In this document: positions 1 to 49,323 of the stretch, in pieces | Numbering within the stretch: the first letter of the stretch is position 1 | Layout of the letters: every line of letters begins with the position of its first letter | Assembly: GCA_016934645.1 (NCBI GenBank) | Contig: JAFGSL010000532.1 | Coordinates: 1 to 49,323, forward strand | Reading direction: 5' to 3' | DNA length: 49,323 nt | From: Anaerolineae bacterium | GTDB taxonomy: Bacteria; Chloroflexota; Anaerolineae; B4-G1; SLSP01 | Made by a program: the position numbers and the translations under genes | The notes under the pieces: model-generated | Seen by the model: the letters and a program-made list of their open reading frames with translations, nothing else | Told to the model about the DNA's origin: nothing | The model's database searches: none

Positions 1-1
1 C

Positions 2-181
2 CAGTGCCAACTGCTAGGTCTGAGTCGGGCTACGTATTACTACACCCCGGCACAAGAAAGCGCCGAGAACTTGGCCTTGATGCGGCTCATTGACGCGCAG
101 TACTTGAAAACACCGTTGAGAAGGGTAAGGGGAAACTGTGAATTACCTGAGAGAGTCCCAGGATGGTTTAAGCTAGATTGA
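2..181 (+). pseudogene. IS3-family transposase (OrfB) fragment
   Basis: An open frame enters from the window edge and reads CQLLGLSRATYYY...ENLALMRLIDAQYL, the N-terminal part of the DDE transposase OrfB of IS3-family elements. Resemblance stops near position 115 after the LKTP residues. The remaining codons to the TGA at 179-181 look unrelated, so this is a truncated relic with no catalytic DDE residues. The 5' end lies outside the window. Confidence 0.7.
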
Positions 182-191
182 CAGGTAATTC
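140..191. repeat. Inverted repeat, possible IS end or MITE relic
   Basis: GAATTACCTG at 140-149 is perfectly complemented by CAGGTAATTC at 182-191. AGAGAGTCCC just inside and GGGAGGCTCTCT just outside form a second imperfect pair. It abuts the broken IS3 fragment, so it is probably the end of another inserted element. No transposase for it is seen. Confidence 0.4.
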
Positions 192-284
192 ATAAAACTC
201 AGGGAGGCTCTCTATTTTGAACTTGCTCGCGCAGTTGTTTGGCTCGCCGGATAAGTTGTAGAACCCAATTAGATAGCGTTGTTT

Positions 285-297
285 AGCCCGCAGGGCT
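285..297 (-). terminator. Short hairpin downstream of the PLP enzyme gene
   Basis: AGCCC-GCA-GGGCT forms a 5-bp stem 22 bases after the stop of the minus-strand PLP enzyme gene. The T tract is weak on the minus strand and slightly better on the plus strand. It is a possible bidirectional terminator. Confidence 0.35.
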
Positions 298-318
298 TTG
301 TGTGTTTAGCGGTAAGCT

Positions 319-1488
319 TCAGCTTATCGCCTGTTCCAAATCTGCGAGGATGTCCTCCACATCCTCCAATCCCACCGCCAATCGCACCAGGCCGTCGCTG
401 ATACCAGATGTGAGCCGGATGTCACGCGGGACGCTGTGATGTGTGGTGCTGGCGGGGTGGGTGATGAGCGTGCGCACGTCGCCGAGGCTCACGGTGCGCG
501 CGCACAATTGCACGCGATTGAGTAGGCGTGCACCCGCGTCTAATCCGCCTTTCAGCTCGAAGACGACGACGCCACCGCCACCGCCAGGCATCTGGTGTTT
601 GGCGAGGTCGTATTGCGGATGCGCTGGATGCCAGGGATAGCGTACCCACGCCACCGCGGGATGTTCGTGCAACCACTCGGCGATCTGCAGGCTGTTGGCG
701 TTGTGGCGTTGCACACGCAGCGGCAAGGTGGTGATCCCTCGCACGATAAGCCACGCATTGAACGGGCTGATGCAGCCGCCAAAGTTGCGGATTGGCCCGC
801 GTAGCACGCGTCTCACGAAGTCCGCCGGCCCTGCCACCACACCGCCCATCGCGTCGCCGTGCCCGCCGAGGAACTTGGTCGCTGAGTGAACGACGACGTC
901 GATGCCCAGATCGATGGGGCGCTGATTGACCGGTGTAGCGAAGGTGTTGTCGATGATCGTGAGGATGCCGTGTGCCCGCGCGATGCCCGCGATGGTGGCG
1001 ATGTCGTTCAGTGCGAGGGTGGGGTTCCCCGGCGTTTCCAGGTAGATGGCGCGGGTGGTTGCGCGGATGGCGCTCTCGAAGGCCGCCGGGTCGGTGGCCT
1101 CGGCGAGCGTCGTTTCCACGCCGAAGCGCCGCAGGTCTTTCGTAACGAAGTGGTACGTGCCACTGTACAGCCCCGTCGTGGCGACGACGTGATTTGGTCC
1201 ATCCTCCGCTAAAGCGGCGAGCAGTGCGGCGCTGACCGCCGCCATGCCCGAAGCCGTTGCAACGGCTTTCTCTGCTCCCTCAAGCGCCGCAACCTTGCGT
1301 TCTAGTACCTCGGTCGTGGGGTTGCCCCAACGCGTGTAGATGGGTTGGCCCTCCGTCTCGAAGGCGCGGGCCGCCTCCTCGGCACTCTCGAAAAGATACG
1401 TGTTGGCCATATGTACCGGCGGCGTCACATCGCGTGGCGCAAGTTCCATGCCGGTGTGGATAGCGGTTGTGTGTATACCTTGTTTCAT
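319..1488 (-). CDS. Cys/Met-metabolism PLP-dependent enzyme (cystathionine gamma-synthase/O-succinylhomoserine sulfhydrylase type)
   Basis: A 389-aa fold-type I PLP enzyme of the Cys/Met metabolism family, of normal length. Family landmarks are YTRWGNPTTEVLE near residue 51, ALEGAEKAVATASGMAA at about 69-85 (cofactor phosphate site), the Asp of the TIIDNTFATP segment, and the PLP-binding lysine in HSATKFLGGH at about residue 205. The C-terminal SVSLGDVRTLITHPASTTH segment is typical. Such enzymes run gamma-replacement or gamma-elimination on homoserine esters, cystathionine or methionine in the cytoplasm. The exact substrate cannot be read from sequence, so no symbol is given. ATG is preceded by GAGG at suitable spacing. 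It lies 84 bp downstream of the channel-like gene and may be read through from it. Confidence 0.93.
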   Translation of the reverse strand: MKQGIHTTAIHTGMELAPRDVTPPVHMANTYLFESAEEAARAFETEGQPIYTRWGNPTTEVLERKVAALEGAEKAVATASGMAAVSAALLAALAEDGPNHVVATTGLYSGTYHFVTKDLRRFGVETTLAEATDPAAFESAIRATTRAIYLETPGNPTLALNDIATIAGIARAHGILTIIDNTFATPVNQRPIDLGIDVVVHSATKFLGGHGDAMGGVVAGPADFVRRVLRGPIRNFGGCISPFNAWLIVRGITTLPLRVQRHNANSLQIAEWLHEHPAVAWVRYPWHPAHPQYDLAKHQMPGGGGGVVVFELKGGLDAGARLLNRVQLCARTVSLGDVRTLITHPASTTHHSVPRDIRLTSGISDGLVRLAVGLEDVEDILADLEQAIS

Positions 1489-1490
1489 AT

Positions 1491-1592
1491 CAGTCCTCAG
1501 TCGTCAGTCCATAGTCAAAAGTCGAAAGTCCAAAGTTGAAGGTCAGAGAATTTCCAATCAACAAATCTTCAATCACCCAATCTCCAATCCGC
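1491..1592. repeat. Heptad simple repeats (STRR-like)
   Basis: From 1491 the sequence runs as imperfect 7-mers: cagtcct, cagtcgt, cagtcca, tagtcaa, aagtcga, aagtcca, aagttga, aggtcag. A second 7-mer series of CAATCnn type follows to about 1592, running into the 3' end of the next gene. The period is exact while the unit drifts, as in short tandemly repeated repetitive sequences of filamentous bacteria. Confidence 0.75.
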
Positions 1593-3339
1593 AGAGTTTT
1601 TCCTCCGATGCAAGGATTACGATTTCATCACCGGGGGCAAGAACGCACGCCGGGTCTGGCGGAATGTGCACCTGGCCCGAGCGGATGTGCAGCAGGACGG
1701 TCAGGTCGTCCTCGCTGGTGAGGCCGGCGATGGTCGCGCGGTGCAGGGGAGAGTTCGCTTCAATAGCGAGGCGCGCGATGTTGACGGACTCGCCAAGCTG
1801 TATGCCATCGATACTCACCGGTTGGACGTAATAACGGTTGAGCGCTTCTGCGACGAAGGCCGGAGCCGCAATTGCCGAGGTGCTGTACACGGCGTCGATG
1901 GCGAAGGCGCGCTGGAGCTGTTCGCTCAATGATTCCTCGAAGATGCGCATCACCACGCGCAGGCCGGGGTTGAGTTCGCGGGCGCGGAGCAGTGTTTCGA
2001 AGTTGGTCATATCGTTTTCGCTGCAGGCGATGAGTGCCGCTGCTGTACGCACGCCTGCTCGCTCCAGCACCGCGTGCTGGCGAAAGTCGCCGTAGAGGAT
2101 GGGGACGTCGCGTTCGTGAAACTGCTCCGCGAGTGTGTCGGCCCCAAAATCCAGCGCGATAACCGGCTGGTGTAGGTCCAACAGGGCGTTGACCACGCGA
2201 TACCCCGTGTGCTGGATCCCGCACACAAGAACCGGTCCGGCGGCAGATGCGCCGTTGCGCTCGCGTTGGCGTGCCAGTTCGCCCGCGCGCTCCATCTCCG
2301 CGAAGACGAAGAGCGTATCACCCGTGCGCAGCGCCATCTCTTCATCCGGCTCAACGAACATTCGCCCTTCCCGGTGCAGGCACACGATGGTGACATCATA
2401 AGCATCCGCGGTTGTGCCAAGTGGATTGCCGGTCAGGGGCGAGGTTTGCGCCAGGGTAAGCTTGGTAAGGAAGTACGTGTGTTCGTTGAGTGCGAAGGTC
2501 TCCAGAACTTCCATGCCGAGGGCGGCGTGGGCGAAAGCCGCCGCTGCAACCGCCGAGCGGCTGATAACGGCCTTCACATTGAAGGTGTTCTGAATCTCAC
2601 CCGCGATGCTGTCTTCGAAGAGGCGCAGTACGATGCGCGCATCGGGATTCATCTCGCGGATGTGAAAGACAGCTTCGATGTTCACGAGATCATGGTTGGT
2701 GCACACGAGTACCGTCCGCGCGCGGGTAACCCCGGCGCGTTGCAGGATATCTTTGTCGTGAATATCCCCGGCGATGAAGGGCATATCGTGCTCGATAAGG
2801 GCGGTCACCAGCGGCGACGTGGTGGTGTCGATGCCGACGACCGGCTGGCCCAGGTCGAGGAGCTGGTTGGCGATGCGATAGCCCACGCGCCCCAACCCGC
2901 AGACGACAATGGGGCGTTCGACGGTCGCCGCCAACGCCTCCTGCCATGCTTGTCCGCGCTCGCCGCGCACGAAAAAGATGCGCAGGATATTGAGGATGTT
3001 GACCCCGAAAACCAGGAGTAGCGGAATGCCGATAAGCGGCACGATGACAAAGTAGATATCAAGCGCTGGACTGCTTGGTATGTCGGCGAAGCTCACCTGG
3101 AATGCCATCATGTTCAGGATGGCGTAGACCGCTTTGACATAAGTAATGCGCATCTCGCCGGGCCTCAAGGTGTGATTGTAGGTTCCCTCGAAGAGTACGG
3201 CGGTGAGGGCGATCCCTACGATCAAAACGGCCCCCACCTTCCAGGGGAATAGGCGCGTGAGTACCCGCAGGTCTTGGCGGAATTGTTGCCACCAGCTGGT
3301 GAGTGTATTTTTGGGACGATGTTGTATGCGTGTTTTCAT
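1573..3339 (-). CDS. Double-RCK (TrkA-N/TrkA-C) ion-channel-like membrane protein with degenerate selectivity filter
   Basis: A 588-aa protein. TM1 (VGAVLIVGIALTAVLF) and TM2 (FVIVPLIGIPLLLVFGVNIL) flank a pore-loop-like segment, followed by two tandem RCK units. RCK1 begins IVVCGLGRVGYRIANQLLD with an intact GxGxxG NAD-type loop. RCK2 begins VLVCGIQHTGYRVVNALLD with a relaxed loop. Each is followed by a TrkA-C domain; the last ends near the C-terminus with GDEIVILAS. The usual filter TVGYGD is replaced by QVSFAD, so potassium selectivity or conduction is doubtful, while the fold matches ligand-gated two-TM channels. The start is the ATG at 3339; an upstream in-frame start would add 17 residues of repeat-derived sequence. 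It lies downstream of the ABC-F gene. Confidence 0.85.
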   Translation of the reverse strand: MKTRIQHRPKNTLTSWWQQFRQDLRVLTRLFPWKVGAVLIVGIALTAVLFEGTYNHTLRPGEMRITYVKAVYAILNMMAFQVSFADIPSSPALDIYFVIVPLIGIPLLLVFGVNILNILRIFFVRGERGQAWQEALAATVERPIVVCGLGRVGYRIANQLLDLGQPVVGIDTTTSPLVTALIEHDMPFIAGDIHDKDILQRAGVTRARTVLVCTNHDLVNIEAVFHIREMNPDARIVLRLFEDSIAGEIQNTFNVKAVISRSAVAAAAFAHAALGMEVLETFALNEHTYFLTKLTLAQTSPLTGNPLGTTADAYDVTIVCLHREGRMFVEPDEEMALRTGDTLFVFAEMERAGELARQRERNGASAAGPVLVCGIQHTGYRVVNALLDLHQPVIALDFGADTLAEQFHERDVPILYGDFRQHAVLERAGVRTAAALIACSENDMTNFETLLRARELNPGLRVVMRIFEESLSEQLQRAFAIDAVYSTSAIAAPAFVAEALNRYYVQPVSIDGIQLGESVNIARLAIEANSPLHRATIAGLTSEDDLTVLLHIRSGQVHIPPDPACVLAPGDEIVILASEEKLCGLEIG

Positions 3340-3423
3340 CGAGTCAGCGAATGAGCGAATCGTCCAACTTCCCATACGCAAAGTGTACACGGACTTGCAC
3401 GTTTCGCAACTTGCATAAGGGGT

Positions 3424-3479
3424 GTAGTGACGACTTTAGTCGTTTCTGTGAGTGTAACAGTGACTGAAGTCGCCACTAC
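3424..3479. repeat. REP-like long hairpin
   Basis: GTAGTGACGACTTTAGTC (3424-3441) pairs with GACTGAAGTCGCCACTAC (3462-3479) along 18 positions, with the only two deviations being G-T wobbles, around a 20-base loop. It sits just after the ABC-F stop codon. It may end or stabilise that transcript. GCGACTTCAGTCGC-type palindromes are a common dispersed family. Confidence 0.7.
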
Positions 3480-3484
3480 GCCTA

Positions 3485-5170
3485 TTAGGTCATCTCCTTC
3501 TGTTGCGCGTAGTACGTGTAATCGCCCGCGTACTCCGTCAGACTACCTTCCTCAAGCTCGACGATGCGGTCTACCATGCGATTGAGGAAGTAACGGTCGT
3601 GCGAGATGACGAGCGCCGTCCCTTCGAATTCCTCAAGTGTTTGTTCCAGCACCTCGCACGACGGCAGGTCAAGGTTGTTCGTCGGTTCGTCAAGCAGCAA
3701 GAAGTTGGCATCGGACAGCATCAGCTTGGCGAGTTGTAAGCGGCTGCGCTCCCCGCCGGAGAGCGTAGATACCGTGTCTCGCGTCCGCTCGTAAGGGAAG
3801 AGAAAGCGTCGCAGGAAGTTCACCGCCGCGTGTTCCGACATCGACTTCGCGTCCCAGATTTCCTCGATAAGCGTGTGATTGGGGTCAAGCGTCTCGTGCT
3901 GTTGTGCGTAGTAGCCAACCTGTACGCTGGGGCCGATTTTGATGACGCCGGATGTAGGCTCCTCCTCTCCCAGGATGCAGCGGAAGAGCACGCTCTTACC
4001 GCTGCCGTTCGCGCCGATGAGGCCCACGCGTTCCCCGCGCCAGATCAGCAGGTTCAGGCCGAGGAGCACAATGTTTTCTTGGGCGGCAGTGCCGGATTGT
4101 GATCCGGCGCGAGCAGGGAAGACTTTATCTAAATCGGCAATGTCCAGCACTTTGTTTGAGCCGCGCCAGCCATTCAGTTCCAGTCCCATTTTCTCGCGCT
4201 CGAAGATGGGCTTTTCGATCTTGTCCATGCGATCAAGCATTTTCTGCCGCGAACGCGCTTGACGGATGTGCCGTTCATCGATGACGATGCTGGCCCAGTA
4301 TTCGAAGCGCGCAATCGCTGCCTCGATACGGGCGATTTCCTTCTGCTGGGCGACGTAAAGCTGTTGCTGGCGCAGCAGGCGCAACTGCTTCTCGGTGGAA
4401 TAGGCCGAGTAGTTGCCCTGGTAGAACGTCAGCTTGCGATCCTCGATTTCGGCGATGTAATCCGCGACTTCGTCCAGCAGATAGCGATCGTGTGAGACGA
4501 TGATGACGGTGCCGGAGAATCCGTGGATGAAGCGCTCCAGGTAGACCTTGCCCGCCAGGTCGAGGTGGTTGTCAGGTTCGTCGAGCAGCAGCAGGTTGCA
4601 CTGGATGGCGAGCAACTGCGCCAACCCGAGCATCTTCTTCTGCCCGCCGGAGAGCACCGCCACAGCCATATCGTAATCATCTTCGCTAAAGCCGACAGTT
4701 TGCAGCGCCTGCTTAACGCTGCTCTCGTAGCGATAGCCGTCCATCCGCTCGAAGTCCTCCTGCGCGCGGGCGTGGGCCGCCAGCACGCGGGCGAATTCGT
4801 GTTCGTCGTTGTAGACGGCTGGGTCGCCCATGCGCGTTTCCAGGCGGCGCATCTCTGCCTCGAGCCGGTGAATGTCGGTGTTGGCGCTAAGGGCCGCCTC
4901 CCACACCGTCTCCGGCCCGCCATCTTCGACGGGGACGAAGCGCGGTTCCTGGGCCAGGTAGCCGATGCGCGTTTTGTGCCGGGTGAGGTAGCCGCAGTCG
5001 GGCTGTAACTCCCCCGCAATCAGCCGCAACAGCGTGGACTTCCCCGCGCCGTTCGGACCAACCAGGCCGATCTTCTGCCCGGCCTGGATCTCCCACGCGA
5101 TGGTGTCCAAGACCAGCAGCGGGCCGTGGTGATAGGTGACTTTATCGACGTTGACGATGATCTGACTCAT
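3485..5170 (-). CDS. ABC-F family ATPase (ribosome-associated)
   Basis: A 561-aa soluble protein with two ABC cassettes and no TM segment, the ABC-F layout. Cassette 1: Walker A GLVGPNGAGKST, signature LSGGQKK, Walker B LLLLDEPDNHLD. Cassette 2: Walker A GLIGANGSGKSV, signature LSGGERS, Walker B LLLDEPTNNLD and switch HDRYFL. The linker between them (about 245-330) is a charged helical arm (RLLRQQQLYVAQQKEIARIE). Family members act on the ribosomal E site, in translation-factor roles or antibiotic protection. First-cassette Walker B has Asp-Asn where Thr-Asn is usual. The start is the ATG at 5170 behind GGAGGGAGAACA; a longer frame upstream runs through the attenuator and is not used. The structured leader suggests control by ribosome stalling. 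Confidence 0.92.
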   Translation of the reverse strand: MSQIIVNVDKVTYHHGPLLVLDTIAWEIQAGQKIGLVGPNGAGKSTLLRLIAGELQPDCGYLTRHKTRIGYLAQEPRFVPVEDGGPETVWEAALSANTDIHRLEAEMRRLETRMGDPAVYNDEHEFARVLAAHARAQEDFERMDGYRYESSVKQALQTVGFSEDDYDMAVAVLSGGQKKMLGLAQLLAIQCNLLLLDEPDNHLDLAGKVYLERFIHGFSGTVIIVSHDRYLLDEVADYIAEIEDRKLTFYQGNYSAYSTEKQLRLLRQQQLYVAQQKEIARIEAAIARFEYWASIVIDERHIRQARSRQKMLDRMDKIEKPIFEREKMGLELNGWRGSNKVLDIADLDKVFPARAGSQSGTAAQENIVLLGLNLLIWRGERVGLIGANGSGKSVLFRCILGEEEPTSGVIKIGPSVQVGYYAQQHETLDPNHTLIEEIWDAKSMSEHAAVNFLRRFLFPYERTRDTVSTLSGGERSRLQLAKLMLSDANFLLLDEPTNNLDLPSCEVLEQTLEEFEGTALVISHDRYFLNRMVDRIVELEEGSLTEYAGDYTYYAQQKEMT

Positions 5171-5187
5171 TGTTCTCCCTCCTGAAC

Positions 5188-5217
5188 TAAAAAGCCGCTG
5201 GCCACGGCTGCCGTGGC
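5188..5217 (-). promoter_or_regulatory. Proximal attenuator hairpin of the ABC-F leader
   Basis: On the mRNA strand AGCCG-TGGCCAG-CGGCT followed by TTTTTAG forms an intrinsic terminator-like hairpin. The overlapping GCCACGG-CAG-CCGTGGC (5201-5217) is a perfect alternative stem that excludes it. The T run ends only a few bases before the ribosome-binding site, so either transcription or translation of the ABC-F gene could be switched. Confidence 0.6.
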
Positions 5218-5255
5218 ACTCTCGCTCACACGGTCTAGGAAGGATTAAGGGGAAA

Positions 5256-5290
5256 CAAAAAGCCGCAGACGCGAGCGCGCCCACGGCTCT
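5256..5290 (-). promoter_or_regulatory. Distal attenuator/terminator hairpin of the ABC-F leader
   Basis: On the mRNA strand AGCCG...CGCG-CT-CGCG...CGGCT is followed by TTTTTG. The segment AGCCGTGG is repeated in the proximal hairpin 75 bases downstream. The two units could therefore swap partners, which fits an attenuator rather than a single terminator. Confidence 0.55.
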
Positions 5291-5328
5291 GAACTGATTA
5301 ACAAATGATATGCAAGTGTTGTTCGCAG

Positions 5329-5349
5329 GCGCACCTAGGATCGGTGCGC
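5329..5349 (-). promoter_or_regulatory. Hairpin over the leader-ORF stop codon
   Basis: GCGCACC and GGTGCGC form a perfect 7-bp stem with a 7-base loop. The stop codon of the leader ORF (5335-5337) lies at the loop edge, so a ribosome stalled near the end of the leader peptide would melt this stem. Confidence 0.5.
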
Positions 5350-5412
5350 TGCGCTAAAACAGACGACGCCTCGTAGCATCAAAACTGAGTAGCCAATAGA
5401 TAACTGAACCAT
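5335..5412 (-). CDS. Putative 25-aa leader peptide of the ABC-F gene
   Basis: An ATG about 20 bases after the predicted transcription start opens a 25-codon frame starting MVQLSIGYSVLML and ending AAHRS. AAGG lies 12 bases upstream as a weak ribosome-binding site. It precedes two attenuator-like hairpins and the ABC-F gene. Antibiotic-inducible ABC-F genes often carry such upstream peptides. Function is inferred from position; the peptide resembles nothing I recognise. Confidence 0.45.
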   Translation of the reverse strand: MVQLSIGYSVLMLRGVVCFSAAHRS

Positions 5413-5438
5413 AGTGTTTTTCTACCTTGTTAAGTGAG

Positions 5439-5466
5439 ATTATACCACGCATCGTATAGGGTGCAA
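5439..5466 (-). promoter_or_regulatory. Sigma-70 promoter of the ABC-F leader
   Basis: On the minus strand TTGCAC (5461-5466), a 16-bp spacer and a perfect TATAAT (5439-5444). Transcription would start near 5431 and give a leader of about 260 nt before the ABC-F ATG. Confidence 0.75.
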
Positions 5467-5654
5467 CTGCTCCTTTTCCCGGTGACATGTTCTTCACCGG
5501 GGCGGTGCATTCTGTCCAACTTGGTGCAGGGGGCGAGAGTTGACTGGAAGTCAGGTCAGTGTCTCGTTTGGCTTGTGCATTTTCCTGTCAGACTGCAAAC
5601 GTGAGCGTCGCCTTTTGCTTGGCATAGCCTGTTCGCGCGGCTCGGCTGGCGCTC

Positions 5655-5729
5655 CTATTTACGCTTGACCTTTTTGCTGGCTTCGCCCAGAGCAGTCTTG
5701 ACCGTATCTCGCTTAGGCAAGCTATCCAC
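5655..5729 (-). other. Possible C-terminal peptide fragment beginning at the attC-like boundary
   Basis: A frame of 24 codons from a GTG at 5729 reads VDSLPKRDTVKTALGEAS and ends in a Lys-rich KKVKRK tail before TAG. It looks like the end of a larger protein rather than a random frame. Its start falls on the presumed R' box of the attC-like element, as expected if cassette insertion cut it off. Between here and 5438 I see no further gene apart from the ABC-F promoter. Confidence 0.25.
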
Positions 5730-5850
5730 CTAGCGTAAGCCGTTGCGCCAGGTGCGGGGCGCGCTTGCGTGGAGACATGGCCTCCTGAATGCGCGGCGGG
5801 CCTACGTAACTGTGCGCCGCTGGCGCAATCGGCTTGACGCGATGTTGGGC
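5724..5850 (-). other. Integron attC-like recombination site
   Basis: Read on the minus strand: GCCCAAC (5844-5850) fits the R'' consensus RYYYAAC. GCGTCAAGCCGATTGCGCCAG (5820-5840) pairs with CTGGCGCAACGGCTTACGC (5733-5751), giving a 19-bp stem with exactly two unpaired bases, a C and an A, on the R''-side arm. This is the extrahelical-base pattern of attC sites, and the TCAAGCCGA segment matches the usual L'' box. The terminal arm is variable and long (68 bases). The R' box is GGTGGAT instead of GTTRRRY, a mismatch at the second base, so the site may be decayed. It starts 23 bases after the stop of the M15-like gene, the position of attC in a gene cassette. No integrase is in the window. 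Confidence 0.5.
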
Positions 5851-5873
5851 GGCAACTATTACTCAGATGCACA

Positions 5874-6647
5874 TCATTTGATCTCAAGGTGATGGGCGGG
5901 TTCAGAGTTGGATGGGGCGATATACTTTGTGACCCGTGCGTGAGCTTCGACTTGAGTCTGAAACTGCGCATCATCCTTAATGGAACTCGGTGCTACATCG
6001 ATGACGGAGTTTTCACTGCAATGTTTTGAGACGTTACTCGGACCGAGTTCATTGATCTTGTCGGTCATCTCCTGCTTGATAGTAGCGGCGTCCTTGGCTG
6101 GTTTCGCCGCCTTGCCGGCTACGTACACGTCAATTACCTTGTCGCCGCTTGAACCGTAGAGTTCCTTCTGTGCATCAACGCTGGTGTTCTCGATATTTTT
6201 ATACATCACGGCGGACTGTTCCGCTGGCGTGCGACGGCCACTCGTGATCGTTGCGCTGGTTTCGCCAATCGCCGCGACGATCTCCTTCAGAACCTGAATT
6301 GCGTCGGCGGTAACCCCTGTCCCGTTATTCGTCACAGTTACCTGGTCGGGTGTGATTGTTTTTTCGGCAGGTGCCCGCTGCATTTCTCCGCCGTTTTGCT
6401 GCACCGTGTAATTTAACGTCGTACGTTGAATCTTTTCGGCTTGGGTGCTTTGAATCAACCGATTGACCATCTGGTTGCCATATTGACGTTGAAGTTGCAA
6501 AACTTGCGCAGGTGAGGCCGACAGCGGGTCGGCTAAGATGCTTTGAATTGAAGTGGGGGCTAGTAGCGCTGGGCCGTGGGCTTGTTGAGCAGCTGGCTTG
6601 GAGACCTTAGATTTTTCAACTTGCTGTGACTGCATAGTTTCGGACAT
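5874..6647 (-). CDS. Putative eCIS cargo: N-terminal eCIS-type tail motif fused to an M15-like peptidase domain
   Basis: A 257-aa protein without signal peptide. Residues about 1-75 are flexible and contain LQLQRQYGNQMVNRLIQS, the LQxxYGNxxVxRLIQ-type motif found at the start of many eCIS-linked proteins; the DUF4157 protein here has a related LQSVYGNR. The C-terminal half carries the signature of M15/VanY-type peptidases: ITSGRRT, SKHxxxxxVID (H209, D217) and EPAHHLEI (E249 catalytic, H252 zinc ligand). That predicts cleavage of D-amino-acid cross-links in peptidoglycan. The H-to-D spacing is one residue longer than usual. It is the last gene of the long minus-strand block, led by CAGGAGTCGCC before the ATG, and is followed by an attC-like site. 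Payload role is inferred. Confidence 0.7.
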   Translation of the reverse strand: MSETMQSQQVEKSKVSKPAAQQAHGPALLAPTSIQSILADPLSASPAQVLQLQRQYGNQMVNRLIQSTQAEKIQRTTLNYTVQQNGGEMQRAPAEKTITPDQVTVTNNGTGVTADAIQVLKEIVAAIGETSATITSGRRTPAEQSAVMYKNIENTSVDAQKELYGSSGDKVIDVYVAGKAAKPAKDAATIKQEMTDKINELGPSNVSKHCSENSVIDVAPSSIKDDAQFQTQVEAHARVTKYIAPSNSEPAHHLEIK

Positions 6648-6783
6648 GGCGACTCCTGTTTACTCAGAGAATACACTTATTTGAATTTGTTTGAACCCGA
6701 CTCTAACAACGACCCTGCTGATTGAGACGTTTTTTGCTGTTGATAGTGTAATCGTGGGCATTAAGGTTTGCTATTTTGGAATT

Positions 6784-6912
6784 TCAGGACAACTGCCCAA
6801 CAACACTTTGAGCGGCGACAGTAGGGTTTTCGGGTAAGGTCTTGATCTGAGATGAGCGTGGGATTTGTTTATGCGCAGTGCCCTTTTCTTGTGCCTGGAA
6901 ACTATTGGGCAT
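6784..6912 (-). CDS. Small 42-aa hypothetical protein
   Basis: ATG at 6912 sits behind a near-perfect AGGAGGTGTTC ribosome-binding site. The frame (MPNSFQAQEKGTAHK...) is polar, with Lys, Gln and Ser, has no TM segment, and ends VVGQLS-TGA. It lies between the giant secreted protein and the M15-like protein in the same direction. I do not recognise it. It could be an effector chaperone or the stump of an older cargo gene. Confidence 0.45.
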   Translation of the reverse strand: MPNSFQAQEKGTAHKQIPRSSQIKTLPENPTVAAQSVVGQLS

Positions 6913-6995
6913 GAACACCTCCTGCCTGTCTTTTAGGCCAGATTTAACTCGTCTTAGCATATACAGAGCGTTTACGAGCGCGTCATAAAGCCCTA

Positions 6996-7029
6996 CCTTC
7001 CAGGAAGCACTGTTAGGCTTCCTGGAAGG
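6996..7029 (-). terminator. Perfect 13-bp hairpin after the giant gene
   Basis: CCTTCCAGGAAGC and GCTTCCTGGAAGG pair without mismatch around an 8-base loop, 15 bases after the stop of the giant secreted protein gene. The T tract is poor. It should end or protect the upstream message and partly separate the two small distal genes. Confidence 0.65.
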
Positions 7030-7043
7030 TGCACAGGTACTAA

Positions 7044-10000
7044 CTAAGGCGTAATGGTGATGTTGACTGTAGCGGTATTGGTCAATCCTCCGGTATCGGT
7101 CAATTGGTAAGTGAAGCTATCGCTTGTCGCAGTTGTGATGACGTTGGTGTAACTGAAAGACCCATTAGTGTTAAGCGTCAGGTTGCCGTAGGCAACGTCC
7201 TGTATTAATCCGACTATAAGAGCACTCTGCGGATCCTCCACATCGCTGTCATTAGCGCGCACACCCAGGGTGGCGTTTCTGGTCAGCGTGCCGCCATTTG
7301 CCACGCTGTAATTGTCGTCCACCGCCATCGGTGCGTCGTTGACGGGATTAATCGTCATAGTGACGACTGCATTGGCGGAGGCGTAGTCGGTCCCGTCGCT
7401 GCCGTTCCAGTTGAAGGTGGTTATGCCATTCCAGTTTGCGTTGGGCGTAAACAGCAAATTGTTTAGCGAGCCTACGGGGATGACATCACCCATGGAGACA
7501 TTGCTTGCGCCGAGCTTGAGTGTGCCGTTGGCTGGCAGTGAAACGATCTCGACCTGAACCAGACTCTGGCAAGTATCCGTATCCGTAAACTGCGTCGTGA
7601 AGTCGATTGCTGCAAAGGTGATATCGTTATCTTCATTAGCAGCTTTGATGATATTCCCTACCGTTGGCCGGTTATTGGTTACATTGAACACTGTGGCGTT
7701 CGAGACGATGTTAATAGGATTGATGACGGTGACATTGTACGTGCCTGGTGTGTTCATGTAGCTTGATGGTATGGTCACAGTCAACCTGTTGCTGGTGATC
7801 GCGCTGGGGGTGAGATTGGGTTCTCCGGTCCAACCTACAGCGGAGTATCCGGCGAAGAAGTTCGTCCCAGTGATGGTCAAGGGGAAGTCGGCATGGCAAA
7901 CGTCAATTGTGTTGGGATAGAGCGTGCTAATGGTCGCGGCCGGATAGTTGATCGTGATATTGCTCGATGTGATCCGGCTGGAGGCCCAATTGGTGTTGCT
8001 GGCTCTTACCGTCACGGTATGCACTCCGTAGGTGCTCCAGCTATACGTCATAACGTCTTGCCAGTATAGGCCGCTAGACAGCGTGTTTGTGACCGGGGCG
8101 TGGACATCCGTGGACCACACATATTGGACGGGCGGCGTCGGATTGCCAGACGGAGCAGCGACGGTGGCTGTGAAGTTGTAATCCGTATCAATGACTCCGG
8201 TGCTGTCGCCGTTGAGTACGATGCTTGTCAGGGTTACCGGCGTCAACGCTGTGATGACGGGCAGGCTCTCGTTGTTGTCCGGTTCGTGATCAATGACCGG
8301 GCTGGCCACAACCGCGGTGTTGACAATGCCATACTGTCCGTTGATAACCTGCATATGGCTGAACGCTTCTTGGGTCACCGTTGCCGGGAATTGTACTCTG
8401 AGTGTCGTGCCTGCCGCTAACGGGGCTTCTTCGGTGCTGAGGTAGCAGACCAGGGTGCTGGTACCAGTACAATTGATCTGCGTGCTGACCGTTACTGTCA
8501 TCAGTTCTGGGGTTTGGTTGAGTTGATCCGAATCCATATAGACCCGGTATTGGAAGCATGGGTTGCCCGCAACGTTGAGGGGATAGGGCGTCGGCTGTAA
8601 TGCATCATCTGTATAGTATGTAGCAGGAGATCCTCCCGGTCCGGTGAAGGGGAGCGTCGAGGCGGATGGGTCACAAACGCCCAGAGCGTTATAGGGGAAC
8701 GTGCGGGCCTGGAATTTCATATCTGTAATGCCACGACGGTAGAGATTCTGTGCTTCATCGCTGGCTAGCGTGCGGTGGAAGATGGCAACTTCATCCAGAC
8801 TGCCCTGGAAATAAGGTTGGGTAGCTTGGAAAGAATATCCCAGATAGTTATAGTACGTGTACAGCGCCCCCACCTTGGGATGGCTATATGCTACACCATC
8901 AACGTAAAGCCATACCGTTGAAGCACCGTAGGTGTGGACGACGTGGTGCCATTTCCCGTCGGCGTAGTTGTCTGGTGCGCAGAGAGGGCTATCGACGTAG
9001 AGCTTGCTACAGAGTGCGCCATTGCTGAGGTAGAGGTCTTTGTCATTGTACCCGGGGTAGTAATAGTATTGGTAGAGTGTACTGAAGATGCCACAGTTTG
9101 CGCACGTGGTCTTGAACCACAGCGATATCGCATAAGTATCAGGATATTGGTATCCCCAGTTGTAGAGGAAATCGTTGGCGCCATCAAACCAGGGGGCATA
9201 TCCCAAGCGTCCGCTGTTGCCTGTGTGGGGACAACTGTCTCCATAGCAGTAGGCGTAGTTGCCGTTGCCAGAGTTGTCGGCGAAGTACATCGAATTGAGC
9301 GGTTCATTTAAGTGTAACAGCACCGTGTTGTTATTCATGCTGATGCCGCCGGTGCTGCTGCCGTAGCCACTCTCAGTTGCCTGGTTGTTGGGTAGCTCTT
9401 TCCCGACGGCCTGGCTTGGTATCCATCCTAGCATTCCCCAGGCGCCGGCCGTATACGTGATAACGTGTGAGTCGAAGTAGCCCGTGTACTGTGGCGCTTG
9501 TTGTTGGTATATCACGTTAATCTCATTGACCGTCAGGGCATGGTCGAACATTGCCATTTCGTCGATATAACCAGTGAATCCCTGGCCGATAAAGATTGGC
9601 TGATCGACCTCCAAGTATTGGTATGAGACGTTGCCGGTGACTGTAGCTTCCAATGCACCATCGACGTAGAGTTGTATTGTTCGTATGCCGCTCCGCACGG
9701 CGACGATGTGGTGCCATAGATTGTCGTTGATGTTACTGGCGCTGGCTATTGAGAATTCCCCATCTCCAAGGTTCATCCTGAAAACGGCTTTCCCGTTCTC
9801 CACACTGATCTGATAGAAGTCAGCCAGATAGGAGCTGTCTTGGCTGAAGATTGTGCCATAAGTATTCTGTGTCTTTACCCATGTCGCCACACTCCAGGGG
9901 TGAAGCCCGGGATACAGACTGGCATGATAGGGAACATAGATATATCTGCCCCCATAGAATTGTAGCGCTTTATCGAGTTTGCCGCTTGCGCCGACGGTGG

Positions 10001-13000
10001 GGCACGAACTGCACATTGCATCGTTGTTCTCGCAGGAACTGTCGTTGAAGGTGAAGGGAGGGCCACTGGTCTCATTTAAGTGTAAGAGAAGTACATTGCC
10101 GGTCATGTCAGCCCATTTGTCGGCGCTGCAATCATTAGGCAACTCAAAAAGTGTGGTCGCTACACCGAAGTCGAGTTCCAAGCTTGGCGTCTCCCATTTT
10201 GTACTGTGATGGTTTTCGCTGCCGCTAAAATCTGTAACTTCATCGTGTATAAACGTTGTGCCCTGCGGCGGTGTTGCTTCCAAGCCCTGGGGCAATACAT
10301 CGGTCAAAACGACGCCGGCCGCCGGTGAGGGACCGAGATTAGTGATAACGAGCGTGTACATCAGCACGTCGCCTTCTTTGGCTTTATCTGGCTCAACGAA
10401 TTTCGCGACCGCCAGGTCGGAGAGGGGATAAGTCGCCCGGTAGATGTCCCAATCGGCGCCGGCAAAGACGACGTTGGTGCCGTTCGCGCTGAATGCGGGG
10501 CTCGCATAGCCTTCGGCGGTACTTGGTGAGACAATGTCGTTATTGACGACGCTGTCGTAGATGTGCAGAGCTTCATCTGCTTCTGAAATGTACGCCACAC
10601 GCTTGCCGCTTGCGCTGATGTTGGGTTGATCGTAGTCTTGGTTGGTTTCCTGGGTTGGGATATGCGTAGTCGCGGATAGACTGAGAGTAGGGGTCAGCGT
10701 GATGTTTTGTACGAAGACTTGCCGGTATTGGAGCGGGTTACTCCCGTCGTAATCGGCGGTCGAGATAAAGGCAATGCGGATACCCTCGTCACTGACCGAG
10801 ATGGAGGGCTGTTCGTTGACGCTGTCGGTGAAGGATTGTGTGACTTGAATCAGTGGCTCTTTCACGGTGTTGTTTTCGATCTCTGCCAGGAAGATTTCCA
10901 GATTTTGTTCGGGGTTTTGTCCCAGGGGATCCTGGTTAGAGATGAAGGTGACATAACGCCCGTCCGGGCTGATGTCGGGTTGATCGTAGACGATCGCTGG
11001 TTGATTTGGCTCTGGTTGGGCAAAGGCCACGGTTGTGTAGTTGATGTACCAGGTGATATTGTCTGTTGTGGTAATTTCTGCCCGGTAGATACCTCCGGCG
11101 CCGGGCGTTTGTTCGTTTGTACCGGCCAGATCGACATCGGAGGCAAAGGTAACAAATTGCCCGTCGCCACTGATAGCCGGCAGGATGTTGACGCCGTTGG
11201 GGGTGTTGGTCACTTGCACTAAGGTCGCTTGGGTATCGCCCGGTTCGACCACTGCCATGAAGATTTCGAAGTTATTGTCGATGTTTTGTTGTTCGAATGT
11301 CGTATAGACGCCGCTGTGGTTGATCAATGCATTTGTCGCCACGCCGTCATCTAGATTTTGATCGGCGAAGAAGGCCACCCGTGTGCCGTCATTGTTGATT
11401 GTCGGCCCCAGGTTGAAGCCGCCCAAAATGCTGCCTTCGGAATTGGTGAGTTGGAGCGCAAAATCGTCGGGTTCGCCTTCATCGTTTACGTTGATGAGGA
11501 AAACTTCGATATTGCCGTCGTTCGCCGCGCCATCAGTCGACCAGAACGTGATGCGATTTCCCTTGGCGTTGACATCCGGCTCGTTGTTGACATCGTCGCT
11601 GCGCAGGCGGGTCGCGACCAATATCGCGTTCTCATAGGTAGTGGTGGCGAGTGTGGTTGATGAGGGCAAGAATTCGTATGTCTGTGGTTGTGTTGTGTCG
11701 TATGCGACGGGCGTTTGGACGACATTTTCGACCTGCAGTATCTCCGTCTCGGATTGGTCGGCCGGATAGGTCAATGGAATAAGGAGTGCCTGGGAAGTGT
11801 ACGATTTCATAACCAAAGGCAGATAGATGCTGTGGGTATAGTAACTGGGATCTATGACCCCCACGAAGAGCAAGCGTTGGGAAAAACCCGGCCGTGCGAT
11901 AGGGCAGGGCGTCCCCTTAACAGTCAAGGTTACGGTGTAGGTGCCTCTTTCTGTATAGCTGTATGGATCGGTGCGCCAGTTCGTCCCCGTTGTGGCGGTA
12001 CCATCGCCAAAATCCCAGTAGTATGTCACCGAATCGCTGACTTCAGTCACTCTGCCCTCTAGCCGGATTTCCTGGCCTGGCATAATCGTTGTGTGGGGGC
12101 TGATTAAGTTGCCGGTCTTGACATCGCGTACATCGATGGAAAGGACGTTGGGCCACACGCATGTCGTCGCCCGTACTCTGTAGGGCGGACTGATGCCACC
12201 ATTGGAGGCGCTATAGGCTGTCCCGGAGTCACGCGCCAGGACTTGGATGCGGAAGCGCGCATTATCGCTGATCGCCTGATCCTTTTTCGCATCCCAGATA
12301 AAGACTCCTCGCGTTCCGATGCGGCTGGGCTGTGTGATGTACTGGGTCGTTGAGACGGGAGTCGCCTTTTTCCACATACTGCCGCCGCTCAGGGAGTACT
12401 CAAACAGTGTGTCGACCACAGCGTTTTTGTCGGGGTCGTAGAGGGTGTAAGTAATATTTACCGTAGGTTGCAGTGGCCCAGCGATAACTTTCGCCGACGA
12501 AAAGAGATACCCGTCATCGGTGTTGCCGGGGCGTTCGATGCTGACGTAGGGTGGGGTGTTGGGTAGGCGGTTCTGATTGGCCTGTCGGGCATAATGGGTG
12601 GGGATGACGGTTGTATTTTCATAGACACCACTTCCGCCGCCTGTCCCGTCGCGACTGACCGCCAGGTCCATATCACCGTCGTGGTCGTAATCGCCCCAGG
12701 CCAACCCTGTGGTGCGGACAATTGCACTGGACTCCCAGGCCTTGCGTAAGTTGCACACCCCCGGTGTGCTGGTACGATTTTCGTAGATCACGTCATTGGC
12801 GTCTTCTTTGCCGATGGCCAACTCGGGGTACCCATCATTGTTCCAGTCACCCCAGGCCACGCTGGTTGTTTTGCTGAAAGCGGTAGTGAAGGTGCAGACA
12901 GGGGTATCGCCGAATGTGTGACCTGTGTTTTCCCAAACATAATCGTAAGTGCCTTTATTCCCTACTGCCAGGTCCAAGTCGCCGTCGTTATCGTAGTCAG

Positions 13001-15596
13001 CCCAATCAATGCTGCTCGTGTGTTGCGGTGTGGTGAGGGGAGAAGTCCACGCGAGGGTGAAACTGGCGTCCCCCTGGTTGGTATATACGCTTGTCGGGCC
13101 GTCATCAATACCCATAGCAAAATCAAGATAGTAGTTTTTGTCGACATCGCCCCAAACTAGACTGCTTACAGTTCCCGAAACTTCTATGGAAAAGCTAGGC
13201 TCGGTGGCTAAACCCGTATTCCCGTTGAGATAGAGTTTGACAACGCCTTTGCCCGCTGCGTTTTCTGTGCTGATCAGCATGTCCAACAAACCATCATCGT
13301 CAGCATCTCCCCACGCCACACTGTGGAGTTGGTATTCTTGAGTACGGACGGTTGCTGGCGATATATTGATATCATTTGTGGTATTATCGACTTGTGTATT
13401 GTGATAGACTTGCAGTTTGTCAACGGTTCCGATTGCCATATCCAGCATGCTGTCGTTCGTCATATCACCGAACGCAACATACTGTGGCCCCAGACCGCTG
13501 GAGAAGAACCGCCTTCTTTTGTCGAAGATGCCGTCGTTGTTGACCCACAGTCGGGCAAACAGTTCTGTTCTCCCACTGCCGAAGAGCAAGTCGAAATCGC
13601 CATCGTTGTCATAATCGCCAAATCCAACACTGGCGGTATTCTGACTGTCGATCAACGTTAGTTTTGAATTAAGCTTTGGTGTTAAGGCGCTAAAGACGAT
13701 ACTTGGACCGTCGCGGTTGGTCAAAACTAGGTCCAGATTGTGCTTGCCGCTGATATCGATGCCGCGTACACTCCAGGTCTGTCCACTGATATACGGAATC
13801 CCGATCGTTTTGACGAAGCGTTGGGTTGCATCGTCATATTGGTAAATGCCCGGCTGGGTATCTGGAACCACGATTTCCAGGCGTCTGTCGCCGTTGAAAT
13901 CGCCCCAATCCAGGCTTAAGGGTGTGAAGAACTGAATCGTGCGGATGGTTGCATTGATGCGTTTGAGTGCGGTGTTATCCTGGTTTTCGTAAATGCGGAC
14001 TAGCCGTTGCAAAGGGTAGGCTGCGGCGAGGTCCAGAAATCCATCATCATTATAGTCACCCCAGGCGAGATCGTAGGGAACGTACTGGAGTTTCGTGTCG
14101 ATATCAAGAACGGTGACTCTGGTGAAGGGGTTCGTCATCGTCAGTGGTCCTGCCCCGGTGACACCATTTCTCAGTACCCTGAGAACATTAGGAAAGACGC
14201 CGATGGCGAGGTCTAAATCTCCATCGTGGTCAAAATCAGCGGGGCCGAGCGCGGCGGTGGCTTTGTCACTCAAGCAGACCGTTTGCGTGATGAGGTCACT
14301 ATTCACGAAGTGTCCTGTCCCATCGTTGCGATAGAGTACGATAGGGCACGTTGCATTCAGCACGTTTGTGCTGGCGACAATGTCAATATCACCGTCGCCG
14401 TCGAAGTCGCCTGCTTCCACCCGCATGAGTTTAGCCGTAGATGTGAGCACTTCCGCGGAGACAAATCGCGCGGTTGTCTGATCATACTTGTAGAAGTAAT
14501 TCAGGCCCGGTTGCCCTGAGATGAGAGGGATGCCCTCGCGGTCGACCTCGCCTATGGCAATGAGTTCCAGTTGTGGCGTGCTGGGATCGAAATCACTCCA
14601 TCGTACCCCATAGGAGGCGCGGGGACGGTCGTTTTCATATCGCGGCGATGTATAGAACGGTTCCAGGGTCCCCTTGTTGTTGAGATAGATGGTCGTGCCG
14701 AGCGCCGAACCTAAAGCCAGGTCTAGGTCGCCGTCTCGATCAAAGTCTCCCCAGTCCTGACTGATTGTGCCGCCAATGTCGGCAGACTGCCATGTGGGGA
14801 CCGAAGAAATCCCCATCCCTTCGATGCGGACAAGGGCTGTTAGGGCAAGCTCTTCGCCATTGATAGCGCCGCCCGATACTCCATTCACATCGTAAAAAGC
14901 GAAGATGCGGTTGATAAAGCTGCTGTATTCAGGTTGGCCGATAACGCGTCCTGAAAGCGTGACGGAAACCTTCTCACCGCTCAATAATTCTGGGATGTAC
15001 CATCTGACCTCGCGGCGTGTGGTGATGGTGATCACGCGATTGGAAGGATCGGTTATCGGCGTTGCTTCGTAGCCAAAGGTCCACGTGATATTTGCAGATG
15101 ATGTTGCTGTGATATTATCCAAGGCGTTCGGCGGCAGATAATCGATGACGACGATGTTGGTGAATGAATAAGGCTCCGAGTTGGCGAATTCGATGGTATA
15201 GGTGATGAAACTGCCGTTATAGGCGCTGTTCTCCTGACCGTCATTGTCGCCTGGGTCCACGGTTTGTGATAGCGTGACACTGGTACTTGAGAAGCCGGTG
15301 TCCACTTTTTGGTAAAGCTCTGCCAACCGGTCTGTACTGACAAAATCGAGCTTGGGTTGCGGTGGCAGGGTATCCATAGTGGGAGGTGTCTCGTCTCCAT
15401 ACGGATCTCCCAGATGTGGGGCTGTTTCCTTGATGGTCACGGGCAATAGATATGGGAAAGCCATTGTGTGAGCCACTGGGGCGAATTGGACGTTTGCTGC
15501 CGCAGCTTGGAACGTTGGGGTCATAAGCAGTACAAAGAGCACACATCCACTCATCAGTTTGTGGAGCACAGATTTCTGGTTGGTCTTTGATGGCAT
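7044..15596 (-). CDS. Giant secreted multidomain protein (VCBS/FG-GAP, PKD, TolB-like, LamG, cadherin-like)
   Basis: A 2850-aa exported protein. The ATG at 15596 follows GGGAGGG and opens a signal peptide (KLMSGCVLFVLLMTPTFQAAAA). Order: DUF11-like region (about 90-190); about 14 VCBS/FG-GAP repeats with calcium-binding DxDxDGxxD loops, such as DWGDFDRDGDLDLALGS (about 260-1010); PKD domain (YWDFGDGTATTG); beta-propeller-like repeats (RVAFFADQN, YVTFISNQD); second DUF11 domain; two LamG-type lectin folds (SVATWVKTQN, AISLWFKTTC); PKD/Ig; an IPT-like domain; and two cadherin/Big-type domains ending VNITITP. No LPXTG motif or C-terminal TM is visible. It looks like a surface or matrix adhesin, perhaps a receptor-binding or anchoring partner of the injection system. 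Adjacency alone suggests that link. Confidence 0.85.
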   Translation of the reverse strand: MPSKTNQKSVLHKLMSGCVLFVLLMTPTFQAAAANVQFAPVAHTMAFPYLLPVTIKETAPHLGDPYGDETPPTMDTLPPQPKLDFVSTDRLAELYQKVDTGFSSTSVTLSQTVDPGDNDGQENSAYNGSFITYTIEFANSEPYSFTNIVVIDYLPPNALDNITATSSANITWTFGYEATPITDPSNRVITITTRREVRWYIPELLSGEKVSVTLSGRVIGQPEYSSFINRIFAFYDVNGVSGGAINGEELALTALVRIEGMGISSVPTWQSADIGGTISQDWGDFDRDGDLDLALGSALGTTIYLNNKGTLEPFYTSPRYENDRPRASYGVRWSDFDPSTPQLELIAIGEVDREGIPLISGQPGLNYFYKYDQTTARFVSAEVLTSTAKLMRVEAGDFDGDGDIDIVASTNVLNATCPIVLYRNDGTGHFVNSDLITQTVCLSDKATAALGPADFDHDGDLDLAIGVFPNVLRVLRNGVTGAGPLTMTNPFTRVTVLDIDTKLQYVPYDLAWGDYNDDGFLDLAAAYPLQRLVRIYENQDNTALKRINATIRTIQFFTPLSLDWGDFNGDRRLEIVVPDTQPGIYQYDDATQRFVKTIGIPYISGQTWSVRGIDISGKHNLDLVLTNRDGPSIVFSALTPKLNSKLTLIDSQNTASVGFGDYDNDGDFDLLFGSGRTELFARLWVNNDGIFDKRRRFFSSGLGPQYVAFGDMTNDSMLDMAIGTVDKLQVYHNTQVDNTTNDINISPATVRTQEYQLHSVAWGDADDDGLLDMLISTENAAGKGVVKLYLNGNTGLATEPSFSIEVSGTVSSLVWGDVDKNYYLDFAMGIDDGPTSVYTNQGDASFTLAWTSPLTTPQHTSSIDWADYDNDGDLDLAVGNKGTYDYVWENTGHTFGDTPVCTFTTAFSKTTSVAWGDWNNDGYPELAIGKEDANDVIYENRTSTPGVCNLRKAWESSAIVRTTGLAWGDYDHDGDMDLAVSRDGTGGGSGVYENTTVIPTHYARQANQNRLPNTPPYVSIERPGNTDDGYLFSSAKVIAGPLQPTVNITYTLYDPDKNAVVDTLFEYSLSGGSMWKKATPVSTTQYITQPSRIGTRGVFIWDAKKDQAISDNARFRIQVLARDSGTAYSASNGGISPPYRVRATTCVWPNVLSIDVRDVKTGNLISPHTTIMPGQEIRLEGRVTEVSDSVTYYWDFGDGTATTGTNWRTDPYSYTERGTYTVTLTVKGTPCPIARPGFSQRLLFVGVIDPSYYTHSIYLPLVMKSYTSQALLIPLTYPADQSETEILQVENVVQTPVAYDTTQPQTYEFLPSSTTLATTTYENAILVATRLRSDDVNNEPDVNAKGNRITFWSTDGAANDGNIEVFLINVNDEGEPDDFALQLTNSEGSILGGFNLGPTINNDGTRVAFFADQNLDDGVATNALINHSGVYTTFEQQNIDNNFEIFMAVVEPGDTQATLVQVTNTPNGVNILPAISGDGQFVTFASDVDLAGTNEQTPGAGGIYRAEITTTDNITWYINYTTVAFAQPEPNQPAIVYDQPDISPDGRYVTFISNQDPLGQNPEQNLEIFLAEIENNTVKEPLIQVTQSFTDSVNEQPSISVSDEGIRIAFISTADYDGSNPLQYRQVFVQNITLTPTLSLSATTHIPTQETNQDYDQPNISASGKRVAYISEADEALHIYDSVVNNDIVSPSTAEGYASPAFSANGTNVVFAGADWDIYRATYPLSDLAVAKFVEPDKAKEGDVLMYTLVITNLGPSPAAGVVLTDVLPQGLEATPPQGTTFIHDEVTDFSGSENHHSTKWETPSLELDFGVATTLFELPNDCSADKWADMTGNVLLLHLNETSGPPFTFNDSSCENNDAMCSSCPTVGASGKLDKALQFYGGRYIYVPYHASLYPGLHPWSVATWVKTQNTYGTIFSQDSSYLADFYQISVENGKAVFRMNLGDGEFSIASASNINDNLWHHIVAVRSGIRTIQLYVDGALEATVTGNVSYQYLEVDQPIFIGQGFTGYIDEMAMFDHALTVNEINVIYQQQAPQYTGYFDSHVITYTAGAWGMLGWIPSQAVGKELPNNQATESGYGSSTGGISMNNNTVLLHLNEPLNSMYFADNSGNGNYAYCYGDSCPHTGNSGRLGYAPWFDGANDFLYNWGYQYPDTYAISLWFKTTCANCGIFSTLYQYYYYPGYNDKDLYLSNGALCSKLYVDSPLCAPDNYADGKWHHVVHTYGASTVWLYVDGVAYSHPKVGALYTYYNYLGYSFQATQPYFQGSLDEVAIFHRTLASDEAQNLYRRGITDMKFQARTFPYNALGVCDPSASTLPFTGPGGSPATYYTDDALQPTPYPLNVAGNPCFQYRVYMDSDQLNQTPELMTVTVSTQINCTGTSTLVCYLSTEEAPLAAGTTLRVQFPATVTQEAFSHMQVINGQYGIVNTAVVASPVIDHEPDNNESLPVITALTPVTLTSIVLNGDSTGVIDTDYNFTATVAAPSGNPTPPVQYVWSTDVHAPVTNTLSSGLYWQDVMTYSWSTYGVHTVTVRASNTNWASSRITSSNITINYPAATISTLYPNTIDVCHADFPLTITGTNFFAGYSAVGWTGEPNLTPSAITSNRLTVTIPSSYMNTPGTYNVTVINPINIVSNATVFNVTNNRPTVGNIIKAANEDNDITFAAIDFTTQFTDTDTCQSLVQVEIVSLPANGTLKLGASNVSMGDVIPVGSLNNLLFTPNANWNGITTFNWNGSDGTDYASANAVVTMTINPVNDAPMAVDDNYSVANGGTLTRNATLGVRANDSDVEDPQSALIVGLIQDVAYGNLTLNTNGSFSYTNVITTATSDSFTYQLTDTGGLTNTATVNITITP

Positions 15597-15635
15597 GATT
15601 TCCCTCCCGGATCCAATGGACCTGTTATTTGTAGA

Positions 15636-15669
15636 GAAGCCTGTCCGGTGTAGGTCATGGGCAGGCTTC
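15636..15669 (-). terminator. Hairpin between the FHA-TM gene and the giant gene
   Basis: GAAGCCTG and CAGGCTTC pair, extended by a CC/GG pair after a mismatch, in the 133-bp gap before the giant gene. It may be a partial terminator or a processing site. No clear promoter is seen in this gap. Confidence 0.5.
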
Positions 15670-15729
15670 GTCAATGATTTAGCAGATTGTCGCCAGCATC
15701 AGCATAGATCGCTTTACTGCTGGGCTATG

Positions 15730-18700
15730 TTATGGTGTTGGCGTAGCGCAAGGTAAAGTATACCAGATATTGGGGCTTGGATTGCTCTCTTTCTGCGTAT
15801 TGTCGATATCGCGGTAGACGGCGACAACATAGTATCCTTTCCCGCAGTTGGGATTGACGGGGTCTTCCCATGATCTCTCCGCCGGGTCTATGAGATCTGA
15901 CACTTGTACAAAGGTGTCAGGCGTCTGTGAAGATTCTCCCCGGTAAACTCTGAATCCTTCGATGAGGTCCTGGTCGGCGATGGCATAATCCCATTCGATG
16001 GTGATCGGTGGCGTTTGTTGCATCGCTGCCGGCCCGCGAACGTTGGTGGGCGCTGGCGGTTTGTCGACTGGCTTGAGTGTGATTTGAATGTAAGCGTGTA
16101 CCGGTGCGCCATTGGGATCCAGATGGATCGCTGCTAAATCGTATTGCCCTGCCCCGGATACGATCACCGGTAATTGCCCTTGCAAAGCCTGATCCCCATA
16201 GGCAGTTTGTACCCCAGTTTGTGAAACAAATTCAAGGGTGGTTTTGGACGCATTAACAGTTGTCCACGACAACAAGATGTTCGCCCCAAATTTGACCTCA
16301 TAAGCTTTGGTATTGGTTGGGTCGCCGACCACAGCGATTGCCACAACCGGATTCTCATCGCCTGCGCTAGCTTCGAATTTCGTAATAGATGGGTCTGGAG
16401 GTAGTGGAGTGGGTGTTGGTGGTGGATCCTCGGCTGTGAGTTGGATCATCTTGGATGCTTTGATCTCGTCTTCGTAATAGGCCTTGAGAATAAAGAAGGT
16501 GTCGTCAGAAATGGTGATATTCATCTGCCCACTTGGACTGAGGTTACTTACCGTGCCCATTGTCGCACCTTCGATCTCGATGTTCGTTGTGTCCCCCGTA
16601 ACGGACCAGACCAGTGTCACTTGTTTGGATTCGCCGTGATAGAAATCGCCGGTGTAGGTGCCCTCGAACAGATTGATCACCACTGGCTGCGGCTGTGGCG
16701 TGGGTGTTGGCGCCGGATTGACGATGACGCGCACCACGATGCTGCTGACGACACTCTTTTCGATGTCGCCCTCTTTGTAGAAAGCTGTCAGACGATAGTC
16801 GGTGGTCTCCGGGGGTTTGTGTGTGGTGCTGCCCAACGGCGGAAAATCCCCCGGCAAGTTGGTGATATTTACTTTCGTAGCGTTGGGTACTTGCCACTCG
16901 ATGGTGACGATCTCTCCGGCGGTGATCTCCAACGGTCGTGCCGTGAAGCGCTGAGGAACGGGTACCGGTACTGGTGTCGGTGAAGGTGTGATGACGAAGA
17001 CGGACAGGCCTGCTTCGGAAGCCGGAGTGCCCTCGCCAGTGTAGAGATTCCTGGCGACCAGTTTATAGGCAGTGTTGATCTGCGGCGAAATGTCACGCTG
17101 AGCGATGTACTCTGTCGTTGGTAGCAGTTGTGGTTCGCCGTTGGTCGCAAGTTCGACTTCGCTGGCATTGAGCACAGTCCAACGCAGATTGACCGCATCT
17201 CCCTGGAAGATGCGGTATGAGGTCGCGTCAAGTTGCTCGCGGTAACCTTCGAGACTGAAGGATTGGATGATAGGATAAATGGGCTTGACATTAATTCTAA
17301 CATCTTTCGTTGATACAATTAGTGGATCGAATGTCTGGGGAAAGATGGGATCGAGAAGGGGGAAGAGGAAGCTCTCAGAACGCAGGATGTAGACACCGGA
17401 ATAGATTGGGCTGATACGTACCTGCCCGTTGCGCTTCCTGTTGGTATCGATGAGTGGATTGCGCGTCTCCACCGGATCGACGGAGACATTGTTGGAAAAC
17501 GCCGAGGTTTTCCATGAAATTACCACTTCTTCACCGGATGTGATTGTGGTTTCGGATAGGCCGTTTGCCATCAGTGATTGCGCGTTGGGTTTGAAGATCA
17601 ACACGGTCAATATCGCCAGACTGAGAAGGATGAAGATGAGCGACAAAGGACCGAGAAGCGGTTTGCTCCTGAGTTGTCCCAGCAGCGAACGTGTCGCTTG
17701 CTCGGCCTCTTGCATCGTAATGGTGGCAGTATAGGGGTGGATACGTCTTCGCATTCCGAAAAAAGGCCGTTTGGTCGGTGTAACGTAGATAGGTACGGCG
17801 ACTGTTTCGTCGGGCTGGAGTGGAATTTGTGCTTGAATGGCCAGCCGGGTTTTTTCTTCGGGGATTTCAAACTCGAAGTTGCAGACCTTTTCGTCATCTT
17901 CAGCAGTCAACCGGAAAGTCGTCGCGGCATTGCTCTGGTTAGTGATGGGGATCAAGGCCTGGGCTGTTTGCCTGCGCCACGAGACGTTCTGCTGCTTGGG
18001 CGAGAGTTCTCCTATCTTGAAGGCGTAATAGGGGGTAACGGTGACCGTCGCGTTCAAACGGCTGCTGTGTCCAGAGTGATTCGGTGACGTGATGATGAAC
18101 GCTACATTGTAGATACCCGCTAGACTGGAGGGATGGCGGGGTAGCATAACCTGGACAAAGACGGTGCCTCGATCTCCCTCATTCAAGTTGATCTGCGGCG
18201 GTGTAATAGTGACCCAATCGGGATCCAATCCTTCGACGTTGACCGCAAACGTTGCCACGATGGGGCTGCCGTTGATGACAGTAATTTCAAACATCACCGG
18301 TTGATCAACATTGAGCGTGACTTCACGCTGTGCAATTTGCGCTACGCTAAATTCGTCGATGTGGTCTGGTTGGGGTGTGCTCAAGCGCCAGGATTGGATG
18401 CCCGTTTCTGCTGTCGCTCTGGTGGGTACAATCGCCCGTGTGCTTTGTGTGGGCGCGGGTGTCGTAGCTGCTGCCGGGGTCGGTTTGAGCAGTGCGCTGG
18501 ATGCCACACTGGTCCCCGATTCCTCAAGCAGAATGATGAGGTGACTATCGATCTCCAGCGTGTCCCAATTTTGCAACATTGTAGAGATGTTGGGGGATAG
18601 TACCTTACCGGCCAATCGGGTTCCGCCCTGTTCGCTCAGGATAACAATCTCGTAAGGCTTGTGGCGGTGATCCAGGACCGCATGGAAGGGGGCTACGTTG

Positions 18701-18828
18701 GGTGCATCGATGACGATGTCATTATCGGGATGTCGCCCAATATTAGTAATGCCTTTGGCGACATCCAGGTCGTAAAATTCGATCTCGCCATTAGGGCTGA
18801 CAATTTCTATTTGATCCGTTTTAGGCAT
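15730..18828 (-). CDS. FHA-domain transmembrane protein with C-terminal fibronectin-III domain
   Basis: A 1032-aa protein without N-terminal signal, so its FHA domain should be cytoplasmic. FHA at about 1-105 with the phosphothreonine-binding signature NIGRHPDND (G31, R32) and NVAPFHAVL. Two Ig-like beta domains follow (about 120-370, e.g. EGLDPDWVTITPP). A single TM is at about 393-415 (PLSLIFILLSLAILTVLIF). Then come several extracytoplasmic Ig/Fn3-like units separated by Pro-Thr-rich linkers (TPSPTPVPVPVPQ, NPAPTPTPQPQP) and a final Fn3 (APTNVRGP...YRGESSQTP). ATG follows AAGGAGCGG. It lies directly after the two-TM protein and before the giant gene. A role in tethering or sensing at the envelope is inferred from topology. 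Confidence 0.85.
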   Translation of the reverse strand: MPKTDQIEIVSPNGEIEFYDLDVAKGITNIGRHPDNDIVIDAPNVAPFHAVLDHRHKPYEIVILSEQGGTRLAGKVLSPNISTMLQNWDTLEIDSHLIILLEESGTSVASSALLKPTPAAATTPAPTQSTRAIVPTRATAETGIQSWRLSTPQPDHIDEFSVAQIAQREVTLNVDQPVMFEITVINGSPIVATFAVNVEGLDPDWVTITPPQINLNEGDRGTVFVQVMLPRHPSSLAGIYNVAFIITSPNHSGHSSRLNATVTVTPYYAFKIGELSPKQQNVSWRRQTAQALIPITNQSNAATTFRLTAEDDEKVCNFEFEIPEEKTRLAIQAQIPLQPDETVAVPIYVTPTKRPFFGMRRRIHPYTATITMQEAEQATRSLLGQLRSKPLLGPLSLIFILLSLAILTVLIFKPNAQSLMANGLSETTITSGEEVVISWKTSAFSNNVSVDPVETRNPLIDTNRKRNGQVRISPIYSGVYILRSESFLFPLLDPIFPQTFDPLIVSTKDVRINVKPIYPIIQSFSLEGYREQLDATSYRIFQGDAVNLRWTVLNASEVELATNGEPQLLPTTEYIAQRDISPQINTAYKLVARNLYTGEGTPASEAGLSVFVITPSPTPVPVPVPQRFTARPLEITAGEIVTIEWQVPNATKVNITNLPGDFPPLGSTTHKPPETTDYRLTAFYKEGDIEKSVVSSIVVRVIVNPAPTPTPQPQPVVINLFEGTYTGDFYHGESKQVTLVWSVTGDTTNIEIEGATMGTVSNLSPSGQMNITISDDTFFILKAYYEDEIKASKMIQLTAEDPPPTPTPLPPDPSITKFEASAGDENPVVAIAVVGDPTNTKAYEVKFGANILLSWTTVNASKTTLEFVSQTGVQTAYGDQALQGQLPVIVSGAGQYDLAAIHLDPNGAPVHAYIQITLKPVDKPPAPTNVRGPAAMQQTPPITIEWDYAIADQDLIEGFRVYRGESSQTPDTFVQVSDLIDPAERSWEDPVNPNCGKGYYVVAVYRDIDNTQKESNPSPNIWYTLPCATPTP

Positions 18829-18882
18829 CGGACCGCTCCTTCCAAATTAAAGATGACACATTTGTTCAATGCCTTGACTGAT

Positions 18883-19806
18883 TTACCACAGCGAAAGAAA
18901 CAGCATCAATAAAACCATAATACCAGCAGCAAACATCATAAAGGGTGCAAAACGCTCGAAGGAGTTGAGCGCCTTAAAGACAACCATCTCTTCCTCTGTT
19001 ATCACAGGGGCATCCTTGTATTCAAGTGAACGCGACTTCAGTATGTAAGAATATTGGCCGCTCTGATAGGGTTTGGCGGGTTGGACTTGCAGATTGACAT
19101 GCAGGATCTCGCCCGGTTCGACGAATGGCGTCTGTGCCCAGATTTCGATGATGGCGCTTCCTACGCGGCTTCTCGCGTCCCCAGCTTCTGGCGCTGGCCG
19201 GCGGCTAATGGCTGATGGCTGAGAACTTCCTGGTTTAGGTTGTAGTTTGTCAGCGTACTTCGAAACCTGCTTCACCTGTGTCGCCGCCTGCTGTCCCTGA
19301 CGCACTTCACGCCCAATTCCTGTGAGCGACTGTCCCGCCGATCCCGGTAGGAGCTGTCCTAATGTCGCGAGCAATCCGGCGATAATCCCCCCCGTCTGCG
19401 CCGCGCTGGACAACGTCTTTTGCATATTTGGCCCATCCGTCTTTGCCGGAACGGCTCCTTTACCGGCGGCTTTGTGTCTGGCTGCTGGTTGGCGATTGGC
19501 CGCTGCAACGGTAATCACCTGTTCGGGTAGTGGTTTGCCGTTGAGACGAAAGTGAAATGTGAGATTGCCGGTGAGCTCGGCCGCGTGGAGTGCATAGCGG
19601 CTTCGCGCGTTACCTTCGTTGGCAAGTTTCAGGTGGATCGTTTGGCGAGCGCGTCGGCGCTGCCATTTGAAGATCGCCGGTAGCACCCATATTGCCAGTC
19701 CCCCTACTGCTATGATGAAGAGAATCCAGTGCCACGTTTTGGGGCCGGCGCTGGCACCAATCGATTCCGACATAGAAATTGTGGCGAACGTGTTGAGCAG
19801 TCTCAA
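18883..19806 (-). CDS. Two-TM membrane protein of unknown function in the eCIS locus
   Basis: 307 aa. TM1 at about 26-46 (WILFIIAVGGLAIWVLPAIF), TM2 at the extreme C-terminus (FAPFMMFAAGIMVLLMLFLSLW). Between them are a basic stretch (KWQRRRARQ), a beta-rich part, an Ala/Gly/Pro linker and a second beta-rich part (IIEIWAQTPFVEPGEILHVNLQV). I do not recognise the family. The preferred start is TTG at 19806, eight bases after AGGAG; the ATG at 19773 lacks a ribosome-binding site. It sits 15 bp after the FHA/Trp-Trp protein gene, suggesting coupled expression. Part of the linker (SQPSAISRRP) is encoded by a heptad simple repeat at 19202-19222. Confidence 0.75.
   Translation of the reverse strand: MRLLNTFATISMSESIGASAGPKTWHWILFIIAVGGLAIWVLPAIFKWQRRRARQTIHLKLANEGNARSRYALHAAELTGNLTFHFRLNGKPLPEQVITVAAANRQPAARHKAAGKGAVPAKTDGPNMQKTLSSAAQTGGIIAGLLATLGQLLPGSAGQSLTGIGREVRQGQQAATQVKQVSKYADKLQPKPGSSQPSAISRRPAPEAGDARSRVGSAIIEIWAQTPFVEPGEILHVNLQVQPAKPYQSGQYSYILKSRSLEYKDAPVITEEEMVVFKALNSFERFAPFMMFAAGIMVLLMLFLSLW
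19202..19222. repeat. Heptad repeat inside a coding linker
   Basis: ggctaat-ggctgat-ggctgag: three 7-mers inside the two-TM protein gene. The same type of unit is found in non-coding gaps of this window. Confidence 0.6.
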
Positions 19807-19821
19807 GGCTTACTCCTGTTC

Positions 19822-21471
19822 TTACGCTGACCACCACTCCTCGTTAGCGGCGGGAGGGGTGTTTTCCTTCTCTGGCTCAGACCACCAGTCATCGGCTTGC
19901 GATATTGGCTTAACCTCGGCTTCGTCAGGAGAAGCTGGTTCAACCTCGACGAGTGGCGCTATTTTCAAGACGGGCACTTGCGGTTCCTCTTTTTCCTGGG
20001 GTGATATCTCAGGTGCACTCCACCAATCATCGTCAGCAGGTGTTGTGTTTTTTGGTTGATCGTTGACTGCCGACTGCTGATCGCTAGGTGGTGCTGGCTT
20101 TTGCTCGAGTGGCGCTTTGATATCTACGGGAGATTCGGCCACGGCCGTTGCTTCTACTGAGGCCATCTGCAATTCTATGACCGAGGAAACATTATGTATC
20201 ACTTCAGGTTCTTCAGCGGGTGTTTCTGGTGTCTTTGTTTCTTCAACACTGGCTACTGTTTCTTGTGCGGTATCCCGCACATCGATCGGCGGTGCGGGTA
20301 TTTCAATGGCGACCTCCACATCTGTTACCATCTCCAGCTCCCCGGAAACTGGCAACGGTGCTGGTACTTCGGCGATGTCAGGTTCCTGGGGAACACTATC
20401 GGGAACGGTACTTTCCGATATCTCAATGGTCTCCGCTTCGATGCTCACTGGCGATGCACTTTCGGTTTCTGCATCTTTCCACCAGTCTTCGGCGGTTGAT
20501 GAGGTAGGGGGTGCTTCCTTTGGTTTTGCCTCCTGAAGCTCGGGCGGCGGTGCGGCTTTTAGGGTGAGTACCTGCAGGTTTTCTGGTATCACTGGGGGTA
20601 TAGTTTCCTTTTCTGGTTGCTGGCTGATAGGTGACGACTGAACATCGCGAGTCGGGACAGTCGGTGGAAGCAAGTCCTCAAACCGATTCGCCGGAGCTCT
20701 GGGCATTGTCGGTACCACTTTCGGCTGCGCGTTGGCTGTTGACTGCTGATCGCTGCTCACGGGGCGCAGTGTGTGCTGGTAGAATGGCTGAACCTGGATC
20801 ACGCACGTGATGGTTGCTTCCTCGTTCGGATAAGCCTGAGGGGCAACGGCGTGGATTGTGATCGTATGTTCGCCCGCCAGGGGGGTGTTTCCCCGGTGGA
20901 AGATGCGGAGAGCGACTTCTCTCTCTGATCCAGAAGGTAGTAGCGGGGCTGGTTCGATGTTGTAGCAATCAGACTCCAGCCCCTCCAGGTCCAGATCGAA
21001 CTGTACTCCCGCCTGATCTCCGTGATTGCCGACAGCTAACACACCAGCGAGACTCTGGTGCGGCGCTAAATACGTCCGCGGCAACGACAATTGTAGACCG
21101 ATGTGGGAACTACGGCCATTACTTGGTGCAGCGGCGACCATCATTGCCTCGCCATGAAAAACGAGGGTGAAGTCACCTATTTTCACGATTGTTCCATCCT
21201 TCACGGAGACCACAGAATGGGGCGGCGCGAGCTTGTCACCAGCCTCGTTCAATAGAATATCTGTGTCACCCAAATTAACCAGACGGTATCCTGTGCCATC
21301 CGCTGCGGCAATCAGTTGGGCATGCCGCGCGGCGACGCCTCCGCCACGGGCGTTCTCCAAGACAAGATCGTTCACGCCAGCGCTGCCGATGTGAAAAAGA
21401 CCTTTCTGGAACGAAAACTCCTTCCGCCAGCCGTCCTTGTCAATGACTTCAATTTTTATCTGTGGGTTCAT
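19822..21471 (-). CDS. FHA-domain protein with acidic disordered tail and repeated Trp-Trp motifs
   Basis: 549 aa, soluble, no signal peptide. FHA-like domain at about 1-100 (GLFHIGSAGVNDLVLENA, RHAQLIAA, LGDTDILLNEAG), then an Ig-like domain (about 110-240, DLEGLESDCYNIEP) of the same kind as in the FHA-TM protein. Residues 245-549 are low complexity, rich in Pro, Glu, Ala and Val. Within it the motif (D/E)(D/E)WW occurs at residues 330-331, 483-484, 529-530 and 546-547, the last at the very C-terminus (EEWWSA). Trp is otherwise rare, so these look like short binding motifs for a partner. Linkers SSDQQSTANAQ and SDQQSAVNDQ come from heptad repeats in the DNA. It could be a cytoplasmic scaffold joining phospho-signalling to the particle (inference). 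Confidence 0.8.
   Translation of the reverse strand: MNPQIKIEVIDKDGWRKEFSFQKGLFHIGSAGVNDLVLENARGGGVAARHAQLIAAADGTGYRLVNLGDTDILLNEAGDKLAPPHSVVSVKDGTIVKIGDFTLVFHGEAMMVAAAPSNGRSSHIGLQLSLPRTYLAPHQSLAGVLAVGNHGDQAGVQFDLDLEGLESDCYNIEPAPLLPSGSEREVALRIFHRGNTPLAGEHTITIHAVAPQAYPNEEATITCVIQVQPFYQHTLRPVSSDQQSTANAQPKVVPTMPRAPANRFEDLLPPTVPTRDVQSSPISQQPEKETIPPVIPENLQVLTLKAAPPPELQEAKPKEAPPTSSTAEDWWKDAETESASPVSIEAETIEISESTVPDSVPQEPDIAEVPAPLPVSGELEMVTDVEVAIEIPAPPIDVRDTAQETVASVEETKTPETPAEEPEVIHNVSSVIELQMASVEATAVAESPVDIKAPLEQKPAPPSDQQSAVNDQPKNTTPADDDWWSAPEISPQEKEEPQVPVLKIAPLVEVEPASPDEAEVKPISQADDWWSEPEKENTPPAANEEWWSA
20056..20088. repeat. Heptad repeat inside the FHA protein linker (copy 1)
   Basis: ttgatcg-ttgactg-ccgactg-ctgatcg in frame with the coding sequence; on the coding strand it reads as SDQQSAVNDQ. 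Confidence 0.6.
20732..20757. repeat. Heptad repeat inside the FHA protein linker (copy 2)
   Basis: ttggctg-ttgactg-ctgatcg-ctgct in the same gene; on the coding strand it reads as SSDQQSTANAQ, nearly the same peptide as copy 1. Confidence 0.6.
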
Positions 21472-21496
21472 AGTCCGCTCGTGGTGTTATCTGTGA

Positions 21497-22621
21497 TCAT
21501 CTACGGCGACGCCGATCCCAGGCGTAGGTGACGATGTTTTCACCCCACTCGGTAACAGAGCGCAGGTGTTCGCGGGATGGTACACCGGTTTTGACTTCCC
21601 CTTGCCATGTCAGCCCGTAGTTACCAGTGCTGACGATCACTCCTTCCTTAACCAGCACTTCAGGTGTGTTCTCAGGTTCAAAGCCCGGTGGCGGTGTGAC
21701 GAAGAGATGCGGGTCCATCAATAGACAGTGCCCGGCTTGCAACGCCTCGGGCTCGAGATTCATCGCTGTGAACAAGTTCTGAAAAGCTGTGCGCGAGGCT
21801 GCATCAGTGCTTTCGATGAAGAGCGTGCCCTTGCCTTTGTTGAGGTAGTTGGTGAGGCCATTGATCTGACCGGTGCTCAGTTCGAATTTGCCCTGTCCGA
21901 CCAGATAGATGAGTGTGTTGGTCTCGACGCCAGGTGCGAGGCGTGCGTTATCTTCCACAGTGACGAAATAGCGCCCTAACCGATTGAGGGTGTGCGCCAG
22001 GTAGGCTACGCCACGTCCTTGTTGCTTCTTATTAACTTCGCCTAGGTAGCAGACAGCGATACTAATGTCCCGGGGCGCGCCAATCTCGCGGCGGAAGCCC
22101 AGGTCAATCTCGTTGGGGCCAGGTTGCGCTGGATTGGGTGCATCCAGGAAATTGTCATCGCGTTTGCGCCGCCGGACGCGCGCTAGTTCGACGTAAGGAG
22201 TGTTGGGAAGGGCTGTCCGTGCGGCGATGGAGAATTCCATATGCACATACATCGGACCATCCCGCTGGTCTGCACCCTCGTCCTCACGCGGGCGACTCTC
22301 TCCATAACTTAGCAGCAGGTAGAGCAGTCCTTCCATCTCGTGACCGATGTCGTAGGCGACCGGCTGGGGCAGTACGATGGTCTGCCCTAGTGGATCGACG
22401 GCGACGCCCGGCAAGATGTAAACTGCTGTATCGGGCGGATCGCTGGCGATGACCTCCAATCCGGCGACGATACCCGCGCCATGATAGGCCATCGCGTGTG
22501 CACGTTGTGCGCGTTGATGGTAATTGTGTGCTTCTTCCCACACGTCGGCGGTCACGGCCATGCCATCCACAGGCTTGATCCTTTTCGTTGGGATTGTCTG
22601 TAGTAGATCGTTTTTGTCCAT
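21497..22621 (-). CDS. eCIS-associated GLEV-motif protein with DUF4159-like C-terminal half
   Basis: 374 aa. The N-terminal half has AHNYHQRAQRAHAMAYHGAGIVAGLEV and PGVAVDPLGQTIVLP. This HG-GIVxGLEV...PGxAxDPxGxxI pattern recurs in proteins encoded beside phage-like baseplate genes of contractile systems. The C-terminal half (about 190-345, VCYLGEVNKK, YFVTVEDNARLAPG, LTNYLNKGKGTLFIES) resembles the Rossmann-like DUF4159 fold. It follows tail protein I after a 96-bp gap containing heptad repeats and starts behind GAGAGGTAGGTA. It may cap the baseplate or carry the fibre role missing elsewhere in the locus. The exact role is unknown. Confidence 0.65.
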   Translation of the reverse strand: MDKNDLLQTIPTKRIKPVDGMAVTADVWEEAHNYHQRAQRAHAMAYHGAGIVAGLEVIASDPPDTAVYILPGVAVDPLGQTIVLPQPVAYDIGHEMEGLLYLLLSYGESRPREDEGADQRDGPMYVHMEFSIAARTALPNTPYVELARVRRRKRDDNFLDAPNPAQPGPNEIDLGFRREIGAPRDISIAVCYLGEVNKKQQGRGVAYLAHTLNRLGRYFVTVEDNARLAPGVETNTLIYLVGQGKFELSTGQINGLTNYLNKGKGTLFIESTDAASRTAFQNLFTAMNLEPEALQAGHCLLMDPHLFVTPPPGFEPENTPEVLVKEGVIVSTGNYGLTWQGEVKTGVPSREHLRSVTEWGENIVTYAWDRRRRR

Positions 22622-22654
22622 TACCTACCTCTCTGGCTTGTGTATTTGAGTACA

Positions 22655-22716
22655 GTAACGTTTAAGTAAAACGTAAAGCGTAAGAAATTTTCCGCATCGC
22701 GTTTCCCGTTTCGCGT
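22655..22716. repeat. Heptad simple repeats
   Basis: Units such as gtaaaac-gtaaagc-gtaagaa and gtttccc-gtttcgc-gtattag fill most of the gap between tail protein I and the GLEV-motif gene. Confidence 0.65.
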
Positions 22717-22717
22717 A

Positions 22718-23677
22718 TTAGTCTGGTAAAGGTTCGACGTGCAGCGTGTACGCTGTGTGCGCCGGTTTTTCAGCTTCGATAAGCGCTCGGATGTTGTTTA
22801 ACCATACATGGTCATTGTCATCCGGCTGAGGTAAATGCAGCAGTACGTCGAAGGTGTGGGGACGGTTATTCCGTCCGAGCGCGATGCCGGGGCCGAGCGC
22901 AGCACTGGCTCCCAGGCGGAAGTTGTCAGCCCGGTGCTCGACGATGTGCGCTTCCCCGCCAGTGTAAATCTCCAGATAGCGCTTTAGCCCTTGTTTGGTA
23001 CCGCGCTGGCGATAGAGCGGTATCGCCAGCAGCACCAATCGACGCCGGCGTTCTTCTGGTAGACGTTCGTTGAGTGTCAGATCGAACCAGGAAGCCAGCC
23101 AGGGCAGGAAATCGGACGGCGTCATCTCTGGATTGAAGTAGTAGTTCGCACTGTCGATTTGCGTCTCGATGGGCGACCAGAAGCTCTCAAACAGCATCAG
23201 GAAACGTCCCATCAGTTCGTCTTCCTCGTAGATCTCAGGTAGATGCTGCAAATAGCTGCCTTTGACGCGCACGGCAAGGGTGATGCTCTCTTCGCTCAGG
23301 ACGTCCTCACCGCGGGTGACAATCGCCCGGCTCGTAATCTCCTTGTTGTGTGGGATGGGCGCGATACGCGCCTGCACCTGGTATTCGTAGCGCGTTCCGG
23401 CGAGTGCGCTCAATGACCAGACGAGGTAGTGCGTGTCACCGCTCACCTCGACATACGGTGTCGCTCCCGGCAATTCGGGTGGCGGATTGTAATTGTGCAA
23501 TATCAACCCATCCGGCAGTGTGATGCGCAATGTCAGGTTCGACTCCGCCTCCCGCGTTTCGACACACGTGAAAAACGTGGCTAGTTCGCCCGGATAGCGG
23601 CGGTAGAAATCGACCACATGCGCTACCGTCACCGGCTTCAGCTTCTCTCTGGTTGTGATTTCGGCCCGCTTGACCAT
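22718..23677 (-). CDS. Phage tail protein I family baseplate protein
   Basis: 319 aa. Residues about 145-290 match the tail protein I/gpI-like domain of eCIS and phage baseplates: SYLQHLPEIYEEDELMGRFL, LFESFWSPIETQID, FLPWLASWFDLTLNE and RGTKQGLKRYLEIYTG. The N-terminal 140 residues are a beta-rich extra domain (NLTLRITLPDGLILHNYNPP). It helps to form the baseplate wedge with baseplate J. The ATG directly follows the stop of the baseplate J gene (TAAATG), so the two are translationally coupled. Confidence 0.88.
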   Translation of the reverse strand: MVKRAEITTREKLKPVTVAHVVDFYRRYPGELATFFTCVETREAESNLTLRITLPDGLILHNYNPPPELPGATPYVEVSGDTHYLVWSLSALAGTRYEYQVQARIAPIPHNKEITSRAIVTRGEDVLSEESITLAVRVKGSYLQHLPEIYEEDELMGRFLMLFESFWSPIETQIDSANYYFNPEMTPSDFLPWLASWFDLTLNERLPEERRRRLVLLAIPLYRQRGTKQGLKRYLEIYTGGEAHIVEHRADNFRLGASAALGPGIALGRNNRPHTFDVLLHLPQPDDNDHVWLNNIRALIEAEKPAHTAYTLHVEPLPD

Positions 23678-25813
23678 TTATCCTGCTTCCTCTTCCAACG
23701 TTGCCAAGACGATGTTGTGATTGAGCGAGCAAAGTAGTGTGTCGGCGGGTACGCGGATGGCCCTCTGTTCAACTAGCGTCAGTTCCGCTTCGCGCCGGTC
23801 CACCTGGTCAGGAGAGGTTGCCTCGCCTGGCGGCAACTCGTCTTTCGGTGTCACCGGTCGAGTGCTGAGTTGCACATCCACGACGTGTTTAACGCCGGCT
23901 ACGCGCTGGATCAACGAGAAAATCTCCGCAACGTACAGGTCGCGGCCAAAAGGCCAGCCCTCCCACGTGGCCCCCATTAGCGAGTCCTGCTTCTCCGGGT
24001 TTTCCGCAATGGCGAGAGGGCTGATGAAAGTACGCAGTGCTTCCGCGACGCGCGCGCGCACGATCTCCGGCTGGCTGAATTCAGAGGGGATAATTTGCGC
24101 ATCGACTTTTACGCCGAGATAGCTGGGTTCTTCAATGCGCAGGGCGGTTGTCAGCAGGCGATATTGATCCAGGTATTTCTCGACGGTTTTTGCTAGCGTC
24201 TCATCCACATGCAAGCGCGTGATGTCGCCTACCCGCAGGGAGTCGAACGCCGCCGGTACCACTAGGATTTCAATGGTCCCTGGTGGAATTCGACACTCCT
24301 TATCCTCAATGTCTGCTCTTTGTGGGGCGTTGCATTTAACCCGTGCGACACTACGGCTCGCGCCTTTCGCCAAGTGTTCGTAATCTTCGGCTGTGACGGC
24401 CCGCAACTGGGCCTTCAGTTCTCGCCGCGCCCGTACCTTAACCTCTTCCATAATTTCCGCGTCTCGCCCACCGGATGCCCGGCGCAGATTGGTCACCCGC
24501 GAGATGTAGGCTAACGATGTCGTTAAGCCCTGAAGCGTGTCCGCAGGGACATTCCCCGCAACGCCCCCGCCGTAGCGATAGCGCGTGAAGCGGATCTGGC
24601 GACCGGCTTCCGGTACACGCCCGTATTGACACATTGTGCCATCGGACTGGCGAACAGATGGCCCAAATAACAGGGTGCCATCTGCGGTATCTACCGTGAA
24701 GTGCCGGTCGTAGCGGGTGGAGTGCGCGAAATTGTCCACACATTGCCATGGCACAAACACAATCTCGCCTTCGTTCCACTCCTCAACTTCGATGGTTTCA
24801 TCCTCTTGTAGTGTCAGAATGGCCGCGTGTTCTAGGTTGAAACTTTGATTGGGTTCGCCGGTGCTGCGCCCTAGCAGTTCATTTTCGATGATGACGGCGT
24901 GCGTTGCCGGGACACTGGCCCCGAGTGTAAACGCAGCGACGTCGGTGACACGCGGCGACTCGGAGTACATTCCCTGCTCCGGGCGGCGTGGTTCGATGCG
25001 GCAACGTACCCAGAGTGCGTTGCGCCCGAAGACTTGATCGGGGCGCATATCCAGGGGCAGATACAACACCAGACTGCCACGTGGATTGTTAAGGCCGCCC
25101 GTGGTGTCTTTTTCACCCTGGCGTGTACTCGGCGCGACTTCGCGCCACTGCTCGTTGCCCACCGAACACTCCCAGATCCAGGGCGGGTCTTCTCGCCGTA
25201 CACCGACGGCTTGCGTGCGTTCACACTCGAAGTTCAATTGCAGGATGTGCCCGCTGATGTTCCGCGCCTCGTCAAATCCCAAGTAGAAGGTATCTCCGAC
25301 TTTGGGTTTTGTTTGATCGAAGGCATAGAACGTCTCGACACCCAGGCGTGGCAGATAGTTCTTTTGGAATTCCTCTTCGCGCCGCAGTTGCGTCAGCTTG
25401 GGCGGGACGATGGTCAGCGTGCGATCGGTAGTGAAGGTGACCTGTTCTTCTTCACCTACTATGCGGGAAATGACCTCGATGCCCTGCGGCACTGTCACCG
25501 GTTCCTCATTCTCCGGCGTGATCGGCAGCGAAACGGAAAGCCAGAAAGTTAGATCGGTACGTGCGCTGCTGGCGGGTTCACGCTGCATTCCTAGCAGGTT
25601 GAGGAATTCTACGTAGTTCTTTTCCGGCACCTGGTTCAACCGGTAGACGATCATCTCCGTCATCCAGGCGAACAATTCGATCAGTGTGATCCCGGGATCG
25701 CTCAGGTTATATTCTGTCCATTCTGGGCAATAGTGGATGATACGTCGCCGCGCGCCATCGACAAGATCACTCTGGAAACGCAAATCATCCAGGTTGGGTG
25801 ATGGAAGTGCCAT
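23678..25813 (-). CDS. Baseplate J-like protein
   Basis: 711 aa, of the length common in eCIS. The N-terminal part shows the family's landmark SDPGITLIELFAWMTEMIVYRLN...NYVEFLNLLGM. The centre holds the beta-domain with FTRYRYGGGVAGNVP. The C-terminal part (ILVVPAAFDSLRVGDI..., VKHVVDVQLS) is the typical J-like end. It assembles with gp25 and tail protein I into baseplate wedges in the cytoplasm before sheath growth. Of two near ATGs, the one at 25813 has GAGGAG at correct spacing; the one at 25822 overlaps it. Confidence 0.92.
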   Translation of the reverse strand: MALPSPNLDDLRFQSDLVDGARRRIIHYCPEWTEYNLSDPGITLIELFAWMTEMIVYRLNQVPEKNYVEFLNLLGMQREPASSARTDLTFWLSVSLPITPENEEPVTVPQGIEVISRIVGEEEQVTFTTDRTLTIVPPKLTQLRREEEFQKNYLPRLGVETFYAFDQTKPKVGDTFYLGFDEARNISGHILQLNFECERTQAVGVRREDPPWIWECSVGNEQWREVAPSTRQGEKDTTGGLNNPRGSLVLYLPLDMRPDQVFGRNALWVRCRIEPRRPEQGMYSESPRVTDVAAFTLGASVPATHAVIIENELLGRSTGEPNQSFNLEHAAILTLQEDETIEVEEWNEGEIVFVPWQCVDNFAHSTRYDRHFTVDTADGTLLFGPSVRQSDGTMCQYGRVPEAGRQIRFTRYRYGGGVAGNVPADTLQGLTTSLAYISRVTNLRRASGGRDAEIMEEVKVRARRELKAQLRAVTAEDYEHLAKGASRSVARVKCNAPQRADIEDKECRIPPGTIEILVVPAAFDSLRVGDITRLHVDETLAKTVEKYLDQYRLLTTALRIEEPSYLGVKVDAQIIPSEFSQPEIVRARVAEALRTFISPLAIAENPEKQDSLMGATWEGWPFGRDLYVAEIFSLIQRVAGVKHVVDVQLSTRPVTPKDELPPGEATSPDQVDRREAELTLVEQRAIRVPADTLLCSLNHNIVLATLEEEAG

Positions 25814-25853
25814 AGTGTTCATCTCCTCGATAAATCTGAAAACTCACGAACAC

Positions 25854-26270
25854 CTACCATTCTTCTTCACCGACCAGGAAGAAGGGGTAGACAATGCTAC
25901 GCTGATCGTGGGTGGCTTTGACGAGATAATTAATCTCGACGACGATTGCGCCATCTTGCGCGGCATCGGCGCGCACTCTCACGCTCTGTACCGCGATACG
26001 TGGTTCCCACCTTTTCAAGGCTTCGGATACATACTGCTTCATCAGTGAGCGGGTGGCGACGTTGTGGGGCTCGAAGAGCAGTTCGTGCGCGCGGCAGCCG
26101 AATTCAGGCCGCATCACGCGCTCGCCAGGCTGCGTGCCCAGTATGATGCGAATGGACTGCTCAATGTCGCGCTCTGCGCTGACAAGGGCGATTTCGCCCC
26201 GCGCGTTGACCTGGAGCGGGAAGGCCAAGCCTTGTCCGAGAAATTCTTTGCTTTTGAAGTTGCCTTTCAT
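25854..26270 (-). CDS. GPW/gp25-family baseplate protein
   Basis: 138 aa, normal for the family. LGQGLAFPLQVNARGEIALVS, IEQSIRIILGTQPGERVMRPEFGC and the Glu-rich end are the gp25 landmarks. It is the wedge component that starts sheath polymerisation. A strong CAAGGAG precedes the ATG. The order spike, PAAR, gp25, baseplate J is conserved, with PAAR and gp25 swapped relative to some systems. Confidence 0.93.
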   Translation of the reverse strand: MKGNFKSKEFLGQGLAFPLQVNARGEIALVSAERDIEQSIRIILGTQPGERVMRPEFGCRAHELLFEPHNVATRSLMKQYVSEALKRWEPRIAVQSVRVRADAAQDGAIVVEINYLVKATHDQRSIVYPFFLVGEEEW

Positions 26271-26302
26271 ACGTGTGCTCCTTGCAATAGGGCGCTTCTA
26301 CG

Positions 26303-26596
26303 TCAACCACCGATCAAAACTGTTGGGCAACCGGGGGGAATGATCGTGTCGGGTGGGCCGGTACACGTCAACTGGTCGCCGACACGCGCGGCGGGTTGCC
26401 CACCGATGAGCACGGTAGCGCTGCCCTTGACGATGGGCCCGCCGACGTGCGGCACGGTCCCCGTCACCATAGGACAGGTGTGCATATCACCCATCCTGGC
26501 GGCAGGCTGCCCCCCAATAAGCACCGTCGGACACCCCACCGTGATTACGCCACCGTGTGAGGTTGGATCGCCTAGCCTTGCTGCGGGTTGGCCCAT
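26303..26596 (-). CDS. PAAR-repeat spike tip protein
   Basis: 97 aa made of three repeats around CPTVLIGGQPAAR (the middle one reads ATVLIGGQPAAR), with His and Cys residues (SHGG, HTCP, LTCTG) that should bind the metal of the cone tip. It sits on the VgrG-like spike and sharpens it. It begins 15 bp after the spike gene, behind CAGGAGATG. Confidence 0.93.
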   Translation of the reverse strand: MGQPAARLGDPTSHGGVITVGCPTVLIGGQPAARMGDMHTCPMVTGTVPHVGGPIVKGSATVLIGGQPAARVGDQLTCTGPPDTIIPPGCPTVLIGG

Positions 26597-26610
26597 AAGT
26601 ACATCTCCTG

Positions 26611-28539
26611 TTAGTTAATCATAACGATAGAGCCCTTAACCGTGGTCTGCCCGCTGGATTCTACAGAAGCCTGGGCGTTTCCCGTGATCTTCGCGCCGAC
26701 CTGGGCTGTGGCCTGGACGTTGAGTCCGTCAATCTTGATGTCGCCTGATGATGTTTTCAGGTTGATGTTGGCTTTGGATTGAATGGTGACATCGCCGGTA
26801 CTGTCGAAGGTCAATTTACCCTTGGGCGTGACGGTGACGTCGCCTTGCATCTCGATAGTCAATGTGTTGGCAGCAGAATCAACGGTGAATTTGTTCTTGC
26901 CGGTCTTGTCCACGAGTGTGATTTGCTCGCTGCCGCTTTTGTCCGTCAGTGTGAGCGTGTGACCGCTCATCGACTTGATGATGAGCCGTTCTTCTCCTTC
27001 TTTGTCATCCAGGAGGATGAGATGCCCGCTGCGCGAGCGGATGATGCGCTGATCGACCTTCTTCTTATCATCGGACAAGATATTGCCTTCACCTTTCACG
27101 AGTTTGTCGGTGTTGTTCCACAGGGCACCTACAATGTAAGGGTAGTTGACGTCGCCATGTTCGAAGGCCACCAACACCTCGTCATCGACCTCTGGGATAA
27201 AGAGTGTGCCGCGCTCCATCCCGGCCATAGGAGCAGCGATCCGCGCCCAATTGCTGGCGAGGTCGGCGTCCTTGTATTTGGGTAACCAGGGATACATCAA
27301 CTGCACGCGCCCCAGTTCCTCGGGGTCCTCCAGGCTGGTCACTTTGGCGGTCACTACGCCATAGATGCGTTCCGGGTCACGTCCGTCGTTGCCGATGAGC
27401 AGATAGCTAAGGGTGTTGGGGTTGCGTCCGGTGACACTGAAGGTCACGCTGTACTCGCCCTGCCGGTAGCTGTGGCGAGCCTCGGTGACGTAATAATCAC
27501 CGCTAAACCGCTCGCCCACGTCCTCGACTGTAAGTAGACGTCCGGCGATAAGACGCGGATCGCCGATACGGCATTCGCCGTCGGCCTGAATGAATGTGCT
27601 CTCGGCACGCGCAAAATGTGCACCTGCCATCACCTTAGCTTGGTCAACAGTCAAGACCGGCTGGTTGACCATGATCTCTTCGGCTCCAGTACCAAAGGCC
27701 TCTTTTGCCATCGCGCTACCTTTTTTGTTCAGCCCGACCTGAGGGATGGTCCTGCTCGTATCGCTAGTGACTTTTCCTTCTAAAGCCTGTTTGGCGTGGG
27801 GATCCCAACCTTTGACAACGGCATCATCTACTTGCCCTAGCAATGTCAATCGTGGTTCGAAACGCGTTAGGTTGTCGCGCCAGCGCATCACGCCCGGCTT
27901 GGCGCTGGCGTCGCCCCGGTGGGCATCTGCCTTTTGGAAGTAGAGTGTTTTATCCTCGACGTAGACCTGGTAACCCAATGCGCGCGCCCGCGACCAAAGG
28001 AATTCCAGGTCGCTTTGGTTGTATTGCATCATGTAGGCATATTTGACAGATGAGAACCCACTCGTGTCGATTTTTTTTCCGGTGATCTGACTTGTTTCCT
28101 GTACAATGGTGTTGATAATCTGTTCGTCTGAAATCCCTTGGCCATTAGGGTTGGCGTCGCCGTAAGTGCGCGTCTTCTTGCCGCGCGTCAGGCGGTGCGA
28201 ACGATCGTAACCGCAGATGCGCACGTATGGCCGCCCATCTGCCGAGAAGAAAGGCTCAATCGCTGTGATTTCCCCGATGATGAGCGTTGCTTTGACTGCG
28301 CTGTACTCGTCTTGGATTTCATCGGTCTCGATCTCGATTTTGACCTCAACTCCAACCTTGAAAGTGTCTGTGTCGGTGTACTTCAACTTGCCTGTGTTCT
28401 GATCCAATTCGTCGTCGAAGGTAAGGGCGAACATTGCTGGCAAGTAGAGATTGGTATCCACAACCGCCTCTATCATGTCGCCGATTTTCTGGTCGTCCAA
28501 AGCTGTTCCATTGACAGTAATTATAGGATATTCTGGCAT
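26611..28539 (-). CDS. VgrG/gp27-gp5-like spike protein
   Basis: 642 aa. The N-terminal gp27-like domain (about 1-370) contains QNEQ-like elements of the phage late-control D family (YAYMMQYNQSDLEFLWSRARALGY). Next comes an OB-fold gp5 domain (about 375-470, IYGVVTAKVTSLEDPEELGRVQLMYPWLP). The C-terminus (about 480-642) is a repetitive triple-stranded beta-helix needle (GDVTVTPKGKLTFDSTGDVTI, IKIDGLNVQATAQVG) ending in VMIN. It forms the central spike that pierces target membranes. No extra effector domain is fused to it. Confidence 0.93.
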   Translation of the reverse strand: MPEYPIITVNGTALDDQKIGDMIEAVVDTNLYLPAMFALTFDDELDQNTGKLKYTDTDTFKVGVEVKIEIETDEIQDEYSAVKATLIIGEITAIEPFFSADGRPYVRICGYDRSHRLTRGKKTRTYGDANPNGQGISDEQIINTIVQETSQITGKKIDTSGFSSVKYAYMMQYNQSDLEFLWSRARALGYQVYVEDKTLYFQKADAHRGDASAKPGVMRWRDNLTRFEPRLTLLGQVDDAVVKGWDPHAKQALEGKVTSDTSRTIPQVGLNKKGSAMAKEAFGTGAEEIMVNQPVLTVDQAKVMAGAHFARAESTFIQADGECRIGDPRLIAGRLLTVEDVGERFSGDYYVTEARHSYRQGEYSVTFSVTGRNPNTLSYLLIGNDGRDPERIYGVVTAKVTSLEDPEELGRVQLMYPWLPKYKDADLASNWARIAAPMAGMERGTLFIPEVDDEVLVAFEHGDVNYPYIVGALWNNTDKLVKGEGNILSDDKKKVDQRIIRSRSGHLILLDDKEGEERLIIKSMSGHTLTLTDKSGSEQITLVDKTGKNKFTVDSAANTLTIEMQGDVTVTPKGKLTFDSTGDVTIQSKANINLKTSSGDIKIDGLNVQATAQVGAKITGNAQASVESSGQTTVKGSIVMIN

Positions 28540-28559
28540 TCTGCCGCTCCTCTGGGCTC

Positions 28560-29279
28560 TTAGGACAATGGCGGTAAGATTAGAATTTGTCCCGGTTGCA
28601 GTGCTCTGGGATCGCGCAACCCATTGGCTTGTGCTAGATGCCGCCAGTGATGGGGTGCGCCGTATTCGCGGTAGGCGATCATATCGAGCCGCTCGCCTTG
28701 ACGAACGATATGTGTTTTTCGGGCTTCCGTGCGTGTCGTTGGGTTGGTTGAGCCTGAATAGTCATCACTGTCATCGTCTTGCAGAAAGTCGATGTTCGCG
28801 GTGGCCCGAATGGGTGTGCCGTCTGGGTCGAAGAGCGTATAATCAATGACCACTTTTTTGACCACGGCAAGAAAAAGGGTGAGCGCGCCCCATTGAAACG
28901 CGACACGTGGGGGCCATTCTCTGTTTTCTGCAACTTCGCCAAACATCATCGCAAGTTTTAGAAGTTCGTTTGTGTACATCCGCACGTCGCGATACTCGAA
29001 ATTCTGGCTAGTGTCGAAAACGAGTTTCAGGCTATACTCCGCTTGTTTCCCGCCACTGAATCTGACATCGGGCGTGTTGCGTGTTGACATAGAGTCGCCC
29101 TCTTTCCAGTCGAGGCTTTTGGTGATCTGGATGTGTTCGGGGTTGAACTGGAATTCCAAATCGACATAACCCTCATCGAGCATCCCTAGATCGACGGTGA
29201 CAATCCGCGCTTTCTCCTGGCTCAGGCCTAAATCCGTGAGTGCATCGGGGGCAGCCATCGCCATGCTTGCTATTGACAT
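28560..29279 (-). CDS. LysM-domain tail protein (eCIS tube/hub connector)
   Basis: 239 aa. Residues about 20-180 are the CIS tube-type domain (LEFQFNPEHIQITKSLDW, LVFDTSQNFEYRDVRMYTNELL). The C-terminal LysM (VRQGERLDMIAYREYGAPHHWRHLAQANGLRD...LQPGQILILPP) is complete. In related systems this protein joins the tube to the spike hub. It has AGAGGAG upstream and lies 20 bp before the spike gene. Confidence 0.9.
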   Translation of the reverse strand: MSIASMAMAAPDALTDLGLSQEKARIVTVDLGMLDEGYVDLEFQFNPEHIQITKSLDWKEGDSMSTRNTPDVRFSGGKQAEYSLKLVFDTSQNFEYRDVRMYTNELLKLAMMFGEVAENREWPPRVAFQWGALTLFLAVVKKVVIDYTLFDPDGTPIRATANIDFLQDDDSDDYSGSTNPTTRTEARKTHIVRQGERLDMIAYREYGAPHHWRHLAQANGLRDPRALQPGQILILPPLS

Positions 29280-29303
29280 AGGTTCACTCCTCTTCTTGCG
29301 CGG

Positions 29304-31790
29304 TCACTTCACGCCGCGCGGCATACGTTCACGTTCAACGGCCAACAGCCGCTTGACGATAGGGTAGATACGGTGTGCCAGTTGCATCAAGTTGATAGGT
29401 TCGAATTCTTCAGCCTCTTCTTCCGCACGTTGCACGATGGGGGCAGATTGCACACTCAAGGTATCACCAGTTTCCATCGGTGTGCGCTGGATAGTCTCCG
29501 CCAGAGTTGGAGGGGATGCAGGTTCTTGTTTTTGGGCGGGCGGTATGGTTTGTGGGCGCGCCAGGGGCATAGCCGGCGATTCCACTTCCGGTGATGGGGG
29601 GAAAACAGTCCTCTTGGTTGAGGACGTTGTCCTCTGTGCTGGTGGGGTGCTGCTGGTTGGCGTTGCGCGTGGCAGGTTGAATAGTGGCAAGCGGGTCTCA
29701 CCTTGTGCCAGTAAATTCTCGTATTGGGCGCGTGCAGCCATCGGTGTAGGCGTTGGCTGATCAGTGGATGCCGTCTGCTGTTCTCCCAATCGTAGCACGG
29801 TCAAATCAGGCATTGGCCCGATGCGTTGGACAGGGGTTCGCGCGTAGAGTGCAGGGGATGCCATCCATGGCGGTGTCCCACGGTTGTAAAGGGGCGCGCG
29901 TGGTGTCAGGGCTGGTGATGATGGTGTGCCAGGCTTGTGCTTGCGTTGGACAGTCATGACTGCGCGCCTAGCTGACGCTGACGGGCGGCTCAGGGCTACC
30001 TGTGCGTGGGCAGTCGCCTGGGCCTGGATATCGTGACCCGACATCAGCAGAGGTGCTTCGGTGATGGTGGCTATTGTTGATTCTTCTGCGGATGGCTGCT
30101 GCAAGTGCAATAACCGTGCGGGTGAGGTTGCCGATTCTATCGCCTGACGTTGCACTCTTGGCGCTTGGATCGGGGGTGCCAAGGGGAGTGATTCCGGTTC
30201 GGTGGGGGCTGGCTCCCTGCGAGGTTGTATGAGCGGAAAGGGTGCAGCCTCACGCCGCTCTAGGCGCGCGATGGATAGCATTTCCGGCGGAGGGTTTTCG
30301 ACAGCATCCGCCAGCCGTGGTATGCGTGGGGACGCTGCTGGAAGCTCAGATTCACCGGCTAGAGGGTTTTCTCGCGGTGGCTTTGCCGGTGAAGGTGCGG
30401 CTACTTCCTGGTGCGGTATCGGGACGGCTTGGCGCGTGGGTTCGGCGGTTGTGGGGCGCGCGGAGGACGCTGCTGGAGTCGGCGTCTCTGCCGGCGCGCG
30501 TCGAATCGCCGGCGATGTGCTTTCCCGCTGTCCAATTTCTGGAGAGGCGGTTTGTGAGGGTGGCTTAGTCGCCAATGGCACTGCCAGTTTCACTTCGCGT
30601 GGCGTGGGGGTCTCCAGTGTGCCAGACGTCGGCATCTGCGTGACTTCACGCCGAATGGGTGATACGGTGCTAGTCGTCAGCGTCTCAATACTCGGCGCGG
30701 GTGCAGTGGGTGTAGGAGAAGGCGACGGAGTCGTCGTGGGCGCGGATTGTGCGATCGGCAGTTTAGGACTCACACGCGGTGGAGTAGGATGTTCCGTTGC
30801 GGTTCGTGTGGGTATGAGCGGTCGCGCTGCCGCTTGTGGCTCTGCTTCACGGGCGAATTTTGGAGGTGGTGGTGATATTTCCGCTATGGGCGTCCGTTGG
30901 ACTGAAGGCGGGGCTGCTTCCTTGCCCGGCTGTGGTTGTGGTTTGGCGCTCGCCTGGGGCACGGACCGGATCGTCGCGGGCGATCTAGGGACAGAAGGGG
31001 GGGGCGAATCTAACGGCGCGCGCGGCATTTTTGCCGGAGCCTCTTTACGCTGCGCCAGCGTTAGTTTTGGCGCGGACGGTTTACCCGTATCCTCTTGGGC
31101 CGTTTCTGGACGCTCTTCATCTACTTCCCGCTTCTGTGGCGGGGGAAATTCTTCTACACGTGCGTAGCGCCGCGCGTTGGGGGGCGGTGGTTGGCGTTTT
31201 GGCGCGCGTTTCGTTGTTTGCGCGGGGGATGCGGAGCGTTTTGGCATGGGTGGAATCGGTGTGCCACCTGACAGCGGCGGAATCGGTGTACCGCCTGACA
31301 TCGCTGTGATCGGTTTGCCACCTGATTTGGCGAGCAGTGCACGTCCCAAATCAAAGATGCTGGGGCCTGTGACCGTCGAACCTTCTGCTGTGCCCGATCC
31401 TACGGCGAGAGGTAAGTCCACAGTGTCTTGAAAGCTTTGTGGAGATTCGACAGGATGGAGACGCGCGCTGACCAGTTCCAGCATCTGGTTGCGTTGGATG
31501 ACGCTTTGATTGAAGTTTTTGACCAGATCGGGTTTCAGCGCACCCACGTCGGGCTTCCAGACGATTGCGCGTTCCTGCCGGCGCTGGGCACGGTTGAGTA
31601 ATGCCCGGGTGTTCTTGAGCGTCAGTGGTGTGGGGGGACGTTGCGTGAGGGTGGGTTTTGTATCTTGAGCTTCCAGCCGCTGGCGCACCCAGGGTGAAAG
31701 TGCACGGCGCGTGCGTTGCTTTAGCATTTCTGCTGCCCGCTGGATGTAAGTAGACCGCGCGTCTGCGCCTGGATTTGGTTGTTCTGGCAC
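29304..31790 (-). CDS. Large proline-rich, mostly disordered eCIS protein with conserved-looking ends
   Basis: 828 aa starting at GTG behind CCGGAG. The N-terminal 115 residues look ordered and basic (YIQRAAEMLKQRTRRALSPWVRQRLEAQD, VIQRNQMLELVSARLHP). Residues about 120-770 are low complexity, rich in Pro, Ala, Ser and Thr, with short repeats (SGGTPIPPLSGGTPIPPMP) and scattered IQR/VQR motifs. The last 30 residues form a short helix (INLMQLAHRIYPIVKRLLAVERERMP). It lies between a tube gene and the LysM gene. The place is that of a tape-measure or hub-linker protein, but so much proline argues against a helical ruler. I do not recognise the family; it may line the tube or hold cargo. Confidence 0.7.
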   Translation of the reverse strand: MPEQPNPGADARSTYIQRAAEMLKQRTRRALSPWVRQRLEAQDTKPTLTQRPPTPLTLKNTRALLNRAQRRQERAIVWKPDVGALKPDLVKNFNQSVIQRNQMLELVSARLHPVESPQSFQDTVDLPLAVGSGTAEGSTVTGPSIFDLGRALLAKSGGKPITAMSGGTPIPPLSGGTPIPPMPKRSASPAQTTKRAPKRQPPPPNARRYARVEEFPPPQKREVDEERPETAQEDTGKPSAPKLTLAQRKEAPAKMPRAPLDSPPPSVPRSPATIRSVPQASAKPQPQPGKEAAPPSVQRTPIAEISPPPPKFAREAEPQAAARPLIPTRTATEHPTPPRVSPKLPIAQSAPTTTPSPSPTPTAPAPSIETLTTSTVSPIRREVTQMPTSGTLETPTPREVKLAVPLATKPPSQTASPEIGQRESTSPAIRRAPAETPTPAASSARPTTAEPTRQAVPIPHQEVAAPSPAKPPRENPLAGESELPAASPRIPRLADAVENPPPEMLSIARLERREAAPFPLIQPRREPAPTEPESLPLAPPIQAPRVQRQAIESATSPARLLHLQQPSAEESTIATITEAPLLMSGHDIQAQATAHAQVALSRPSASARRAVMTVQRKHKPGTPSSPALTPRAPLYNRGTPPWMASPALYARTPVQRIGPMPDLTVLRLGEQQTASTDQPTPTPMAARAQYENLLAQGETRLPLFNLPRATPTSSTPPAQRTTSSTKRTVFPPSPEVESPAMPLARPQTIPPAQKQEPASPPTLAETIQRTPMETGDTLSVQSAPIVQRAEEEAEEFEPINLMQLAHRIYPIVKRLLAVERERMPRGVK

Positions 31791-31817
31791 GTTTTTGCTC
31801 CGGTGCTTTTGTTAGGC

Positions 31818-32546
31818 CTATAGCAGATTTGCGGCTCCTGCCGTTATGCTCATCGGCGTAAGGACTTCATAGCTGAGTGACAATCCATGATGGGCGATTT
31901 CCAATGTCTCTATGGCAACTTTTTCACTTGTTGTATCGAGATCGGACACTTTCCATTCTACAGGATAGGCATCTTCGATGTCCCAGTGTTTGATTTTGCC
32001 GAATCCGCCGCCCATCGCAGTGATGAACTGGTCATAACTCTCGCCTTCTCCTAGCATGTTGCCCGAGACAGCATTTGCAAATGCGGTAACCAAGTTGTGC
32101 CCAGGAGCACCTTGGATGATTGAGAAATTGATACGGCGCACTTTGGTGTTGTACCGCCCATGCGTCATCCAGCTCCAGAGTTGTCGTGATACGGTAAGGC
32201 CGCGTTTGAGTGTGATATTGCTAAACTCCATCCGTCCAGGGAGCTTGTGTACGAAGTTGTTGACGCCGCCCTCTTTGACCGTTTCGGTGCCGCGTTTCAA
32301 GCTTAGTCCGCTGCACTCAGAGAACGCGCCGACGATGATGCCAGACAATTCGACGTAGAACAGATAGGCCGGTGCTGGGTCGAATCGCATCCCCGACCCC
32401 TTCTCCCAGGAGCGGGTGCCGTAGGCTGTGACGGCGCTCGCTGCCGCGCCAGCAAGGCGCGAGGCAGCCAAATCAGCGGTTTTGAGTCCTGATTCTGCTA
32501 GATTTGCTTCCCACAAAGCTGGAACATCTTCATCAATTAGGGCCAT
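31818..32546 (-). CDS. Tail tube protein (third paralogue, long form)
   Basis: 242 aa. The gp19/tube fold spans about 65-235: FYVELSGIIVGAFSECSGLSLKRGTETVKEGG, LPGRMEFSNITLKRGLTVSRQLWSWM and HWDIEDAYPVEWKVSDLD. The N-terminal 60 residues are an Ala-rich helical extension absent from the other two tube proteins here. In related systems such a divergent tube protein makes the tube initiator ring on the baseplate. The ATG at 32546 (AGGAGACACCT upstream) is preferred to an upstream in-frame start. Confidence 0.9.
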   Translation of the reverse strand: MALIDEDVPALWEANLAESGLKTADLAASRLAGAAASAVTAYGTRSWEKGSGMRFDPAPAYLFYVELSGIIVGAFSECSGLSLKRGTETVKEGGVNNFVHKLPGRMEFSNITLKRGLTVSRQLWSWMTHGRYNTKVRRINFSIIQGAPGHNLVTAFANAVSGNMLGEGESYDQFITAMGGGFGKIKHWDIEDAYPVEWKVSDLDTTSEKVAIETLEIAHHGLSLSYEVLTPMSITAGAANLL

Positions 32547-32629
32547 AGGTGTCTCCTTGAAAATCACAAAATGAGCAAATTAAAAAATCTGAAAATCCGT
32601 TGTGATAGATGGATACATCTGCTGAATTA

Positions 32630-32800
32630 TTATCGTAATAGCATGCCTTGGCGTTCGTTCTCCAGACGCAACTCGTGCTTAAGCAATTCGATGACGGCTT
32701 CTGCTAGTGCTTCCAGCTCAGCATTCTCTATATCCCCAAAGACGTATTCGTCGTCGCCTTCGAGAGCGTATAGGCCTGATTCATCGTAAATTTGCGGCAT
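32630..32800 (-). CDS. Small acidic 56-aa protein in the tail cluster
   Basis: Frame MPQIYDESGLYALEGDDEYVFGD... continuing as a predicted amphipathic helix (ELEALAEAVIELLKHELRLENER). The ATG is two bases after the TAG of the -1 frame extension, so re-initiation is likely. A small ORF at this place between chaperone and tube genes fits a tail-assembly factor, but I do not recognise it. Confidence 0.6.
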   Translation of the reverse strand: MPQIYDESGLYALEGDDEYVFGDIENAELEALAEAVIELLKHELRLENERQGMLLR

Positions 32801-32802
32801 AT

Positions 32803-32973
32803 CTATTTCTGACTGGCTTCATTAAGCCTGCGATTGATTTTGGCGACCTCTGCAACCCAACGGCGACGTTGCCGGTGCTCTAGGTTGAGGATGTCGTCAA
32901 GTGGCCAGTGAAAGTGATAGGCAACGTAGGCTACCTCCTCATGCAGGCGATCGAGGGGGTAGCCTATGATACC
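32803..32973 (-). CDS. DUF6760-like extension in the -1 frame of the tail chaperone
   Basis: Encodes GIIGYPLDRLHEEVAYVAYH, then FHWPLDDILNLEHRQRRRWV and about 18 more residues, the pattern of small DUF6760-type tail proteins. From the TAA at 33007-33009 to the TAG at 32803-32805 this frame has no ATG, GTG or TTG. It becomes continuous with the upstream chaperone by a -1 slip on the G8 run (32972-32979): GGG GGG then GGT ATC. The fused product would be 177 aa. This parallels the G/G-T frameshift of tail-assembly chaperones. An indel in the homopolymer or a rare ATC/ATA start are the alternatives. Confidence 0.7.
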   Translation of the reverse strand, partial: GIIGYPLDRLHEEVAYVAYHFHWPLDDILNLEHRQRRRWVAEVAKINRRLNEASQK

Positions 32974-33335
32974 CCCCCCAGATTTGCCAAATCGATCTCG
33001 AGGGTGTTATTGCAATGGGGGCAGAGCACTGAGCGTGTAGTCCTGCCGGTTTCGTTGATTTGCCGGTAGAACTCCTGGAGATAGGCCAAGTCGGCGGCAA
33101 AGAGATTCTCGACAACGCTGGTGTTGATGTGTTGTAGTTCTCCCAGGCTTGTGATCACGCGGGCGAGCAGCACGATGACCAGGTATGCCTCGTTGGACTG
33201 CACCCGCATATCGTTAAGGGGCGTAATCTCGTCCATCGCCGTCGCCAGGCGCATGGTGCCGCGCTTGTGAACATTGCCCTCGCGGTCTACATATCCTACC
33301 GGCAGTGTGAATTCGAATTCGGTTTGCAAGCTCAC
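32964..33335 (-). CDS. Tail-assembly chaperone-like protein with CxxC end
   Basis: 123 aa from a GTG at 33335 with GGAGG at correct distance; an earlier TTG at 33350 overlaps that ribosome-binding site and is rejected. The sequence (FEFTLPVGYVDREGNVHKRG, RLATAMDEI, EAYLVIVLLARVITSLGEL) is of the type annotated in phage and eCIS clusters as tail or baseplate-hub assembly chaperone. The C-terminus SVLCPHCNNTLEIDLANLGG holds a CxxC that may bind metal with a partner. The normal stop TAG is 6 bases after the G8 slip site, so two products are expected: a short one and the DUF6760-fused one. Confidence 0.8.
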   Translation of the reverse strand: MSLQTEFEFTLPVGYVDREGNVHKRGTMRLATAMDEITPLNDMRVQSNEAYLVIVLLARVITSLGELQHINTSVVENLFAADLAYLQEFYRQINETGRTTRSVLCPHCNNTLEIDLANLGGVS

Positions 33336-33382
33336 GGTCAAAACCTCCAAAGGTAGATTGTTATTGATGATGGTTGTTTATA

Positions 33383-33432
33383 CCTTTCGGGAAGCTGTAC
33401 ACGGTCATTACCCTATCTAGCTTCCTGAAAGG
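33383..33432 (-). promoter_or_regulatory. Hairpin between tube 2 and chaperone genes
   Basis: CCTTTCGGGAAGCT pairs with AGCTTCCTGAAAGG (14 positions, one wobble) around a 22-base loop. It sits 28 bases after the tube gene stop. It probably dampens read-through or blocks 3' decay so that tube mRNA is more abundant than the low-copy parts downstream. Confidence 0.6.
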
Positions 33433-33460
33433 CAAACACTTTTACAATGCGTGACTGGTT

Positions 33461-33952
33461 CTAGACAGGCTTAAGCTCTATAGTTTCGGCGGCGATAGTA
33501 ATGGCTATACGTGCTGATGAGGCAGCCGTATATTGATTGTAGCTGAACCCTGAGAGTTTAATGGGCCATGCGTTGTGGAAGTCCCAATGTAAGTAATCTC
33601 TACCAGATCTACACATTGTGACAGAGCCGCTTCTTCGCGCTTGTATAATAAGTCCATTGGATGCTTCCATAAACCAGTTATAAAGCTCTTCGTATAAGCC
33701 AAATCCGCGTGTCAGTGTGAAGGGATGGAATGTGGTCGCTCCGGGAATATAGAGAGTTGTGGAGAGCCCTGATTCAAATACGAGGTTATATTCCATTTTC
33801 GCGATCGTCATATCCCCACCGGTGAGTCCATAGAAAATGCCTTCGAGTTTGCCTTCAACTCGAAGGTCGAATTCGTAATTCGATAGATCATTGATCTTGG
33901 CACTCTCTCCTAGATTTTCCCAAACTTTGCGATCATGTTGAAGAAACGGCAT
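33461..33952 (-). CDS. Tail tube protein (second paralogue)
   Basis: 163 aa, gp19/tube fold: YEFDLRVEGKLEGIFYGLTGG, FHPFTLTRGFGLYEELYNWFM and YLHWDFHNAWPIKLSGFS. It starts at ATG behind GAGGAGTG. Its divergence from the neighbouring tube 1, and a more A/T-rich sequence by eye, suggest an old duplication or separate acquisition. It may form a minor ring. Confidence 0.88.
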   Translation of the reverse strand: MPFLQHDRKVWENLGESAKINDLSNYEFDLRVEGKLEGIFYGLTGGDMTIAKMEYNLVFESGLSTTLYIPGATTFHPFTLTRGFGLYEELYNWFMEASNGLIIQARRSGSVTMCRSGRDYLHWDFHNAWPIKLSGFSYNQYTAASSARIAITIAAETIELKPV

Positions 33953-33986
33953 AACACACTCCTCAGATTACATCTCCTCTGAAGGA

Positions 33987-34036
33987 GTGCGTTCTAGTGA
34001 AGGAAAGCTTTGCTTTCCCTTGGCGCTAAAACGCAC
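33987..34036 (-). promoter_or_regulatory. Nested hairpin between tube 1 and tube 2 genes
   Basis: GTGCGTT (33987-33993) pairs with AACGCAC (34030-34036). Inside it GGAAAGC-TTT-GCTTTCC forms a perfect inner stem. It follows the tube 1 stop by 23 bases, the same arrangement as after tube 2. Confidence 0.6.
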
Positions 34037-34058
34037 CCCTTTCAAGTTGTTACGTGAC

Positions 34059-34505
34059 CTACGACACGCGGAGGATGCCCTCGTGTACGATGGTCATTTC
34101 CTCTACCATCAAGTTTTGACCGCCGGAATCCATCTCCGGGCCGGTGACTTTGCTGGGCCAGGCGTTATCCAGGTTCCAGCGGGCGATCTCCTCACCCGAC
34201 TGGTTGTACGCGATGACCGAGCAGTTGGTGCGCGCGTCATCCACCTTGCCATCGACAACCATCTGCCGCCATTCCCAGACGTCGACATTGCTGGTCACAC
34301 CCCGGCTGAGGGTGATGTCCGTCCACGAAAGACGTCCTGGAATCTTCTGAATGATGGTCTCGCCGGTGTCTGGATTGACGATCTTGTGCTCGACGACCTC
34401 ACTCTCGGAGCCAATGCCAGTGACCTTGGTGAAATAGCCGCTGAGCTTCCCCTCGATCTCCAGACCAAAATTAAATGCTACTAGGGGATTCTCTATATCT
34501 GCCAT
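34059..34505 (-). CDS. Tail tube protein (main, Pvc1/Hcp-like)
   Basis: 148 aa, the usual size of the main eCIS tube subunit. Landmarks are FNFGLEIEGKLSGYFTKVTGIGSESEVVEHK, KIPGRLSWTDITLSRGVTSNVDVWEW and ARWNLDNAWPSKVTGPEMD. Hexamers stack to form the inner tube that carries cargo. AAGGAGGTAACAAG precedes the ATG. Being directly after the sheath gene and followed by a stable hairpin fits a highly expressed structural gene. Confidence 0.93.
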   Translation of the reverse strand: MADIENPLVAFNFGLEIEGKLSGYFTKVTGIGSESEVVEHKIVNPDTGETIIQKIPGRLSWTDITLSRGVTSNVDVWEWRQMVVDGKVDDARTNCSVIAYNQSGEEIARWNLDNAWPSKVTGPEMDSGGQNLMVEEMTIVHEGILRVS

Positions 34506-34569
34506 AACTTGTTACCTCCTTAAGAATTTGCAAAGACGATGTTTTGCCCGTCAGGGGCTGTTGAAAGGT

Positions 34570-36228
34570 CTACTCTGACCCCGGCCCGGCCCATTGGCTG
34601 ATGCGGAAGATGACGAACTCAGCTGGCTTGACGGGAGCCAGGCCGATCTCAATGATGAGTTGACCTAGGTCGCGAGTCTCAGGTGGATTAAGCTCGTCAT
34701 CACACTTTACATAGAACGCTTCGTCGGGCGTGCTGCCGAACAATGCGCCGGCCCGCCAGACGGTCTTGAGGAAAGCGGTAACGTCGCGTCGGACACGGGC
34801 CCACAGCTTGCGATCGTTGGGTTCGAAGATCACCCATTGCGTGCCGTTCTCGATGGACTTCTCTACGAAGTTGAAGAGCCGCCGTACGTTGATATAGCGC
34901 CATGAAGGATTGCTGGACAGCGTGCGCGCGCCCCACACGCGGAGACCGCGCCCGGGGAAGCCTCGGATGCAGTTGACGCCGATGGGGTTGAGCGTGTCTT
35001 GCTCGCCCTTGGTGGTTTGGTAAGCCAGCCCGATAGCGCCCTGCACGACCTCGTTGGCGGGAGCCTTGTGCACGCCGCGCGTCGCGTCGTTGCGTGCCCA
35101 GATGCCGGCCATATGGCCCGATGGGGGGATGTTGATGGGGCGATTGGTCGCCGGGTCCATGACAGTGATCCAGGGATAGTACATCGCTGCATAGCTAGAG
35201 TCGAAGCCGGCGATATCCATCCGCCACTTATTCACCTCTTGTGGCATCAGGTCAGGCGGCGCGTCGAGAATGGCGACGCGGTCTCCTAACCGTTCACTAT
35301 GAGCGATCATCATTGTTTGCACGGCCTTGATGGTGTCCAGATCAACCTTTTGGCCCGGCATCGCCGACATCAGGTCAGGGACGACCACCATTGTTACATC
35401 CTCCAGGACTTCAAGTCCCTCAACGCCACTGCGTTCGGTGACTTTGCCTTGGAACTCCGTGCTGGTAGGGGAAGGCAGTTGCTTGGATTCAATAATCAGC
35501 GTCTGTTCTTGCTCTTTGGGCCATACCTGAGCAAGCGGCGTGCTTGCATTAAGGAGCAGAAGTTCGACCAACGAAGGAATTTTGTTGTTTTTGTAGGCCA
35601 CGCGGACTTCCGTTTCACCATCCGTCTGAACCTCGTGCAGCGTAACATCCTTGACTTCCTCAGCGACTTTCCAGCCACCGCTAACCTTTTCGCGCTCAAC
35701 GATGAGGGTGAAGGATTCTCCATTGCCCTCGGCCGGTTCAGCGCTGGCAGGCGCGGACTCTTCTTCCTTCCCTTTTGCAGCAGGCTTTGCCTTGGGAGCT
35801 GGAAGTGCAGGAACATTCGTGACCTTGACCCGCAGGCGCATCCCTTCAAAACCGGCTTGCTTTGCTTTGACAACCAATTGCGGTTTGCCCGCGTTGTTAA
35901 GCAGTGCGGCTTGAGCCTTGGGGATGGCTCGGACGCTGACGACGTAGCAGCGTGTGCCGCCGTTCATGAAATAGCCGTACACTGCGTGGGGTAAATACGC
36001 GCCAGGCACGAACTCGCCGTAGCGCTCGACGAACTGGCTCCAATTGGTGACCAACTGGGGCCGATTGAGAAGGTCTTGGGTGATTAACTCACCATCAACC
36101 TCGCGCACAAGCTCCGCCTTCTCGGTAAAGCCGACAAAAGCGGCCATGGCGGTTCCTACACCTTCAATAGGTTTCGGGCCGCGATCGATTTCCTCTACAT
36201 AGACTCCTGGTGACAGGTACTCAGCCAT
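34570..36228 (-). CDS. Contractile tail sheath protein
   Basis: 552 aa. The N-terminus MAEYLSPGVYVEEIDRG, with VGFTEKAE, and the C-terminus with FVEKSIENGTQWVIFEPNDRKLWARV and TRDLGQLIIEIGLAPVKPAEFVIFRI are classic sheath ends that make the handshake between subunits. Residues about 105-275 form an inserted outer domain with a flexible Pro/Lys/Ala/Glu linker (APKAKPAAKGKEEESAPAS) that would face outward. Only one sheath gene is present, whereas Photorhabdus-type cassettes have several. A strong AAAGGAGGTTCAG precedes the ATG. Confidence 0.95.
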   Translation of the reverse strand: MAEYLSPGVYVEEIDRGPKPIEGVGTAMAAFVGFTEKAELVREVDGELITQDLLNRPQLVTNWSQFVERYGEFVPGAYLPHAVYGYFMNGGTRCYVVSVRAIPKAQAALLNNAGKPQLVVKAKQAGFEGMRLRVKVTNVPALPAPKAKPAAKGKEEESAPASAEPAEGNGESFTLIVEREKVSGGWKVAEEVKDVTLHEVQTDGETEVRVAYKNNKIPSLVELLLLNASTPLAQVWPKEQEQTLIIESKQLPSPTSTEFQGKVTERSGVEGLEVLEDVTMVVVPDLMSAMPGQKVDLDTIKAVQTMMIAHSERLGDRVAILDAPPDLMPQEVNKWRMDIAGFDSSYAAMYYPWITVMDPATNRPINIPPSGHMAGIWARNDATRGVHKAPANEVVQGAIGLAYQTTKGEQDTLNPIGVNCIRGFPGRGLRVWGARTLSSNPSWRYINVRRLFNFVEKSIENGTQWVIFEPNDRKLWARVRRDVTAFLKTVWRAGALFGSTPDEAFYVKCDDELNPPETRDLGQLIIEIGLAPVKPAEFVIFRISQWAGPGSE

Positions 36229-36362
36229 CTGAACCTCCTTTCAATAGTTGCTGTGATCTCGTGCGGCAATACCGTGCGAAGTCACCCTCCAAAATCCGCT
36301 GTGGGTTTGGTTCCGTTAGGTTTGTGATTTCCAGTTAGCCCTCCTTTCGTAAGGATAGGCGT

Positions 36363-36424
36363 TCAGCAATCAGTTATCAGCTTGTGCTGGACACCGCTAG
36401 GTTGATCGCTGATCGCTGACAGCT
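36363..36424. repeat. Heptad simple repeats upstream of the sheath gene
   Basis: cagcaat-cagttat-cagcttg and ttgatcg-ctgatcg-ctgacag in the 200-bp gap between the DUF4255 and sheath genes. The rest of the gap shows no promoter I would trust. Confidence 0.65.
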
Positions 36425-36428
36425 ATCT

Positions 36429-37262
36429 TCACAGCTTTAAATCGTAATCCGGTGCGGGGACTTTGATCTTGTGACGTTTGGGTTTGCCGCCATTGGCAGC
36501 AATTTCCAACGTGTACTCACCTGCTTTGAGCTTGCCGATAGTAAAGCGTCCTTCTTCTTTAAGTTGTACGGGCAGATCGCGTTCGATCAAGGTCAGCTTG
36601 ACTTCCTCTAGCGGTTTTTTTGTATGTAGTGTTCCGCCGATGGTCCAAAAAACATCCGGCCCAGCTTCCTCGACCAGTTCCTCGGTGGTAGGGTGAGCCG
36701 ATTGTCCTATCCGTAGCTCGCGCGTGCGCACCAGAGTGGTGACAAATGGCTTGTAGGGGTCGATTGCCAGGGTGATGATGAGAGGCACACTAGGCCGCAT
36801 CTCATTGTCCAGTGCATTCCAGACATCGGCAGGATTGGTCAGGGTGTCCTCTTGCGCGACTTCCAGCACTATATGTGCGGGCTGGTCCTGGAGGCTTTCT
36901 GGCAGCAGATCTTCTGGCAAGTGTGGCTGCCGGAAGAGGGCCATCAACGCGCGTGCCAGGAGGTTGTGCTCGTCGTCGGGGTCGTTGGCCCAGGCAGTAA
37001 TCATGTAGCGCAGCCCTACGCGCACAGGTGTGCGCCGCTGAACGGCGGTTCCATCCGCGCGGCGCTCAATAGACCACTGTTGCGAGCCCCGCATCTTTAC
37101 ATTCTCCCGCACGTCGTAGAGGAAGAGGTTGAGGGTGGGCCGGCTGAGGCGCGAGGACCACTCGCGGCTAGGCTGGTCGAACTTGATATCCACATCCCCG
37201 TTCTTGATGGGGATTTCGCGGATCAGCAATTGGCGTAAGACTTCGTCCAGGTCATGGAACAT
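36429..37262 (-). CDS. DUF4255/Pvc16-like tail terminator protein
   Basis: 277 aa. Residues about 1-190 are the DUF4255 domain: MFHDLDEVLRQLLIREIPIKNGDVDIKFDQP, SRPTLNLFLYDVREN and RTPVRVGLRYMITAWA. The C-terminal 80 residues (PLEEVKLTLIERDLPVQLKEEGRF) look like a small beta-sandwich ending in VPAPDYDLKL. This protein caps the distal end of tube and sheath. It is 17 bp downstream of the DUF4157 gene. Confidence 0.92.
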   Translation of the reverse strand: MFHDLDEVLRQLLIREIPIKNGDVDIKFDQPSREWSSRLSRPTLNLFLYDVRENVKMRGSQQWSIERRADGTAVQRRTPVRVGLRYMITAWANDPDDEHNLLARALMALFRQPHLPEDLLPESLQDQPAHIVLEVAQEDTLTNPADVWNALDNEMRPSVPLIITLAIDPYKPFVTTLVRTRELRIGQSAHPTTEELVEEAGPDVFWTIGGTLHTKKPLEEVKLTLIERDLPVQLKEEGRFTIGKLKAGEYTLEIAANGGKPKRHKIKVPAPDYDLKL

Positions 37263-37279
37263 TGCTCAGTCCTCGTTTA

Positions 37280-39313
37280 TTACATACCGGCTTTTTCTAA
37301 GAGCGCGCGCACAACGTCGTTTTTGTTGCGTAGGGTTGAACTCTGGATTGCTTTTACAGCTTCCATAATATTCTTGATATCTTCGCTTGAGGGTCTAGAA
37401 ACACTTGGGGCTGGCCTGGCCCTAAGCGGGCGTTGCCGCATAGGCATTTCTCCCCTTGCAAGCCTGTCTCGAAGAATCTGTTGTCTTCTCCGGGCATAAA
37501 TCCTGCGTTTTGCGGTATCGGAGGACATACCAAGTCCCAAGAGGGATCTTGTACCTCGCTCGAGTGTTGTGCCAAAGCCGCGCCACCCCTCGCCAGCCAT
37601 TTCCCAGAATCCGGGCTTTTCTTTCAAGCCTTCTTCTTCTGTTTTCCGCAATCCTTTTTCTTTCTCTTGCCCTTCCTTGGTTTTGGCTTCTTCTAGGAGT
37701 TTTTGTATCTCGACGACGCGATTGTTAGGTATTTGGGCGTATTCGGTTGAATTGGAGATACCATAGGTTTCTGTCAATGCTGCCTTCTGTGCGACTGAAA
37801 GTTTACTATATGCTTTTGCTTTCAGAACGATCTTCCTCGCATTTTCGTTGAGAACATCACCCGGTAGCCATCCGTTACCAGCGGGACGATTCGGTGATCC
37901 GACTCTTGGACTGACAGGTATTATGGCACTAACAGCTTCTTTTTCTTCAGTTGTGAGTTCTCTGAATAAGGTTGTGTCTGGGACAATACCCTCTGCTCCG
38001 CTCAGGGTTACTTTCGCTTGGGATTTTTCGTAATATGCAGATCTTTCGTTAGGGTTTAGGGCATTCCAATTACGCGCATTCCCGTGTCCTGGCGGATCTT
38101 GTTCTAGACCTGCATCATCAAAGAATCCGGATTTGATGAGAGTTTGCTTTTCTTTGGGAAACAGATCTGCCCACTTGGAATCGGTGACGGCACGTTGGAT
38201 GATATTGGCTCGTTGCGCGGTGCGGGGTGGCGTATCCGTTGACGTTGTGTGCGTGTTCTTCGCCCGATGCCCCGTCTGTTGTACGACGTGTGTCAATTCG
38301 TGGGCCAGGAGGCGCTGCCCATCGGTGGAATCGGGGTTGTATTGGCTCGATCCCATATAGATGTCGCTGCCGTGGGTGAAGGCGCGTGCACTCAAGTCGC
38401 GGTTCAACTGCTCCGCCTCACCGCCGGTGTGAACGCGCACAGTGCTAAAGTCGTTACCGAAGCGGGTTTCCATGTCGGCGCGCAGGTGATCGGGGAGGGG
38501 GCTACCGCCGCCCCGGTTCACGGCTATGCGGCGCTCGATATCGTCATTGGCCTGGGAGCCACTGCGGGCCACCATGGGCTTTAGTTGTAAATCCTCTTCT
38601 TCCAACTCCTGGCGCTGGGCGAGGGCTTTGGGTTGGATTAACTCCTCTTCTTCCTCCGCTTGACGTTGTAGGAGGGGTTTGCCTTGGAGCAACTCTTCGT
38701 CTTCCTGGCGCTGTAGGAGGGGTTTGGGCTGGACTAATTCTTCTTCCTCCTCAGGCTCCACCTGACGCTGTAGGAGGGATTTGCCTTGGAGTAACTCCTC
38801 GTCTTCCTGGCGCTGTAGGAGGGGTTTGGGCTGGACTAACTCTTCTTCCTCCTCAAGCTCCGCCTGACGCTGTAGGAGGGGTTTACCTTGGAGTAATTCC
38901 TCGTCTTCCTGGCGCTGGACGACCGGCGTGATGGTTGCTGCCAGGGGCTTACCCTGGAGTAGTTCTTCATCCTCTGGCATTTCCTGCCGCTGGACCGGCG
39001 ACGCCGCGTCTGGCTTTGGCGTATGCACAACCTGATCCGCGACACGATCTGCTTCTTGCTCATAGGTGTCGCCGACTGGGCCAACCCGGAGCTTAGTCTG
39101 GATGAAGTGGGAGGTGGTACGATTGCCATAGACACTTTGTAGACCCAGAATATCCTTTGGTGTAGCGCGGTGCGGGTAATCAATGGCTTGTTGCAGCGTT
39201 AACTCTGAGGGGATTCGTTCAACATCATGTGCTTGGGGGAGACGCTCACTCGTTTTTGGGGCGTTCATAACCTCGTGACTGGAATCTTTCTTGTGTGATT
39301 GGGGCGTTTTCAT
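37280..39313 (-). CDS. DUF4157 eCIS hallmark protein with acidic tandem repeats
   Basis: 677 aa. The ATG at 39313 follows AAGGAGGCAGTG. Residues about 1-70 hold an eCIS-type LQSVYGNR motif. Residues about 108-245 are tandem repeats alternating [14 protein letters not shown] and [18 protein letters not shown]. The DUF4157 metallopeptidase-like domain follows: [25 protein letters not shown] and [15 protein letters not shown], with the zinc motif at H338-E-L-T-H342. The C-terminal 300 residues are unrelated to known domains for me ([39 protein letters not shown]) and more A/T-rich by eye, so they may be an acquired toxin or cargo module. DUF4157 proteins are among the best eCIS markers and are suspected effectors. 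Confidence 0.9.
38590..38990 (-). repeat. In-frame tandem repeats in the DUF4157 gene
   Basis: A unit of roughly 110 bp, made of one [14 protein letters not shown] half and one [15 protein letters not shown] half, is repeated about three and a half times with few changes. Units are highly similar at DNA level (ctgtaggaggggttt recurs), so the copy number probably changes by slippage. Confidence 0.8.
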
Positions 39314-39432
39314 CACTGCCTCCTTATCTAAACACCTTTTATGCAGTGGATACGGACTGTTCAAGAGAAAACCGCGATCTGGTGCAGGAACTAGAGAGTT
39401 ATATCTATCTGGATTGTAGAGCAATCATCTAC

Positions 39433-39461
39433 ATTATATTACGAATAGTTAGAAGGTGCAA
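39433..39461 (-). promoter_or_regulatory. Sigma-70 promoter for DUF4157 and the structural genes
   Basis: Minus strand TTGCAC (39456-39461), 17-bp spacer, TATAAT (39433-39438). Transcription would start near 39426, leaving a leader of about 110 nt before the DUF4157 ATG. The genes downstream are closely packed, so this may drive most of the eCIS locus. Confidence 0.65.
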
Positions 39462-39515
39462 TAGCGTCATTATGTAAAAACTGTGAAGTTACCCAAAGGT
39501 TCCTTTTGTCTTGAG

Positions 39516-41672
39516 CTATCCTTCGTCATGGATGACCATATCCGCTTCATTCACTAGGCGGCCCATCTTCTGCAATTCTCGTCGTGTGGCATGCAGCAGA
39601 TGATGCATCGTGACCGGACTGCCGGCAGCCGCGGCGAGAAAAGCCGCGGCGACGATGATGTTCCGAATGTTGCCGCCCGCCAGTTTGAAGCGATGCGCCA
39701 GCAGTCTGAAATCCAGGTCTGTCTCGCGGGGTACGTCGGGCGGAAAGAGCGTTGTCCAGATACGCAGCCGGTATTCCTCCTCGGGAAAAGGAATATCTAC
39801 TGCAAATTGTAGGCGGCGGCTGAAGGCCTCGTCCAGATTGGCGCGCAGATTGGTTGACAGAATGGTTACCCCGTCATAGGCTTCCATCCGTTGCAGCAAG
39901 TAGCTCGTTTCGATATTGGCGTAGCGATCATGGGCGTCTTTGACTTCCGAGCGTTTGCCGAAAAGCGCATCGGCCTCGTCAAAAAAGAGAATGGCGTTGC
40001 TGCTCTGTGCTTCGGTGAAGATGCGCTCCAGGTTCTTTTCGGTTTCGCCGATATATTTGCTGACCACAGTGGAGAGGTCAATCTTGTAAAGGTCCAGGTT
40101 GAGATCGTTGGCGATTACTTCTGCCGCCATCGTCTTGCCAGTTCCCGGCGGCCCGGCGAAGAGCGTGGTGACACCGTTGCTGGCGGCGAGCTTCTTGCCG
40201 ACGCCCCAGGCTTCCATTACGGTGGCGCGCCCGCGCACAGTGGCGACGATTTCATGTAGCAGTGTAAGCTGGTCCGCCGGCAAAATGATATCATCCCAGG
40301 TGTAACGCGGCTCGATTTTGCGAGCTAAACCCGAAAGGTGTGGGTTGGAATGGGCGCGCGCAGCGGCGAAAAGGTGCCGGCGTCGCAGGCTTTGCCCGTG
40401 TTGCGCGGCGATGTCTCCGGCAGTGGCTACGGCGTCTCGAATTTGTCCACTGGTCAGGAGGAACTGCCCGGCCAAGTCGGTGATGTCTGGCATTTCTGTG
40501 ATATGATCGCGGTTGAGGTAATACTGCCACAAGGCATATCGTTGCGCGAAGTCGGGGATGGGGAAATCTAGCCAGACCAGTTTGCGCTCGCGCTCAATGC
40601 CGTGGGGATGCCACGCCCGCTCTCCGGCGACGATTACGGGACCGGGATGCTCGAAGAGTGCATCGAGAAGCGGAAGCGGCGGCGCGCCCTCAACCATCAC
40701 GGCATCCCATCCCGCCAGGAAGGGGACTGCCCCGGTGAGAAGGGCGTCACGCAGCGCCAGTTGGAGCGCGACCAATGGCACAAGGCCTGCGCCAGCTAAG
40801 CCTGCCAGGTCGACACTGAGTAAAGGCTGCTGCTGGCGAACGACGAAAAACTCGGCGGCGGTGGTTTGCAGCATTTTGTCCGGGCCGCGGAAAACGAACA
40901 CCGGTGGTAATTCGGGTGGGATATCGAAGGTGCTGCAAATGGTTTCTGTGAGCAGTGAGTGAGTTTCGTTTGTCTTTGGTGCTGTCAATGTGACATAGGG
41001 CTGCATGTCGACATCTGGTTTGTACTCACCCAATAGCCAATTGACCACTGTTTTGTCGGGACTGAGGGCTTGTCCCAGAAGCTGAGAAGTACTTGCTGTT
41101 GGGTCCATTGTGGCTTTCAGAAGACGGTGCTTGAAAAGTGGCGCGTCGTTGGCGAAACAGGCCAGCGCTAAAAGTCGCGCCGGACCGGGGTCGCCTAGTA
41201 AATCCAGCACGAGGTTAACCGTGGGACGCTTGCGGGTTACATCATCCTGCAGATAACTGTAGACTTTTTCATACTTAGAATCTAAGGCCGGTGCCAGACA
41301 AACCAGGAAAGCATCGTATTCGAACTGCGTTAATCCAAAAGTAGTGCGCAGATATTCCAAACGTAGAACGTGCCGGCTGGCTGCGGCGCGTTGCCGCAGA
41401 TCGCGGGCATAAGCATTGACCTGGGCCATCGTGTCGGCAAAGACCTGAGCCTCTTCTGGGGCAAGCTTAACGAGCTGCCCCCAACTTGTGCCGAGTGGAC
41501 GATCCAGCAGCGCGTTGATCTGCGCGTTGGAAAGGTGCAGGCCACGGAATTCGTCATCGGTATCCTGTCCGGCGAGCTGCCAACGCAACACGTCGCGGCG
41601 CACCAGCAGTTCGACGCGTGCCAGTTCGACCTGCAGATACTGGAGACTCAGATCATTGTTCCCGTTGGACAT
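39516..41672 (-). CDS. AAA+ ATPase of the eCIS (Pvc15-like)
   Basis: 718 aa. The N-terminal 440 residues are the helical regulatory part seen in eCIS ATPases (LRLEYLRTTFGLTQFEYDAFLVCLAP). The AAA+ domain has Walker A FAGPPGTGKTM (about 505-513), Walker B AILFFDEADALFGKRSEV (about 562-568), sensor STNLR and arginine fingers in SRRLQF. It is needed for assembly or cargo loading in related cassettes. The ATG at 41672 has GAGG upstream; a GTG four codons earlier overlaps the ribosome-binding site. Placed first in the locus here, whereas Photorhabdus-type cassettes have it late. Confidence 0.92.
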   Translation of the reverse strand: MSNGNNDLSLQYLQVELARVELLVRRDVLRWQLAGQDTDDEFRGLHLSNAQINALLDRPLGTSWGQLVKLAPEEAQVFADTMAQVNAYARDLRQRAAASRHVLRLEYLRTTFGLTQFEYDAFLVCLAPALDSKYEKVYSYLQDDVTRKRPTVNLVLDLLGDPGPARLLALACFANDAPLFKHRLLKATMDPTASTSQLLGQALSPDKTVVNWLLGEYKPDVDMQPYVTLTAPKTNETHSLLTETICSTFDIPPELPPVFVFRGPDKMLQTTAAEFFVVRQQQPLLSVDLAGLAGAGLVPLVALQLALRDALLTGAVPFLAGWDAVMVEGAPPLPLLDALFEHPGPVIVAGERAWHPHGIERERKLVWLDFPIPDFAQRYALWQYYLNRDHITEMPDITDLAGQFLLTSGQIRDAVATAGDIAAQHGQSLRRRHLFAAARAHSNPHLSGLARKIEPRYTWDDIILPADQLTLLHEIVATVRGRATVMEAWGVGKKLAASNGVTTLFAGPPGTGKTMAAEVIANDLNLDLYKIDLSTVVSKYIGETEKNLERIFTEAQSSNAILFFDEADALFGKRSEVKDAHDRYANIETSYLLQRMEAYDGVTILSTNLRANLDEAFSRRLQFAVDIPFPEEEYRLRIWTTLFPPDVPRETDLDFRLLAHRFKLAGGNIRNIIVAAAFLAAAAGSPVTMHHLLHATRRELQKMGRLVNEADMVIHDEG

Positions 41673-41752
41673 ATATATCCTCACGATATGCCGCTTTTTT
41701 CGTCATGCGATCCGTCCGATAGGACTTACACAGGGAAACAGCAGATACTATG

Positions 41753-41780
41753 AGTATAGTCATTTTGCCGAATGGGACAA
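41753..41780 (-). promoter_or_regulatory. Possible promoter of the AAA+ ATPase gene
   Basis: Minus strand TTGTCC (41775-41780), 16-bp spacer, TATACT (41753-41758). A moderate match that would give a leader of about 75 nt. It diverges from the radical-SAM promoter next to it. Confidence 0.35.
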
Positions 41781-41803
41781 AGTGAAATCTCGCCTCCGGC
41801 CTC

Positions 41804-41832
41804 TTGCCTGTTACTTTGCCTTCAGGTACAAT
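41804..41832 (+). promoter_or_regulatory. Promoter overlapping the radical-SAM start region
   Basis: TTGCCT (41804-41809), 17-bp spacer, TACAAT (41827-41832). Transcription would begin near 41839-41840, on the third of three clustered ATGs, implying leaderless translation. Confidence 0.45.
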
Positions 41833-44362
41833 GGCGATGATGACACAACATCACGAATTCTTTGCCCAAAACTGGGCCTTGCTACAGCAGGCGGCGCTGT
41901 ATTGCCCTGACCCGAACCCGACGTTCGGCAATCCGGCGTTCGATGCGGCGGACTTCCGCGTGCTGATTGTGCGGCTGTCACCCTTCCGCGACGTGGATCG
42001 CTCGACACCACACCTGTTCCTCTTTCAGAGTGTGCGCCGCGCGTTGCCGGATACCTACATCGATATAGCTTTCTTCCCGCCGCAGTATGACCGCGAGCGT
42101 TTTCTGGCGGCGGGCGCACCGCTGCTTGTGGGGACACAGTCCTGGCGCGGCATCGAGGCCTTCGACGCCGTGTTGATCTCCAACGCCTATACGTTGGAAT
42201 TGATCAACCTTCCGTATTTGCTGTACAACTCCGGCGTGCCGTTACTCGCCAGTCAACGGGATTCGCGCTATCCCCCGCTGATTCTCGGTGGCTCTAATGC
42301 AATGGCAACGCAGGCCATCGTCACGGAGACGGGCGATTGTGTGGCGGATGCGCTCTTCTTCGGTGAGGGTGAGCGCGAGGTGGAGACGCTTGTGCGCGTC
42401 CTTGCCGAGAATGTGGCGTTTCCTAAGCGCCAGCGTTTGCTGCACGCTGCCGAGACAGTGACCGGTCTGTGGATTGCCAACGGACTGCCCGATCGACACG
42501 TGAAAAAGGCCGTGTGCACCGATCCACAAATGGACGATCTGCTGACCGCATATCCCCTTTTAGACAGCCCTGAGGCGGCGACGGCGAAGTTGCAGGTCAA
42601 CTACGGCTGCCCGGCGTTCTGCACGTTCTGTTTCGAGGGGTACGAGCGCAAACCCTACCGTGAGCTACCCATAGAAGCTATTCTTGCGGCGGCGCGGCAG
42701 CTTAAACAACAGCAAGGACCGTATGAAGTCGATCTCTACAGCTTCAACTTCAACACGCATGAGGACATTCTGGCGCTGCTCCTCGCCCTCAACCGGTTGT
42801 TCGACCGCGTGAGCTTCAAGAGCCAGCGCGTGGACGTGTTGGCAACGTTGCCAGGGCTTTTGGAAGCCGAGGTGATCGCCGACAAGCGCAGCTTCACCCT
42901 CGGTATTGAGGGTATCAGCCGCCGGATGCGCGCCTTCTTGCACAAGAGCCTCGCGGACGCCGAAATCGAGAGCGTGCTGGCACGGCTGCTGCGCCAGAAG
43001 ATCCGCGAGATCAAGTTGTTCTACATTCTCACCGGGCACGAGACCGAATCCGATCTGGATGAATTCCGCGACTTTGTGGGTGCTTTGAAGGCGCTGCGCC
43101 AGCGCACCAATCGCGGTGTGCGCATCATCTTCAGCTTCGGTTTGCTGGTGCGGATGCCGTTCACTCCACTGCGTCACGACCAGCTTTTCCTCGACGAAGC
43201 GGAATGGCGGCAGGTGATCGGGCCGGCGAAGTCGGTGTGCGAAACGAACGGCTTCGAGTTCCGCCTGGCGGTGCCGTGGGACGAATATGCGGCCTCGCAG
43301 GTGCTTGCGTTGGGCGGGCACTGGCTGCACGCGCCGGTACTCGCGCTGGCACGGGAAGGTAATTTTTACGACGTTGCACTCACGCCTGGCTATTGGGAGG
43401 CGTTACGGGCTTGGATGGAGGATCACGGACATTGGAGCGAGACATTCCTCGGCGAAAAAGGACCGGATTTTGCCTTCCCGATGAGCTTTGTCCGCTCGGA
43501 TGTGACGCCACGCTTCCTTTACGCCCAATACCAGCAGGCACTCGCCGGGGAGGATGAGGGTTACTGCCTGGGAAGCCGATGCCTTGCGTGCGGCGCGTGT
43601 ACCGCTGCGGAGCAACGGACCGCGATTACCGGACACGCGATGCGGACCGCGTCTGCGCGGCATCCCGGTGGAGCGTACCTGCGTGCGTTGGAGGATGTGA
43701 TGCGTACCAAGTGGCGGCTCAAGCCGGTCTACGCGCGATTTTGGCTGCCGCCGGAAGTCGCGGGACGCGATCCTGCCTGGCTCAACGCCTGGGTGATGCA
43801 AGCCTTGCTCGCAGAGTATCCCGATCTGCTCGACAACTTGCTCTCTGTGGAGGAAAGCCTCTTCACCACAAAAGACAACCGCCGCCGCTACGCCAACCTC
43901 CACGGCGAGACTGTCTTTGCGCTCAAAGCGTGGGATACATCGAAGCTAGTGGAAGCGCTGGAGGGAGTGCGGGAGTGTGGGAGTGTGAGAGTGTGGGGGC
44001 AGTTCCGGGGATGGGTCGATGGCTTTGTGTCAGGGATCTTTGAACGAATGGAACTGGCCCTCACCTTGCCTTCGGCGCATTTCCCCGATGCCGGACAGCA
44101 GTTGCGGCGCATGCTCCAGATGGCCTACGCGCCGGTCAACGTCCGCAGAGTGGGGGAGGGCTATGCCTTTGAAGTTCCTGACAAGGCGCTGAAGAAGAAG
44201 TTGTTGTTCGAAGGTGAGTTTAATCAAGATGAAACGACCTTCACAGCCCAGTTGGTCGTCGGCCCAAAATTCGAACTGCTGGATTACCTGCGTTCATTTC
44301 CGCAGCCGGAGCGCTGGCGGGAAGCGCGCGTAGAGGTTAAAGGGTTGTGGGTTGTGAGTTGA
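41831..44362 (+). CDS. Radical-SAM protein with Rossmann-like N-terminal domain
   Basis: 843 aa from the first ATG; the ATGs at 41837 or 41840 may be the true start because the promoter -10 overlaps 41831. The N-terminus (about 35-200, FRVLIVRLSPFRDVD, AVLISNAYTLELINLPYLL, PPLILGGSNAM) looks like a B12-binding-type Rossmann domain without the DxHxxG motif. The radical-SAM cluster is C260-PAF-C264-TF-C267. A second cysteine group CLACGAC (C584, C587, C590) may bind another cluster. The C-terminal part (about 620-840) resembles the RNA-modification-linked halves fused to such enzymes. It reads away from the eCIS locus, so probably housekeeping; substrate unknown. Codons about 711-723 lie in an octamer repeat. 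Confidence 0.85.
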   Translation: MAMMTQHHEFFAQNWALLQQAALYCPDPNPTFGNPAFDAADFRVLIVRLSPFRDVDRSTPHLFLFQSVRRALPDTYIDIAFFPPQYDRERFLAAGAPLLVGTQSWRGIEAFDAVLISNAYTLELINLPYLLYNSGVPLLASQRDSRYPPLILGGSNAMATQAIVTETGDCVADALFFGEGEREVETLVRVLAENVAFPKRQRLLHAAETVTGLWIANGLPDRHVKKAVCTDPQMDDLLTAYPLLDSPEAATAKLQVNYGCPAFCTFCFEGYERKPYRELPIEAILAAARQLKQQQGPYEVDLYSFNFNTHEDILALLLALNRLFDRVSFKSQRVDVLATLPGLLEAEVIADKRSFTLGIEGISRRMRAFLHKSLADAEIESVLARLLRQKIREIKLFYILTGHETESDLDEFRDFVGALKALRQRTNRGVRIIFSFGLLVRMPFTPLRHDQLFLDEAEWRQVIGPAKSVCETNGFEFRLAVPWDEYAASQVLALGGHWLHAPVLALAREGNFYDVALTPGYWEALRAWMEDHGHWSETFLGEKGPDFAFPMSFVRSDVTPRFLYAQYQQALAGEDEGYCLGSRCLACGACTAAEQRTAITGHAMRTASARHPGGAYLRALEDVMRTKWRLKPVYARFWLPPEVAGRDPAWLNAWVMQALLAEYPDLLDNLLSVEESLFTTKDNRRRYANLHGETVFALKAWDTSKLVEALEGVRECGSVRVWGQFRGWVDGFVSGIFERMELALTLPSAHFPDAGQQLRRMLQMAYAPVNVRRVGEGYAFEVPDKALKKKLLFEGEFNQDETTFTAQLVVGPKFELLDYLRSFPQPERWREARVEVKGLWVVS
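43962..44001. repeat. Octamer repeat inside the radical-SAM gene
   Basis: gggagtgc-gggagtgt-gggagtgt-gagagtgt: four 8-mers, in frame, encoding a loop-like GVRECGSVRVWG segment. It appears to be a tolerated repeat insertion. Confidence 0.6.
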
Positions 44363-44428
44363 AGGTCGTTGATTACTTGCTACTCTTAACTCTTCACTCG
44401 TTACAGATTTGCCATTCGCTGATTCGCT
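44343..44428. repeat. Heptad repeats at the radical-SAM stop and in the following gap
   Basis: gttgtgg-gttgtga-gttgaag continues with gctactc-ttaactc-ttcactc and attcgct-gattcgc. The stop codon of the radical-SAM gene lies inside the first series, so its last residues (LWVVS) are repeat-derived. Confidence 0.6.
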
Positions 44429-45091
44429 ATGAACCGATACTATATTCCTGCACGTGAGACACGCGTTGAGATCATCGTCGTCAACTCGCGCTTTATTGCG
44501 ACGGCGGCGCCGGTCTTTAGTGTGGATGAGGCGAAGGCATTTGTGACGCGCATCCGGGCCGAGTTCGCCGATGCGTCGCACAACGTCCCGGCCTTCGTGG
44601 TAGGACACGGTAGCTCCGTGATCGCGCATTGCAGCGATGACGGCGAGCCGTCGGGGACGGCGGGCCGTCCGGCGCTGGCCGTGCTGCAGGGCAGTAATTT
44701 GGGTGATGCGGCGGTCGTCGTCACGCGCTACTTCGGCGGGACGAAACTCGGCACGGGTGGCCTTGTGCGCGCGTACAGCGAGGCGGTGCGCGCGGTGCTG
44801 CGTGCGCTGCCACTCGCGGAGCGCGTGCCCACGCACACCGTTATGGCCGCCGTCCCGTATAGCCTGTTCGAACCGGTGCGCTTGCTCGTCGCCGAACATC
44901 GCGGCGAAATCTTGGATGAAGACTTCGCTGGCGATGTCACGTTGACCGCGCGTTTCGCCGTAGAACGTTTCCCCGCGTTCCAGGCGGCGCTGCAGGAGCT
45001 TTCCGCCGGGCGTGTGGAAGCGGAAATCGTGGAAACCGATGATGCGACGATCATGCCTGTAATGAAAATACGCGAAAGCGTGTCACCCTGA
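44429..45091 (+). CDS. YigZ/IMPACT family protein
   Basis: 220 aa. N-terminal UPF0029/IMPACT domain (SRFIATAAPVFSVDEAKAFV; SDDGEPSGTAGRPAL; VVVTRYFGGTKLGTGGLVRAYSEA) and C-terminal DUF1949-type ferredoxin-like domain (YSLFEPVRLLVAEHRGEILDEDF). Full length for the family. IMPACT proteins are linked to translation regulation; the bacterial role is not settled. Its last residues (RESVSP) run into a dispersed repeat. Confidence 0.93.
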   Translation: MNRYYIPARETRVEIIVVNSRFIATAAPVFSVDEAKAFVTRIRAEFADASHNVPAFVVGHGSSVIAHCSDDGEPSGTAGRPALAVLQGSNLGDAAVVVTRYFGGTKLGTGGLVRAYSEAVRAVLRALPLAERVPTHTVMAAVPYSLFEPVRLLVAEHRGEILDEDFAGDVTLTARFAVERFPAFQAALQELSAGRVEAEIVETDDATIMPVMKIRESVSP

Positions 45092-45110
45092 ACGAAGCGA
45101 AGGGTCTCGT
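45080..45110. repeat. Dispersed intergenic repeat at the YigZ 3' end
   Basis: GTGTCACCCTGAACGAAGCG followed by AAGGGTCTCG, a repeat type I know from many bacterial genomes. It overlaps the YigZ stop codon. The rest of the gap to 45251 contains no gene. Confidence 0.5.
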
Positions 45111-45226
45111 TCCCCAACAATTCCAATTCCACCGGAGATGACGACAACGACGGCCTTTCCGAGATTGAGCCTTTTGCTACCGTGAGCAAGGTCAACTTAC
45201 CGATTTGTTTTCTGAAAGTTCATCAA

Positions 45227-45242
45227 GACCCTTAGGGTTTTT
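45227..45242. terminator. Bidirectional terminator between convergent genes
   Basis: ACCCT-T-AGGGT followed by TTTTT on the plus strand, between YigZ (plus) and the ParB-like gene (minus). The stem is only 5 bp. Confidence 0.4.
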
Positions 45243-45251
45243 AGATGTACG

Positions 45252-45644
45252 TTAGGGGAGCTCCCATACCTCTGCCAGGATAAACGCCTGCCCCAGATAG
45301 CGAGCCGCTGCTAGGCGATTACCGCCACCGGCCACGATGTAACGATCGCTGAATTTGTAGACCGTGATGGGCGTCATATCGTCACCTTCGAGCCTGCGAT
45401 AGGTTTCCCTTTCACGATCGGGAAAAAGGATCTCCCGCAGGCCGAAGAGGACATCCTGGAGGCTGAAGCGACTTTCGCCTTTGTCCTTCTCGATAATCTC
45501 ATCCAGCGCGATGTAGCGTAGACCCAGGAATTCGCACTGCGCCGTATTGGGCAGTGCTATCCATTCGCACTCTGCCGCAGTTCGTTTGTTGGGGGTGCAA
45601 GCGATGTTACTTTGCAAACCACGGATCATTCTCGTTGTTGTCAT
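45252..45644 (-). CDS. ParB-like (N-terminal domain) protein
   Basis: 130 aa. The C-terminal half PITVYKFSDRYIVAGGGNRLAAARYLGQAFILAEVWELP matches the ParB/sulfiredoxin-type fold, where GGGNRLAAA takes the place of the G-E-R-R-xRA motif. The N-terminal part has IALPNTAQCEFLGLRYIALDEI. No HTH domain is present, so it is not a partition protein. It is preceded by AGGAAAGGTAGAG and by an operator identical to that of the adjacent LacI-type gene, so it is probably a target of that regulator. Molecular role unknown. Confidence 0.7.
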   Translation of the reverse strand: MTTTRMIRGLQSNIACTPNKRTAAECEWIALPNTAQCEFLGLRYIALDEIIEKDKGESRFSLQDVLFGLREILFPDRERETYRRLEGDDMTPITVYKFSDRYIVAGGGNRLAAARYLGQAFILAEVWELP

Positions 45645-45679
45645 TTCTCTACCTTTCCTTTCTTGGTGATTGTTATTCG

Positions 45680-45693
45680 TGCAACCGGTTGCA
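45680..45693 (-). promoter_or_regulatory. LacI-type operator upstream of the ParB-like gene
   Basis: TGCAACCGGTTGCA, a perfect 14-bp palindrome with the central CG of LacI-family operators; the match with the lacI-side copy extends to TGCAACCGGTTGCATTA (17 bases). It lies 36 bases upstream of the ParB-like ATG. A weak TTACAG-17-TAATGC promoter overlaps it. Confidence 0.8.
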
Positions 45694-45725
45694 TTACGCG
45701 CTAAAAAAAGAGCCTGTAAGGACCC

Positions 45726-46742
45726 TTAAGCCGATTCCCGGACGATCAGTTTCGCCGGAATGGTCACGTTGGTGACGACGCCCGTTTCGAGATATTGGAT
45801 CAGGTTCTGGGCCAGCATTTTCCCTGCCATGGGGAGGTTCTGGCTGACCGTGGTCAGGGGGGGGCTGCTGAACCTGGCGAGCGAAAGATCGTCGTACCCC
45901 ACCACCGCGACGTCCTCGGGCACACGCCGTCCTAGTGCGTGCAGCACGTTCATCGCCCCGGCGGCCATCAGGTCACTGTTGGCGAAGACGGCATCCATGT
46001 CGGGCCTGGCTTCCAACAGGTGTTGCGTTAGCTCTGAGCCGGACTCGGTCGTCCAGTCGCCGTACTTGACCAGTTCTGAATCAACCTCTTGCCCGGCCTC
46101 TTGCAGCGCGGCGATGTAGCCTTCATATCGTCGTTGTGTTTCGGCCTCGTCCGCCGGCCCGCCCACGAAGGCGATGTGACACCTTCCCCTTTGCAGGAGA
46201 TGCTCGGTCGCCAGCCTTCCGCCGCTGAAATTGTCACTGTTCACCGAGCAATAGCTGTAAGGAGGTTGGGGCGTTCCCCACACGATGAACGGCGCTTTCA
46301 TTTTCACGAGCGTCGTGATGTGAACCTGCTTGCGCGTGGAGGTCAACAGGATGAAGCCATCCACCCGGCCGGTATCCAGGTATTGGTGCGGCCAATTGGG
46401 ATCGTGCGGATCGATATTGGCCACCAACAGGTCGTAATGCGAGCTTAACAACGTGTTGGTGATAGCGCCGAGCACCTCCAAAAGGAAGAGATCGTTGACC
46501 GAGTAATCATTACATTCCTGGTACGCGTGCACGACAAAACCGATGGTGCGGCTTTCCTGCCGGCTGAGTCGGCTGGCTGCGACGTTGATCTGGAAATTGT
46601 GTTCCTTCGCCACGGCGCGAATCCGCGCTTTCGTCTCTTCGCTGATCAGCGGGCTGTCATTCAATGCGCGCGACACCGTCGACTTCGACACCCCTGTCAG
46701 TCGAGCGATATCGGCGATGGTTTGGACAGCCTTTGCGTTCAT
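45726..46742 (-). CDS. LacI-family transcriptional regulator
   Basis: 338 aa. HTH TIADIARLTGVSKSTVSRALND with hinge-helix NVAASRLSRQES, then a periplasmic-binding-like sensor domain (IGFVVHAYQECNDY...HIAFVGGPADEAETQRRYEGY...VAVVGYDDLSLARFSSPPLTTV). The ATG at 46742 has AGGAGACAA; the earlier in-frame ATG at 46772 overlaps the operator and is not used. The sensor domain suggests a sugar-type ligand, not identifiable here. The operator at its own promoter indicates autoregulation. Confidence 0.95.
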   Translation of the reverse strand: MNAKAVQTIADIARLTGVSKSTVSRALNDSPLISEETKARIRAVAKEHNFQINVAASRLSRQESRTIGFVVHAYQECNDYSVNDLFLLEVLGAITNTLLSSHYDLLVANIDPHDPNWPHQYLDTGRVDGFILLTSTRKQVHITTLVKMKAPFIVWGTPQPPYSYCSVNSDNFSGGRLATEHLLQRGRCHIAFVGGPADEAETQRRYEGYIAALQEAGQEVDSELVKYGDWTTESGSELTQHLLEARPDMDAVFANSDLMAAGAMNVLHALGRRVPEDVAVVGYDDLSLARFSSPPLTTVSQNLPMAGKMLAQNLIQYLETGVVTNVTIPAKLIVRESA

Positions 46743-46767
46743 TTGTCTCCTGGTGTCAATGATTGTT

Positions 46768-46781
46768 TGCAACCGGTTGCA
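46768..46781 (-). promoter_or_regulatory. LacI-type operator at the lacI-family promoter
   Basis: TGCAACCGGTTGCA begins 6 bp downstream of the TATAAT box, at the expected transcription start, an ideal place to block initiation. Identical to the copy at 45680-45693. Confidence 0.85.
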
Positions 46782-46786
46782 TTATG

Positions 46787-46815
46787 ATTATACGATAGGT
46801 TGATGAGTTTGTCAA
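46787..46815 (-). promoter_or_regulatory. Consensus sigma-70 promoter of the LacI-type gene
   Basis: Minus strand TTGACA (46810-46815), 17-bp spacer, TATAAT (46787-46792): a full match to the consensus, so the gene depends on repression for control. Confidence 0.9.
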
Positions 46816-46853
46816 GAGGGAATTTGAGTGCAGAACTATGTTACTACTGGTAT

Positions 46854-49323
46854 CTAGGCATCGTTAAACTCATACTGCTCGAACTTCAATGTCCGGCTGT
46901 TCTCGCTGATCGTGCGTACTGTACTTTCGTCGAAGCCATCAGGCTTGCGGGCGTGGATTTCCACAGTAATCTCTACCTCGCAGCCGACTTGACTGGTGAG
47001 GCGCTGGATGACTTCTTCGACGATGAGGCCCATATCCTTGTTAACACGTTGAGCATCCACATCGACCCGCCCGTAGTAGCGTGTGAGGGCCGGTTGTGGT
47101 TCGGGTTCCGGCTCGACTGTACCGCCACTATCTGAAGGCGTGGTTCCACCTGTCACATACACTGGCTTTTTGCCGCCCGGTTGCGGCTCTGGAGGTTTGA
47201 CAACCTCCGGGGGCCTCACAATGTGATCGGGGTGTACCAGCAGGCTGTGCTCGTCGAAGTACACCTGCCCCAATTGGCGGAACAGCACGCCGGTGTGATG
47301 CCCTTCGGGATGTTTGCCGGTGGCGTAGGCGATGGGCGCGTCCAGCCGTCCTACACCGGCTTTGACTGCGGCCAAGAGCACTTCACGATCCGCCAGACGC
47401 GGCAGGTAGACGTACTGCGCAAGATATTCCCACAATTGTTTGAGGCCTACTTCCCACCCACGCTCGTCATTCCAGATGTAGCGTTCCAGTTCCATGCACA
47501 GAATGTCGGGCGACCATTCCTCGATGAGCAGGCCGTCGTTGCGCAGTTTGCGAGCAGCGCGGGCATAGAAGTTGTCGTCGCCGCTGATACGGCCGGCCTG
47601 GAAGGTGATTGGGCCAAGCGGCTCCGGCTGTTCCGGCACGATAAGCCAGCTATAGGTGCCTCGCAAGCGCACTTCGACCGTCTCATTGGCCTTGTTCAGA
47701 CTGCTAGCGACCTGCCGCCGCTGTTGGGCGTCCAGGTTGAGTTCTTCGCGCTCTTCGTTAATCGAGTCCCAGGCAAGATAATCGCGAACGGCGCTTCCGA
47801 GCGCCGCCGCGTCGTTATCGTCGGGCGCAATGAAGACGAGCATATTCTTGTAGAGCCGCTGCGCGTTTCCCCGGCTTGCCAGGAAGCGTTTCGTGGCGAC
47901 TATGGCCGCAGATTCGGCAGCGCCACGTTTGTGCGTGTCCCCGGGAAGCAAAACGACGACCCGCACACAGCCCTCGTCTATCACGTCGGATGTCCCTGAT
48001 GGCGCAACGTGGAAGGCGGCAAAATCCCGCGTCTTGGGCACTTTCCGCAGCCGCGTGATGATTTCCAAATCCACATCTGCTGGTTTGAACGCCTGCGCCC
48101 GGTCGCGGGCCAGCTTGTTGACGGTGGGGCGCGTGTCGTACCAGTAGCGGCTGCCATCGGTGTAGAGGTAGGTGAGCGCCCCGCCCATCCGGCGTAGTGC
48201 ATCGCCGAAGGTGGCGGCGGATTCGCCGGGCTGGGCACAGCCCAGACGGATGCGCACTTCCTCCAATCCGCGCACGTGTTGCCCAGCCACCGAAGGGGCG
48301 CTGCCAATGAAGATGGTACGCGCGACGCGCCGGGTGGCGCTGTAACGTCCCAGGACCGGGACATCGCCGTCGATTTTGAAGGGGCGGGATTCGGGGCCGT
48401 CGATGTCCGTTTCGTAGACGGCGGACCAGGTATCCGGCAGATAACGCAACAGCTCGTTGCGGATCGGCGTCGCGTCCAGGGGGAGCGTGCCCGGCATAAT
48501 CAGCAGGGATTGATCGCCGCGCGTCCACAGTTGGTGGATGACGGCGGCCATCAGCCGCAGGACGCCGCGCGTGCGCTGAAAGCGTTCGAGCGTGGACCAG
48601 TCCTGATAAAGCCGGTCGAACAACTCCGGGTGAATGGGGTAGGCAGCGCGCATTCGATCCAGGTAGTCGCGCTCGGCGACGCCGGAGGGGAACTCGCCGG
48701 CTGCATTGCGGTAGAGATCGCCAAAAGCATTGACCACGGCATCGCGCGCGGCGTAATCCACACTCGAGGCAAAGAGTCGCCGCCGCACGATTTCAAAGCT
48801 TTCCAGGGTAGTGACCGGCTTCCAGATGGATTCGATGCGCCCGACGATGTGGGCGAGAGTATTCAGGGCCGCCTTGCCGGCCTCGCCCCCCACCTCGATG
48901 TCGGATTCGGGGACGGAGACCAGCAACATAGATTCGGCGGTGCGCCGGATGGCCTCGGTGAGGGCTTGCATAAAGGTCATAATGGACTCAAAGGTACCGC
49001 CCGGCAACCGTTCTTTGACCCCGTAGAGGTTGCGGGCATAGGCGACCAGTTCATCCACAATGACGAGACACGGCCCGAACTTGAAGAACAATTCGCTGAG
49101 GGCGTCTGAGCCGGGGCTGACGCCAGCCTGATCTGCCTTGGCGACCAGCGCGTAGGCTTCAGCGCCGCCAAGCTGGTAGGCCATCTCGCCCCAGAGGGTG
49201 TGGACACGCAACGTAGTGTGTTGCGCGGCATCGGGGTACTCACGGGGACGGTCAGGACCGAGGGCGGTTCCCACGAGCACAGCGATGTTGGCTTCCGGCA
49301 GGTCAATGTCGCCAATTTGGGCC
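46854..49323 (-). CDS. DUF499-type ATPase, defence-associated (5' partial)
   Basis: About 822 residues are visible; the frame is open to the window edge, so the N-terminus with the expected Walker A is missing. Near the start KFGPCLVIVDELVAYARNLYG is a Walker B-type strand. Further segments (MTFMQALTEAIRRTAESMLLVSVPESDIEVGG; RTRGVLRLMAAVIHQLW; LYTDGSRYWYDTRPTVNKLARDR) match DUF499 proteins, large ATPases found beside DUF1156 methylase-like and DUF3780 genes in anti-phage islands. A linker rich in Pro and Glu (KPPEPQPGGKKP, EPEPEPQPAL) leads to a C-terminal domain of about 75 residues. The partners would lie to the right, outside the window. Confidence 0.75.
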   Translation of the reverse strand, partial: AQIGDIDLPEANIAVLVGTALGPDRPREYPDAAQHTTLRVHTLWGEMAYQLGGAEAYALVAKADQAGVSPGSDALSELFFKFGPCLVIVDELVAYARNLYGVKERLPGGTFESIMTFMQALTEAIRRTAESMLLVSVPESDIEVGGEAGKAALNTLAHIVGRIESIWKPVTTLESFEIVRRRLFASSVDYAARDAVVNAFGDLYRNAAGEFPSGVAERDYLDRMRAAYPIHPELFDRLYQDWSTLERFQRTRGVLRLMAAVIHQLWTRGDQSLLIMPGTLPLDATPIRNELLRYLPDTWSAVYETDIDGPESRPFKIDGDVPVLGRYSATRRVARTIFIGSAPSVAGQHVRGLEEVRIRLGCAQPGESAATFGDALRRMGGALTYLYTDGSRYWYDTRPTVNKLARDRAQAFKPADVDLEIITRLRKVPKTRDFAAFHVAPSGTSDVIDEGCVRVVVLLPGDTHKRGAAESAAIVATKRFLASRGNAQRLYKNMLVFIAPDDNDAAALGSAVRDYLAWDSINEEREELNLDAQQRRQVASSLNKANETVEVRLRGTYSWLIVPEQPEPLGPITFQAGRISGDDNFYARAARKLRNDGLLIEEWSPDILCMELERYIWNDERGWEVGLKQLWEYLAQYVYLPRLADREVLLAAVKAGVGRLDAPIAYATGKHPEGHHTGVLFRQLGQVYFDEHSLLVHPDHIVRPPEVVKPPEPQPGGKKPVYVTGGTTPSDSGGTVEPEPEPQPALTRYYGRVDVDAQRVNKDMGLIVEEVIQRLTSQVGCEVEITVEIHARKPDGFDESTVRTISENSRTLKFEQYEFNDA

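Follow-up and report, generated by a model that had tools for sequence, protein, structure and literature searches.

A slip run and a conserved hairpin point to programmed -1 frameshifting between a tail assembly chaperone and DUF6760 in contractile injection systems

The window analyzed here is the whole stretch of 49,323 nucleotides on contig JAFGSL010000532.1 (assembly GCA_016934645.1) of an Anaerolineae bacterium, in which a tail assembly chaperone gene and an overlapping DUF6760 frame lie among genes for a sheath, three T4 gp19-like tube proteins, a LysM tube protein and a spike, together with two baseplate proteins and a weak gp25/TssE match. These neighbours belong to a contractile injection system, and since scores against the NCBI CIS equivalog models stay under the cut-offs, no injection-system class is assigned. 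Tube genes flank the chaperone on both sides. A proline-rich, low-complexity protein of 828 aa is encoded just upstream of the baseplate genes (29304–31790, minus strand), for which no Pfam (E 0.01) or PHROG match was obtained. It occupies the slot expected of a tape measure protein or a tape-measure-related effector, a place filled in Streptomyces davawensis by a tape-measure-related effector (passages of PMC11126660), and from this position our guess is that it is the partner of the chaperone. Injection systems without a typical tape measure protein have been reported from Streptomyces (passages of PMC10066040) and from haloarchaea (passages of PMC11566945). A small acidic ORF was also observed at 32630–32800 (minus strand), with its ATG at 32800, two bases behind the DUF6760 stop; it showed no Pfam family match, and its PHROG matches were at chance level.

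The chaperone gene (32964–33335, minus strand) starts with GTG at 33335, ends with TAG and encodes a G-like protein of 123 aa in the 0 frame, with GGAGG at 33344–33348 (minus strand) as its likely ribosome-binding site. The PHROG profile phrog_508, ‘tail assembly chaperone’, matches the window protein (E 7.4e-7) and all 38 chaperones of a diverse alignment (best E 1.9e-9), and phage Mu gp41 (PF23746) weakly matches three of the 38 (best E 0.0011). The structure model of the chaperone was of middling confidence, and the fold search returned no fold relative. A CPxC motif was observed close to the C terminus of the window protein (33000–33035, minus strand) and of relatives, and some of the 38 chaperones gave weak zinc-ribbon matches. 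Among the matches listed, the chaperone relatives with an organism name are all Anaerolineae, Anaerolineales or Anaerolineaceae. On the minus strand the junction at the chaperone stop reads CTG GGG GGG GTA TCA TAG, confirming the initial annotation, which had described a run of eight G (32972–32979) with a stop close behind, the 0-frame TAG lying at 32964–32966. The proposed slip heptamer G GGG GGG (32973–32979, minus strand), which also figures in the heptamer table of the relatives, has the form X XXY YYZ in the 0 frame that a slip sequence requires, and G GGG GTA (32970–32976, minus strand) would be possible as an alternative.

The -1 frame stays open over 33006–32803 (minus strand), down to its TAG at 32805–32803, and would supply the C-terminal extension of a 177-aa fusion. 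Codon-by-codon reading of this frame from 33006 to 32803 revealed no ATG, GTG or TTG, as had been reported, and the earlier description of its product as DUF6760-like was upheld by PF20546, which matches at 32812–32952 (minus strand) with a Pfam E value of 3.3e-16 and a score of 59.6 bits vs a Pfam cut-off of 27. Many of the database DUF6760 proteins (P0121–P0240) begin far upstream in the overlap or within the domain, for example at LHEEVAY, while others begin with M or V directly before GYP; such odd starts are expected if many of these proteins have no start codon of their own.

A hairpin, which the initial annotation did not mention and which is the strongest part of the case, was found at 32927–32966 (minus strand), starting 6 bases behind G GGG GGG. 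In its stem, TAGGCTACC (32958–32966) pairs with GGTAGCCTA (32927–32935), followed by one mismatch and four inner pairs. The stretch of 58 bases folds at -21.4 kcal/mol with a z of -3.36, and a longer stretch of 95 bases gave a z of -2.19. The combined slip-run and hairpin pattern GGGGGN{6,9}RGCTACCN{21,23}GGTAGC, composed after the relatives were seen, occurs once in the window and in none of 100 shuffles. The sole Rfam match, mir-3204, was rejected, being far below its cut-off (22.7 bits vs 90).

Relatives were collected from several sources. A scan of genome contigs yielded 38 loci, in 37 of which DUF6760 lies in the -1 frame, and 20 of the 41 plasmid records with a match were taken. In five searched genome sets, whose group names were assigned by inference, PF20546 was detected in 10 of 151 genomes from the phylum and 35 of 199 from the class of an Ornatilinea genome (G001), in 10 of 196 from the phylum of an ANME-2 archaeon, in 18 of 194 from the phylum of a cyanobacterium and in 13 of 146 from the phylum of a Myxococcales genome, with 0 of 14 control genomes positive in each case. 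For the scan of loci, 120 chaperone proteins and as many DUF6760 proteins served to build profile HMMs. In 140 of the 141 loci with both genes (100/101, 11/11 and 29/29 by locus set), duplicates counted and several bacterial phyla and archaea included, DUF6760 lies in the -1 frame, so neither chance overlap nor homopolymer error accounts for the arrangement; in the single exception, L075, it is in frame 0 relative to the nearest chaperone match. The alignment of homologous loci that had been proposed as a check thus returned the same overlap and an in-phase slip run. From 146 sources (the window and L001–L145), 120 distinct junctions were retained after the exclusion of five without a DUF6760 hit (L038, L062, L071, L072 and L076), four in which the anchor motif failed (L081 and L114–L116) and 17 duplicates.

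In 109 of these 120 junctions GGG is the slip codon of the 0 frame, whereas elsewhere in both genes GGG makes up 200 of 1010 glycine codons. A fitting heptamer, under a script that also accepted any G GGG GNN, was present in 118 junctions and absent from two. The main forms were G GGG GAA (53), G GGG GGG (20), G GGG GAG (16) and G GGG GGA (15), the window itself being counted as G GGG GTA because the script takes the last fitting heptamer, while G GGA AAT was found in four haloarchaeal loci and G GGC CCT in two Myxococcota loci. Most relatives carry a run shorter than eight G in the same phase, and five G is the rule outside Chloroflexota; the eight-G length described in the initial annotation is not the essential feature. 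At the three possible start places, 83 junctions have none of ATG, GTG, TTG or CTG, 31 have ATG, GTG or TTG and six have CTG; of the 65 distinct junctions that came to light only with the five genome searches, 42, 19 and 4 fall into these classes. Cultured carriers lacking a start codon at the overlap include Ornatilinea apprima P3M-1 (L009), Nostoc sp. UHCC 0926 (L057) and Paraburkholderia caribensis MBA4 (L058). It had been anticipated that relatives with a DUF6760 start of their own and no overlap would count against slippage, and in the 31 junctions such a start does exist, but the frames still overlap there.

The structure downstream of the slip at a short fixed spacing that a frameshift site requires is found in the window (32927–32966) and throughout the family, with 5 bases between the last fitting heptamer and the stem in 92 of 97 junctions; frame, slip and structure, which should likewise be conserved at such a site, are all kept in relatives. 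The six-pair core of the hairpin is intact in 99 of the 120 distinct junctions, namely in 80 of the 83 without a start codon, in 17 of the 31 with ATG, GTG or TTG and in two of the six with CTG. The association of core and missing start gave a Fisher p of 1.2e-8 when CTG is counted as a start (80/83 vs 19/37) and of 1.4e-5 when it is not, p values which, like the one given below, overstate the case as the loci are related and not independent trials. The 83 loci without a start were selected independently of the hairpin; 84.4% of their cells pair vs 29–53% with slid partners, and changes on both sides were counted in 40 cells vs 18.1 in shuffles, with 0 of 500 shuffles as high. Two of the five measures were not above shuffles in these 83 loci, these being pairs with double changes (6 vs 5.2) and further pair types (19 vs 17.3), and the unaided RNAalifold consensus was weak, with 4 pairs kept at -0.87 kcal/mol.

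Judged by its codons, the hairpin is conserved at the DNA level, and coding does not explain it, because the hairpin valine codon is GTA in 92 of 94 cases vs 114 of 1181 elsewhere in both genes, and because all five changes from valine to isoleucine face TAT. Among Myxococcota/delta loci of an earlier set of 91 junctions, the corresponding fractions for GTA were 9/9 and 0/80. Isoleucine ATA faces TAT in 5/5 loci and GTA faces TAC in 91/92 (Fisher p 9e-8); the five loci are L015 from Chloroflexota, L095 from the cyanobacterial search and L110, L111 and L113 from the Myxococcota search, and since the last three are alike, they amount to about three changes. When the codons of both arms were redrawn, the observed mean pairing exceeded the null in most groups (6.37 vs 4.92 in Chloroflexota, 6.68 vs 4.80 in cyanobacteria), with modest single-locus p values (median 0.095, Chloroflexota), and in Actinomycetota it lay below the null (2.56 vs 3.07). 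The reading of the fixed GTA as a backup stop, through the 0-frame TAG in GTAGCC, was rejected: ATAGCC also retains TAG, so a backup stop does not account for the pairing of ATA with TAT, and the TAG is missing from two hairpin loci that have GTG. In L110, L111 and L113 the G run is lost (CCC CTT GA, with TTG over the stop), and the hairpin is kept with paired TAT/ATA.

The 21 junctions without the core were also inspected. In eight of them a different hairpin forms at this position, each with a z lower than -2 (L050 -3.9, L053 -4.0, L054 -4.3, L056 -2.7, L064 -5.3, L065 -3.6, L070 -4.2 and L078 -2.4), and eight others, each of which carries an overlap ATG or GTG, show folds at about chance level or worse with z above -1 (L061, L066, L073, L077, L079, L123, L132 and L134). 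The remaining five gave z values of -0.99 (L059), -1.5 (L067), -1.3 (L080), 0.4 (L069) and 0.9 (L074). This pattern agrees with slippage and coupled initiation replacing each other, except that L069 and L080 have neither a start codon nor a clear hairpin.

A search with the 177-aa joined query gave 4587 hits, and four single-ORF proteins spanning both parts stand among the best 120. P0242–P0244 are fusions joined at the expected place, each being one sequence on one contig, so that errors may lie behind them, while P0241 was rejected as a fusion, its frame changing upstream of the junction in an indel-like manner.

Taken together, the near-universal -1 overlap, the GGG slip codon in 109/120, the fixed spacer, the hairpin with compensatory changes and the lack of a start in 83/120 support the earlier proposal of a -1 frameshift joining the chaperone to the DUF6760 extension as the best reading by comparison. 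The pair is very probably expressed by programmed -1 ribosomal frameshifting, which would yield the 123-aa chaperone and the 177-aa fusion. The slip, spacer, hairpin, phase and missing starts, and their recurrence across phyla, are taken from the sequence, whereas the ribosomal shift itself, its rate and the roles of the two forms are inferred from lambda. Most ribosomes would pass G GGG GGG without a shift and terminate at TAG, giving the G-like chaperone, whereas a minority would be slowed by the hairpin starting 6 bases behind the heptamer, slip back one base and read through DUF6760, giving the GT-like fusion. By analogy with lambda gpG and gpGT, the chaperone part may hold the protein of the tube lumen and DUF6760 may bring in the tube subunits.

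Besides the weak unaided consensus fold, the two measures not above shuffles and the modest outcome of codon redrawing, two observations speak against frameshifting. After slippage on the commonest heptamer, G GGG GAA, the central position of the A-site codon would have to form a G-U pair, and 31/120 junctions carry an overlap start of ATG, GTG or TTG; 17 of these 31 keep the core, which makes coupled initiation possible in part of the family. In coupled re-initiation, ribosomes that have terminated on the chaperone gene would begin anew in the -1 frame, with the G run acting as Shine-Dalgarno sequence for a weak start codon, which in the window would be ATC or ATA. The five-G run could indeed act as a ribosome-binding site, several of the overlap starts take the form ATGA or GTGA, six further junctions offer CTG, and annotated DUF6760 genes begin at the overlap in Nostoc, Streptomyces and Haloferax records. 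As an account of the window it is nevertheless unlikely, given that 83/120 junctions have none of these four codons, that the codons at two candidate places differ greatly among those 83 (9 and 20 kinds, GAT, CGG, GAG and AGC included), and that the hairpin, which would hinder re-initiation, is kept most where starts are missing. In relatives with an overlap start codon, where the hairpin is often gone, coupled initiation may have replaced slippage.

Slippage of RNA polymerase on the G run, by which some messages with an altered number of G would encode the fusion, is of a kind known in bacteria, and eight G are long enough to be slippery; we consider it very improbable here, as the fitting heptamer is G GGG GAA in 53/120 and G GGG GAG in 16/120 junctions, outside Chloroflexota the run as a rule has only five G, and a conserved downstream hairpin at fixed spacing suits ribosomes better. 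Hardly any weight falls on an error of sequencing or assembly in the run, with one fused frame or two ordinary genes in truth: homopolymers are error-prone and the single-ORF fusions exist, but the same phase recurs in 140/141 loci from many assemblies, cultured strains included (L009, L057 and L063), with runs shorter than eight G in most. A wider reading, which we rate at about even chances, is that a -1 frameshift cassette encoded by the cell, with a slip run in G phase, a hairpin and a short spacer of fixed length between them, is old and common to bacterial and archaeal contractile injection systems and makes a G/GT-like chaperone pair; the hairpin would have been rebuilt with different bases in several lineages and dropped where DUF6760 gained a start, so that recoding and coupled initiation would be interchangeable means to one protein ratio.

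The slip heptamer of phage lambda is G GGA AAG, and four haloarchaeal relatives carry the similar G GGA AAT. As in lambda, the chaperone gene of the window is found amid genes for the tube and the tape-measure slot, and its product matches a phage profile for tail assembly chaperones. It differs from lambda in that the system is not a phage and no phage record matched, the slip is mostly a G run, the extension is DUF6760 and a conserved hairpin lies behind the slip. Phage Mu gp41 has a frameshift extension as well, and its likeness to the family, a weak match in 3/38 chaperones, concerns the chaperone part alone. T4-like phages, whose tails share T4 gp19-like tube proteins with the window, reportedly use a mechanism other than frameshifting for their tail assembly chaperones (Vladimirov 2022). 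A cellular gene with -1 frameshifting is dnaX of E. coli, which like the window has a slip heptamer with a downstream hairpin, uses an upstream Shine-Dalgarno-like stimulator in addition, and differs in gene, slip bases and purpose. Lambda gpG and gpGT, a short chaperone and a longer form made by a -1 slip near the 3′ end, resemble the pair proposed for the window. According to passages of PMC5009743, they occur at 30:1 and both interact with the tape measure protein, while the tube subunit is bound by the T part; -1 frameshifting is named there for haloarchaeal tailed viruses as well.

No paper mentioning ‘DUF6760’ was found in the literature search. The word ‘frameshift’ is not used in the injection-system papers searched, which cover Streptomyces, Chloroflexota, haloarchaeal and metagenomic systems (PMC10020575, PMC10066040, PMC12998442, PMC11566945, PMC10286715, PMC12210884 and PMC11126660), and the single chaperone passage in the Streptomyces coelicolor paper concerns a different protein. 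Among the papers listed by the broader literature searches, in which subscription journals are sparsely represented, and in passages of PMC3711429, PMC8718954 and PMC13222765, frameshifting in injection systems was not described. It is thus likely, though not proven, that the finding is new. Contractile injection systems attract study both as natural delivery devices and as engineered ones. If the frameshift reading is true, these systems would have an assembly factor so far overlooked, the recoded chaperone pair, the odd start positions of many DUF6760 entries would be explained, clusters moved to other hosts should retain the slip site, and conserved -1 frameshifting would extend to cell-encoded genes of bacteria and archaea, with the relatives serving as a natural set of slip sites and hairpins for testing.

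The chaperone showed no match in 50,697 phage records, and a protein-derived scan of viral contigs confirmed no chaperone locus. The DNA pattern matches 11 viral contigs, four of which (L148, L149, L153 and L155, 4.7–9.9 kb, from a viral collection) hold the chaperone-DUF6760 pair with its hairpin and may be injection-system pieces filed as viral. In L154 a weak chaperone match lies elsewhere.
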